From Gracilaria domingensis (taxonomy: Eukaryota > Rhodophyta > Florideophyceae > Gracilariales > Gracilariaceae), in assembly GCA_022539475.1 (NCBI GenBank), contig VCMS01000345.1, positions 1-56,639 on the forward strand: DNA of 56,639 bases, read 5' to 3'. Made by a program: the position numbers and the translations under genes. The notes under the pieces are model-generated. The model ran no database searches and was not told the origin of the DNA. It was given only the letters and a program-made list of their open reading frames with translations. Positions 1 through 56,639 of the stretch are shown piece after piece; the first letter of the stretch is position 1, and each line of letters begins with the position of its first letter.

Positions 1-2
1 GC

Positions 3-629
3 ATTGGTGAAAGACGTTGGCGTACACAGACGAAGAAGGTCACAGGATTTGTTGCTAGGGAGCTAAGGGGATTGAAGGATGGGCAAAACCAGTTGATGGG
101 TCGAGTGCAGGGGCTGGAGGGGAAGCTGAAGGAACTCAGTGAGAAGCGGGAGGATGTACGTCAAGTCAGAGGTACTCCAGTGACTCCTGCGCTGAGGATT
201 TTGAACGGTGTCGGGGTCGTGGTCGGGGTCGATGGGTCTAGTGTGGATGCAGATGAGGATACGAGGGACTTTGTGCCGGCTACGGAGAGTTTGGGTGAGG
301 ATGAAATGGTTGCGGGTAATGAAGGAAAGAAGAGGGGCCGAAAGAGGAAGTACGGGGAGAAGAGGCCAATCGTGGCCAGGAAGCTAGAGGTGGAGGAGGA
401 TGAAGTGAGGCCGAAGCTTGCAAATGAGAAGAAGAAGAAGATGGAGAAAAAGAAGAAGACTAGGGTTGGGTTCAGGTGTGTTCCGAAGCCGGTGTGGAAG
501 AGAACCAGCGTTGTGGGATATCAGGAGCGTGGAGCGGGGAGGATGTGGAGGAAGGGGAAAAGGAGGAGGAACGGGGCGATGATGTGGCGAAAGGGTTTGG
601 GGCGTTGTTTTTCGCAGATGCGGAGATAG
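3..629 (+). CDS. Partial coiled-coil/basic protein (left edge)
   Basis: The reading frame is open from the window edge, so the start lies outside. The first ~50 visible residues are rich in Lys, Glu and Leu and look like a coiled coil. An acidic linker follows, then a strongly basic stretch with an AT-hook/NLS-like core (KKRGRKRKYGEKRP) and a KKKKMEKKKK run. From about position 470 the frame becomes an Arg/Trp-rich tail, while another frame (476-658) gives an acidic Glu-rich tail ending in AGGGGLF. A frameshift near 470 is therefore possible. I do not recognise the family; nuclear or DNA-binding is only a guess from the basic motif, and a transposon-borne protein is equally possible. Confidence 0.35.
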   Translation: MGERRWRTQTKKVTGFVARELRGLKDGQNQLMGRVQGLEGKLKELSEKREDVRQVRGTPVTPALRILNGVGVVVGVDGSSVDADEDTRDFVPATESLGEDEMVAGNEGKKRGRKRKYGEKRPIVARKLEVEEDEVRPKLANEKKKKMEKKKKTRVGFRCVPKPVWKRTSVVGYQERGAGRMWRKGKRRRNGAMMWRKGLGRCFSQMRR

Positions 630-982
630 AGGAGGCTGGTGGCGGTGGACTGTTCTAAGTAGGATGCAACTTGAAGTGGTATGGGGGTGGCGAGATGCAT
701 GCGCGCGGTTCCATAAGGTGAATGTTGTACTAGGTATTCGTAGTAATGATGACTATTCTAGAGTATTTGCAGCAAAATAGCGAACGTAAATATGGCGGCA
801 CAGGTGGACATCACAAGATGTCCTCACACGACAACAAATAATACGTCTGATACTTTCATTTCGTGAACATATACTAGCAGACGTGGCGTACGTCAACTGT
901 TCTGCATTGAATGGAGAAAAAGCCTAGTACATGAAAGCGTAGCATACAAAAAATTGAAATTAATTGCTTGCACATAGCCCTA
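630..982. other. No gene seen
   Basis: This stretch between the left-edge ORF and the solo LTR has no ORF with protein-like composition and no repeat that I can see. Confidence 0.4.
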
Positions 983-1973
983 TGTGGTGCAAACCCAGGA
1001 CGGGTGAAACACGCACAGGATGTCCGAAGTCCTGCTCCTTAGGGGATGGTAACTCGCTGGACGAGCTTCTGTTGACACCGGGGACCTGGGTGTAAGACCA
1101 GTAGTGTACTGAGGAAACCCTACAGAGGTGAATGCAGAAAGTCCAATATCAGGACAATCACCAGCCAAGAACGGTGTAGAAGCGAGGAATACCGAAAAGG
1201 GGTGAGCCAGACACTTCGGAAGGAGGCGTAGCCCAAGAAATAAGGGACAGAGAGATACGTCCAAAGTGGAGACGCGGGCCGTGCACACGCAGGCAACAGG
1301 CCCGACGTCGGGGAAAAGACACGAAAAGAAACAAGAAAGAACCCAATACTGGGCGGAGATCTGTCCTGCAATCAGGAAGTAATAGAAATAGTAGAAGTCA
1401 ATACGACACGGTATATACAGATTCCTTAGGCGTCCCAAGGAGAGTGCGCGTACTTATACCTCTTGAGATGACCCTCTGGGCGGAGTAGTACACCGGCAAG
1501 GGCAGTAGCGCCTAGAGCCCACACTCAAGATGAGTCTCGAGTGCCCTCTGATCAGAGTGGCAGTTCTCAAGGGAGAGGCTTGGTTACTTTACCATCAGGT
1601 GGTGTTTAGCCGCCTCTGCACCTCTAAGTACCCCAGGTGCATAGTCGGTTGACTGATTACGATAGTGCACACCCGTACGGGTGGTACACGTACGCAACGC
1701 CACTGTCAGGGTGCAGAAAATAAAGACAAACTACAATATTCCCCAAAATACCCCATTGGTGCACTAGCCATCCACCTCCATGTGTCCACGCCCGACCAGG
1801 GCCCTTGGCATATGCACGCCCCTATAGGGGTGCTACGTAAGATTAAAGTAACCAACGGTTGAAGACTTCCATAGGGATGCATCTCATAATGTCAAGTGCC
1901 ACGTGCACGGGCGCATCGCTCATGTATGAAGAGCTTCTTCGTCAAACACCCTCAGAATCGGGTTTGCTCCACA
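983..1973 (-). mobile_element. Solo LTR, same family as the LTR at 34642-35624
   Basis: The reverse complement of this block aligns along its whole length with 34642-35624, matching most bases by eye. Read on the minus strand it starts TGTGGAGCAAACC and ends GCACCACA, giving short inverted termini TGTGG/CCACA. A TATA-like TATAAGTA (forward 1451-1458) sits at the same place as in the other copy. No gag or PBS adjoins it, so it is a solo LTR. Flanking 5-mers (CCCTA and TTGCT) do not match; a TTGCT pair would appear only if the element ran about 14 bp further left. ORFs inside it are not conserved in frame between copies and are not genes. Confidence 0.8.
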
Positions 1974-3930
1974 TTGCTTAGTAAATGTTAATTCTAAATT
2001 AATGAAAATAAACTAATTAGTCCTTGCAATGCACGCGCATGCAAGCTCCACGTGTTGCAGTATACACACGTGCTGAGAGACCCGTGAGGTCACCACTCGG
2101 TCGGGGAGAGCCCCCGTTGATCGGGCGTGCTATACTACACTCAGATCTTGTGCTTAACGGATAAGCGGACTGTTCCCACTGTTTGAACTGCTTTAAGGAA
2201 AAAAGACGATGATGCGCCATAGTCCCCATTTCAGTAACGAAATCGGAACTTGCTGGATGCAAATGCAGCGGTAACCTCACCAAAGTGCACTTTTTCGGGT
2301 CTGGTACGCCCTAATCTTCAAAGTGAGAGCAACAAATAAAATCCGGAAGCTTCGAACATGCAAGTCGTCCACGTTCGTCTTCGTAATAATTATTCTTGCC
2401 AACCTTACATATCCAGTTTGAAGTTCTCTTCTGTGGGTTTGAAGCTTTGAGGAGGGCCGCGAGCTGATGTATACTTGATGCGAAGATAATGTGGCTTCAA
2501 AAATAGGAGAATGACTTTGGAGCGAAGAAAAAGATTTTGTGAAGCCAAAAGTTTTTCATAAGCATATATGCCATTCCTGCGACCAAAATAAAAGCTTTCC
2601 TTGGAGGTTCGAATCTTATAGTTATGTAGCTCAAGGAATTGACCAAGAATAATATTTTGTTAATTATGCCTTTTGAAAGAAGACCTAATATCAATGTTAT
2701 AACAAACATAAGATTCTCTGTGTTGAAAAGGTTTTGAGAAGGCAGATTCAGAAATAAAAGGAAACGTGCCAACCTAATTGCCAGTCAAAGCTTTGGTAGA
2801 ACTTGTGAGACCTGAGTTCTAAATTCCGTCGTGGACCTTTCGTCAAAACGCTACAATGGTTGAGAAACATTTTATACTAGAGAATGAGAATGTTGTTCTC
2901 GATACTTGTACTCGCTCTCCAAATAGGTAGACGGTACGACTTTGAGGCTGCTTTTGGCCTTTTTAAGTAGAGGGAGCTTTTGACCATTGTATTCTCTGTA
3001 ACATTCTATTTGTCAAGACTATTGAATGAGGATAACTACGACTCAGCCGTCGGGATGTGACTTGGTGGCACATTTACCGACTTGTACTGCTTGAGCGTGA
3101 TGTGTTAAGATATCTTATAGTGCCCTTACACTCTATCAAAGAGAAATTCTTACAAGTTTTGACTCTGAAAGCTTACAGTCTCTGTTATCCGCAATTTGAC
3201 TTCATTCATTGAGAAGAAAGAAGAAAAACGGCCACTTTTTCGATGAATTGGATTTCGGACAAAACGAAGATTTGAGAGATGGTGAATATACTATCAGATC
3301 CGAATCGAACAATGCCTAACCTTTATCAAAATTGTAACGCGATGAACGAGTTCTTTTTTAGTAGTTTTTAGTACAATCACAGAACTGTTTTTCAGGCTAT
3401 AGTTTTATGTTTTCTGTATTGAAACTTGCAACGGTCTGTTGTAAACTTGGTATCAATTAAAAACAGTAGAAAGGTCTCATAAAAAAAGTGTGATTTTTAA
3501 ATGAGCGTTTTGCCTTTCAAAAACTTTTAACTTTTTGTGTGAAATCATACAGAACGGAAAAAAACATAAAACAGTGTAAAATAACATATAATGTAATGCT
3601 GTTGAGTGCAAAGTACATTATCTTAATTCTGTAGTAAACAAAATAAACTGGTTATGTTTTTGGGAATATTTTCATTATGTTTTAGTATACATTATCGTAT
3701 TTGTCATAGAACTAACATAAATGTTTACAAAATTGAGTAGAAAACTTGACATTTTGTATTAAACAATAAATGAAACAAAAGCTTTGGATCATTGCAGAAC
3801 AAAATATAATTTCATATTTTACTATTTGTCAGACAAGGTTTCTTACATTCATTAAGAAATGTATAGAATTATTTATATGATTGTTTTCCCTGATATAAAC
3901 ATTGCGGTGTTCAGCAAACGCTGTTAAGCC
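1974..3930. other. AT-rich non-coding stretch
   Basis: About 2 kb with no convincing ORF. The part from about 2300 to 3900 is clearly AT-rich, with many A and T runs, and ends abruptly at the GC-rich duplication boundary at 3931. No repeat, RNA gene or promoter could be supported. Confidence 0.5.
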
Positions 3931-5404
3931 GATGCTGCAGATGTTCATCAAGCTGTTGAGCGTGCCCATCTCGGGACGGCTGTGGCCTGTGACGGAGCAA
4001 GTGCTGGTGGTAACATCGAAAGCAATCTGTGCGGCGACGAGTATGCGGGAAGAGAGCTGCTACTGCGCGAAGGCGCCGTTCGTGGCGGCGAGATTTGCGA
4101 GTGTGAGCATGGGGGCAGACGGGGCGCAGCTGAAGGAGGAGCTGAAGACGGCGTGTGAATGCGTGCTGCTGCTGGGGTGGCGGTACGCGCAGGATCAGGA
4201 GAAGGGCGGAAACGTGATGAAGCGGGTGATGACGGTGGTGAAGAACGTGGCGCTGTTCACGAGCGGCAGCAGTGGGCATGCGGTGAAGCACTACGTTGGG
4301 CTGATGCTGACGATGGGTGATCGGTTGTGCAGCAGTTCAAAGAATGGGGAGTATCTGCTTTGCCGCATGCTGACGTCAGAGTGCGCGTCGTTGGAGGCAG
4401 TGGCGGAGCATGTGGCTACCTTTGGGGGCGACAATGGCCTAGGCTGGAACGCAATGATGGAAGCGATCTGCACGCGACGTAAGGCGGTGCTCGCGCACGG
4501 CAGGAACGTTGGGGTGTGCGTGGAGTGGCTGTCGCAGAACGTGGTGAAGCAGCTGATGGTGATGCGCAAGAGCGCGGACAGGACGCGGGCGACGAAGGTG
4601 AGCCGAGAGTTGCTGCGGGTGCAGGACTCGATCTTCTGCAGCGTGGCGATGAAGACGTTTGCAATGGTGGCGGACATTGGCGGCGAGCTGAGGCACAGGA
4701 TCGAAGAGGGCGGCGAGGGCGCGGTAGACAACGGGGTGACGGCGCTGCAGAAGTGGTGCGCGCACGTGGAGGAGCTGGGGCAGTTTGGGCTGGAAGTGGT
4801 GGGGCAGATGGAGGCGCAGCGGCAGGAGTGCATGGCGAAGAAGCGGCATGTGGTTCTGGGCGGGCTGCTGCAGGTGCTCGAGGAGGTGCTGCGCGTGGGG
4901 CTGGCGGTGCGCAAGGCGTGCGGCGGCGCGCAGAGCGACTCGGTGGAGGCGCTGGTGATCGGCGTGATGCGCATTGCGCGCGTGCGCGAGCACGCGCCCG
5001 TGGACGTGCCCGCGGACGAGCACGAGAACGGCGCGTGGGCGCTGGCGGTGAAACAGCGCGCCGGCGCGATGGCGGCGCTGCTGAACTGCACGCGGTGGAG
5101 GGACGAGGCGCGGCCGCGCGGCGCGCACGACGCGGTGGAGTACACGGCGCGGCTGGCGCGGCAATGCAGGCTGCTGCTGCAGGGGTGCAGCGGCGGCGGC
5201 GGCGGCGCACGCCGACGTGCGCTTCGCTTACGCGAGCTGCGCCGTGCGGGCGTTCGCGTGGCGCACGAGCGCTGGGCCGCGCGCGAGCTGCGCGCGCTGC
5301 GACGGCTGCTGCAGGCGGGCGGCGCCGAGCCGGTGGCGGCGGCGCAGCTCGCGGACGCGCTCGGGCGCAGCGCGCACGATTTTAAATTAAAAATTTTGTT
5401 TTAA
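3902..5404 (+). pseudogene. 5'-truncated copy of helical protein with SANT/Myb-like C-terminus
   Basis: An open frame inside duplication copy 1. Almost all of it is predicted alpha-helix. The last ~55 residues (ERWAARELRALRRLLQ, then ADALGRS) resemble the helix-turn-helix of a SANT/Myb domain, where a Trp sits near the start and an LGRS-type helix precedes a Lys. The first residues come from unrelated AT-rich sequence, so there is no genuine start codon. The protein ends early (HDFKLKILF) because one A is missing from an A-run near 5392 compared with copy 2. Third codon positions are nearly all G or C. Function is unknown; the SANT call is by pattern only. Confidence 0.55.
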
Positions 5405-5538
5405 AGGAGCCGCGCGCACTCGCGTCGCGCTTTCCGAGTTGGAAATTCCAACTTGCATTGCGCGCTGAGCCACGCCACGCGCCACGGAGCGCGGAGTAGC
5501 ATGCGCGCGAACCTGCGCGCGCGCTGCGAACAAAGCTT

Positions 5539-5565
5539 GCGCACTGTGCATGCTGCACAGTGCGC
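5539..5565. repeat. Perfect hairpin, duplication copy 1
   Basis: Twelve-base arms GCGCACTGTGCA and TGCACAGTGCGC flank a 3-nt TGC loop. The same structure in copy 2 has longer arms. Confidence 0.8.
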
Positions 5566-5810
5566 ATGCTGTGCTGGCTGCGCGCGTGCGGCGCGCCGCG
5601 GCTGCCGCCCGACGCCGCCACCGACACGCCGCGCGCCTGCGCCGTCGCGCCGCCGCTCAGGGCGCCGCGGCGCCGCCGTGACATCTACCTACTGCCGCTC
5701 GCACCCTGTCATGATGCCGCGCGGTTGACAGCGCGCCCTGCGCGCCCCAGCTGAGGCGCGCGCGCGCTGGCGGCCGCGCGCCGCCGCCCCTGCCGCCTTC
5801 TCACGCCCGC

Positions 5811-5870
5811 ATCTTTCAGCGCTGCTGCGGAGCTTTCGGCACTGCTGCGGATCTTTCGGCGCTGCTGCGG
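5811..5870 (+). repeat. 3 x 20-bp tandem repeat (copy 1)
   Basis: Three units of the form ATCTTTCNGCGCTGCTGCGG with two or three substitutions between units. It is preserved in copy 2, so it predates the duplication. Confidence 0.85.
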
Positions 5871-6044
5871 CTGCGCAGCGCGCGTGCGTCCGTTGCCGTG
5901 CTCTGATATCATACGCGCCGGCCCACCGGATCCGCCCGCAGCGCCTGCGCCCCGCGTCGGCATTCGCCTGCCGCGTCCCTTCCGCCGCGGCCGACTGCGC
6001 TCGGCCGATGACTACGACTGGGGCCCCAGCTTGCCGCCGCTATC

Positions 6045-6263
6045 ATGGACGAAGCCACCCCGATCTTCGCGTGCCCGCACGACCGCACCGCACCTCCTCC
6101 GCCGCCGTCCCCACGCTCAAGCAGCAGGAACTCACCTCCTAAATCTGCACCTTCTCCCCGCGCTGCCTCATTTCTATCTACTTCGCCGTCACGCTTCTCT
6201 ACATCCCATCGTGTGATGCTCCCGAAAAGCAGCATTGTACTTAGGGCCGCACAGAATCTTTGA
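6045..6263 (+). pseudogene. CDC50/LEM3-like N-terminal fragment (copy 1)
   Basis: In one frame the duplicated sequence encodes PTLKQQELTS, a stop, then ICTFSPRCLISIYFAVTLL. This fits the start of CDC50 proteins, the beta subunits of P4-ATPase lipid flippases: a KQQ-L motif before the first membrane helix. In the other copy the stop codon TAA is TAC (Tyr). The helix continues in a different frame (HRVMLPKSSIVL), so there is also a frameshift. The rest of the gene, with the large extracellular domain and second helix, is absent because the duplication ends here. Identification rests on about 45 residues. Confidence 0.4.
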
Positions 6264-6681
6264 TGATGTGCACATCCCGCTAATGTAACAAAGTAAAGGT
6301 TAGTGGCTGTCTGGCTTTTTCTAATTAAAAAGAAGGCCGCCGGACATGTCGCGGTGTCACACAATCGGTAAAACGGAGCTACGAGGTACTTGAAGCATCT
6401 ATGCAGAGTGACTTACTACCTTCTCTAGCGTGAGCTACAAGCAAACCAAAGTGACCAGGACTGATGTGGGCTTGTAGCTTTGCCTATTTGTTACAAATAA
6501 ACCTCTTGCAATCAAATATTGCATTTACATAACTTCGTGACATCCGTCGCTTGACTTATTTGATGTTACAAATTAAGCGGCGGAAAGAGAGTCCTGAGTT
6601 GCATAAGAGCAGCGTGCGACAACTTGTGCGCAAGCAATATTCGATTCATCCTCATACCTCCTTTGATTGGAAAAGCACAGT

Positions 6682-7230
6682 ATGGCAAGTCATCTTTTCA
6701 AATCTTTGCTACCTAATCAAGTTGTTAAATTTGCCTTCCATATTTGCAGCAAGCATGGATCAAAGGCGGAAGTTCATTATCACTACAATGAAGAAGAGGA
6801 GGATGAAAATCATCAATTATGCGCAAGATCGACACAGTGGAAAAGAAAATGGAGAGACCTTGAAGATAATTGGCAAAAAGAAAATGGAGAACGCAGAAAA
6901 AGACGTGCACACGTTCTAGAAAACGAAACCGTGGAAGAAAAGGAAAAACGACTTAGAGAACGTAGAAGGAAGTATGCATTGAAAGTTGCAAAGAAGAGAA
7001 AAGTGATTGCGGCAAGCAGAATGGTTCAGTTACCCCAAAACAGTAATATACTCTCTACCAGAGAGGAAAGAAGATCACTTCAAGGTCAATACAAAATTGT
7101 TACGAAAGTGGACAAAATAGAAGTGTTCAGTCACTTTCATACATACTGTCCCTTAAATGGAGAGAAACCGGTTGGAAAGGCTATCGAACTCAAGAAACAT
7201 TCAGAGGGCTTTACTTTGAAGAATATTTAA
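6682..7230 (+). CDS. Hypothetical basic helical protein
   Basis: About 180 residues if translation starts at the ATG at 6682. The middle is extremely rich in Lys, Arg and Glu (KEKRLRERRRKYALKVAKKRK) and resembles one or two units of STPR-type repeats that occur in some DNA-binding and transposon proteins. There is an acidic EEEEDE run near residue 40. AT-rich codon use differs from the GC-rich fragments on both sides. No family is recognised, and a longer frame-shifted relic cannot be excluded. Confidence 0.35.
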   Translation: MASHLFKSLLPNQVVKFAFHICSKHGSKAEVHYHYNEEEEDENHQLCARSTQWKRKWRDLEDNWQKENGERRKRRAHVLENETVEEKEKRLRERRRKYALKVAKKRKVIAASRMVQLPQNSNILSTREERRSLQGQYKIVTKVDKIEVFSHFHTYCPLNGEKPVGKAIELKKHSEGFTLKNI

Positions 7231-7256
7231 TCTGCAGAAGACAGCGTTAGATGTTA

Positions 7257-8323
7257 TTAGTTGTGGAGAATTGTTGGACAACGCGAGAATGTAGTATGGG
7301 CAGTGCGTAGATGTTTTTTAACAGAATCGATACTACCAAGGGTATGAAGAACGGCAATATTGTTGTGGGTCTGATGGTGTTGGAGATCAAATTGCAAGGC
7401 AGGTTTGTAGCACTCAAGCGCCTTGTGCATATTTCCAAGTTCCTTTTGCACGACTTCTAGATTGTTATGAGCCTCAGTTAGACGTGGGTTAAATTGGTCA
7501 GCAAGATTTTACGGGAGGAGAGCACGTTCCAACTTTCCAGTTTCGGCGTAGAGAACACCAAGGTCGTAGTGAACATCGGAAACCAGGGCTGGAGGGCAAG
7601 AACGCGCTTAGAGATCTTTTTTGCTAGCTGAGTATCAACAGTTTCGCCTATTAGAACCCTTGGCGGAGAGAGTGAGAGCGAGATTGCTATGGCCAGTTTG
7701 TAGTTAGAATTGCAGGAAAAACCCTTCTCGGAGGGGCGCATGGAAAGATCGGGGGCTCCAGCGTTTCATTGCAGCAAGCCGAGATTGCAACATGCTTCGA
7801 CGTGCGAGGAGTTGTGCTGCAGCTACTCCTTGTTGTACATTCGGGCCTTTCCAGTGTGCGAGGTGTCTGCACGTGCGATGGCCGTATTGTAAATTTCCTT
7901 CGGATACATCTGGAGGGCCTCGAAGTAGTGCTGGACTTCGTCAGCAAGAAGGTTAGCCATCTTCAAGAGCACGTCCTCATCGGTGAGCAGTGCGGCCAAC
8001 TGCAACGCCAGCGACGTTTCACCGCACCAGGTCAAAGCCGTGATGGCTCGTCTAACGAGGCGCAACGCCTCTGGCAGCTGCACGAGGTTGAAGGACAAAA
8101 TGGTGGCCAGTGCCTACAGCGCGGACACCGAGTCGGGCGCGATGCGCGGCGCGCGCCACAGCGTCTCCTCGGCGTCGGCAACGGCACGAGCTGCACCGAC
8201 GCCAGCTGACGAAGCAAAGGTGCATAATGCGCGTGATGGGACTGCAAAACGGACAGCGCGGTGGTGACAGCGTGCTCCACGGCGGGATGGCGGCCGCACG
8301 CGTACAGGAAGGCGGCCTGCGAG
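7257..8323 (-). pseudogene. SPINDLY-like TPR protein, broken remnant
   Basis: Read on the minus strand, TPR-like segments appear in order but in different frames. First comes AAFLYACGRHPAVEHAVTTA. Then EVQHYFEALQMYPKEIYNTA with ADTSHTGKARMYNKE. Then SSHVEACCNLGLLQ with NSNYKLAI. Last is GNMHKALECYKPALQFD with HQTHNNIAVLHTLGS. Their spacing and wording fit the TPR superhelix of SPINDLY/O-GlcNAc-transferase-type proteins. Several frameshifts and stops separate them, and the C-terminal glycosyltransferase domain is not found downstream. In intact relatives the TPRs present Ser/Thr substrates to the catalytic domain. The TPR call is firm; SPINDLY rather than another TPR protein is moderate. Confidence 0.6.
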
Positions 8324-8872
8324 AGCAGGGCGTCGATGAACGACGCGGGGGGCGCTTGGGGGGGCGGCGGCGTCGACGCCGGGCGCGGCAGGGCGAGGCG
8401 GCAAAGCGGTCATGGCGTGGGTGCAACCAGCGGGCGCGGTGGTGAGCAGGTGGCGCGTGGCCCGCGCCATTGACGAGGGCGCGCGCGTTTAAAGCGCAAT
8501 GCTCCGGCGAAGCAGGGCGTCGATGAACGGCGCGGGGCGCGCTTGGGGGGGCGGCGGCGGCCACGCGGGGCGCGGTGGGGCGAGGCGGTAAAGCGGTCAT
8601 GGCGTGGGTGCAACCAGCGGGCGCGGTGGTGAGCAGGTAGCGCGTGGCCCGCGCCATTGACGAGGGCGCGCGCGTTTAAAGCGCAATGCTCCGGCGAAGC
8701 AGGGCGTCGATGAACGGCGCGGGGCGCGCTTGGGGGGGCGGCGGCGGCCACGCGGGGCGCGGTGGGGCGAGGCGGCAAAGCGGTCATGGCGTGGGCGCGA
8801 CCAGTGGGCGCGGCGGTGAGCAGGTGGCGCGTGGCGCGCGCCATTGACGTGAGCGCGCGCGTTTAAAGCGCA
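8324..8872 (-). repeat. 187-bp tandem repeat, about 2.9 units
   Basis: Units start at 8324, 8511 and 8698 with AGCAGGGCGTCGATGAACG and have a constant period of 187 bp. The first unit still overlaps the TPR coding frame (SFIDALLSQAAF on the minus strand), so the array probably grew by tandem duplication of part of that gene. A period of 187 is not a multiple of three, so each unit shifts the frame. Units 2 and 3 are almost identical, which points to recent expansion. Confidence 0.9.
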
Positions 8873-9334
8873 CAGCGCTCCCATTCGACGTTTTCTTTCG
8901 CAGTTGGCGCCTTTGGCGCGGCGCGCGCCGCATTGGCGCCGGGATATGCTCCCTCGCGACTGCCGCGCGCACCTTCACCGGCGGCAGCGCCGGTCTTCGC
9001 GCAGCAGCCCGCCCTCTGACACGCGAATTCCCCCTGCCTCCGTCTTGCTGCTGACGCTCTCATGGCTGCAGTCACTCTGTTTTGAGCCACTGCGCGACTG
9101 CCAACAATGCCATGCCCACTGCACAACTCTCTGCAAGCCCAGCAGCCCTTGACACTAACTGCCGTCCCCCACCACGTCGCGTCTGCCGACGCTGGCGCGC
9201 AACGTAGCGCAGTTCATTCACTCTCGCCATGTCCTTCGCAGCGCTCGCCGAGAATTCCTTCATCATGATCGCCGCGTTACGCGATCGCAGCCTTCTTGCC
9301 GTGGAAAGCTTTTTCTGCCAAGGATTTTATCAGT

Positions 9335-9695
9335 TCAAAATGGAAAACCGTCCGCACCACAAGACGGGTATGATACTAATATCGCCGGGGCGCACTGCGC
9401 GTCGGTGGGCACGCCGGGCGCGCCGACGCGCAGCAGCAGCGCCAGGTTGTGCTTGGAACGCGTAGGGGTTGGCCTCGCGCGCGATCGCCGCCTCGCACAG
9501 CTCCACCGCTGCGCGCCGTCGGCCGCCAAGCCGCCCGCGCCGCCGCCCAGCAGCCACGCCAGCCCCAGCATGGCGTCCGTGCGCCCGCTCTCCGCGATCG
9601 CGCGCCGGAACAGCTGCCCGGCGCGCCGCGGCTGCGCCTCTACCTCCGCCGCGCCGTGCGCCAGGATCAGCGCCAGGTTGTACATGGCGCAGCGA
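9335..9695 (-). pseudogene. Sel1-like repeat (SLR) protein fragment
   Basis: The minus strand encodes MYNLALILAHGA, then PRRAGQLFRRAIAESG, TDAMLGLAWLL and finally NLALLLRVGAPGVPTD. This is the alternating A-x2-LA / G-V-x-D / A-x2-L-R-RAI pattern of Sel1-like repeats, about three of them. The middle repeat is readable only by shifting frame (AVELCEAAIA), so the fragment is broken. It stops exactly where a plus-strand SDR remnant begins. SLR proteins are scaffolds, often in ER-associated degradation or signalling; nothing here shows which one this was. Confidence 0.65.
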
Positions 9696-10197
9696 TATCA
9701 CGAAACTTTGATAAGCTGTTGGGTGTAAATGATGAAGTCTGGAACAAGTTGTTCGATGTGAATGTCACGGCAAACTTTCGTCTTTGTAAGATGTTTAGAC
9801 CTATGCTGAAGGCCGGTAGTAGTATTCTGTTCGTCACTTCCCTCGCCGCCTATTTTCCTATTCGTAAGTTAGGAGTGTATTCCATTTGGAAGACCGCTTT
9901 GTTGGGAATTTCAAGGTTCTCGAGGATGAACTCGCAGATGATGATATTCGAGTAAACGCTGTGGCCCCAGGATTAATTCGTACTCGTTTCTCAAGCGCTT
10001 TGTGGAAGCACGATAATGGGAGTGATTTGGGATGCGGAGAGCGAGAAGATGGTTCGGGGAAAGAAAGCAGTCGACTACGTCGAAGTGGTTGCGTGGATGA
10101 CGTTGCTACTGTTGCTGCTTTTCTTGTGTCAAAGCAGTCGCGGTTTGTAAGTGGGGAGATTGTTGTCGTTGCCGGTGCTACACGTTCTAGATTGTAA
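9696..10197 (+). pseudogene. DHRS4-like short-chain dehydrogenase, N-terminally truncated
   Basis: Recognisable SDR features run in order: WNKLFDVNVTANF, SILFVTSLAAYFP with the catalytic Ser region, and YSIWK as the YxxxK active site. They continue in another frame with DIRVNAVAPGLIRT and VATVAAFLVS. The protein ends in Ser-Arg-Leu, a PTS1 peroxisomal signal, as known for DHRS4. The nucleotide-binding TGxxxGIG half is missing; Sel1-repeat sequence on the other strand sits there instead. One base is missing near 9915 (ATTTCAAGGTTCTC), which shifts the frame. Intact relatives are NADP-dependent carbonyl/retinal reductases of peroxisomes. Confidence 0.8.
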
Positions 10198-10747
10198 TTT
10201 GTCCTGCTCATGAGTTAGCCAAATGTTTGACATCAGATATATTTCCATGCTCTTGAATATCCAGAACGGTACATCCGAGATCTCTTTGCGTCAATCAATT
10301 AAGAAGACATGTGCTTGCGCTAGTTGTGCTTGAGTTTCTATGTCGAGCTTGTTGGGCGGCGCCCACAGATGGCTGCACCTGTATGTGAAGAGCAGTCGTT
10401 TTTGTGATACTCCTACACGAGATCTTGCGCATTAGATCTGTTTCTTTGTACAGTTCATGAAATTTCACTTTAGTAGCCCTCTCGAAGAGTGAAACCGTAC
10501 ATGTTACCTTCCATATTCGGCGGCCAGACTCGATAGCGCGGTGAAGACCATTGAAAATTCGAATGGAAGGAGGACAATCTGATTACAAAGGCCTCCTCTG
10601 TGCATGTACTGTCATTTATGACAACAATCTTCACTTTCTTGTCTCGGTCTTTCCAGGTTGACACCTTCTGCGCCATGGCAACCTGGAAAATAGCGTCACA
10701 TTATCGACAAGTTCATACAAGGCTATAGATCTAAGGTTACGGCTACC
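10198..10747. other. No gene seen
   Basis: Spacer between the SDR and ABCF3 relics. It contains no ORF of protein-like composition and no repeat. Confidence 0.4.
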
Positions 10748-12910
10748 TCACATTGAAAAAAGTTTCGATCTTGCACGTAATCGTCGAACCATCTGCTGCC
10801 GATACTCCTGATACTCTCCTCTAAACTCTGTCACCTTACCGTCCTCACACACGCATATTGTTTCACAGACACTAGCAACGAGTCTCGCATCATGCGTAAC
10901 CACAAGCAATCCTCCGTTGAAAGAATTAAGTGCCATTATTAGTGAATCAAGAGTCTCGATGTCCAGATGATTAGTGGGCTCATCAAGAATCAATATATGG
11001 GGCTTCTGGAACGTGATAACCGCAAGAGCTACTCGACTCTTTTGACCTCCAGAGAACGTATTAATTGGTCGCAGCGCTTGATCATTGCGCACTCCAAGCT
11101 TCGCCAAATGACTACGTAACTCGGGCATTATTGCGTCTGGGAACGTCACTTTCATGTGCTCCAATGGCGTTGGCCAAAGTACTAGGGTGTCCATATGATG
11201 TTGCGAGAAGTATCCCAACCGCAGCTTGGTGACTTCTTCACTTCACCGTCCATGGGAATGTTTTCGCCTAGAAGGAGCTTGAGTAACGTTGACTTCCCGG
11301 CCCCATTGGGACCGAGAAGCATAGTTTCGAATCCATGTTGATGCTGAAATCCAGTTGCCGAAAGAGAAATTCTCGGTCCGGATATCCAAACGTCACCTCG
11401 CAAATCTGAACGGATGCGTGGGAACCAGTTAATGCTCCGGGATCTGGGAATGTGAACGAGAATTCTTCCTCCTCGCTTGGAAGTACCACTCTCTCTTCAT
11501 CCATACGTTGTAGCATTTTCAGTCGACTTTGAGCCATACTTGCGCGTTTCGCGTTATACCGGAATTTGTCCACAAACTTTTGAATGTGCGCGCGCTTCAT
11601 TTCTTGACTTTCTGCAGTGCGTTCCAATTCTTTGAGTCTTTCTCTTCTTGCCTTCTCGAAATCGTCGTAGTTGCCACTGTAGGGATGTGGTTTGTGGTCT
11701 TTTACATGAATTATGTCAGTGCAGATCTCGTTCAGAAACGCTCGATCATGAGATACGCACGCCATGGTGTGCGGCCAACGCGAAAGATAGTCTCCCAACC
11801 AGATGACGGTCATTGCATCGAGATGATTCGAAGGTTCATCCAACAACAGCAGTCTAGGTTCCAGGAAGAGCGCGGAAGCCAGCGAAATCCGCATACGCCA
11901 ACCCCCAGAATACTCATTCACTGTCTGATTCGTCATCGCATGATCACTGAAACCAAGGCCATCTAGAATGCCGCAGCGCGTGCCTTGGCCTTGTCGGCAT
12001 CCATCTGACCAAGCTTCTCATACACCTCAGCGAGTCTGGCCGCCGTAGACGGGTCCGGCTCTTTGCCAGCATCCTCTGCTTCCTTCAGATTCTCATTGAG
12101 CTCTTCTTCTTCTGCCAGAAGCTCTTGCCTCTCTAGATCGCTTTCCAGCACCACCTCCATGGGCGTCTTCTCACTACCAGCTATTTCCTGTTCCACGTAC
12201 ACAATATCCATATCTTCTGGTATCGGTAGTTCTCGACGGGCAATCGCTCGCATCAATGTTGTCTGACCACATCTATTTCTGCCGATAATTCCAACTCTTC
12301 TGCCGTATGGAATGTGGAGTTCGGCCGCCTCTAGTAAGGCCATTCCTCCAAAGGACAAATCCAGACCTTCTATATGGACATCAGTCGAACCGGGGGTGTA
12401 TTTCGCTTTCGTACTGCTCACCGTGGCTTCGGATTGATACGTCTTCACCTGTACCCCCACGCGCCTCGCACAACGTGCAGCTGAAGCTTCTTTGGCTCTC
12501 TCAGCTTCCGCAGAACGGTCCAATGTCTGATTGGCATTTCCTGCGCTCTGCCTTGCTCTGCCGCCTTTCCGTCTCCCCGTGTCTATGCCCACACTTGCTC
12601 CTAACCGAGTGGCCTTCGTGAGACGAACCAGCTTTTCTCGTGTTTGATCCTCTGTTGGCGCTCCATGAAGTTGACGGCCGATGTCACGGGCGACCTCCTG
12701 GCTTTTGGATGAAGAAATGTCAGGGTTTAGGTGCGGAAGGAAAATTGAGACTACTTCCACTACTTCGTCTTCCGCAGCAGCCGCATCTGCGAGCGCTGAC
12801 GTCAGGTATTGTATTGCGGCCGGGTCGATACCGGTCAAAGGATTCTCCAGACCTACGGCAGTTGCAAGAGCGTCGCGCGCGTTCTCAACTGTTACAGATT
12901 TGCCAACCAT
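10748..12910 (-). pseudogene. ABCF3/GCN20-type ATPase, inactivated
   Basis: The ATG at 12910 opens a typical ABCF3 N-terminal helical region, then two ABC domains in order. NBD1 has signature YSGGW, Walker B LLLLDEPSNHLD and the SHDRAF switch. NBD2 has Walker A GPNGAGKST, signature FSGGQ and Walker B LILDEPTNHLD. The intact protein is a cytosolic, translation-linked ATPase (yeast GCN20 relative). Three one-base shifts break the frame, near 11955, 11330 and 11215. The NBD1 Walker A also reads GRNRCGQTT where Gly and the catalytic Lys are expected. The two substitutions argue for true decay rather than sequencing error. C-terminal aromatic/basic tail present. Confidence 0.85.
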
Positions 12911-13596
12911 GGTTCTCGAGCTTGGATCTTCAAGACCAAAGATGGATCAGTTGCAACACTGGCACGAGGTGCGCACTGAAACGAGTTCCAGAAGAGTGTT
13001 GTAGGCCACTACAACTCCAGGGTGGGAACTTGACTGGGCTGGCGTTGAAATTCCTTCGTAGAGAAAAGTATTGTTGAGATCAATCAGCGCTGGAACAAGT
13101 GAAGTTCACCAAGCGGTATGCATATCTCACCGCACCGACGGCAAACGCAAAAGCACACGAAAAGAAACGTGAACTCTTGGTATGTGGTCCATTTGCTGAC
13201 GACGAAGACACAAATAGCGCCGTCACAGATCAGTACGTGTAGCCTTACAAACGGAGCTTTCAGGCTTAACGTGTAGGCTGACACCAGCGAAGCACACATA
13301 AACACGCACAAACATCGCATGCACGCAGGCGTGCATGTGCATCATGTCAGACTTCGCAGAGCGTGTATGTATCGCTTCACTACACGTACGCGATATTGTA
13401 AGGCAAACACGATGGAAGCTCAAGCATTGACACGAAGATCCAGTAGATCCGCAACTCCAGGACTGCCAGTGGTTGTAGAGAGTATTAACTCGTTGAAGGA
13501 ATTCGGGATAGATCTTCGTCAATCATTGATGCTCTGGTCTAGTGCTTTGTACGGGCTTCGATACACCCATTCTCTTCGGTCATGATCGATGAATGA
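12911..13596. other. No gene seen
   Basis: Spacer between the divergently arranged ABCF3 and RMND1-like loci. It could hold both promoters, but no TATA element or other motif stands out. Confidence 0.35.
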
Positions 13597-14376
13597 GTGA
13601 ATAAGGACTTCAAGGCGGTCCAAAACACAACTTTGCCCTTTCTCGCGATACGCTTAGTGCTAGCTAGTGCGCCGTTTGATCGTGCGAATAGCGGAAATCA
13701 AATGGCAATGATTTATGCCCGACGCTCGTTCAAGTACCATCCTAATGTAATTCATTCTCTTAGTTCGATCGGATGTGGGCGATTCCTTGCACATGTTGCT
13801 GATCCAGAAATGGGGGCAGAATTTTCGCGAAAGAAGCCGAAAATCGGTGTGTCTGATAACAAGTTGAACAACTCTGACGGGATTTGTGCAGCGTACTGTG
13901 TGGACAATCCGGTGGTTTTATTTCGAGTGGCTAACTTCTTTAGGAAGTTATCGTTCACAGTTAAGCAGCATGAATGCGATGATTCTAAAGTAATCTTCAG
14001 GAATCAAGATGTCAGGGTGTTTGATGGTGATGTGGTGCACGTCCCTTTCAGAGAGGCTAGCGGCACACGCGGTTCCTTTGGCCATGCTTTCCTTTTCAGT
14101 TCTGGAGCTGCTGTTTTCTGGGGACTTCCCGTCGACATGCGAAAGCGGCTCCTTGATGAGCTCGCAAATTTTCAAGATGTAGCGCATCTGTCGGTCAAGC
14201 CGCTCAGCCGAAGGAGCGATTCTAAGCTGCGGTTGGGAATGGACGAATTTGACCATGAATTCAAGTACTCGGTCCAAAACAGTCGCAAGAGACCTTGTTT
14301 TAAAAACGACGAAATCGTAATCACTGACGTGGAAGACGTTGCAGACGCCGGTGCCATCGCAAGCGATTGTTGTTGA
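13597..14376 (+). pseudogene. RMND1/RMD1 (DUF155) family protein fragment
   Basis: The frame opens without an ATG (GTG after a stop), so the N-terminus is missing. Residues in the middle fit the DUF155 fold of RMND1/RMD1 proteins: ICAAYCVDNPVVL, then DVVHVPF, then FLFSSGAAVFWGLP, a hallmark GVVVFWG-type strand. EFKYSVQ and KNDEIVI follow, as before the helical half. That C-terminal half with its membrane anchor is not found; the frame ends in SDCC and the next frame (14339 on) reads as a different protein. Relatives act in the inner mitochondrial membrane, supporting mitochondrial translation (human RMND1). Confidence 0.6.
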
Positions 14377-14818
14377 GCAGGTTCTTGCAACAGAGCTGTT
14401 TGTGCCAGAGAGAGCAGGATCGCTCCCTAAAGCAGTCGGACACCACGCCGATGACGAGCTGTGTGAGAGTACAATTGATGTGACAGAATGGATCCTTGGA
14501 GCTGAAAACCTTATCGGACGCAATGGACTCGTGGACGAAAGCGACAGCAGGAAGAGCACAAGCTTCCGACAGATATGGCTAGCATTGTTTGAGTCGCAGG
14601 CGCTGGGCAGCCTGGCAGTGGCCGGTGGGCTGTCAGACAGCGAAACGCGAGTTGATACTGGAATCTGTATGCGTCTGTTGGCTTGCGACCCTGACGTCGA
14701 CGTGCTGTCTGTATTAGTCAAGGAGCTCATCGACTTGAGGGAAACTCAGCTTGGCGCTGGCTACGACTCGTTGTCGATTTTCCTTTGCGCCGACGGCGGC
14801 GACGCAGTGGTGTTTTGA
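14339..14818 (+). CDS. Unrecognised ORF, possible N-terminal part of the SANT-like gene
   Basis: About 155 residues of ordinary protein-like composition (FRQIWLALFESQALGS; VLVKELIDLRETQLG). After its TGA the same frame goes on with protein-like residues (AIVAIWAATIRRATAVDGH, WRVINKALESW) to 15013. There the sense passes to the frame of the long ORF ending at 16749. One TGA and one frameshift would therefore join 14339-16749 into a single helical protein. It overlaps the end of the DUF155 frame by 38 bp. The alternative, that it is the end of the DUF155 gene, is not supported by any family motif. Confidence 0.35.
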   Translation: MQTPVPSQAIVVEQVLATELFVPERAGSLPKAVGHHADDELCESTIDVTEWILGAENLIGRNGLVDESDSRKSTSFRQIWLALFESQALGSLAVAGGLSDSETRVDTGICMRLLACDPDVDVLSVLVKELIDLRETQLGAGYDSLSIFLCADGGDAVVF

Positions 14819-16749
14819 CACAAGGCGATCGTGGCGATATGGGCTGCTACCATTCGACGGGCGACAGCTGTGGATGGGCATGCAGAAGCCTGGCGTGTGA
14901 TCAACAAGGCGCTGGAATCGTGGTTTGGGGAACTACTAGGCGAAGGGAAGGGCAAACGCGAGAAGAAGGAGAAGGAAAGCGAGAAGGCGCTGATTTCGTA
15001 CAGTCCGGTCTGATTGCCATTGCGGGCATGTTTGCGGTTCGTCTCGATGCGGGGAATTGCAATGCGGGAGAAGGAAGTGAAGTCGTGCTATGCCCCGAGA
15101 ACTGGGCGGCAGTTTGCTACGCGCTGAAGCGCTTTTCGGAGGCAGTGTCGGCAGACATCAGCGCAGATCGCGCGGAGAAGATGCTGCAGATGTTCATCAA
15201 GCTGTTGAGCGTGCACATCTCGGGACGGCTGTGGCCTGTGACGGAGCAAGTGCTAGTGGCAACGTCGAAAGCAATCTGTGCGGCGACGAGTATGCGGGAA
15301 GAGAGATGCTACTGCGCGAAGGCGCCGTTCGTGGCGGCGAGATTTGCGAGTGTGAGCATGGAGGCAGACGGGGCGCGGCTGAAGGAGGAGCTGAAGACGG
15401 CGTGTGAATGCGTGCTGCTGCTGGGGTGGCGGTACGCGCAGGATCAGGAGAAGGGCGGAAACGTGATGAAGCGGGTGATGACGGTGGTGAAGAACGTGGC
15501 GCTGTTCACGAGCGGCAGCAGTGGGCATGCGGTGAAGCACTACGTTGGGCTGATGCTGACGATGGGTGATCGGTTGTGCAGCAGTTCAAAGAATGGGAAG
15601 TATCTGCTTTGCCGCATGCTGACGTCAGAGTGCGCGTCGTTGGAGGCAGTGGCGGAGCATGTGGCTACCTTTGGGGGCGACAATGGCCTAGGCTGGAACG
15701 CAATGATGGAAGCGATCTGCACGCGACGTAAGGCGGTGCTCGCGCACGGCAGGAACGTTGGGGTGTGCGTGGAGTGGCTGTCGCAGAACGTGGTGAAGCA
15801 GCTGATGGTGATGCGCAAGAGCGCGGACAGGACGCGGGCGACGAAGGTGAGCCGAGAGTTGCTGCGGGTGCAGGACTCGATCTTCTGCAGCGTGGCGATG
15901 AAGACGTTTGCAATGGTAGCGGACATTGGCGGCGAGCTGAGGCGCAGGATCGAAGAGGGCGGCGAGGGCGCGGTAGACAACGGGGTGACGGCGCTGCAGA
16001 AGTGGTGCGCGCAAGTGGAGGAGCTGGGGCAGTTTAAGCTGGAAGTGGTGGGGCAGATGGAGGCGCAGCGGCAGGAGTGCATGGCGAAGAAGCGGCATGT
16101 GGTTCTAGGCGGGCTGCTGCAGGTGCTCGAGGAGGTGCTGCGCATGGGGCTGGCGGTGCGCAAGGCGTGCGGCGGCGCGCAGCGCGACTCGGTGGAGGCG
16201 CTGGTGATCGGCGTGATGCGCATTGCGCGCGTGCGCGAGCACGCGCCCGCGGACGCGCCCGCGGACGAGCACGAGAACGGCGCGTGGGCGCTGGCGGTGA
16301 AGCAGCGCGCCGGCGCGATGGCGGCGCTGCTGAACTGCATGCGATGGGAGGACGAGGCGCGGCCGCGCGGCGCGCACGACGCGGTGGAGTACACGGCGCG
16401 GTTGGCGCGCCAATGCAGGCTGGTGCTGGAGGGGTGCGGCGGCGGCGGCGGCGGCGCACGCCGACGTGCGGCTCACTTACGCGAGCTGCGCCGTGCGGGC
16501 GTTCGCGTGGCGCACGAGCGCTGGACCGCGCGCGAGCTGCGCGCGCTGCGACGGCTGCTGCAGGTGGGCGGCGCCGAGCCGGTGGCGGCGGCGCAGCGCG
16601 CGGACGCGCTCGGGCGCAGCGCGCACGATTTTAAATTAAAAAATTTTGTTTTAGAGGAGCCGCGCGCACTCGCGTCGCGCTTTCCGAGTTGGAAATTCCA
16701 ACTTGCATTGCGCGCTGAGCCACGCCACGCGCCACGGAGCGCGGAGTAG
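14785..16749 (+). CDS. Helical protein with SANT/Myb-like C-terminus, longer copy
   Basis: The longest copy of the duplicated gene. From about 15010 (GLIAIAGMFAVRLDAG) the frame is a long run of amphipathic helices, ending in a SANT/Myb-like segment (RWTARELRALRRLLQ, ADALGRS) near 16520-16630. The first ~70 residues of the frame are low-complexity and belong to a neighbouring frame, so the true start is upstream or lost. Unlike copy 1, this copy reads through an A-run near 16641 into a ~30-residue tail. Codons are strongly GC-biased at the third position. A DNA- or chromatin-binding role is inferred only from the SANT-like end. Confidence 0.5.
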   Translation: MRRRRRRSGVLTQGDRGDMGCYHSTGDSCGWACRSLACDQQGAGIVVWGTTRRREGQTREEGEGKREGADFVQSGLIAIAGMFAVRLDAGNCNAGEGSEVVLCPENWAAVCYALKRFSEAVSADISADRAEKMLQMFIKLLSVHISGRLWPVTEQVLVATSKAICAATSMREERCYCAKAPFVAARFASVSMEADGARLKEELKTACECVLLLGWRYAQDQEKGGNVMKRVMTVVKNVALFTSGSSGHAVKHYVGLMLTMGDRLCSSSKNGKYLLCRMLTSECASLEAVAEHVATFGGDNGLGWNAMMEAICTRRKAVLAHGRNVGVCVEWLSQNVVKQLMVMRKSADRTRATKVSRELLRVQDSIFCSVAMKTFAMVADIGGELRRRIEEGGEGAVDNGVTALQKWCAQVEELGQFKLEVVGQMEAQRQECMAKKRHVVLGGLLQVLEEVLRMGLAVRKACGGAQRDSVEALVIGVMRIARVREHAPADAPADEHENGAWALAVKQRAGAMAALLNCMRWEDEARPRGAHDAVEYTARLARQCRLVLEGCGGGGGGARRRAAHLRELRRAGVRVAHERWTARELRALRRLLQVGGAEPVAAAQRADALGRSAHDFKLKNFVLEEPRALASRFPSWKFQLALRAEPRHAPRSAE

Positions 16750-16785
16750 CATGCGCGCGAACCTGCGCGCGCGCTGCGAACACAG

Positions 16786-16818
16786 CATGCGCACTGTGCA
16801 TGCTGCACAGTGCGCATG
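16786..16818. repeat. Perfect hairpin, duplication copy 2
   Basis: Fifteen-base arms (CATGCGCACTGTGCA and its exact complement) around a TGC loop. Copy 1 has two substitutions at the outer end of one arm, so only 12 bases pair there. Confidence 0.85.
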
Positions 16819-17060
16819 CTGTGCTGGCTGCGCGTGTGCGGCGCGCCGCGGCTGCCGCGCGACGCCGCTACCGACACGCCGCGCGCCTGCGCCGTCGTGC
16901 CGCCGCGCAGGGCGCCGCGGCGCCGCCGTGACATCTACCTACTGCCGCTTGCACCCTGTCATGATGCCGCGCGGGTTACAATGCGCCCTGCGCGTCCCAG
17001 CTGAGGCGCGCGCGCGCTGGCGGCCGCGCGCCGCCGCCCCTGCCGCCTTCTCACGCCCGC

Positions 17061-17120
17061 ATCTTTCAGCGCTGCTGCGGAGCTTTCGGCACTGCTGCGG
17101 ATCTTTCGGCGCTGCTGCGG
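17061..17120 (+). repeat. 3 x 20-bp tandem repeat (copy 2)
   Basis: Identical in layout to 5811-5870: three 20-bp units based on ATCTTTCNGCGCTGCTGCGG. Confidence 0.85.
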
Positions 17121-17294
17121 CTGCGCAGCGCGCGTGCGTCCGTTGCCGTGCTCTGATATCATACGCGCCGGCTCGCCGGATCCGCCCGCACGGCCTGCGC
17201 CCCTTGTCGGCATTCGCCTGCCGCGTCCCTTCCGCCGCGCCCGACTGCGCTCGGCCGAGGACGACAACTAGAACACCAGCTCGCCGCCGCTTTC

Positions 17295-17513
17295 ATGGAC
17301 AAAGCCATCCTGATCTTTGTGTGCCCGCACGAGCGCACCGCACCTCCTCCGCCGCCGTCCCCACGCTCAAGCAGCAGGAACTCACCTCCTACATCTGCAC
17401 TTTCTCCCCGCGCTGCGTCATTTCCATCTACTTCGCCGTCGCCCTTCTCTTCATCTCACCGTGTGATGCTCTCGAAAAGCAGCATCGTACTTAGCGCCGC
17501 ACAGAATCTTTGA
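17295..17513 (+). pseudogene. CDC50/LEM3-like N-terminal fragment (copy 2)
   Basis: Here the KQQ motif is uninterrupted: PTLKQQELTSYICTF is followed by a hydrophobic helix (CVISIYFAVALLFIS), as at the first membrane span of CDC50-family flippase subunits. The helix exit (HRVMLSKSSIVLSA) lies in the frame that starts at the ATG at 17295, so one base is missing or extra between them. No downstream ectodomain is present; unrelated sequence begins at 17519. The call depends on a short motif plus a membrane helix and is therefore tentative. Confidence 0.42.
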
Positions 17514-17518
17514 TGATG

Positions 17519-18147
17519 GGCGCGCGAAATTGCTCCTTATCCAACCGAAGGGCCTTCATCATGGGCCAGGTGTTCATTTCCAATTATCACGACGTTCAGC
17601 TTAGCGCAGCACGCGCCAGTGTACTACGTGAATTGAACGACAATGAGTGCAAGTTTGAGAGGGACGAAGAGGGACTCAAGGAATGGGCATGTAGCACTAC
17701 TACTTGGCCAGAATCCGAATTGACTGGCTCCATGAAGAGCATTGACGTGGGTGGCGCCGCGCATTTCCGCTGTTCATTGGCTACTCTCGTTGGTGGCGCC
17801 GCACGGCGCATACATTGTTTCCTTTCATTCTTATTCCTTCCCCACCTCGTTTTCGGACGACATCTGTTGACATCGCGATAAACTTCCGGCGCTCTGCATT
17901 ATGCCGGAGAGGCAGTGCAGAAGCAAGCTACTGCGATGTTGCCTAGTTTCGATCTATGATAGAGCCCACAGCGGCATTACTATTGTAAACAGAGTTTAGC
18001 TTTTACAATTCAACTACACTATGAGGTATTCGTCAAACTTTAGATATGTCAACAAAACTATGAATAACGTGCCGACATTAAAAGTGTTTCGTAGGTCTGC
18101 GCAATCTTGTGATCGTAGTCCCGTTCCATGAGATTAAATCTACCTCG
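17519..18147. other. No supported gene
   Basis: A 123-codon plus-strand frame ends at 17881 but has no recognisable domain, and its first codons belong to the duplicated unit. The remainder up to the orphan gene is non-coding. Confidence 0.35.
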
Positions 18148-19710
18148 TTACGATTGCTGCGAAGATATTGTAAGCCGAATTCTCTGTTTGTACCACATGT
18201 CATACACACCTGTACGCTTCGCGTCAAGTACAAAGTTCACGGAACCATAGAGAAATGGAACGCGTGTAATGCTCTTGAAATCTACTTTGACTCTTCTGCT
18301 CTCAACAGCATTAACCAGAGTCGACAGCAATTCTGAATCACGGCGATCCAAGTCTCCTTCAGCCACAATTTGATAGTTTCCACCAATAGCAGGAATAAAG
18401 CTTAACATCCCTCCAGCCGTATCTAGTTTAAACTCGTTAGAGAAAACACCAGAAAAAATGCGCTCGCTGAATCCATTCCGGAACTCAACAAACCCTATAC
18501 CTCCTGCATAGATTGCAGCCAAATCTCGAGGACCTACTACTCTCTCAATATTGTTAACCATATTGGAACCATATCTCTTGGTCCAGCTCGAGCATGCATG
18601 GTCCCAAATGGTGGACACAACACGGCCCTGGGGCACGCAACCTGTACGTGCCGAGTAAACAAGATGAGTATGCAGGGTTCTGTATGCTCCACCATCGCGA
18701 CCGCTAAACAAAGCTCGAAGAAATTTTGATAAGCAAGAATCTGCCTTAAAATCAACTACACCAGAACGCATGTAGGGTATAATTCTGCCTATAGGACGTT
18801 CTTCACATCGAGAGGAGTATAAAGGAAAGCAATGTGCAGCACGGCATTCTGCTCCAACTTGGCGAAACCAACGATCACCCGTCATCAATCCATCAACTGC
18901 ATCGTCCATATGGCGCACAAAGATGGGCATCATTGCGTTACGAACTGAGTTCGATATGATAGGTGCCATTAGCAGCCGTTCTTTCTCTACTTCAGGTTTG
19001 ATGGCGTGGTAAATGTCCAAAACATACTTCTCTGCAGTAGGACGGTATCCACATTCCGTAGCAGCAATTAAACAAACTGCGTATGTTGACTGTGTCAATG
19101 AATTTTTTTGTTGATGCGTCTCAACGAGTTTGTCTAAGTAAAGATCTGCAACTTGGGTTTGCATGATCTTCTCTTTGAGCCTGTTTACTTCTTCTCTGTT
19201 ACCATTTTGTGGTGCAATCAATCTACAACTTGTTACGCTTTGAACGCGGTCGAGTTCATTGTTCAATTCAAAGAGCTCATCGTAGCCGCCCAAAAGAATA
19301 CGACGAATCAAGCGTTCTATATTTTCCAAGCTGTTTTCACCATACAAGTAGCCGGAAAGCTGGTTTCCAATCTGCTCCGTTCTCCATCCTACCAAAGCAG
19401 AAAAATCTTCGAGTACGTCTGAAAGAACGTTTTGTGCTTTCTTCAATGTGTCACTACAAGAATCCATTTCGTTCAGAACGAAGATAGAATGGGAAACCGC
19501 CTGAGAATCTAGGAAGAGTTCTTCAGAAGAGAACTCTTCTTCGATTCGTAGTCGGGTCGAAGCACCATGCTGAAGCTGCAGGCATGTCAGAGACATAACT
19601 TGATGACGCACCGACTCCCATGATAGGGAAAGATGCATTTCGGCGAGGACTCTGGCCGCACTGGATGATGGATGCTGCTCATTAACTTTCTGGCTAGCAT
19701 CTTCGTCCAT
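18148..19710 (-). CDS. Intact orphan protein, 520 aa
   Basis: The longest undisturbed host-type ORF in this half of the window: ATG at 19710, no frameshift, stop at 18148. It is soluble and mixed alpha/beta, with no signal peptide or membrane helix. The N-terminal third is acidic and helical (LLGGYDELFELNNELD). The C-terminal third has many Gly and aromatic residues in strand-like patterns (YAGGIGFVEFRNGFS; GGMLSFIPAIGGNY). A TATA-like element lies about 145 bp upstream. I do not recognise a family. Its intactness among broken neighbours suggests it is under selection. Confidence 0.7.
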   Translation of the reverse strand: MDEDASQKVNEQHPSSSAARVLAEMHLSLSWESVRHQVMSLTCLQLQHGASTRLRIEEEFSSEELFLDSQAVSHSIFVLNEMDSCSDTLKKAQNVLSDVLEDFSALVGWRTEQIGNQLSGYLYGENSLENIERLIRRILLGGYDELFELNNELDRVQSVTSCRLIAPQNGNREEVNRLKEKIMQTQVADLYLDKLVETHQQKNSLTQSTYAVCLIAATECGYRPTAEKYVLDIYHAIKPEVEKERLLMAPIISNSVRNAMMPIFVRHMDDAVDGLMTGDRWFRQVGAECRAAHCFPLYSSRCEERPIGRIIPYMRSGVVDFKADSCLSKFLRALFSGRDGGAYRTLHTHLVYSARTGCVPQGRVVSTIWDHACSSWTKRYGSNMVNNIERVVGPRDLAAIYAGGIGFVEFRNGFSERIFSGVFSNEFKLDTAGGMLSFIPAIGGNYQIVAEGDLDRRDSELLSTLVNAVESRRVKVDFKSITRVPFLYGSVNFVLDAKRTGVYDMWYKQRIRLTISSQQS

Positions 19711-19847
19711 GAGAGATCAGAATGGTGTTGGGGTACCTTGAGAGTCTGACAGCTTAAGATCGGTAACGATGAATTCGTTCATAGTGCACTTTTTGTGTAC
19801 GGATCTCGGCATTTGTCACCTAGCGCATGAGTAGACTGATAAACCCC

Positions 19848-19859
19848 ATTTATATAAGG
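19848..19859 (-). promoter_or_regulatory. Candidate TATA box for the orphan gene
   Basis: On the minus strand the sequence reads CCTTATATAAATGGG, a good TATAWAW match, about 140 bp upstream of the ATG at 19710. It is the only such element between this gene and the next. No initiator motif could be identified. Confidence 0.4.
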
Positions 19860-21465
19860 ATGTAGATAGGAATACAAGGAGTCGTATGGGACAGCTGGTT
19901 CGGTGTATTACACTATTTACTGCTTCATTCGAAATCGTCTCATTCGCGATTTTGGACTTGTGCAGTAGGCCACAAGTTCTCAGATCTTAGATGATACTCA
20001 ATTTGTTACTGTCATGAATTATGACGATGAGTGCGTGATTCATCATGAAGAAATCGTGAAGAAATCTTGAAGCTAACACACATAACGTCTGATAAAGGAA
20101 GAAGTCTGCAATCCTTCTGGTCAATATATATACTTATGACAGATTGAACGAAAGACTGGTCAGAAAGAAACCGTATGTGATTGTACGGGAGGAAATGGCG
20201 GACAACGAAACGGACATGAAACGAGAGAGCTGTTTCGGTGTGCTGCGTACTGCCATGCAAGCTATGACCAAGACCATATGTATCTGTAGGACTTCCAGAA
20301 CCTGAGCTCAGACACAGTTCTGAGCTTATGCGCGAGACACTATCTCGCTGGGCGACAGTTGCGTCGTAAGCGTCCAACCAGTGCTGTACCGTCACAAGCT
20401 GTGCATCATGAGATGTTTGGTCACGGGAGTCATTAACTTTCTTTGTTTGCTTTCCTTGTTCGTGGATGGTCATAGCTGTAATTCTAAAAGAGATCATGAA
20501 CAAATTGTGAAGACACCAAGAGAAAAGGTAAGAAAGCAGATGGCGTAGCGATCAGATGGGAAGAAGGTGTGCAAAGAACAATTCCGAAGCCGGAGACGGA
20601 GACATTGAACTGTCAATGTAGACAAAGAACATGGACTAAGAGCTCCAGTCTAAGCCATGCATGGAAAACTCCAGGTAAAAGCCTAACATAAGTAGTTCAC
20701 TGCATAATCCGATGCGTAGGTTATGCGAGCTCTACCGGCAACCTGCAGAGGCAGTCGCTTTTGCCACATTGAAAGCCTTTTCAACGGCAGTGTGCAAAGT
20801 AGATGGACTAGGCGTTGGTACAAGCAGGCGATGCGCAGGAGTGCCTTGACGATATAGTGTACTCTCACGAGTCTTTTTGATTCTACCGCTACCTGCATTC
20901 TGTTAGTGTCGACATGAAATGTCGAGACGATCGATCTGTCACGATCCAACCGTTCGCACTTATTGGAGTGCGTTGTAATACCGTTTCACACATAAAAACC
21001 TTTACTTTACCACAATCAGTCTACGAGCATATAAAGCTATATATCCTCTTTCATCACAATAGTGAAATGCTTCATCGCGTACTTCGTAGCCTCTTCAAAG
21101 TCTGCCATAGAGCGAAAAAGTTGAAAGCACAGGCCTAATGAGTTTCTATTTGCGATGCGTGGTTGTTAAGCGCGCAAATCGATGTTGCGGGACGTTTTCG
21201 AAGGGACGCCACGCGCACGTGAGTTCTACACGCTTTCTCTGGCAGTATTGTCCACCGTCGCGGATGCTTACAATGAATGTCATGCTGCAGCAGCAAAAGG
21301 CGCCTGAGACTGCCGCCCCAGCTACAGTCGTTCTTCCACGACCCATCGCGCGCCAAAACGGTCAGAGAAGCCAAGAAAGGAAGCAAACAAACATGGGAAG
21401 TTGTTCTCGCCGTCGTCTCCAAGATCGAGCGCAGCATGGCCAGCAAACTCACCTTCCGTTTGCGC
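19860..21465. other. No confidently coding sequence
   Basis: Several short frames exist. One just before the sigma pseudogene (21277-21480, + strand; TVREAKKGSKQTWEVVLAVV) has natural-looking composition and may be the end of another decayed gene, but no family is recognised. The rest shows nothing. Confidence 0.3.
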
Positions 21466-21467
21466 GC

Positions 21468-22180
21468 AGACTCACTAGATAATTCTCATCAACCGCCAAG
21501 GAAAAGCGCCCCTTTCCAAGTGGTACAAGTCGTTCACGGACACCGAGCACGTCGAAATTCTGAGCGACATCCAAGTACTCGTGCTCAATTGCAGCTCCAG
21601 GATGTGCAATGTAGTCGATCGCAACGCGAACAGGCTTGTGTAGAAGCCCAACAGTATGTATCTTAGATCACTAAATTGCAACCAACAGTCCCTGCTTGCA
21701 CGCAATTTCAATTCGTTTCTCCGCTGCACGTCGTGTCCTTTACGTAAGATTGACACTCGATCACAGCACCCAATCTGCCCCACGTAATGTTTGAACTTCG
21801 TGCTGTGTTTGCCTGTGTGTATGAAACGAAAAATTCAAACGGGTTTGCAGGTAGGGTAGAAGCGCTGCACTGATCTGTATTTAATCGCGTACATTGATTC
21901 CGACGGCAACACGTTCGTAATGATGTAAATGCTGTACGCGTTTGTCGAGGTGCTCGACCAGTACTTTGCTAACGTGTGCAAAATGAAATTCATCGTCCAC
22001 TTAGCCGGTGCTTACTGGATTCTGGACAAGATCTTCAACGCTCGCGACCCGCTCGAGTACGACAAGACCGCCGTTCTGGACGCCATGTATTTCAATGACA
22101 CACGCCAAATCGGCGTCAGAGTTTTCATCGAAGAATCTAACTACTGCGTCGGTTTGTGCACGGAACCGTGCAAGACTTAG
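21468..22180 (+). pseudogene. Clathrin adaptor (AP) sigma subunit, interrupted
   Basis: Sigma-subunit wording appears in two pieces. The first (to 21640) has ILINRQGKAPLSKWY, as in the conserved start of sigma chains, then SSRMCNVVD and NANRLV. The second (from 21870) has DLYLIAYIDSDGN, FVEVLDQYFANVCKM and GAYWILDKIF. Together they match the small longin-fold subunit of AP-1/AP-2, about 145 residues, which helps bind dileucine cargo signals. A 208-bp element with an 8-bp target duplication splits it between them. In-frame stops (TAG at the insertion point, TAA after NTFVMM) and the lost ATG confirm a pseudogene. Confidence 0.85.
21648..21855 (+). mobile_element. 208-bp non-autonomous element with 8-bp TSD, splice-like ends
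   Basis: It is inserted in the sigma pseudogene and flanked by GTAGAAGC on both sides (21640-21647 and 21856-21863). Removing it and one repeat restores continuous sigma sequence. An inverted second copy lies at 22181-22408. The ends are CCAACAGTATGT and TTTGCAGGTAGG. Terminal inverted repeats are not obvious beyond CC/GG. An 8-bp duplication is typical of hAT elements. The GTATGT near the left end and TTTGCAG near the right end look like intron splice sites. No coding capacity. Confidence 0.8.
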
Positions 22181-22408
22181 CCTACCTGCAAAACCGTTTG
22201 AAATTATCGCTTCATGCACATGAACTTTGTGCTGTGTTGGCCTATGAGGCAAACACAGCACGAAATTCAAACCTTACGTGTGACAGAGTGGGTGCTGTGA
22301 TTTAGTGTCAATCTTACGCGAGGGACACGACGTGCAGCAAAGAAACGAATTGAAATTGCGTGCGGGCAGGGACTGTTGGTTGCAATTCAGTGATCGATAT
22401 ACTGTTGG
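22181..22408 (-). mobile_element. Second, inverted copy of the short element
   Basis: The reverse complement matches 21648-21855 across its length with scattered substitutions and about 20 extra bases. It begins directly after the sigma stop codon. No target duplication is visible (AGACTTAG on the left, TCTTCTTT on the right). The ends CCAACAGTATAT and TTTTGCAGGTAGG are retained. Confidence 0.75.
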
Positions 22409-22677
22409 TCTTCTTTTCTCGCTCTTCCCGACGCTTGGAAATTCTCAACGGCAGAGCATAACCTGAACTCTCAGAAGCTAGCTAGGCGGCGCGCCAAACG
22501 CGCAGTCACCAGGAGAGTACCAGGCCACCGAACGCAAGAACCGGTACGCGCTACACAGATCTCGGTGAAGTGCCCCCCAAAGCGATCGCTTGGGAGTGGC
22601 GTGGAGAGTTCTGTAGGTGTCGTGCGCGGGAACTTTTCACAACTTTCGTTGCAGCGGCGGTTAGAACACCGGGTCCC

Positions 22678-22688
22678 TTCATATATAT
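22678..22688 (+). promoter_or_regulatory. Candidate TATA element
   Basis: TTCATATATATTGG lies about 45 bp upstream of the ATG at 22730. Spacing fits a short 5' leader. Weak evidence on its own. Confidence 0.3.
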
Positions 22689-22729
22689 TGGAGCGTGGCG
22701 CGCACCGATCAGCGACTCAACGGCTGTTC

Positions 22730-24103
22730 ATGAGGATGCAAGCTTGCAGAGATCGACAACTTCGGCGGTTCGATGCGCGGATCGGCAGGAGCCAACATTG
22801 CTTCGAAAGTAAGGACTTTGGCGTTGCAGCCTATCGCGTGAAGAAGAGACGCAATGCCGCGCGGCGCGTACCAGCCTCGAAAAAGCAAACTAACAGCCTG
22901 AGCTGTGTGGTGCAAGAACGGCTGAGTCGAAGTGGTGTCACCCGAACCTTTGCAGAGGCTGATGGGACGCGCAGCAAATGGTCGGCAGCAGCGGTCGTTG
23001 AAATTGTGCGAAACGATCAGGCACGCCACGAACGGTATATGTCGCAGCACTTTGATGGCGACATGCGGTACTTTCGCAAATCACACTTAGTTTCTATCGC
23101 TGGCAAGGCAGTTGCGGAGTGGTGTCGCGAGAGGCCTGGTAAACGGCTGGATCACGAGACAGCAGCAAGATGGCGATTATACAATGACGAGACAAGCGGG
23201 GAACCATGGTGCTTTGACGCAGTGATGTATGTTAAAGAGGATACAGTACTTCGTTCGCAAGAAGGTGTGCAGCAGGTTAAGGGTGGCAAGTACTACGCCC
23301 GTAATCACGATGAGCGGGAATGGGGCTGGCATGAGGTCACATTTTGGACGCTGGAAGGAGTTGGACTAGCGAACGCATTGTCGCACCAGAAGATATATAC
23401 TTCTGGGGTACGATGTAGTATTGAGTACAACGTACTGACAGACTCCAAGCAAATTGTTGCAGATAAAGGTCCAAAAGCTCTAGATGATCTTGACGCATAT
23501 TGTGCGCTGCATCCTTTGGTTCCCGTAAGAGTGTCCACACCTGGAAACCGGCCACGAACCGATCACACTAAGCCGTTCCAACTCGTCGAGGACCGCATGC
23601 TTGTGTGTCTAACTGATCACGTTTGCTTGCAAGCATCAGTAGCAAATTCTATTGCGCTAGTAACGGACGAAACTTACGCCGAATAGTTGATGTTGGGAAA
23701 GATCTTGCCGACTATGGTATCATTTTGCTCTGCAGCACATTGGATTAACAAGCATGCCAAACGCGTCGTTCTCAAACGTGTAAAATTCAATTGTACGCAA
23801 GCGGGGGATAAATTGGAGTGGATCTTGACTCGCGAGAGTGGAATATTTCTTGCACGAATACGCGGGACCAATGTCGATCATGTCGTGTGCGTAGATGCAG
23901 GAAAGAAGCGAATACTAGATGCAGTTGAGCAGTATCCATTGCTTCTTTCTGAGCATTCTTTCCGTTGCTGTGTTGGAAACCCTTCTGACTACGAACGCAT
24001 TTTGGAAATTAGGGAGGTTGAAGAAGTACCACAATCCAGAAGAACAAACAGAAGTGGTTCCAGCAAGAGAGCAAGAAAGCGATCTAGGCAGAACATGAAA
24101 TAA
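22730..24103 (+). pseudogene. Unknown ~460-aa protein interrupted by one TAG
   Basis: The frame is open from 22565, but the first ATG is at 22730 and a TATATATT element sits about 45 bp before it, so I place the start there. The frame runs to 24103 with a single TAG at 23684-23686. Sense continues on both sides (SIALVTDETYAE before, VSFCSAAHWINKHAKRVV after). The N-terminal half is basic; the middle has many Trp, His and Asp (EREWGWHEVTFWTLEG). The end has DHVVCVDAGKKRILDAVE, a His...Asp pattern reminiscent of the second half of a papain-type fold, followed by a basic tail. No family is firmly recognised. Confidence 0.5.
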
Positions 24104-26313
24104 AGACAAAACGCGAGGATTCATCTGCCAATTATTATTGCGCACATTTAAGCTTGTGTTCAGAGAGATATTCATTTTGAAATATTTTCTAAAAGTCTCT
24201 TTTAAGTATAGCTTGCGTCATAGTCTCCAAGAATGTTGGGTAAGATATACCTCCATAAACGCAGCGCGGGGGAGCTTCTGCGCTGCAGCCGTCTCTACAT
24301 CCGCCTTTGGTACGGTGGCGGCAAAAAGTGTGGGCAGCGTCTGTTGGGCGATGGCTTACGTTAACCGCTTGGGAAAACACTGCGATATGTGTCACCTGTC
24401 TGGATTGTCACGACGCGCCGCATGCCCTTACGTGTTCCGCTCCGAGTGTGAGAGCCCCCTGAGTTAACCGGTCTACCTTGTTGATGGCATCAATGAAAGT
24501 CTCCGCATCCTTCTTGCCAGGCTACTCGCCTTCTGCTTCCCCGCTCTTCTCGGTTATCTCTTGATATCACAGGGCGCCCGGCCGAACGGCGCCGGCAATC
24601 CGCTGCTCCACTCCGTGTCGGAGGACGAGTCTCGCAGCAAGAGACGCACTCAAGAAGACTGTAATGAGCAAATTTGAACTTATGATCGCCCTTACAACAA
24701 CATTCAAAAGAAGCTCTGGAGCTCCGCTGTTATCATGCAGTATCGGTACCTCGCCTCCCATTCTTAGCGAGTCACTACGCGCGGACCGCTGATGTCCGCG
24801 CACGAAATCTCCAACATCGTGTGCTCGCAGAGACGCCATGGATTCGACCGCCGTTTTTTATCGAGTTTACCGTCCTCTTTGAGCAGTAATTGTGCTGCTC
24901 TGTAACCAGTTCATTGACTATACATTTGTAGCAAGTCCGGCGAGTTATTACGTTCATGAACATTCCCATTTCGAAGGAAGACTCGGAAGTAGCCAGCTCT
25001 TCTGACGCCGTCTTTCAGTTTTGGCGACACGAGCGTACGAAAGTGGATGTTGTCAACGGGTAATGCTCCTCAAAAAACACATTTGCATCCAAAATCCTAC
25101 AACTTGTGCAGCAACATACAAAGCACCTTTCGGGAACACAGGGTGCTTCGGTCCAATCGGTATCCAGAGTTACGGTATAAAGTAGCAGTGCCGCAAAGGT
25201 TGGACTCGTGTCTCCGCAACGGCCTTTGCGACAGATCCAGGGTGCTGACAAAGGTGCTGGTGCGCCGCGTTCTGCAGCCGTGCAAATCCTGATGGTCGGG
25301 CATGTCTCATGTGCTCTCTCCTAGTCGAGAAGATACGCACCTAAGTTTGGTGCAGCGAGACGGATCAACTCATGGTCGTCTGCGCTCGTAACATTCTCTA
25401 TGGCTCTCCCATTCGCAGCAGAAACGGGAGTTTCTAAAAACCCACCGTCCCGGTCTATCCCCAATGTCGTTTCGTTCTGAGCAGATTACAATCGTTTGAT
25501 TAATGACTTCTTCATTAGGTACGCTGTGGCACGTGGATGATTTAGCCGCCCCTGAACCTCCAACACATTCTCAGCCACACGGAAGTCAAGTACCTGCTCC
25601 ATTTCAACAACCTCCAGATTCAATTTGGGCTCAATATTAGACAGCGGCAGATATTGTGCAAATGCGTAGGGACCACCCGTAACAATGATGATTTGACGAC
25701 TCGCAATATGTCTCTTCTTGTGGTTTCTATTAACTGAGTCAATCACGTCGATAGCGACGGTTAACTTGTCATCACGTCGAACGCGAGAAATTATTACATT
25801 CGGAGCTGTTTCAAGATACACAACCTCTGAATTGTGTGGACATATCCTGTCTTTCAAGGGTTCCCAATATGCGGTACAGCCATCATTTCGCTAAAACTCA
25901 TCGTTGATGTCCATGAAGGTCTTCTAAGGATGACTTTCACTTGAATTTATTGTGTAAACTACGCACGCATTCTTGTTACAGTATCTGAAGAAGATTACAT
26001 TGAAGATAGTCTATGACGAAAGACTGATGCCATTACTTCTAAACGTAACTTTTATGTTGACAAACCAGAATAATGAATTCCGTCAATTCAGAAAAAATAT
26101 ACAGTGGCTTAAACCTATCTTACGCTAAGTCATTGATTTGTTCACTAGCCATTGTAATGTCAACGTCAACAAGATTTTGCCTCCCAAGATCCACCAAGAA
26201 CGAAAACGGATATAAGTTCCCACCTCAAATGAAAGGCAACCGATTTCCCTCTTCATGCGCCCAGCACTTCTCTGCAATCGAGTCGGGCTGCCTCACAGAC
26301 ACGACATTCAACT
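24104..26313. other. Mostly non-coding; one weak minus-strand ORF
   Basis: The only frame with protein-like character is 25486-25857 on the minus strand (123 codons, no ATG; VVYLETAPNVIISRVRRDD, NVLEVQGRLNHP). It may be the end of a lost gene and has no recognised domain. The rest shows no ORF or repeat that I can support. Confidence 0.35.
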
Positions 26314-28112
26314 TTGGGCGTTTTGACTATTCCTTCCTTGACCCGCCTTTTTGCAACCATAGAAGAATTCGTTGCAGCAACGGATGACGAAGAAGATTCG
26401 ATGGACCTGTACGATAATCCTTCTGTCATAAATGCGTCAAACTCTTCAGGCAGAGGCGATCGCAACAGAATGCCACCTAAGGCCCAAGAACCCCACGATA
26501 ATATTGATGTAACCAATACGTTCATGGTTGATGCAGATGATGAAGACAGCAGTGATGAAAACAATGTTGTTGTGCGTCGCAAGAAGACCCCCACTACCGC
26601 ACAGAAAGCTTGCAGTGTTAACAATTCTCTAGATGCCTTGATTGCGTTACAGCGCCAAAAGTTGTGAGAATCATACTTGCGCAAACCTGTCGAGATTATC
26701 CGGGGCCGTAAGCCGTATAAGCCTCAGCATAATTCCTCTGTGGACTGCGATATGTCCATGGAAGAGAGGTGGAAGTCTATGGTTCACGGGTTCTTAGACC
26801 AGAATCCGGAGTTTTTCACGGGATCCACGGCGTGGTTGAAGGACACCTCTCGAAAACAGCGAGGCGTCACAACTTTTATTGGTCTGAAGGTCAACGGAGA
26901 AAACTGCGAAGATATTAAGATTTTGTATGATGTTCGCTTTCGAAGCAAAGCTGTTGTTTCTAAAGGCCCTTGTTCAGGCTACATCAATCTCAAATCTGTA
27001 GCAGGTCAGTTTTTACGATGGGCCGTGACTTGCAGTTTGGTTGATCAGGATGCTGGCTGGAAGGAGGGATCTTTATTCGAAGGTTTGGTGACGCTTAAGG
27101 CCGTGGAGGCCTTCGTGAACCACTTTTTTTGACATCATCGTTCAACACGGTAGCGAACAAATGCAACGCGCTCATCGTCATTGCCAAAGTGGCAAGATCT
27201 CATTTGAGACCGAATCTTTTGTCTAAGTTGGAGAAAGTGTTAACCTACCTGAACGGATCTGCGTCTACGGCGAAGGATGGCGCAAGAAGAGAAGCAAGGC
27301 GAAAGAGACTTCTGGAAATCGAGTTTGAGAATGCGTTACTGGCGGATGGTGTTGTTCAGAAAGCCACACGGTTGGCGATGCACAAGTTAACTGACATTTT
27401 GCGGACTGCATCGCAAGATGCTCAGGATCGCCAGGGTACGTTTCTGCGTCGCATGAAGAGTAACCACAGCCTTGTTCGAAAGTGGTGCATCAACTTTACC
27501 GCCCTCTTGGTCTTGACGGGTGGTGGTCAGCGACCTCAGGCGTATGCAAGTCTACAGGCTCCTACGACGAATGAGCTGAATAGGGATATTGAGACGGACT
27601 TCGGAAAGTTTTTCTCGCTTCGAACTAACCTAGACGAGAAGACAAATCGCAGTTTGTCATTTCCAGTGGTCCTGTTTCCTAGGGATGCGTTGAAGTTTGT
27701 TGAGTTTCATGTCGAGCACATTCTACCGTTTTTACGAGCAAAGTTCAAGCTTGCTCCGGACTCCGAAGACAACAGAATGTTGTACCACACTGAAGATGGT
27801 GGTGTTCTGTCGTCAAACTCAATTAGTCGAACGATTAAGGCCTTTCTCGGTAGCATGGACTCCAAGCTGAGTCATTTGACTACAATGTCCATTCGGTCTT
27901 ACTACGCAACGTCGATGATACACGCTTTCCGCAAGGGTGATATTGGAGAAAACAATAGCGAACAACGGTTCTTGGAGTTATTGGAAAAGAGAATGAATAC
28001 TTCTCTAGAAGAGCTGAAGGCAGCGTACGTTTACATATTCCGCTCTGACTTTGAGGAGGCTACTAAATACGCTATGAAGCATTTCACGATCGTTATGAAA
28101 GAAGATATCTAG
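26314..28112 (+). pseudogene. Crypton-like tyrosine recombinase (two breaks)
   Basis: The frame from 26314 carries an acidic, low-complexity N-terminus, a TGA at 26665, then a helical core-binding-like region. It goes out of frame in a T7 run (27124-27130). The second frame (27129-28112) is the catalytic domain: Arg in GGGQRPQAY (residue 135), MSIRSYYATS in place of HxxR-HxFAT (Arg 256), and a Tyr at 300 or 302 (AAYVYIFRS). These are the Arg...Arg...Tyr features of tyrosine recombinases, which in eukaryotic transposons point to Cryptons; no reverse transcriptase is nearby, which argues against DIRS. The first His of HxxR is Met here. Element ends not identified. Confidence 0.7.
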
Positions 28113-28235
28113 TAGTTCAATCAAAGCAGAACCGTGCTGCAAGTTGAAAAGGTAAACTTTCTTTCCCCGACACCCAGCTCGCAATGCTTTTGCTGTTGAC
28201 TATGATACGCTTCGTAACGTTCGAAGATACGATAA

Positions 28236-28799
28236 TCACGATTGATTTGAATCCAAGATAGTTTCCACCCGTTGTTCGCTTCGGTTAATATAACATATAG
28301 GACATTGAACGCATATTGTTATGTGCTCTTCCTTTTGTTTTCTTTCCACATTACAAATGTAGAATCCATGTGGATTATTGCATGTGGTGCATGCGACTTG
28401 ATAGTGTGAATCAGGGTTCTCTGTGCAGACACAGCACGTAAGGTCATCTTCATCAAACACAAATCGAACGTTGACAGTGTTTGCGGTAACAACTACTTTG
28501 CGCTGCTCCGGCGGTAGATGAAAAGGGTTTCCGCGATTGAATTTTAAGCTGTTCATGAAGTCTAGTAGACTTGTGAGGGCTTTTTCCGGTGGATCAGGTT
28601 GGGGCAGCTTTTTTTTCGTGCCTCTACGATGAGCGCTAAACATTTGGACCAACGTGACTAACTCTCTTGCGCTAGAGGAAGCCGTGTTTGAGAAGGGTTG
28701 GCTGTGGCAGCAGGATGTTCGACTTTCGTTCAGATTTCGGTTGGATCTGCAGTTGCGGGAGAAAAGAAACAAAGATAATGGAAAAGGGAAAGTAGGCAT
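28236..28799 (-). CDS. RING-like zinc finger protein
   Basis: An ATG at 28799 gives 187 residues. The C-terminal third has CCVCTEN, then VACTTC, then HGFYICNV and a final CVQCPICY. This is a Cys/His spacing like a RING or RING-variant finger, ending with the usual CPIC. One expected Cys after YICN reads Glu (NVERK), so zinc binding may be impaired or the fold may differ. The N-terminal half is Ser/Pro-rich without a domain. RING proteins are usually E3 ubiquitin ligases; that role is inferred only. It lies just downstream of, and convergent with, the recombinase relic, and could be its passenger. Confidence 0.5.
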   Translation of the reverse strand: MPTFPFPLSLFLFSRNCRSNRNLNESRTSCCHSQPFSNTASSSARELVTLVQMFSAHRRGTKKKLPQPDPPEKALTSLLDFMNSLKFNRGNPFHLPPEQRKVVVTANTVNVRFVFDEDDLTCCVCTENPDSHYQVACTTCNNPHGFYICNVERKQKEEHITICVQCPICYINRSEQRVETILDSNQS

Positions 28800-28989
28800 C
28801 CGCGCCGCAAGCGCACCTGTGGAAGCGCAAGCGGCAATGCGTGTTGCACCGAGCAGCCGGAGAAACTCAATATCACAGTGTCATACAAACACACCGCAGG
28901 GTAGCAACAAACGAGCAGCCAGTGTGCGAGGTACGGCGCGGGGGAGCCGGCGCTGGCACGGGGAGCGGCGGCGGCGCGGGCGCGGCGGC

Positions 28990-29510
28990 GTAAGACTTGT
29001 TGTGCGCCGCCGCGCTCCGAATAAGCTTGTGTCATTTAGCGACACACGCTCACTCAGGCGTTTTGTGCCGTTACGCAGCTCACGCCGGCGTGCAAGCACA
29101 ACTGCCAGTGCGCCGACTGCGTGGGACGTGCGCTGTGCAATGCGTGGCTTTCATTGGCGGCCACGTGCCAGACGCCAGCCCGGAGTACCGCGCCGGGCGC
29201 CCACGCGTGCCACGCATATCGACAGCGCTCCCCTGATTTTAAGCTGAAAGCAAGGCCGGTTTAAAAATTCACCTGCGTCCAGCTGAACGCAGCGCGAGCT
29301 CCCGCTGACAGCCGTAACGCCTCACGAACTTCTGCGCGCCCTGACCGCGCTGCATGGGCCGCGCAGCGACTGGTTCAGCGCCGTATAGAATGTGCCGCAT
29401 ATTGAGCCGCGCGCGCTTGCGGAAGCGCCCACCGCGCCCAGAGCGGGGGCGAGCGGAGGGCACGTGCATGGCAGCGCGGAAGTATACGGGGGCTCCCACT
29501 GAAGAAACAC
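28990..29510. other. GC-rich stretch without a supported gene
   Basis: High-GC sequence similar in feel to the duplicated region. Frames exist on both strands only because stop codons are rare at this composition. Confidence 0.35.
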
Positions 29511-29888
29511 TCAATCCATGACTGGCGTCGGCGAGGCAAAGTCTGAAGGCTTTGGCAGCAGCAAGTGACGCTGCGATTACAGCCTCCCAGCCGAAAAGCG
29601 CTCTCGCTTACATCGCGGTGTCAGCGGCGACGCTTGATCTCGCACGCCGCGCGCATGTGTCAGGGAGGCGCTTGCTGAGCGGCGCGCTCGTGCCACGCCC
29701 GTTCGTTGACGTCAGACGGCGGCGGGCAACGTTCGGGGTGGGTGCCCGCAGCGGGCAGCCTCTGCCGCCGTCACGCGAGCGCTCAGCATGTGCGCTCGTG
29801 TGCTTGCGAGTCTACCTGCCGCGCTGCCGCCGCCGCACTGCCGCATCGCCGCACCGCCTGCGCCGCGCGCCGCGCATCGAGCGCCACC

Positions 29889-30360
29889 ATGGCACCCGGC
29901 AGCGCGCAACGCCTCCTGCTTGTGCTCGCGCTGCTGGCAGGTTTTCGAGCCGCGCCAGGCCGACGCGCGTGCGTAGCGAGCTGTTCCCCGTGCTATGGGT
30001 GGGCGACGAGAACGTGCGCGGCGTGGAGGGCGACGAGCGGGAGGGCAACCTCATGTACTCCATCAACGGCCGCGTGTTCTGCGCGCTGCCGCGCTTCGAG
30101 CCGGTGGAGGGCCAGCGCTCACGCCTGTACCTGGGCGCCGTGGGCAACGAGGTGGACGTGCATACCGCCCACGTGCACGGCCTGGTGGCCGTCTCTGCGG
30201 GCGGCGAGCATGCCGATTTGGTGCGCTTCTTGACAGGCTCCACGGCGACGCTGGTGCATCATGCTGTGTGCCGGATAACGTGGGCGAATGGCTGTTCCAC
30301 TGCCACGTCAACGACCACTTGCACGCCGGCATGGAGACGCTGCTTCATAAAAAGGTTTGA
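29889..30360 (+). pseudogene. Multicopper ferroxidase: signal peptide joined to last cupredoxin domain
   Basis: An ATG in a strong context (GCCACCATGG) starts a good signal peptide (APGSAQRLLLVLALLAGF). In another frame there follow FPVLWVGDENVRG, NLMYSINGRVFCAL, and GNEVDVHTAHVHG, the type 2/3 copper ligands. In a third frame comes GEWLFHCHVNDHLHAGME, the HCHxxxH...M motif of the last cupredoxin domain. Order and wording fit ceruloplasmin/hephaestin-type multicopper oxidases, which oxidise Fe(II) during iron uptake. Only the final ~140 residues remain out of more than a thousand, so the centre has been deleted. Two frame changes (near 29950 and 30260) make it a pseudogene, unless small introns explain them. 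Confidence 0.75.
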
Positions 30361-30803
30361 AACGTCTTAAGAAATTTCCAGACGTTTTAAACGTCTAATT
30401 GGTTCTATACGCGTCATTTAAAACGTTTGATACGTGTCACTGATTCTTCAGTTCCACTGCTTTGTTCCAACGTCAAATACTGCAGTGCAAGTCTTTGTAG
30501 AACCAAACAAGCCGTCGGCGATAGCCACAGGTTCTAGGTGCGCACAATACAATGGTAGGACACTTTCAAAGCTCTTTCTTTATTTCCACAGACAAAATGA
30601 GTCGAGCTTTAAAACCGCTACAGCAAAATGTAAGTTCTGTCAAAAAAAAACTTTTTCAGCTACAACCCAAGAATCTGTGAAAACGAAATTTACTTCCCTA
30701 TGTATATTACCTGAGATTTAAGGTGCAATGTGCCCAAAATGCATCAAAAAATCATGGTACAAAACTGTCAAGGTGCCGATTTGCACCTTGGGCTGGCCAT
30801 GTT

Positions 30804-30881
30804 GGGGGGAATTAGGGGGGAATTAGGGGGGAATTTAGGGGGAATTAGGGGGGAGTTAGGGGTGGATTAGGGGATTAGGGG
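30804..30881 (+). repeat. Degenerate G-rich tandem repeat (AATTAGGGGGG)
   Basis: Seven to eight units of AATTAGGGGGG, drifting to GGATTAGGGG at the right. Each unit has a run of 4-6 G, so the strand could form G-quadruplexes. It resembles telomere-type TTAGGG repeats, but it is short, internal and degenerate. Confidence 0.75.
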
Positions 30882-30961
30882 TTCTATTGAGTATAGTATA
30901 TGGGTCTCTCGTTTATAGTATGGACTAAGGTTCAGCGACGAATGGCCACCTCGGAAGCAGG

Positions 30962-31190
30962 TTGTTCTACCACAAGTACAATGTTGCATTTCTTTGAGAG
31001 CTCGCCGTCGTACGCGTTTTGTTAAGCACTTCTTTCTTTCCCAGTGAAAAAATGAAAGAACCAGTTCTCAGCAACTAGTAGCGTTCTCGGATGGCGTTTG
31101 GGTTACCAGGAGTACGACGTTGGGTATCTTTGAAAATTGGCCATCGTACGCGTATTTTTAAGCATTTATTTTCTCCCAGTGAAAAGAATG
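30962..31190 (+). repeat. Diverged direct repeat of about 95 bp
   Basis: 30962-31052 and 31098-31190 share a succession of words (CGTCGTACGCG / CATCGTACGCG; TTAAGCA; CCCAGTGAAAA). They are separated by 45 bp. No coding sense. Confidence 0.55.
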
Positions 31191-31516
31191 ACACTAAAAC
31201 GTTTAGGTGTGCAAGAATGTAAGCAACGATCTCAAAAACTTTAAGGTGATTAATTCAAAAACGGTAGAGATGTTTCTATTCTGAACATTCAATAACATAG
31301 AAACACTGCCCTACTAGTATCGCTTAGTATTTCAATATTTCTCTTGACACATTTCGAGTGGTTAATATTTATTAGTGTATGGAAATCTTTCTGCGGCTTT
31401 CGGTCAGCAGTTAAATCGTAGCGGAACTCTTACGTTGCATGTCATAATTTTTCTTTTTCGTAAATGTTGTATTATCTTCATTACAATTGACCCCATTTCT
31501 ACGGAGATCTACTTTC

Positions 31517-31816
31517 TCAATATAATTATCAATATTCTTTCTTAACCCTTGAAAAGCTTTCTTCATCATTTCAATATTTCAAATTCTGGGCAAATTGCAC
31601 TATAAATCTTAGGCAATATATGAGGCAACCAATATGACTGAATCACTTCGCTTCGAAAAAGAATCGTCAATATATATATCAATATTCCTTCGTTGTCCTT
31701 GAAAAGCTTTCTTCACCATTTCAATATTTCAAATTCTGGGCAAATTGCACTACAGATCTTAGGTAGTATATGAGGCAACCAATAACATTGAATCACTTAG
31801 CTCCGAAGAAGAATCG
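31517..31816 (+). repeat. 150-bp tandem duplication
   Basis: 31517-31666 and 31667-31816 align with a constant 150-bp shift. Shared words include AATATTTCAAATTCTGGGCA and TATATGAGGCAACCAATA. Divergence is about 15%. AT-rich, non-coding. Confidence 0.85.
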
Positions 31817-32946
31817 CATGCCGTCCTTTTCGGTAGCACTTCGGTGCGTAGGAAAATTTTCGTCCCTTCTAAACCGCTAAAACCAAAGGAAATACTTGTA
31901 AGAACCTTCTGTTTTACTGAACTATATGAGCGAAACGGAAGGCCGGCATTGACTTCCTGGAGGTTCCATTCTGACTGAGTTTGTAGTTTCGCTTGAAATT
32001 GCACCAAGTGGAAATTCTGACTAGACGCGGCTGGAACGTTGGCCTTCTGCAATCGCCTTGAATTCTCATAACGCTCCCTATAAAAAGAGACTTTCGAACA
32101 GAGTACTCAAAGGTTGATATGAGAGCGTCATCTCCTTCTCGGACGAACGAAGGAACGTAATGGGGGCCACGTAGAGACTTGCTTCCGTGCAAGTCGCGGA
32201 CGCTAAACCTAAACATGGAAGATCACCAAAACAACGCAAGTCAACTTTTGGAATCTTATGCTTTTCGCAAATTCTTGAACGCTTGAGATAGAATCGAAAA
32301 GAGTTGCAATTAATGGGACCCTTGATCTCCTCTATGTGCAATTATTCACCGGAAGGCCCAGAGTTGTATCTATAGCATTCGATGCCGAAGGATACTGTAG
32401 CGATGTTTCTGTACAACACACGTTTCTACTCTTGTAGCAAAGAACAAGAAGTTTCCTTCCTTAACAAAGAAAGAAGAATTTTCAATTTTTTGACACCTTC
32501 TGCATCTAAATTAAGAAGAGCGAAACACTACTCGCATGAGGCTGCTTCACATATCGATTATTGAAGAACGGCCCAAATACAGTTTGAATATGACCCGCAA
32601 CTGGCGGATGTCCAATAACGCTAGTGGAACTCATGATGGTTGATACCCGAAGAGCTCTCGAAGAGGGGATAGAACGGATTGATAGCGAGATTTCTTCGCA
32701 ATTACCACACGACTGATTTGCGACAAAACTCGACAATGAGTATTTTGCGACGCTCCAAGCCCTCACGTGGGTCGAATCCGGGAAGCACATATCTCAAAAT
32801 TCCGGAATAAGAGAGCCACCGATGGGAGTAAACAAAGTAAAGCGAAAAAAAAAATAATTAAATTCTGAATGAATCTACTAGAACTAACGATTGAGTGCAG
32901 TACAAGCCCCAGAAGCTCTGCTGTCTCAAGGCGCTGGCGCGTAAAA

Positions 32947-32976
32947 AGCAGCGCTGACGACCGCGTCAGCGCTGCT
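32947..32976. repeat. Perfect 13-bp hairpin
   Basis: Arms AGCAGCGCTGACG and CGTCAGCGCTGCT with a 4-nt ACCG loop. No T-run follows, so it is not terminator-like. Confidence 0.8.
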
Positions 32977-33020
32977 CATTACGCACGGCGCGGAGCAATT
33001 CGCGCCATTCCGTAATCTTT

Positions 33021-33042
33021 CAGCAGCAGCAGCAGCAGCAGC
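33021..33042 (+). repeat. CAG trinucleotide microsatellite
   Basis: Seven uninterrupted CAG units, followed within 50 bp by complementary CTG/CTGC words, so the block could fold back on itself. Confidence 0.8.
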
Positions 33043-33638
33043 GGCAAAGCTCGCTACTAATTGACCGCTGCCGCAGCTGCTGCTTCTGCTGCTGCCGCTG
33101 CCAGCGTGTGGCATTTGCACACGTGTGCAGATGCATCAACTGACACGTGTGCAAAAGCAACATCACAGAAACATGTTTACCAAGTAATTCTTCCTTCAAG
33201 AAATGGAGCGTTACAATAGTTCAAGAAAATTTTGCTACACTAGATATTGAAAATGGATTTCTAATAGACTCCAAGAATGGTCAAATATTCGACGTCTTGG
33301 TTACCAAACATTGATCTATTAAGCTGACTGCTGATGGGGTGTAATACATTGTAAGGGAGGAGCAAAAAATTATGGCCATAAGGGCTCGTGAAGCCATAGA
33401 TTTTTGTGACCCACCCCAAACAATAAAGTGACTAAACAATTTTCTCTTATATCTATTTGCATCAAAAGAAAAACATAACAGACAACAAAAAATTGGTTTA
33501 TTATGGCTCATAACAAGTCATCATTAAACAAAAGATCCCACTTTGTGATCAGAATACTAACCACATAATGCAAAACAAATAACTATCTTCTAAAACTATC
33601 CATATTCGATCGACGACTCTAGAAGTTATGCCACACAA

Positions 33639-34154
33639 TTAGTGCTCATGCACTCCATTGGCGACAGGATGATTCTCGAACACTGCAGGAGGATTCGGGA
33701 AGAGAACCATATCGGAGCGGGGCTCAAACTGCAGAGAAAAGTCGGTGTCGTCCGGAAACTCTTCGATGTGCGCAATTGCAACCTCGACCTCATCCATGAA
33801 TGTGTCATCACGATCGGGAGCCAAATGACCAAAATGAGCCAGGAGCCAACCGTAGACATACAACTGAAACTCGTTGTGCACCTCTGCCATCACGCCATCT
33901 TCAAAGGCAATGAACAACTTCCTGAGAACCAGTGCAAGCTTCTCGGTTAGGAAAGGCCCTCGAAGCCGCGTGAAAGCGAGAACGATGTGAAACGACATCC
34001 ACAACGGACGATACTTCTCGTAGAGGTCATCGGTGATATCCTCAAACCACACCAACATACTCTGGCCCCGCAGCTCATTACGATGGTAGAACTGGTTCAC
34101 TATATCGAGCGCAAGCGTGTTACGTGGGCCATCGGGGCTGTTTTTGTTCTCCAT
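33639..34154 (-). CDS. Hypothetical 171-aa acidic protein
   Basis: The ATG at 34154 (MENKNSPDGPRN) opens an intact frame of 171 residues with normal composition. The first two thirds are helical and aromatic (WMSFHIVLAFTRLRGPF; EFQLYVYGWLLAHFG); the last third is acidic. There is no signal peptide, zinc site or known motif. An ATTGG (inverted CCAAT) lies directly upstream, as does a ~125-bp purine-rich tract. Family unknown. Codon use is balanced, and coding looks more likely than not. Confidence 0.45.
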   Translation of the reverse strand: MENKNSPDGPRNTLALDIVNQFYHRNELRGQSMLVWFEDITDDLYEKYRPLWMSFHIVLAFTRLRGPFLTEKLALVLRKLFIAFEDGVMAEVHNEFQLYVYGWLLAHFGHLAPDRDDTFMDEVEVAIAHIEEFPDDTDFSLQFEPRSDMVLFPNPPAVFENHPVANGVHEH

Positions 34155-34164
34155 AACCAATCAG

Positions 34165-34293
34165 CACGAAGACGGAAGGGAGAGGCGGCGGAAAGGAGGC
34201 GGTTGTGAAGAAGGCGGCGGGGGGGAGTGGGAGGGCGGAAAGGAAGGGAAGTGAAATGGAAGATAGAAGAAAGAGAAGGAGAGATGCGGCAGA
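34165..34293 (+). repeat. Polypurine tract
   Basis: About 125 bases that are overwhelmingly A and G on the plus strand, including GGCGGGGGGGAGTGGGAGGG. It lies immediately upstream of the 171-aa minus-strand ORF. Such tracts can form triplex (H-DNA) structures; a role here is not shown. Confidence 0.6.
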
Positions 34294-34641
34294 ACGTCGC
34301 CTTGGCCGGGCCAGCGAAATGACTAGTTACTTGCTGCTTCGAGAAGTTGATGAGATCTGGGCATCGATCCAGTGATTCATGGCCTCGGCATTTTTTTCAT
34401 AGGGTACGAGATAGTCGAGGCGGCTAGTGTTCAAAGCATAGAATGCGATCACGACGTATTTCATCATGTGCTAGGGTTTCAATAATCAATGGAATGTGCA
34501 GTATCCACAACGCAAACAACCGTATCTAGAATTAAAGTGATCCCACCATCTCCCATTTTTCAAAAACGTCTCATCGGAAATCTTCATATACACCAGAGCT
34601 TCGACATCAAACTGTGCACATTCTATATTGCAGCCACAAAC

Positions 34642-35624
34642 TGTGGAGCAAACCCGATTCTGAGGGTGTTTGACGAAGAAGCTCTTCATACAGGAGCGAT
34701 GCGCCCGTGCACGTAGCACTTGACGTTATGAGGTGCATCCCCCATGGAAGTCTTTAACCGTTGGTTAATTTAATCTTAATTAGCACCCGTAGACGGGCGT
34801 GCATGGGCCAAGGCCTCTGGCTGAGCGTGGAAACGTGGAAGTGGATGGTTAGTGTACCAGTGGAGTATTTTGGGGAATTTTTTAGTTTGTCTTTATTTTA
34901 GCACCCTGACAGTGCGGTTGCGTATGTGTACCACCCGTACGGGTGTGCACTACTGTAATCAGTCAACCGGTCCTGCACCTGGGGTACTTAGAGGTGCAGA
35001 GGCGGCTGAACACCACCTGATCGTAAAGCAACCAAGCCTCTCCTTCGAGAACTGCCACTCGGATCAGAGAGCACTTGAGACTCATCTTGAGTGTGAGCTC
35101 TATGCGCTACTGCCCTTGCCGGTGTACTACTCTGCACATGGGGTCACCTCAAGAGGTATAAGTACGCGTACTCTCTTTAGGACGCCTTAGGAATCCGTAT
35201 ATACCGTGTGGTATTGACGTCTACTATTTCTATTAATTCCTGATTGCAGGACAGATCTCCGCCCCAGTATTGGGTTGTTTCTTGTTCTTTTTCCCCGACG
35301 TCGGGCCAGTTGCCTGCGTGTGCACGGCCCGCGTCTCCTCTTTGGAAGTATCGCCTTTTCCCATTTTTTCTTGGGCTACGCCACCTCTGGGAGTGTATGG
35401 CTCACCTCTTTTCGAGTATTCCTCGCTCTAAACCGTTCTTGGCTGGTGATTCTCGTGGTATTGGACTTTTGGCATTCACCTCTGTAGGTTTCCCTCAGCA
35501 TACCACTGGTCTTACACCCAGGTCCCCGGTGTCAACAGAGGCTCGTCCACCGATCTACCATCTCCCAGGGAGCAGGACTTCAGACATCCTGTGCCTGTTT
35601 CACCCGTCCTGGGTATACACCATA
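34642..35624 (+). repeat. 5' LTR of the outer element
   Basis: Begins TGTGGAGCAAACC and ends CACCATA (the solo copy ends CACCACA), length 983 bp. A TATAAGTA at 35157-35164 is conserved in the solo copy and is a likely promoter element. The primer site follows after two bases. Confidence 0.85.
35157..35164 (+). promoter_or_regulatory. Candidate TATA box in the outer LTR
   Basis: TATAAGTA, conserved at the equivalent place of the solo LTR, about 50 bp before a second T/A-rich word (CGTATATACC). It probably drives transcription from the LTR. Confidence 0.4.
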
Positions 35625-35626
35625 AA

Positions 35627-35644
35627 TGGCCTTCGGACTTAGAA
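35627..35644 (+). other. Primer-binding site, outer element
   Basis: TGGCCTTCGGACTTAGAA starts two bases after the LTR, as expected for pairing with the CCA end of a tRNA. The last eight bases (ACTTAGAA) are shared with the inner element's site. The tRNA species could not be assigned. Confidence 0.6.
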
Positions 35645-35808
35645 GTCGAGTCTTGGGAAGATCACCTTTCAGGTTGGTTTAGAACTGGAATTACCCATCT
35701 TGGCTGTCGGAAAGACCTTCATCGGGTAGATCTGGCCGCTATTCCGCACTCTGGACTTGTTTGGTTGATTTTGGTAACCTCCCGGTACGTAGGGGGCATA
35801 TCTGCAGA

Positions 35809-36042
35809 ATGCCTCCCGCGTCACGTGGAAACTCTCCTAACAGGTCAGTCTAAGGGAGTGGAGCAGCACCCCCTGACGCTACGCGCTCCCGTAGGTCTGT
35901 TCCCGAGACGGGAAATATCGATCGCTATCTGAATGGTCGGAATACACCCTCAGCAGCTTCCGTACCGCAGAAGCTTTATAGAGTACCGATACCGGTCATA
36001 GAACCTCCTCCTGTGGAGCCTACACCGGTGGTGGAAACGCCC
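35809..36042 (+). pseudogene. Outer element gag, N-terminal part
   Basis: An ATG at 35809 (MPPASRGNSPNRS) begins a Pro/Arg/Ser-rich frame, interrupted once by TAA, which reaches the insertion point of the inner element at 36042. It continues across the insertion at 44610. A low-complexity N-terminus is usual for gag proteins of LTR elements. Confidence 0.5.
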
Positions 36043-36468
36043 TGTAGTGCAATGGGGTTCACCTCCCGATTGGTTCATAATAGTAATTTGTAGTAGTTAG
36101 TGTGCACAGGATGCGCCTCGGGTCCCACACGTGTAGGGTTGTGAAAGTTGTCGTGTCGCCCTTCGGGAACCCCCTTATAGGTAGATAGTTTATTATTTTC
36201 GACATGTGGCTACTGCCCGTGGGAGATGCACTTAAGCATCTCCCGCTGGGCAGAGCTCACCGTGGTAAACCTCAAGCAGCCCCTAGCCGATTCTTCCATC
36301 TTCTAGTTTCCCAACAGGGTCATCCTACCGCCACTACCGGTGCTCGACGCCTATCTCGTGGCCCGTTGTTAGCGTCCGTTGAGTGCTCCTTCGTCCCAGC
36401 TTGGGTGCTGCGCAATTTGTTCTTTTATCAGGAAGTAGTACGTTGTCACGGCCTGTGGCTGTACTACA
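36043..36468 (+). repeat. 5' LTR of the inner element
   Basis: 426 bp, starting TGTAGTGCAATGG and ending GGCTGTACTACA. About 92% identical to the 3' LTR by eye. Confidence 0.93.
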
Positions 36469-36470
36469 AC

Positions 36471-36488
36471 TGGTCTCCCGACTTAGAA
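36471..36488 (+). other. Primer-binding site, inner element
   Basis: TGGTCTCCCGACTTAGAA begins two bases after the 5' LTR, complementary to a tRNA 3' end (…GGGAGACCA). The tRNA is not identified. Confidence 0.65.
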
Positions 36489-37051
36489 TAAACCCTCTCG
36501 GGTCTTTTCTAGTTAATTCGACCCTCACGGGATTCGCTTCGTCGCTTTCTAATCATTTCTTTCCTCTCGGGCCTTTCCGACCCGTCGCGGATCAATTGGT
36601 TTCGCCGCTTAGTCGCTTTTTCCCTCCAAGCTTTTCTCGAACTAGCCCACATTTGGGTTCATTTTGTCGCAAGCCGGACGAAAATTCCCTTCCGCCTACC
36701 GTTATGGCCACCCCAACTGGGATCTTCTCATGGACACGCCGGTCCTGCTGTACCCCACCGGGATAACGGCACTGACGAAGTGCCGCCTGCTCCCGGTTCA
36801 GGGGCCCCGAGCACCCGAAGTAACCATGGAGGGATTCTACCACGTGTGGAGGACCCGGAGCGCATACTCCGTCAGTCCTCCCCGACCGACTTTCGGAACC
36901 GTCTCGAGGCCCTGCGCCAGCATGCTTCTCGAGAAGCGACTCCGCAGCCGCAGACCCCAGGGTAACAGCGCTTGAGACCCTCGTTGGGACCCCGCAACGA
37001 CCCGCAGGGAGTGAGGTTCAACCCGTTACGGGAGAGCTACTCATTGCCCTG

Positions 37052-38962
37052 ATGCCACTCGTGAAGTCTATGGTGACACTCGAGGTCGAGCGCCGTATTC
37101 CCCATAGGGTTAATGCTGAATTGGAGGGCCTTCTGGATACCTTTGTCGAGCGGGTCGCTTCTAAGATGACCGTCACCGGAATTCTGGACGGCGCTATTGC
37201 CACCAGTGTGCACACTGAGGTACAGCGCCGTCTCCAGCTCGCTGCCATTGGGAACGAGCAAACTGTCAACCGTCAGCCGGCCGTTTCGGTATGGCAACCG
37301 AACACTATCCCAGCCGAACATGAAGCAGACTCCCGACCAGGCAGGGACCCCAATATTGATGGACCTGACTTGGGCAGTCCCCTCCCGGAGAAGCAGAAGA
37401 GTACCGGTCGCGATTCCCACGTGGGTCGTAACAAAGGGAGGACCCAGAAGTCCCCAAGCCGACGTCGGAACAGGAGGAAGTCACCCCGCAAGGGTCGTCG
37501 GTTTTCTGACTCGGACGACTCGCAGTCTGACTCAGACAGGTCAGACGCGGTCGATTCGGACGACTCCGACCTCGAAGTAGAGGTTTTCCATTTGCCCCGT
37601 ATTCGACCCAACAATGGGGACTTTTCTAAAGTGCTGAGCTTCAAGCACTATCGCTTGAACTACCGGAGTGGGCGTTACAACGCTTCGGTCGCTCGTGCAG
37701 TTGCGAAGCATGCGAAACGCATGCAACTGCAAATGCCATTAAAGTTCTCGGGCAAAGATCCAATTTTGGTCTTACGGTTCAAAGCCGCGTTCCGGAACGC
37801 GTGTGACCAGAATGGTGTACACGAAGGAGTAGCCCTCTGGATGTTTTGCTTCTTTCTGGAGCAACGCGCTAGGGACACAGTAACCGCCAAGATAACTGGC
37901 GAATCCGGGGCAGTGGTCGAGAAGAGTTCTGAACTCCTCTCGTCCTACCCCGAGGTGGGCAACTACCTCCTTCAGGTTTACGCGACGAACGATGTCCTAT
38001 CGGAGGCTTACCACGACGTCATCACACACCGCCAGAGCTCAGCGGTGTTTGAAAGCGAATTCGCTGAACAATTGTGGACAAAGAACCTCCGATGCGGAAA
38101 CCTCTTCGCTGAGGGTCGCCTCAAAGCCCTCTTCGTCGAAGGATTGCTTCCCGCAATCAGGGCCGGTGCGCGCATGTACTCGTCAACGCATCACAAAGTG
38201 GTTTTGCGCCAGCTCGTCCGCTTTGCTGAAGAGCTGGGTGATACCCATCGAGGAGGCAAGAAGTACTTTAAAACACTTGACGCGGCGAAGAGCGCACAAT
38301 CTCGAAGGGTCTGATCGAAGGCTTCGCTGAGTGTCTCAACTGACACTGATGAACCCGACTGGGGCCTGCATTTTGAAGACGAGGACGCCCTGGCCCTTGC
38401 TGTTCAACCAGCGGCGCCCCCGTCTACTCCTTCTTTCCCTTCTACGGGTACTTCGACCCCGTCTGCGATACAACCCCGTCGGGAATTCAACTACACGCCC
38501 CCCAGGGTTACTCCGGTGACGCCCTCTCAGGCGCCACCACCGTATCGCGCGGCACCGAATTCGGAGAACAGAACGACTCCCTGTCGTATCTGCCTGTCCA
38601 CCTCTCGGCCTTGCTGCGAATGGCTCCCGCCCGAATACCGGAACACTTTGGTGCAAGTTCGCGAGGCCAATTATCACCAACGTGTCGCCGAAGGGTACTA
38701 TAGGCCCCGCCAGGGCCACGGCAAAACCAAAGTGAGCAATTGCCCTCAGGTCAGTCTGCAGCGCGGGACCGTTACCCGCCCCCGAGAGCGAACCCCGTGG
38801 GATGTGCTCCTAGACCTTCGCGGAGCCCTCAACAGGTCAGTCAAATCCTCTCTTTTGAGGAGAGTCCTAGCGAAGACAGCGCGCACCCGAAGGGAATCGA
38901 GACTGAGGAAGCGTAGGGGCCACGCTTTCCTCTCGGGGTACGAGCCTTACCCCCCGGGCTGA
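37052..38962 (+). pseudogene. Inner element gag
   Basis: The first 420 codons are open. They comprise a helical start, an Arg/Ser-rich SR-like stretch (SPSRRRNRRKSPRKGRR), an Asp/Ser run (DSDDSQSDSDRSD) and a capsid-like helical region (LEQRARDTVTAKI; FAEGRLKALFVEGLLPAIR). A TGA at 38312 interrupts. The same frame continues with an acidic, Pro-rich linker and a Cys cluster (CRICLSTSRPCC) to 38962. The Cys cluster is where a CCHC knuckle is expected but lacks its His spacing. Gag forms the particle and binds the RNA. One readthrough stop would join it, but the altered knuckle suggests decay. Confidence 0.75.
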
Positions 38963-39044
38963 CGCAGAATCCAACCCACTATGGGACTCTGAGGACGCCC
39001 ACAGTAATAGTCCCCTTGGGTCTGATGACGAGGACGGCCCCGAT

Positions 39045-41339
39045 ATGGGTGCAGTTTTTATTATGACCCGAGAGAACTATAAAGTCCATATGGAAGCGGG
39101 AATTACGGAGCGCACGACCAAAACCCTCCTGGGAATTCGGGACACTTGCGCTGGCCCGAACATCATACATGCGAAGAATTTCCCACCTGGGTACGAACGG
39201 TTTTTCAACCGTAAACAGACCCCTCGGGTTTTCAACGCGTCGAAGGAACCCATGAATATACTGCGAACCGTCGTGCTTCCGACCGGACTGGGAAATTTGC
39301 AGCAGCGCGTACCGTCCCTGGACGCCACGAATCCGGCAGCCGATGCCCTTCTGGGAACTTTATTCGTCGACCGCCACGTCCGTGCGATCTATCCGCGCGA
39401 GCGCAAGGTTGCTTTTTATGGTGCACCACCTGTGGCCATTGTCAGTGCTTCTCGAGGACCCCTTGGAGATAAGAAGGTTATAGACCAATTACCTCGGAAC
39501 ACTGTATCCAACAAGTTCCGCCTAGCTCAACCGCTTTCCATACCCCCTATGACCCAACGGGAGGTGCTAGTCACATGTGAGACACCAAAATTGGTTTTCT
39601 TGCAGAACCACCCGAAAACCGTGTCACGAGATCTTTCGCTCATGGCCAACGGTGTCATGAACATTATTCCGAACCGTCCCTTTACGGTACTCGTCTGCAA
39701 CTTCTCCCATCAGGAAGTTCGCGTGCCCAAGAATATGGTCATTGGACTCGCTTTACCAGCCCCTCGCTTGCTAACAATTCTTGAAGACGGTCTCAGTGGG
39801 TCTCCTCTTAAAGAAGGGGAGGGTACACCCAGCGAAGGCCTCGAAAGCGACGACCCGATTGAGAAGAATGACCTACAGGGAGCGAAAGACTGGCGCGAAT
39901 TGATCCAGATTGGTGAAGAATTTTCTTCCCACAAGGGCCAAATTATCGACCTTCTTCAGGACTCTGAAGATACGTGGTCGGGCCGCCTCGGTCACATAGA
40001 CGCAGCCTTACACAGGATTACACTTGAACCGGGTTCAAAACCAGTGTGTCAAGTCCCCTACAGGGCTGGACACAAGGCCAGAGCAATGGAAGGCCTCGAG
40101 GTCCAACGCATGTTGGACACGGGTGTCATCGAACCTTCAAAGGCCGAATGGGCAAGCCCTGTAGTGTTTGCCCAGAAGAAGGACGGTAGCTGGCGGTTCT
40201 GTATTGACTACCGCCGGCTCAACGCCGTGACCCCTCGGAACGCATACCCCATCCCACGTATGGATTAGTGTATTGATTCCCTTGGGGAAGCCACCATCTT
40301 CTCAAACCTCGACGCCAATAGTGGGTATTGGCAGGTTGAGATTGCGGAAGAAGATCGCGACAAGACGACATTTACGTCCCATATGGGTTTGTACCGGTTT
40401 ACGCGAATGCCCTTCGGGTTGAAGAATGCGCCCGCTACCTTTCAGTGGGCGCTGGATATCATCCTGAATAAGGTCAAGTGGCAGCACGCTCTGGTGTACT
40501 TGGAGGACGTCATCATCTACTCCCGCTATGTGGAAGAGCACTTCAGGCACGTTCGCCACGTGCTGACCCTTTTACGGGATGCTGGAGTCACGCCGAAGCT
40601 GAAAAAATGCTTCTTGTTCTAGACCTCTGTGGACTACCTCGGACACATGGTCCGGCCCGGAAAACTACAGGTTTCCCAGAGGACGTGTGATGCCATTCGG
40701 CAGGCTAAACCTCCCACGACCCAGACGGGAATCCGTTCCTTTGTAGGACTGCGCAATTTGTTTCGAAGATTTGTCCCTAACTTCGCTCGCTTTGCTGCAC
40801 CTTTAAACAGGAGACTTGAAAAGGGACAACCCGATAATTTTGGGATACTGAACCATGAAGAGTACGAGGCCTTTCATAGCTTGCGAGATAGACTGATATC
40901 TCCAGCAGTTTTGGCTTCACCCGTACCGGGAAGTCCGTACCTGCTGGACACCGACGCGTGCGATGTCCAGGTTGGCTGTACTTTACTCCAACAACAACCC
41001 GACGGGAAGGAGTACAAACCCGTTGGGTATTGGAGCCGTTCCCTCTCGCGGGCGGAGCGAAAGTACACGACAACGGAGAAGGAATGCCTCGCTGGGATAC
41101 CTCATCCAGACGTAGAATTGCCGCCTGAACTCTTCGAGGAGGAAGGCGAAGATTCCCGCGGATGTATCGTAGAAAAATTCCTCGACGAGGGAGTGGCCAC
41201 AGATGGGTCCTCTGTGGTCAAAGTCCGATGGTACGGTTACCCACCTTCAAGAGACTTCTGGGAGCCCCTCGACAACATTACCTTTAACTTTCTCACCCGA
41301 TTTTGCGCGCGACGCGACTGCACACGCTCGCGCAACTGA
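39045..41339 (+). pseudogene. Inner element pol: PR-RT-RNase H joined to chromodomain, integrase lost
   Basis: One frame throughout, with TAG at 40266 and at 40620. The protease region has [11 protein letters not shown] where the active site should read DTG. The RT has [38 protein letters not shown] and MPFGLKNAPATFQ. Its catalytic box reads LVYLEDVIIY, Glu in place of the first Asp of YxDD. RNase H follows (LLDTDACDVQVGCTL; TTTEKECLA). Directly after it the sequence jumps to a linker and a chromodomain (VEKFLDEGV; VKVRWYGYPPSRDFWEPLDN), so RNase H's end and the whole integrase core are deleted. Chromodomains guide such elements to marked chromatin. Confidence 0.88.
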
Positions 41340-44178
41340 ACGCAACCTGTTTCCAGGACTTTGGAGTGCTTTTCCTCTTTTGGGTGAGAAAACTTTTGGC
41401 ATACTCTTCCCCGGGCCATGGCGGCCACAATTTTTCCCGGCGGGATAGCGCGCTTTCAAAGTCCCTATGGGTCTCGCGAAGGCCTTCGGAAGGCTTCGAA
41501 AGGTTTTCGGAGAAGTTTGGACCCTTTGGGGACGATCTAGGAAGATTTGGAACTTCTGCAGTACCGAGCGCCCGTCCTTTCGAGGACTGTGCACACTCTG
41601 CGCAACCTCCGGCATTGGTGGCATGCGCCGTTGCACGCCCGAATCACCCACGTGGGACACGCGGGTGCCATGCACAAGCGCGCGCGCCACTATGCTCTAT
41701 TGCAATCGTGCCAAACGCCACGTGGCCCACGCCTGTGGGTAGCCCATTGGGTATACAGTATTGCCCGTAGGGAGGCGGTCTGGCACGATCAAAAACTACT
41801 AAGTATTCTAATGTGCCGCGCAGCCGAAATCTGGCATTGCGAGCCGCTGAAACGCCCGCGTTTCCGAGATACGTGCAAAACAAAGAATCGGCGTTTTCGA
41901 CCCCATCTGGGAGGGTAATTTCCGGCACGGATTTTTTGATAATCCTTGCAAGTAACCCACTGGGAAATGAGCCGGTTTTGGCCTATTCACCTATCGAAGA
42001 CATACCTATTTGGCCGCCGCGCGTACTGTGCATCCCCCCCGCCTTGCTGGAACGTGCCGCGCGCGTTCGCGCAGCGCCGTGCACGCGCGCGCGTACCACC
42101 AACGTCGCCCCGGCTCACCCAATATGGAACTCTCCGCGCTTGGAGTCCATGCGCACTCCAAGAAGGGGAGGGAACCCAAGCAGGGCTCAATTTGCGACAA
42201 AAGCGCCGTGCCGCACGCTGCGCACCCCGCGCGCACCACCGAAGTGCACGCGCTGGCTCTTGCGAGGGATGATCGCACCGCAAACGCGCCTGGACCACGC
42301 GTCCTGCAAAAGAAAAATGGAGAACCTGAAGCTCTTTATTGACTCAAACGAGCTGAAGCGCGCTACGCATTCCCGCCACGGTTACGACGGCTACGACAGA
42401 CCGCACCTCCCAGACAGTTAAAGTCCGACTCGGAGGGTGCCAAAGAGAACTCATCCATATATGACGAGGACAGTGAGCAAAGCCCAACGGAACCATCGCC
42501 CACCAGGGAGCCAGGGAACGCATCTAGAATGCTCCTTGTTAGGGTCATGCGCGATGATGAGACGACCCGTACTGGGGTCAACAGCCGTTGGGACCGGCAA
42601 GCGATAGGACCCATCCGGGACATGTGAGCAGTCTTTCGACTGTCAGTAGCTCGTGGCTGCACGACTGCGATTCGTAGCTCCCAACAGGGTCAATGAAAGT
42701 TGTCTCTCGACACAACGCGATTCGTTTCGAAACGCAGCGCCTCCGTGGCATGTCGTCGCGCGGTGCGTGCCGAAGGTGAACGCCTCTCACTCGGACATGT
42801 GGCCCCTTGGGAGAAGAGCTTCGAGAGCCCCTCTCTCTCACGTTGTACCCCCCTGGGCAGGAAATCATACCCATTGGGAAGCAACATTTGCCGTCTACGC
42901 CGATTGTTTCGGTACAGTGCGTATTCGGGAAGAACCCTACGGGAGGATACAGGAGCAAAGTGAAGCGCCCGGAGAGATATGCCCATGAGTGAAAAGGACC
43001 CAGCTGGGAATCAAAGTCTCGCTGCATCGGGGCGTCTCTGCCGTACTTTCAGTGACCCGACAGGAAAGTGCTGCGCCTCGTAACGCCGTGTGCGTCTACT
43101 AGCTTCTCCTTGAAAGGACAGTCTGTTACCCATCTAAGAGCTCTATTCGTGACTCCGCCCATGGCGTATCACCTCTCTGAGACTTTGAGGATGGTTCGAA
43201 CCTGCTCTTGCGCGCTTGGCATCGCTAGACCTCGTGTGTGATTATCGCAATATAGAGCAACCGCGAACCCTTTTTCGATCGTAGCTCGCTCAACTGGGAT
43301 CCCGATTGGTCTGGAATTTGTTTCTGGTTTGCTTATCAGACTGTCGACCCAAAAACGGGATATTTTCCGCACTGAGGTTCGCCGTCTGGCATCGCTCGCT
43401 CGCGCTTCGCAAGGATTGTAAGAATCGAAACTCCAGCACTCCTTGGCGTCTGTCGCCGGTTCTTAATTCGGTTGGACTGCCCGCTACGGGACTGCTGTGA
43501 TCTGTACCTCGCTGTTTGGCGGTCGCAGTCGTTCGTGACCCTCTCGGGATTTCTTTGTCTGTTAATTCGTCTCACGCCGGGACCTCAACCCATTGGGAAG
43601 CGTCTCCGCTCGCTGAGGCGCAATGGTAGGTCAACGAACGACACATTCGTCCATAGGGATTCCGCGGTTCACAAATTACGAAGCGCGATGCCAGTGGTTG
43701 GGGTGCCCCAACCGAGAACTCAGCGACAGGCTGCACATTTCCGCAGCCCGTGACGGAATCGACCGCGGTACCCGCGGCATGAACGCACCCGTCGAGAAGG
43801 CTCGTTCGAGTTCTCCGGCCAACCTAATTGGACTTCTTTGATCTGAGACGACCGGGCCCCCTGGGTATTTCAGAGCTACAATGACCGGCTCTCAGTCGCG
43901 TCGGTCATCCGCAGCACTCGTGCGCTCATTCGTTACCCAATCGGGAATTCAAGGGAAGGCAGGACGGGGTTCACCGTGTTGCTCGCTGCGTTGGCTGTGT
44001 TCCCATCACGGGCGCTTCACGTCGCTCTGTCACGCGCTGCGTAGCGTATGATGGTCACCCAGATGGGATCTCCGAGGTTTGGAAGTTCGTGCTTCGCTGC
44101 GTCTCCGTTCGCGTTCGCTCCCTGCATGGAAAATATGTGGCCAGCCTCGGGACGAGGCCAGGTCCAAGAAGGAGAATC
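41340..44178 (+). other. Inner element 3' region, no clear gene
   Basis: About 2.8 kb between the chromodomain and the 3' LTR. A short acidic frame near 42420-42620 (EGAKENSSIYDEDSEQSPTE) could be a relic of an accessory ORF. Otherwise there are only low-quality frames. Short words of the type CCCA-nnn-GGGA recur (for example 42866, 43583, 43937, 44056). Confidence 0.5.
44166..44176 (+). other. Polypurine tract, inner element
   Basis: AAGAAGGAGAA lies just before the 3' LTR start at 44179, where plus-strand DNA synthesis is primed in LTR elements. Confidence 0.65.
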
Positions 44179-44604
44179 TGTAGTGCAATAGGATGCACCT
44201 CCCGATGGGTGCATAATAGTAGTTTGTAGTAGTTAGTTCGCACAGGGTGCGCCTCGGGTCCCACACCTGTAGGGTTGTAACAGTTGTCGTGTCGCCCTTC
44301 GGGAACCCCCTTATAGGTAGATAGTTTATTATTTTCGACACGTGGCTACTGCCTGTGGGAGGTGCACTTAAGCATCTCCCGCTGGGCAGAGCTCGCCATG
44401 GTAAACCTGAAGCACCCCGTAGCCGATTCTTCCGTCGTCTAGTTTCCCAACAGGGTCATCCTACCGCAACTACCGGTGCTCCACGCCTATCTTGTGGCCC
44501 GTTGTTATCCTCCGTTGAGTGCTCCTTCGTCCCAGCTTGGGAGCTGCGCAATTTGTTCCTTTATCAGGGCATAATACGTTGTCACGGCCTGTGGCTGTAC
44601 TACA
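44179..44604 (+). repeat. 3' LTR of the inner element
   Basis: 426 bp, TGTAGTGCAATAG to GGCTGTACTACA, followed by CGCCC, the second half of the target duplication. Confidence 0.93.
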
Positions 44605-44609
44605 CGCCC

Positions 44610-46300
44610 TCACAGGCAGCCCGCCCCGAAGTGCTGGACTCGGGTGAGTACACCTTATTAGACTCAAGATTGAGTGTTATCAAGATCTCCCTCGTAAATA
44701 TTCTTAAACAACAAACCGAACTTCGCCGTCGTCTCGACGATGCCCATGTTAGGGATTACTCGGGAGACATTAGACTCCTGCGTAAGGATGTGAACTCTAT
44801 TTTGGATTATCTTGGATAACCCGCTGTGTTGGCTGCGGAGTATGCTGCTTTTATTGAAGAAGCTCGGGTGAGCGCCACTCGCTTACAGAGTCGTCTGAAA
44901 AATCTAGAGGCTACTACCCGTATGGATGAGGCTGCGGCAGAAGATGACCCAATCGCCTCGGAAGGCTCTGCTCACCGCCCAATGAAGCGCAAATCCCGGA
45001 ATTCCAAAAGGAGGTTCACGCACACCCGGATCCGTCAGATTCCGACTCCCCGACCCAATCGTCGGGTACCTCGTCATCTTCCTCATCCTCGTTGGATAGT
45101 GGAGGTAGTAACCGAGGTCGGTCTCGAGTGACACGCTCTAAGGCGACCTTTGTCACCCAGGGGGCCATTCGCTCTCGTGATAAGGAAAAGAGACACAAGG
45201 GACTCAAGGAGTTGAAACCATCGAATCCGTTGTACCGGAAACTGCTTTCTTACCGTTATTATCGGTTACAGAACGTCTCAGGCGAGCGCAATGTCCATGG
45301 CACGGGGCAAATGAAGCATTACATCCTCCGAATGCAGGTTACTCTACAGAAGAAAGAGTTCAGTTGTGACGACCCAATTGTGGTGTTGGATTTCCTTGCA
45401 CGCTTCGTTCAGGAAGCGGACATACTCTGTATGAGTGAAACACAGGCGTATGTAGCCCTCCCATATTTCCTAAAGAGGATGGCCGGAGACCAATTTCACT
45501 CCGTGCGCGGATCAGCAAGAGCCTCTGAAGGCGGTGTCACGTGCTGGCCTGAAGCCGTTCACTTCCAATTGAGGTCATATGCCAGTGACAATGCGATCCC
45601 AGACGCTATTCTGGCCCTAGAGGCGACAAAGCAGAATTCGGGGGAAACAAACCAGTTATTCAACGCGCCTGAACAAAGCGTTTCACCGTTGCGGTAATGT
45701 TTATTCCTCAGCTGAGAGGTGCACAATGTTTGTGGAAGGATTGGACCCTGCCATCCGGGCGCCAGTACACCTTTATCTGGGCAGAACAGGACGATCTCCT
45801 ACTTGGAATTGGTTCACTACGCCCAGACTGAGAGACATACTTTCCGAGCGAGACGGAAGCCAACAAACAGGCCCACGAAGGCCCTTCTGGCTGAAGGATC
45901 TGACTCATCTCTCTCCCTGTTACAGGATAACCACCACGGGTGGACTATGATCAGGTCCAGTTCGCGCGAAATCCTATTTCAGTAGGAACGTCGGGGTTAC
46001 CCTCGACCACTACAGGGGAAACAATGGATACAGACCCTGTGGGCTATATGGGGAACTCTAAGGTTCCTGCGCCATCACTGGCCTATGCCAACAACCACAC
46101 TCGGTTTGCACGCCCAGGCTGGCGGGATACACGACCTCAACGACCGGCGGCCGCGCGCTCGATAGATAAATCGGTGTCGCTGATATGTCACGTGTGTTAT
46201 CAACACGGACATATCTCACCTCAGTGCTCGTTTCCCTTGAGAGAGATGCCGAAAGTAATCGTACAGTACGTCTGTCTCTTGCAGATGCTAGTTTTTGGCG
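44610..46300 (+). pseudogene. Outer element gag, C-terminal part
   Basis: Resumes after the inner element with a helical coiled-coil-like stretch (SVIKISLVNILKQQTELRRR), a stop at 44817, then AAEYAAFIEEARVSATRLQS. Near 45010 the sense moves to another frame: a Ser-run, SRVTRSKATFVTQG and a capsid-like region (DDPIVVLDFLARFVQEADIL). After another shift near 45690 it continues (MFVEGLDPAIRAPVHLYL) and ends in a CCHC knuckle (CHVCYQHGHISPQC, spacing 2-4-4), then LREMPKVI. Capsid wording parallels the inner element's gag (LFVEGLLPAIR), so the two elements are related. Several stops and shifts show decay. Confidence 0.75.
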
Positions 46301-46698
46301 AGGGTCGTCCAGAAATGGCAAGGGTCGTCCAGTAAATTTTTTGAAAAAATATCGAGATCAATTATTTCAAAATTGCAGATAATTGCTTGGGTCGTCCAGA
46401 ATCGCTGTGCAGTAAATACTGGTGGGTTTTCCACTCGTGCTAGTTCTTTAGTCGAGGGCTACCTGAACCGTATTTCGCGAAGTCTAGGTTCAGTTTCCAT
46501 TAAGGTGCACATTACACGATACCTTCTGCGGAATGATACCCTGCAACGCATGGAATACTAGTGCTAGTACAGATGATGCCCATTATGAAATCATACCGTT
46601 TTATTCGTATCTATTCTTCTATCGACCGCTTTTGCTAACCACTACTTCGCTATATTACATGTACCATTTCCCCATGATGGATCGGATGTAGGCCCAAT

Positions 46699-46718
46699 CT
46701 GCGGCAGATGCCGCAGAG
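46699..46718. repeat. Hairpin 1 of a three-hairpin cluster
   Basis: Arms TCTGCGGCA and TGCCGCAGA with a 2-nt loop, perfect. Confidence 0.75.
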
Positions 46719-46764
46719 GGCACCTGCACCAAATTGCTGGATCGGTAGAACACATACGCACTCC

Positions 46765-46797
46765 GAGAGGATGAGGCGCGAAGCGCCTCATCCTCTC
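46765..46797. repeat. Hairpin 2 of a three-hairpin cluster
   Basis: Perfect 15-bp arms (GAGAGGATGAGGCGC) around a GAA loop. Confidence 0.9.
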
Positions 46798-46798
46798 C

Positions 46799-46850
46799 GT
46801 TCCTCATGTAGGGAACCATGCCCAGATGCATGGTTCCCTACTTGAGGAAC
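46799..46850. repeat. Hairpin 3 of a three-hairpin cluster
   Basis: 23-bp arms (from GTTCCTCATGTAGGGAACC) with one mismatch and a 6-nt loop, starting one base after hairpin 2. Words GCACCTGCACC and CCTGCACCTGC lie outside the cluster on either side. Confidence 0.9.
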
Positions 46851-47129
46851 CTGCACCTGCAACTCGTGAGCTACGTACGCATCAAAAGTCATTTACCTGT
46901 ATACGCAAGCAGAAAGTATCCATAAGTTAGTCAATGATCCGTTAGATACATTTGAAATGCGATGGAACGTACCATTGATAAAACAAAACAGAAACGTTGC
47001 GCTAGAAAAGTCGAGGGACCTGGTAACTCGCAAACGGAAGAAGAAGCAGGAAAGGGATCGGTTAGATTACAAGCCCACCATATCATCGTAAACCGCGAAA
47101 GGTGTCGAAGCGAGAACTCACAAGCAACG

Positions 47130-47590
47130 ACACCAAGAATACCCATGCAGCAAAAATACCGCAAAATGCGATAAACGAGAGAGCAGCCTATGTCGCAACC
47201 AAGTACCAGAATCGACTATCCCGCAAGCCAGTCAACCAAGATCGCCAATACAAGAAGATCAACGTAAGGCGCGAGAAGAGAGGCGAGTCTATGAGGCAAC
47301 CAAGTCAAACCATATCGCCAATGCACCAAAAGTAACGCAAGACGCGATAAGAGAGAGACCATCCTATGGCGCAACCTAGTCAACCAAGATTGCCAATGAT
47401 GAACCTATCGCCCGAGCCAGTCAACCAATATCAACCAATATCGCCAATACACCAAAAGCAGCGCAAGACGCGAGAAGAGAGAAGAGTCTATGGCGGAACC
47501 AAGATCGCCAACAAACCAAAAGTAGCGCAAGATGCGAGAAGCTAGAGACGCCTATGGCGCAACAAAGTGAACCAAGATCGGCAATACCGC
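47130..47590 (+). repeat. Degenerate minisatellite
   Basis: About six irregular units of 60-80 bp sharing the words CTATGGCGCAACCAAGTCAA, CCAAGATCGCCAATAC and GCGCAAGACGCGAGAAGAGA. Units vary in length and have internal deletions, so the array is old. Frames through it are simple repeats, not genes. Confidence 0.7.
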
Positions 47591-47971
47591 GTGATAGGTT
47601 ACACGAGCAGTCAGAGATCGATCTTGAGAGACGAAATGAAACTGGTTGCGTACTTACAGTCGTTGTGGACGTCGGAAGAAATACAAAGGACGCACGTCAA
47701 ATAGTGGTTACCTTCAATCACGTCAATGTTAGTAGCAAGACGTAGAACAAGATGGAACATATCGTAAGCAGAACGTAGTTGAACAAATGGAACGAGTTGG
47801 AGGCTGAAAACGGGAACCCGGTAACCCAAAGCTTATTTTCTGCCGTTTACATGTCGAATAGCGCGAAAAAACGTGGTGAGGATGGGTTAGTTTAGAGCAA
47901 AGATACATAGAAGAATATGGAAGAGAACCTACGAAAAGACTGCACGGAATACATCCGTGAGATACGGATGA

Positions 47972-48046
47972 CTCCGTCCTACTTTTTTCCGCCCTCTACT
48001 TTAAGGAACCTCCATAAAGTACAGGGAGGAAAAAAGAAGGACGGAG
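47972..48046. repeat. 32-bp-arm hairpin upstream of the transposase
   Basis: Arms starting CTCCGTCCTACTTTTTTCC and ending GGAAAAAAGAAGGACGGAG, 3 mismatches, 11-nt loop. A smaller hairpin (CATCCGT-GAGAT-ACGGATG, 47952-47970) is directly before it. About 370 bp upstream of the likely transposase start, so it could be subterminal sequence of that transposon. Confidence 0.8.
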
Positions 48047-48415
48047 GGGAGTATAACGCGAGGATGTGGATGGCACGGATCACGACGGTAAGGGAAGGTC
48101 GGACGTCGGAGGCGCGGCGGCGGCGGCGGAGGGAAGAGATTTATTTTTCTGTGCGAGATTGGACAGGTGTACAGCGTACAACGTTGCGAAACCACAGGTT
48201 TATAACCAGTGGTAGATAATACGAGAAGTACACCCTTGTGTTGAGGTCGACGTGTACCTACGTTCCTTTTTGAACGAAAGCACGTGATTTGAACTCAAAA
48301 TATATTCTCCGTTCTCAGCATGACGTCGATCTTGACTGTCGCTCGACCTCCTTCTCCCTTCGGACGCCCTTCCCTTGCAGTCTTTGTCGTCGTTTCTCGT
48401 TCAGTTCTTCTTCCC

Positions 48416-51400
48416 ATGGTCTACTACTGTACACATAAGAAGCGTGGGTGCCCCTTCGTTACTCGCCGAGGAGTCTTATCCCTTCAACAGCATGTCAACC
48501 ATTGCCCGTTTCGTCTGAAAGCAGCGCTGGAAGACGACAATAGCCGGCCCATTCGGAGAAGCAAGCGTCTCAAGCTTTCCGCACCCGCGCCCGCATCTTC
48601 CGAAACGGTCACTGCCCCTTGTCGCCTTCCCGAGCCTCCAGTGTCCGAGGACATCGTCGACCCCACTCCGTGCGCCCCTCCCATTCCGGACACTTCGCAT
48701 TGTGTTTCTCCTTCCCCGGCTCCCGCGTCATTAGAGCGAGAACACGGAAGCAGTTCCCGCCCAGTGCCTTCTGAGGAGGCCCTCGGTGATTTGCATATGG
48801 ATTATCTCACGGTTTGTCTGGCTTCAGTAGCTTCCAACCTTGGTCATCGTGAGGCGGACGAGCTAATTGGGCTACTTCGGGACCCGCGATTCTCGCAAAA
48901 GCGATTCAACGAGACCATAACAAGTTCCAAGCGCTGTACAGAACTGAAGAAGGCCATTTTCGAACGATACGCCTCAAAGGACGGTTTCAATCGCAGAACT
49001 GTCTCGCCAGAAGGATGTAAGTTCAGCGCCACCCTCTACACGAGAGACCCCGTTCAGACACTTGTGAAACAGCTCCAGTTGGCTAACAACGAAAACACAT
49101 TCTTCCACCCTATACTCAGACCCACTCCACGAAAATATCTCACCCCATGTCCGGCTCTCTCGCAAGAGACGCCACCTCAAAACTTAAGGAAATGTCATGG
49201 GCTCTTTGGATAGTAGAATAGTGTGGTACTCCCAAGAAATAAGTTACAGTGAATCTTTCGTAGGTCTTCTGCAGGTATACACCGATAAGTCTTCAGCAAC
49301 TCTAAAGCAAACATCGGTTACCGCCTATCCTCTTCACCTCATATTTCTCAACTTCTCCGACCAGCTTCGCCGTAAGTGTATCCGTGATGACCTCACAGTA
49401 GTGGCATACTTCCCTACCACACTGATCGAGGTTTCCGCATCTGAAGCAGACGCAATGCCATTTGTTTCTAGCAAGTCTCTACGCGAGTCCAGGATGCAAA
49501 TCCTTCAAGAATCTCTTCGTCAAGTCCTGTAGCCCATTCTAAATCTCACGCAGAAAGGTTTTCAGTTCATCGGCGAAGACAAACTAAGTCGAGTGTGCCA
49601 TTCTCTGCTTGCAAGTTATTGTGCGGATATTCCTGAGGCTAAGGACATTCTGTCTATTCTTCATGGCACCAAAACGGAAAGCCCGTGTCATAGATGCAAA
49701 GCCCCTCGCTCATCTTTATGCAGTCCTATTCCCACCTCATTCAACGGACGTTCTCAAAAGCACACGAAAAGCATCCGAAAGACATACACAGCTATCTTGC
49801 AACATGCACAAAAAGACGAGGCGGAAAGACGTCCACGTCGTGCGAGGGAGAGGAGATCTCAAGCGGATACTCTGATGCGTTCAAATTCCATATCTCTCAT
49901 TCCTTCGTTCCTCGAAACTTCCGTAAGCCTTGGAATGATCCCGGGATTGTCTCCATACAGTCTGTTCTCATTCGAACCATTACACAACTTGCATCTCGGA
50001 ATCTCAAAGTTGATAAAAACGGCCACAATCGAGAGACTGCAGTCAGACACCCTGTGCACTACATTAGGAACATCTGCATCGCGTTCATTTCGAACGATAC
50101 GCACCCAACTACTCAACCATGCAAACGCAATTCTAGCTGCCATAGAACGCGATTCTCCTGCCAAAGGTTTACATATCGATTTCTCCACGCAGGAGAAAGG
50201 CAAATCTTTGAATGGTATCTTCACGAAAGACGGTCTCCGTGGAATGCTGGAGGCCAAAAACTACAAAGCACTTGACATGGTCTTTCCCTTCATAGGAGCA
50301 TTCTTTGACATATGCTGTGGAGAACAGGACGTTGCCCCAATCACAACCGTTTTCTCTCAGTATTCGGACTTGCTCTCGACCTTATTCAGATACAATCGTG
50401 ACCCGTATTGGACTGAAAGCTCTCTCCTGTGTCTTAGTTCGGAGATTGAAGCCTTCAAGCGTTCCGCAACAAAGACTCTGGCGGATTTTCATCCCTCCAG
50501 ACTGGGAACTCTGAAGTTTCATCTTCTCGATCATCTCGTGGACAATATTCGCCGTCTGGGAAGTATCAAGTATTACGACGCAGGCATATACAAACATGCA
50601 CACCTGCTATTTAAAAGACACTACAAAAAGACGTCCAGAAGAACAGCAACGGCTGTGGAGGAGACTATTCGCTCCATTGAGCACGGACATGTTAGAAAGC
50701 AATGGAATGGCAATACTCCTTACCAGCGTAATCCAGGTTTACCAGGAACTTCCACACAGCTTCCTCGGTTTGCAATGAGAGGGCGTTCTTTCACTTTACG
50801 AGCTCTTCAACATTGTGTTTCAAGTATGTCCAGTTCAAAAACATGGACTGCTGTTAGAGAAATGTTCTCAAGTACGGACACAAGGTCGATTCTTGATCAA
50901 ATTGGTCAACAGGCCCTTCCTCCTTTCCTCAGTCTCGTGAAAGAAACACTGGATGAGCACTCTATTACATACTTCCCAGAAAAGACAAGGATAACTCTGG
51001 TGAATTCGGCCGTCGTGAAAGGCGGTTTCGTTCCGACTCTTGAACACTTCGATTCGTCTTCTAAGGCACTTAAGCTGGGACGACCCAAATACCCCATCAT
51101 CCAACGTGTCTTCGCTTCTCCAGCATTTGGTCCCAGTAGAAAGCCAAAGTTTTCCACTGTATTGGTAAGCGGAGAAGATTCAGAGACTTGGGTTGCCCAG
51201 GTAGTCGCTCTGATTCGAATATCTCTCCTTGATTCTGCACTTACCGCACCAGAGGTGGCATTCGTCCGGTATTTCGAGGTTTTACCCCCCGCAACAAACA
51301 TCGACCACATATTGAAATGCATATCTTTACGGTGGGCTACAAACGATGAAAAGAACCACACTCTTCCGTTCCCTCGTCATTCCAAAGCGGAGACTATCGT

Positions 51401-51593
51401 AGAGTTAACTCCTTGGTACGGGATGGTTCCGGCTTCTGCACTACAGGGAACTGTCCATGTTGTTCGATCAAACTACCCTGCTCCACCTTTTTGTCCTCCA
51501 CTTCAATGGTTCCAACACCGATTCTACATCAATCGATTCTATCATGATTCAGATGAAGGACCAACTGAGCACGTTGATCTTGTACAGCCTTAA
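48416..51593 (+). pseudogene. CACTA/Plavaka-like (EnSpm superfamily) transposase
   Basis: The first frame opens at 48320; its best start is the ATG at 48416 (CCCATGG), 27 bp before a Cys/His finger (CTHKKRGCPF...QQHVNHC) as at the N-terminus of Plavaka/CACTA transposases. It shifts frame near 49195. The second frame has VYTDKSSATLKQTSVTAYP, the first catalytic Asp block, then a TAG at 49530. It then continues through CHRC, SLFSFEPLHNLHLGISKL (the D/E-P-LH block) and LKFHLLDHLVDNIRRLG to 51593. The enzyme would cut and paste the element by DDE chemistry. It overlaps the 3' end of the minus-strand gene by 65 bp. About 1050 residues in all, near family size. One shift and one stop remain. Confidence 0.78.
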
Positions 51594-53984
51594 ACATTAA
51601 GGGCTCCATCTCTACATGTTCACCTTGTGGTGCCTTTTCTTGTGATCCTGTGTTAATTCCGAAATCGTTCATGTCCATTTCCTTGAACTCCATATCCCCT
51701 TCCTCGCATTCACCAACGAAGCAATCGCTAATAGACCCCAATCTTCGGCTCACACTGTCAATAAAAAATTGTTCTTTCACAGTGAGGTAAAGTCTTCCGT
51801 TCGACGGCATTCGATATCCAAATGTAGCCTCTCTCATGTCATTACCAAGAACCTTAGTCCAATCTTCCGTTGTCGTTCCAAAATTATGAAACTCGCTGGA
51901 ATTGGTCCTCAAGACATGTTGCCTAACATCCCCCAGAACATTCTTTAAACACAGAGGTAGCAGTTCAGCAAACTTCTTTGTAAACAGTTTCTGTCTCTGG
52001 CCACCCCTTGACACATCCGTACTTAGAAGGCTCACAACCGTCAACACCCAAGCGTCCAAACGTGCGAGCAACAGTATTGTGCCATCTAAAAAGGTGCCCG
52101 TATCCTTGTCTTCCACATCATACCCAATAAACTCCTTCAGCACTTGTACCCCGACACGGTTTCGGAAGAACAAGTCTTGATCTTCCGTCGGCATATCCTC
52201 GACATTGTCCGCATTGGAGTACTTTAGACGAACAAATGGGGCTTTTCTCCACCATGAAGTGTTCGGTACACCATTTTCGTCAAGACGCAGTATGTTCTCC
52301 TGCGCTTCCTTCAACTGCATTGTGAGTTCGTCAGCATTCTCTTCTACAGCTTTGTTCTTCTCCAAATCAGATCGTACCCCAGGAGCAGAAATAGTTTATC
52401 CCTCGTATTTCTCTTACGAACGCCCACGACGTCACTCATGGTCTGCCGCATTCTCTGCCTAAGGCACATATCTGCACAAAGTTCCAGTATACACCTGTCG
52501 GTAAGAGATGCTTTTCTAATACCTTCCCAGCTCAACTCCTTCAACTCGCTTTCAACCATTTTCTTCAGCAAAGCATCTGGCCCCCCCTCTACCGACGGTG
52601 TGAACATGCCAAAACTGCCCAAGAGCTCCACGGGGTTTTTAGGAACCATGTATGAACCACCTTCCTCCGGCTCAATAAGCCCTTCCCCACTCTCAGTTGC
52701 GTCTTCTACCTTCTCGGCACGGTTACCCCAATTTCGGGTGAGCGACTCACCTTCGAGCCATAGCTCACTTGTTTCTCTCCTTGCCCACGTCAGCATGTTG
52801 TGATACACTGCTCGAGCAACCCCTCGAAACTCGTCGCACACCTCAATTTTATGCTTCTTTCGACCTGTCTGCCCAGGTTCACCACCACGTGTACTCCTAT
52901 CTCCCTCCTGTTTCAGTGCCCCTCTTAGCCCTTCAATGACTAGATCCTTCTCTTCAAGCCTCTTTTTCAAAGCCGTACTCTGCTCTTGGGCGACCTTCAC
53001 TAGAATTCCCCGAACCATCAAGTCCTCTTGTAGCGTCTTAACCTTTTCTTTCAAGCAATTCAGTTCATTTAAAAGATCAGGTCTGTTCATAGAGCTTGAA
53101 TTCACACCAGTTTGGATATCTTCCGTTATTTCCCTAGCTTCTTCGGCGACAGGCCCCGGTAATGCCGCAGGATTCGGTGTTATTTCGTTATCGGAACTAT
53201 CCTCATGTGCCATAGCCTTAGCCACGAGAGGCTGCAGGCGTTCTGTGTCCACCCTTGGCACGGCTCCGAGCTCCAACTCCCGTGTATGTCCTCCTCCATG
53301 GCATGGTATATCAGATGAATTGGGCCTCGTACGAGCTGCAACGGCCCCCGTTCTGGAAAGAGGGGAAGGTCGAAAAGTAACTCGTCTATCAGTTGTCTCT
53401 CGATTTCTTATTGTGTTTCTCCCTTGTCCGGACCCATTGCGAGGCATGATACGATTCATAGCGGCCCCAGTTCTAGAAGAGAGGGATGGACGTGACGATC
53501 TTAATATACTAGGACTCTCACGACTTCTCGTCATTGTCCCTTGTTGTCCAGATCCACTGGGCGGCGTAACCCGCGCCCCAGTAGCTCCGGTCTTCGATAT
53601 CGGCCGGGGACATGAAGGTTTTGGTGTCATACGAACCTCTTCGGTTCCAGTTGTCATGCCCTCCTGTCCTGACCCGCTGGGCCGAGTTACCTCATCTTCT
53701 TGAGGAGCAGAGACAGATGCACGATTTGCATTATCGGCAGTTGACGGCACGACATCGTTCGCTGATCCACGAATTCTTGACGCAATCCCGGAAGACGCTC
53801 CGCTGCGAGATGGGCGAGAGAGTCCTGTAGAAGGACGCCCACTGACTCTCTCCTTCGTCGAGGACGACTTCCGTTTAGGAAGTGCGGTGCTTGTAGCCTG
53901 ATTCGTATCATCCGATGCTCTTCTCTTCTTCTGTCCACTCTTGTTCCGCTGCGTACTATTTCGCTTTCTCGGCGTTATACCCAT
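51529..53984 (-). pseudogene. Transposon-associated coiled-coil protein with 40-aa repeats
   Basis: The ATG at 53984 (MGITPRKRNST) starts a basic, Ser/Arg-rich region. Three 40-residue repeats follow (residues 101-220), each with P-x-GSGQ, an RE-rich middle, RPS-LS and RTGA. A coiled coil follows (~304-362; LKEKVKTLQEDLMVRG). The frame breaks near 52360 (GYDLIW against DLEKNKAVEEN). The second frame adds 278 residues that are helical, then acidic, to 51529. No catalytic motif. Position and basic plus coiled-coil build resemble the DNA-binding accessory proteins (TnpA-like) of CACTA elements, but that role is inference. A second ATG frame upstream (54056) runs through a poly-G tract and is not used. 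Confidence 0.6.
53325..53684 (-). repeat. Three 120-bp coding repeats
   Basis: These encode the three 40-residue units of the coiled-coil protein. Lengths are exactly equal, and sequence is conserved mainly at GSGQ, RPS and RTGA. Confidence 0.75.
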
Positions 53985-54021
53985 GCTGTGGAGATAAACA
54001 GGGTAATGAAACGAAATTGTT

Positions 54022-54051
54022 GGGGAGGGGGGGAGGGGGTGGGGGGGGGGG
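54022..54051 (+). repeat. Poly-G tract
   Basis: About 30 bases, nearly all G (GGGGAGGGGGGGAGGGGGTG and onward), in the leader of the coiled-coil gene. It is a difficult sequence for assembly and a potential quadruplex. Confidence 0.8.
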
Positions 54052-54234
54052 TGCATGGTTCAGATATTCCGGGAGACTCCGCAGTTCCTGCTTTTTAGGA
54101 ATTTGAGGTGCCCAATGGGTCGCAAATATCGCCGTTACAGATGAAGAGCTCCAGTGTACATGTACAACAACGCGTATTGCAGGCAGCTGCAACACTCACA
54201 AGCATATTTACTTTGTATTCGCTACTGAACTCAT

Positions 54235-55145
54235 CTATTGCTCCAATGTCAGAGCCCAGTCCCAGGCGTACTGCTCTCCGTAGTCGAAATACAACTCTTC
54301 GCCCTCTCAATATCTCTTACTGCTCTACAACGAAGTAGAGCATAGTTAGAAAGGTCTGACTTGAACTGTATCACGGACTTCGCTTCCACCACCTGCACAT
54401 TGGCACTTCGAGTCCTGTTTGACCGGGGCTCCGATAAATCGGGATCCCCGGCATGATATCCGGCGTCGTTAATGTAGCCCCCGATACAAAAAGGCGCCGG
54501 GACAATGTAGACTTCGCTCTCCTTTCTATCCTGAGCCTGTCCTGGTCTGTTCCTCAGGTGCAGAAACTCCGTACCAGTCACAGTGACCATCATAGAAAAC
54601 AACTTGTACCGCACTGGAGTTGCTCCGAGACAGCCACTTCCATACGTTAAGTGTCTTTCCTTCCGGTTCGTCAGATCCGTGTATACCAAAGTTCCATAGA
54701 AATGACAGATAGTTTCCCCAGCCAATATCTTATGTTCCGTGAACACCCCCATACCAGCACGGGGATGTCGGATCTTAGAAGATGCTATATGTAAGCGATA
54801 TCGATTGGCTTCAACAGTCAACAGCATATGCATATCCATAAGATTCAGAGCTCCTCGGTACTTCTCCTCCCAAAGATCTACAGTACGCTCTCCACACTTG
54901 TCGACAAAGTCCCAGTCCTTCCAGTATCTTCCTAGGAACTGAGTAATATGTCCAGGCATCACTTGGTACTGGGGGTAACCAAATGGAGCCTCCCATTCAA
55001 GCCGACCTCGGTCCCGATGTGGAACCCGTTCATAGGTCGTTGAAGCCGCATCCACCACCTCCTGTTCAACCAGGATGTCATTCTTCCCCCCCGAATAACT
55101 TCGGCCATAAGAGTCGTTAGATGGTGCTTCGCATGGCTGAAACAT
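54235..55145 (-). pseudogene. SET-domain lysine methyltransferase module
   Basis: C-terminal module of the large methyltransferase protein. SET starts near 54785 (IRHPRAGMGVFTEH, ILAGETICHFYG), as in the SAM-binding GxG strand of SET domains. GYINDAGYHAGDP with RSANVQV replaces the usual NHSCxPN knot. The final catalytic strand, GEELYFDYGEQYAWDW, is present but one base out of frame (shift near 54300), with the true stop at 54235. SET enzymes methylate lysines, usually on histones. About 120 residues before SET (EWEAPFGYPQYQVMPGH, a Trp-rich stretch) form a conserved-looking linker. It reads in continuation with the DNA methyltransferase through a C7 run at 55087 (G7 on the coding strand). 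Confidence 0.82.
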
Positions 55146-55963
55146 GGCCTATTCTTCTCGCACCCCAAGAACTTCCTATGCTTTGTCAGCGATAGGCACG
55201 CCATACCCGTAGAAAAAGTTCCCGCGAACATGTCCATGACAAGATCACCCGGTCTTGTGAAGCGACATATCAACTCCTTCATCAACTCCCTCGACTTCTG
55301 CTCCGGTCTTATGTACTGCCCACCTGGTACTGAGCTACCTGGCTCATGTACCTTCCATGTCAACCACTCCCCGCCTCGGTTTGGGCACCCGGTCAATTAC
55401 ATTCCTGTTAGCCGGGAAAGTGGAAGGAATGAAATTGTTCTCCTCAAATGGAGTAAGACTGGCTTCCTCCGATGGTCGCAATCCACGCTTCACCCCATGA
55501 ACGGCGTACTCCGTTACGGGCTGTATCCAAACTTCCGTGGATTCCCTCCAACATTACTGCGATCCCGGATGAACACCAGTGGATTCGCATCCACTTTAAA
55601 CGAAGGCATGAGTTCTGGTTTACCTTCGCTTCCAGCTTCATCTTTCGTACTCGCCGTTTCCGAAAGTATCCTGTGCCACACATGAAACTGTGCCATGGCA
55701 CAGAATATAATGAAGTGCCCACCTGACCGAAGCGCGGAACTTATTAAGTCAGCCGTACGGATCATGTCTTCCTCACTGAAGACATCGTGACCACTATTCC
55801 GTTTGTTCCTCTTCCTTCGAGTGTTAAAGGGAGGGTCTGTTAGGACAAGCTGTGCCTCACCCCATAAAATCTCACTCTGATTCACAAACGTTTCGTGTGT
55901 GTGCCTCAGGTCCTTCATGTCACAGTTGTACGCTACAAAGTGTGACTTTCTCATCCCTTCCAC
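55146..55963 (-). pseudogene. Beta-class DNA adenine methyltransferase module
   Basis: Motif order is that of beta-class amino-methyltransferases. First comes catalytic motif IV (LVLTDPPFNTR, 55826-55837), then GGHFIIFCAMAQFHVW, NPLVFIRD and TEYAVHGVKRG. Last comes the SAM-binding motif I (DLVMDMFAGTFSTG, 55205-55246). DPPF favours N6-adenine, though N4-cytosine cannot be excluded. The parts lie in three frames; single-base shifts occur near 55525 (after FGYSP) and 55375 (in a GGGG run), and another at 55087 leads into SET. All known motifs are intact despite the shifts. The nearest relatives by style are bacterial restriction-modification or CcrM-like enzymes, so capture from a prokaryote is plausible. 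Confidence 0.82.
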
Positions 55964-55965
55964 AC

Positions 55966-56639
55966 CTTGTCCATATTCATTCGAAGGAGACTGGATATCC
56001 CTTCATGGGCGGCTCAATACCAGTCTTTTGGATGTTGTAACCAGCAACCCGAGATTCATGCTCCGCAAGATTCACCGGCTTCTCGAACTCGTCGCTATCG
56101 GAGCTCACGAGGTTCATATACTCTCGACGAGGTGGGGGTGGGGCAGACTTGGTCGAAGAAGGTTCGGCATTACCGGAAGTTTTAGGGGTTTTCGTCAGTT
56201 CAATATCAGGTTTCGCGTGAATGCCGACATGGAACCCTGCCGCATGACGCATATCCTGTATCGGTTTCCATAGCAACTCCGAAAACTTCTGAAATCGAGC
56301 AGGCAACTCACCGGAGTCAGAGCTAGATACGGTATCCATCCGTATCTCCGAAAACTCTATCCAGTTCCTCATCTGATCAACCCGTAAGCTATAGAGGCTA
56401 TCGTGGGTGCATATGGTTTCCAGGTCTGTCAAAAACTCCTTAGCCAGTATTCGCAGGTTTGTATCGCATTCATCACTCAAGGTCTCCACCGATCCACTAG
56501 TACTGCTCTGTGGCACATCCTTTGTGTTGAATCGAGTACTCTGGCTCGGCGGGGCATAACCAGACTCCCGTGTCTCTAGCGCTGTATACTTCAACGTCTG
56601 CATATTCATGTAAATGTATGGTTTTACCATGTGCTGAAC
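55966..56639 (-). pseudogene. N-terminal region of the methyltransferase protein (window edge)
   Basis: About 217 residues with an in-frame ATG at 56630; the true start may lie beyond the edge. Polar, Ser/Thr-rich, helical in the middle (LRILAKEFLTDLETI; QMRNWIEFSEIRMD) with a Pro run (SAPPPPRREYM). No domain is recognised. The frame ends at FE-stop, but a one-base shift near 55975 continues it as EYGQGVEGMRKSHFVAYNC into the methyltransferase. It therefore probably belongs to the same polypeptide of about 800 residues. Confidence 0.5.

Follow-up and report, generated by a model that had tools for sequence, protein, structure and literature searches.

A multi-copy Plavaka transposon of the red alga Gracilaria domingensis carries a DNA methyltransferase domain fused to a SET domain

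Giant EnSpm/Plavaka elements with several accessory genes were reportedly found by Petroll et al. in 2025 in the red alga Bostrychia moritziana; the element described here resembles them in its giant size, its multiple accessory genes and its red algal host, and differs in that Gracilaria domingensis belongs to another order of red algae. PMC12477816 (in part) reports that red algae have giant EnSpm elements and that some transposons of brown, green and red algae encode N4/N6 methyltransferases (MTases). The same source describes Sola1-1_Ec32 of Ectocarpus, a DNA transposon of 21.5 kb whose N4C/N6A MTase and transposase genes are on opposite strands, as they are here. However, its transposase is of the Sola-1 type and its MTase is fused to ParB, whereas the present element has a Plavaka transposase, an MTase fused to SET and a ParB-like motif in a separate ORF (PMC12477816, in part); the main text of that paper nowhere contains the term "SET domain". 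Plavaka elements carrying a DNA-modification enzyme are known from fungi, in which TET-carrying Plavaka and KDZ elements encode an eraser (Kojima, 2025; PMC12730594, in part), whereas the enzyme found here is a predicted writer, the ends are TCTGT..ACAGA and the dioxygenase-like ORF matches no Pfam family.

According to the title of a 2014 entry in Repbase Reports by Kojima and Jurka (cited in PMC12730594), the DNA transposon HarbingerS encodes a SET histone methyltransferase; it is of the Harbinger superfamily, and that title names no DNA methyltransferase. Among eukaryotes, bdelloid rotifers likewise have, in N4CMT, an N6_N4 MTase of bacterial type joined to a chromatin domain, but there the gene belongs to the host and the added domain is a chromodomain reader, not a transposon-borne SET domain (PMC8885841, in part). 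The preliminary description of this locus, made from the sequence alone, knew of no comparable element. Given these MTase-bearing, giant EnSpm and SET-encoding elements this was too broad, and the part that may be new is the DNA MTase-SET fusion, for which no earlier description was found in the passages cited here.

The window analyzed is a stretch of 56,639 nt (contig VCMS01000345.1 of assembly GCA_022539475.1). Multi-copy comparison identified a DNA transposon of ~22.9 kb (22.9 kb in copy C91), of which the window carries the left ~10.4 kb, the contig stopping inside the element. The features of this part are as follows.

46269..46270, no strand: CG, proposed 2-bp target site duplication (TSD), from uninserted sites and right ends
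46271..56639, plus strand: left ~10.4 kb of the transposon, from multi-copy comparison, the rest lying beyond the contig end
46271..46283, plus strand: left terminal inverted repeat TCTGTCTCTTGCA, with 10 of 13 bases matching the right end TCTGTGTTCTGCA (reverse complement) of other copies
46302..46399, plus strand: three subterminal GGGTCGTCCAG motifs (at 46302, 46322 and 46389)
47129..47587, plus strand: degenerate tandem-repeat block within the element, families D1-D4
48320..51593, plus strand: Plavaka transposase gene, frame-broken here (frames 48293-49213, 49188-49532 and 49533-51593), a single 1100-codon frame in C91
51529..52395, minus strand: 288-aa frame, second part of an accessory gene or a separate gene
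52344..54059, minus strand: low-complexity/coiled-coil-like protein of 571 aa, the coiled coil judged by eye
54249..55148, minus strand: frame encoding the SET domain, with a shift in the window copy immediately ahead of the last motif
54959..55396, minus strand: MTase part with the motif I-like MDMFAGTFSTG
55514..56002, minus strand: MTase part with motif IV TDPPFN
55977..56639, minus strand: N-terminal part of the fusion protein (MTase-SET), lacking any named domain, running off the contig and aligning to P0001

The element had initially been taken to start at 48320, which proved incorrect, as it begins at 46271 and runs past the contig end. In other copies, TCTGT...ACAGA ends with CG on either side were also found, and these terminal inverted ends bracket the transposase, the coiled-coil gene, both the MTase and the SET domain, and the further genes of the right half. 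All three genes noted at the outset are thus enclosed, and the ends are not confined to 48.3-51.6 kb. CG was present at eight of nine uninserted retroelement sites, all of one target family, the ninth being CA, and the right ends also finished in CG in all nine cases read. When seven joined pairs of flanks were used to look for empty sites, one repeat accounted for most of the matches listed.

Strict-sense CACTA/EnSpm elements have 5'-CACTA termini and a 3-bp TSD. Neither feature was seen here, the ends being CGTCTGT..ACAGACG and no consistent 3-bp duplication being found in the seven copies with both flanks read, so by its ends this is not a classic CACTA element. The CG at both ends is compatible with a 2-bp TSD; the ends would then be TCTGT..ACAGA, compared with TGT..ACA in PlavakaA, which has 2-bp TSDs, and CATCA..TGATG in PlavakaB (PMC12730594, in part).

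The transposon is a Plavaka element, as originally proposed, because its transposase matches PF18759 above the curated cut-off (68.1 bits in C91 against 26.3; 22 bits for the window piece). This family was present in 57 of 58 homologues, and in an alignment of 59 sequences the candidate DDE acids, taken from the alignment alone, were conserved in every sequence with a residue at that position (D332 54/54, D446 58/58, E562 59/59). Frames without a stop were found for 36 of the 42 transposase matches listed in the genome, and a related sequence piece has a transposase 38.9% identical over 175 aa. The plus-strand transposase frames reach 51593 and are overlapped by 65 bp by the minus-strand frame 51529-52395, exactly as first noted. 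The adjoining coiled-coil protein was also recovered as a low-complexity, coiled-coil-like frame (52344-54059), with no match to a Pfam family.

Within the window, VLTDPPFN, MDMFAGTFSTG and AGMGVFTEH lie in three separate minus-strand frames, so the motifs reported earlier are all present. GEELYFDYG, also reported, continues the SET reading frame in C91, but is lost from it in the window copy, where the frame shifts just before it. On the C91 frame the MTase scored 58.9 bits to PF01555 (cut-off 26.7), and DPPF precedes DMFAGT, i.e., motif IV lies ahead of motif I in the beta-class order; the domain is thereby placed in the beta-class amino-methyltransferase (N6_N4_Mtase) family. Its best PDB and NCBIfam matches are adenine-specific (DpnA, CcrM and MboIIA) and it has a DPP(F/Y) motif, and its product is probably N6-methyladenine. 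No ParB family match in Pfam was found in P0001 or in the MTase ORF. The SET domain (PF00856, cut-off 22.4) scored 35.0 bits in C91, 28.5 in P0001 and 15.4 in the shifted window frame; for transposase, MTase and SET alike the match is more than a chance one. The SET domain is only weakly similar to solved SET structures. SET domains usually have an NHS pseudoknot motif and a GEEL..DY motif; here GEELxxDYG is retained and IND stands in place of NHS, in C91 and P0001 alike. Structure predictions for P0001 and P0062 had pLDDT values of 38 and 29, respectively, too low for use.

The two domains could have been separate neighbouring genes or decayed pieces, as 10 of the 11 copies covering their junction (the window and nine others) have a stop or a change of frame there. 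This reading is very improbable and already largely refuted: C565, a near-identical copy, has an open frame across the junction, 15 of the 54 genomic matches listed span MTase and SET in one stop-free frame, and P0001, a homologue from another source, is a single protein of 852 aa with both Pfam domains and 36% identity. The MTase and SET domains are therefore genuinely fused, as the preliminary description had proposed, and the fusion is long-conserved in the element family. A 38-nt intron at the junction was considered and dropped, since the frame continues across it in C565, in P0001 and in further genomic matches. As the junction is broken in 10 of 11 copies and 33 of the 54 matches listed contain a stop, the fusion may not be made by many of the young copies. 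The strongly diverged subfamily represented by C12 has transposase and MTase-SET arranged as in the window; together with the divergence of P0001, this shows the association to be old. P0002 has the MTase and no SET match. In PHROGs, six families annotated as methyltransferase or DNA methyltransferase match P0001 and none matches P0061, and no viral relatives of P0001 were confirmed among the viral contigs.

Taken at the level of sequence, the fusion may be an element-encoded chromatin writer that gives copies their own chromatin state, and permissive self-marking (anti-silencing) is tentatively judged its most likely use. The MTase half, probably making N6-methyladenine (6mA), would mark element DNA, while the lysine modified by the SET half would be that of nearby histones, of the transposase or of a transposase partner. 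Acting together, the two marks could endow the copies with their own chromatin state, which would keep their genes expressible and/or let the transposase recognise the element ends. In several eukaryotes 6mA accompanies permissive chromatin (PMC12695648, in part). The opposite precedent is that of bdelloid rotifers, where 4mC laid down by an amino-MTase helps to silence transposons (PMC8885841, in part).

Following that precedent, the DNA and histone marks of the fusion might instead quiet the element and limit host damage, as self-silencing or copy-number control. A fusion of DNA writer and histone writer would suit a self-sustaining loop, and the bdelloid enzyme marks transposons with SETDB1 as its proposed partner for H3K9me3 (PMC8885841, in part). 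However, that writer is a host gene and is not carried on a transposon, and the Gracilaria element does not look self-limited, which makes this reading rather unlikely. Each of five DNA probes found at least ~40 places at 95-100% identity (the best ~40 per probe, with 251-649 first-look candidates beyond them), so many near-identical copies exist in the G. domingensis genome. Other copies do have the minus-strand genes, some being internally deleted, such as C283 with its ends ~10.1 kb apart. C139 has been rearranged, with a left flank that falls in a second Plavaka transposase and a right flank that reads like RPN1; the left end of C315 was absent from the stretch examined and that of C385 lies beyond its contig. 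The window copy itself is damaged, with broken frames.

Substitutions between copies were counted against C91 in single-change codons only, the comparisons being non-independent, and gave 102 synonymous and 123 nonsynonymous changes for the transposase (12 copies; ratio about 0.38), 21 and 26 for the MTase (7 copies; 20 of the 26 in the decayed copy C120), 11 and 26 for SET (10 copies; ratio about 0.7), and 16 and 62 for the dioxygenase-like ORF (5 copies; ratio about 1.1, partly reflecting decay of the C91 reference). Nonsynonymous changes are few, yet SET is not clearly below neutral, and the MTase and SET counts are too small to claim selection.

Dam methylation marks strand or replication state for the bacterial elements Tn10 and IS50. 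In a similar manner the fusion could serve as a transposition cofactor, methylation marking the ends (e.g., their strand or replication state) or modifying the transposase and so timing or targeting transposition, with SET acting on element proteins and not on histones. In two diverged subfamilies a Plavaka transposase gene adjoins MTase-SET, and a transposase was found 3.3-3.5 kb from the MTase probe at 7 of 40 places among the matches listed. With distant queries, however, a transposase was paired with only one of 53 MTase-SET places (C12) among the matches listed, and the cofactor role is considered unlikely.

The right half of the element contains separate dioxygenase-like, ParB-like and HAD genes, which may serve the same purpose as the fusion or be passengers. 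The dioxygenase-like ORF, with RQTLHTDF and GDVTHA, was present in four of the six copies covering the region and, among the matches listed, lay 4.4-6.0 kb from MTase-SET at 12 of 53 places. It was considered as a candidate TET/JBP dioxygenase; searches gave no Pfam family and PDB matches at chance level only. It shares 95% identity with a protein labelled Gracilaria domingensis, and on this ground a fungal host, assumed initially since Plavaka elements occur in fungi, was rejected. For the separate ORF that holds the ParB-like motif the best Pfam match is GmrSD_N (E 0.11), below cut-off, and the HAD hydrolases scored 26.0 and 49.3 bits (cut-off 20.9). MTase-SET itself could be passenger cargo, captured without use or serving the host, perhaps like these metabolic-looking HAD hydrolases, and giant algal transposons often bear genes of unknown function (PMC12477816, in part). 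Its retention in strongly diverged groups and in P0001 with both domains argues against this, and the cargo reading is improbable.

Returning to the chromatin-writer reading, no C5-cytosine methyltransferase (PF00145) was found in the G. domingensis assembly. It is conceivable, if doubtful, that a selfish element sets its own epigenetic state with a one-protein writer for DNA and lysine in a host without C5-cytosine methylation, the main DNA mark of this seaweed's repeats then being transposon-written. The genome measures 78 Mb, compared with 30, 36 and 45 Mb in three other Gracilaria species (PMC10388701, in part), and the many copies of the element may bear on this larger size. There is active interest in transposons equipped with DNA-modifying enzymes, and the cases compared here have an eraser (TET), a DNA writer or SET singly. 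A conserved fusion of DNA writer and SET would let one selfish gene couple two epigenetic layers, and a host with no detected C5 methyltransferase makes it testable whether transposons own, and do not merely evade, the epigenetic marks of their host.

The assembly of Gracilaria domingensis comprises 77.9 Mb in 680 contigs, one of which (C345) is the window in its entirety. Borders were set by where the sequence common to copies on other contigs begins and ends, and by this approach the window holds the left ~10.4 kb of a Plavaka element, from position 46271 to the contig end. Left ends start with CGTCTGTCTCTTGCA in all 16 copies inspected (12 and four more) and right ends close with TGCAGAACACAGACG in all nine read (three and six more). 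The sequence is shared end to end, with some gaps, by C91, C139 and C155, the copy on C91 (used as the reference) being 22.9 kb. Both ends are present 23.0 kb apart in C137, and C283 carries a copy of ~10.1 kb with an internal deletion. The ends in these copies do not enclose 48.3-51.6 kb only, an extent which, by the preliminary description, would have refuted a transposon with all three of its genes.

DNA probes for the coiled-coil and transposase genes each matched at least ~40 places in the genome at 98-100% identity, as did the methyltransferase (MTase) probe at 95-100% and the left-end and right-end probes (at least ~40 each) at 99-100%. First-look candidates numbered 251 to 649 per probe and are not confirmed copy counts. 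Several contigs, such as C345, C502, C62 and C310, terminate inside the element near the MTase gene, where C91 has one N and a repeated stretch; the assembly has therefore probably been broken by the element repeat and copies thereby hidden.

The window copy was found to be inserted in a retroelement gag-like frame (45931-46268), which has a zinc-knuckle-like CHVCYQHGHISPQC. Most of this interrupted stretch was matched at 25 further places, of which nine were read. The CG beside the element probably predates the insertion, because CG is kept in eight of these nine uninserted relatives (e.g., CAGTACGAGTC), the remaining one having TACAAGTC. As all nine right ends read also close in CG, a 2-bp CG duplication with element ends TCTGT...ACAGA is proposed, on the basis of one target family. 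The terminal inverted repeat matches at 10 of 13 terminal bases, and a genome search with joined flanks found no second empty site among the matches listed, most of which came from one repeat. PlavakaA is given 2-bp duplications and TGT..ACA ends by Kojima (PMC12730594). The right flank of the C139 copy (L034, C139:102104-110103) adjoins the element and resembles what we take to be proteasome subunit RPN1, which suggests an insertion or rearrangement in or beside an RPN1-like gene or pseudogene.

The open frames, motifs and 65-bp overlap previously described between the plus-strand transposase and the minus-strand genes are all present in the window sequence with the exception of GEELYFDYG, which is in frame in other copies such as C91 but not in the window. 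Pfam also confirms the three modules proposed. N6_N4_Mtase (PF01555) scores 58.9 bits on the C91 frame against a cut-off of 26.7. SET (PF00856, cut-off 22.4) reaches 35.0 bits in C91 and 15.4 in the window, where its frame is shifted, and Plavaka (PF18759, cut-off 26.3) reaches 68.1 bits in C91 and 22 with the piece in the window. Damage to the window copy leaves its MTase-SET gene in four pieces and its transposase across three frames. A hairpin lies 5' of the transposase (47972-48046), with 36-nt arms, 89% complementary, and a loop of 3 nt.

On the sequences compared, the MTase-SET fusion is real, though in many copies it is broken. The junction is covered by eleven of the copies fetched. 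C565 reads without interruption from MTase into SET, at 99.7% identity to the window across that stretch, and a one-base frame difference is common to six copies (C345, C50, C91, C591, C139 and C502). The difference falls on or close to a G-run that separates the two domains (window ~55060), and could be due to assembly error, decay or slippage. No read-through was found in C105, C182 and C120, and stops were encountered in C187. The homologue P0001, a protein of 852 aa from another source, has both Pfam domains on a single chain (36% identity across 98% of the MTase query), while in P0002 the MTase is present with no Pfam SET match; these two were the only homologues at E 0.001 among 6698 candidates in a search requiring shared 5-residue words. 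Intact frames, sought as had been suggested, were found elsewhere in the genome. The transposase lacked stops in 36 of 42 matches to a distant homologue, and P0001 gave 54 matches, 21 of them without a stop, with 15 of the 21 covering both domains in frame (C12, C597, C164, C465, C237, C56, C378, C600, C257, C171, C419, C157, C211, C47 and C328). No description of such a fusion in a transposon was found among the matches listed in titles and abstract starts of open-licence PMC papers on Plavaka, transposon-encoded N6-adenine MTase/SET and red algae.

Fusion matches fall into groups differing in frame length. In C12 a Plavaka transposase (67891-70773, plus strand) is followed by an MTase-SET gene (73847-76291, minus strand), in the order and strands of the window. 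A transposase piece in the C139 flank is 38.9% identical to the window's family across 175 aa, and is taken as one subfamily with the C12 transposase because 74 bp of the flank match within the latter (C12:68284-68357) at 97%. The window layout at C12, together with so divergent a subfamily, argues that the association of transposase and MTase-SET is not a recent capture. With distant queries, a transposase among the matches listed accompanies MTase-SET at C12 alone out of the 53 places listed; with the window's own MTase probe, a transposase lies 3.3-3.5 kb off in seven of the 40 places listed and at 0.7 kb in C28.

The right half of the element, outside the window, has the following features in C91:

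Element 12.6-14.1 kb: ORF with a ParB-like motif (assigned from the motif; in Pfam, GmrSD_N comes closest, with a sub-threshold E of 0.11)
Element 15.5-16.5 kb: dioxygenase-like ORF (no Pfam match)
Element 16.8-18.8 kb (stretches L029, L030 and L033): two HAD hydrolases in opposite orientation (PF08282, 26.0 and 49.3 bits, cut-off 20.9)
Right half: reductase-like ORF (labelled by eye; no Pfam match)
Right half: coiled-coil-like ORF

A hypothetical protein of Gracilaria domingensis, FGB62_128g110, shares 95% identity with the dioxygenase-like ORF. The RQTLHTDF and GDVTHA motifs of this ORF are intact in C50, C155, C139 and C591; C269 has RQTLHTDF only, and both His are lost in C91. In the genome, 103 of 120 matches (472 candidates) have no stop. 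Relative to MTase-SET, the gene is on the opposite strand at a distance of 4.4-6.0 kb in 12 of the 53 MTase-SET places listed; measured from the MTase probe, the distance is 5.2-6.0 kb in 11 of the 40 listed.

The MTase probably methylates adenine at N6, since its best PDB and NCBIfam matches are adenine-specific enzymes and it carries a DPPF or DPPY motif. For the SET half the nearest matches, both weak, are KMT2A and KMT5A; it keeps GEELxxDYG but lacks the common NHS motif. The likeliest use of the fused protein would tentatively be a permissive self-marking of the element; the main rivals are that it serves in self-silencing or in the control of transposition. The observed/expected ratio for CpG comes to 0.90 over the C91 element and 1.11 over window 1-46268. 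In a 2025 study, Petroll and colleagues reportedly put down the growth of the Bostrychia genome to giant Plavaka elements. The C5-cytosine methyltransferase PF00145 was not found in the assembly by a search positive in 10 of 14 control genomes (those ten prokaryotic), which a split eukaryotic gene could escape; such a host is an unusual setting for DNA methylation genes borne by a transposon.
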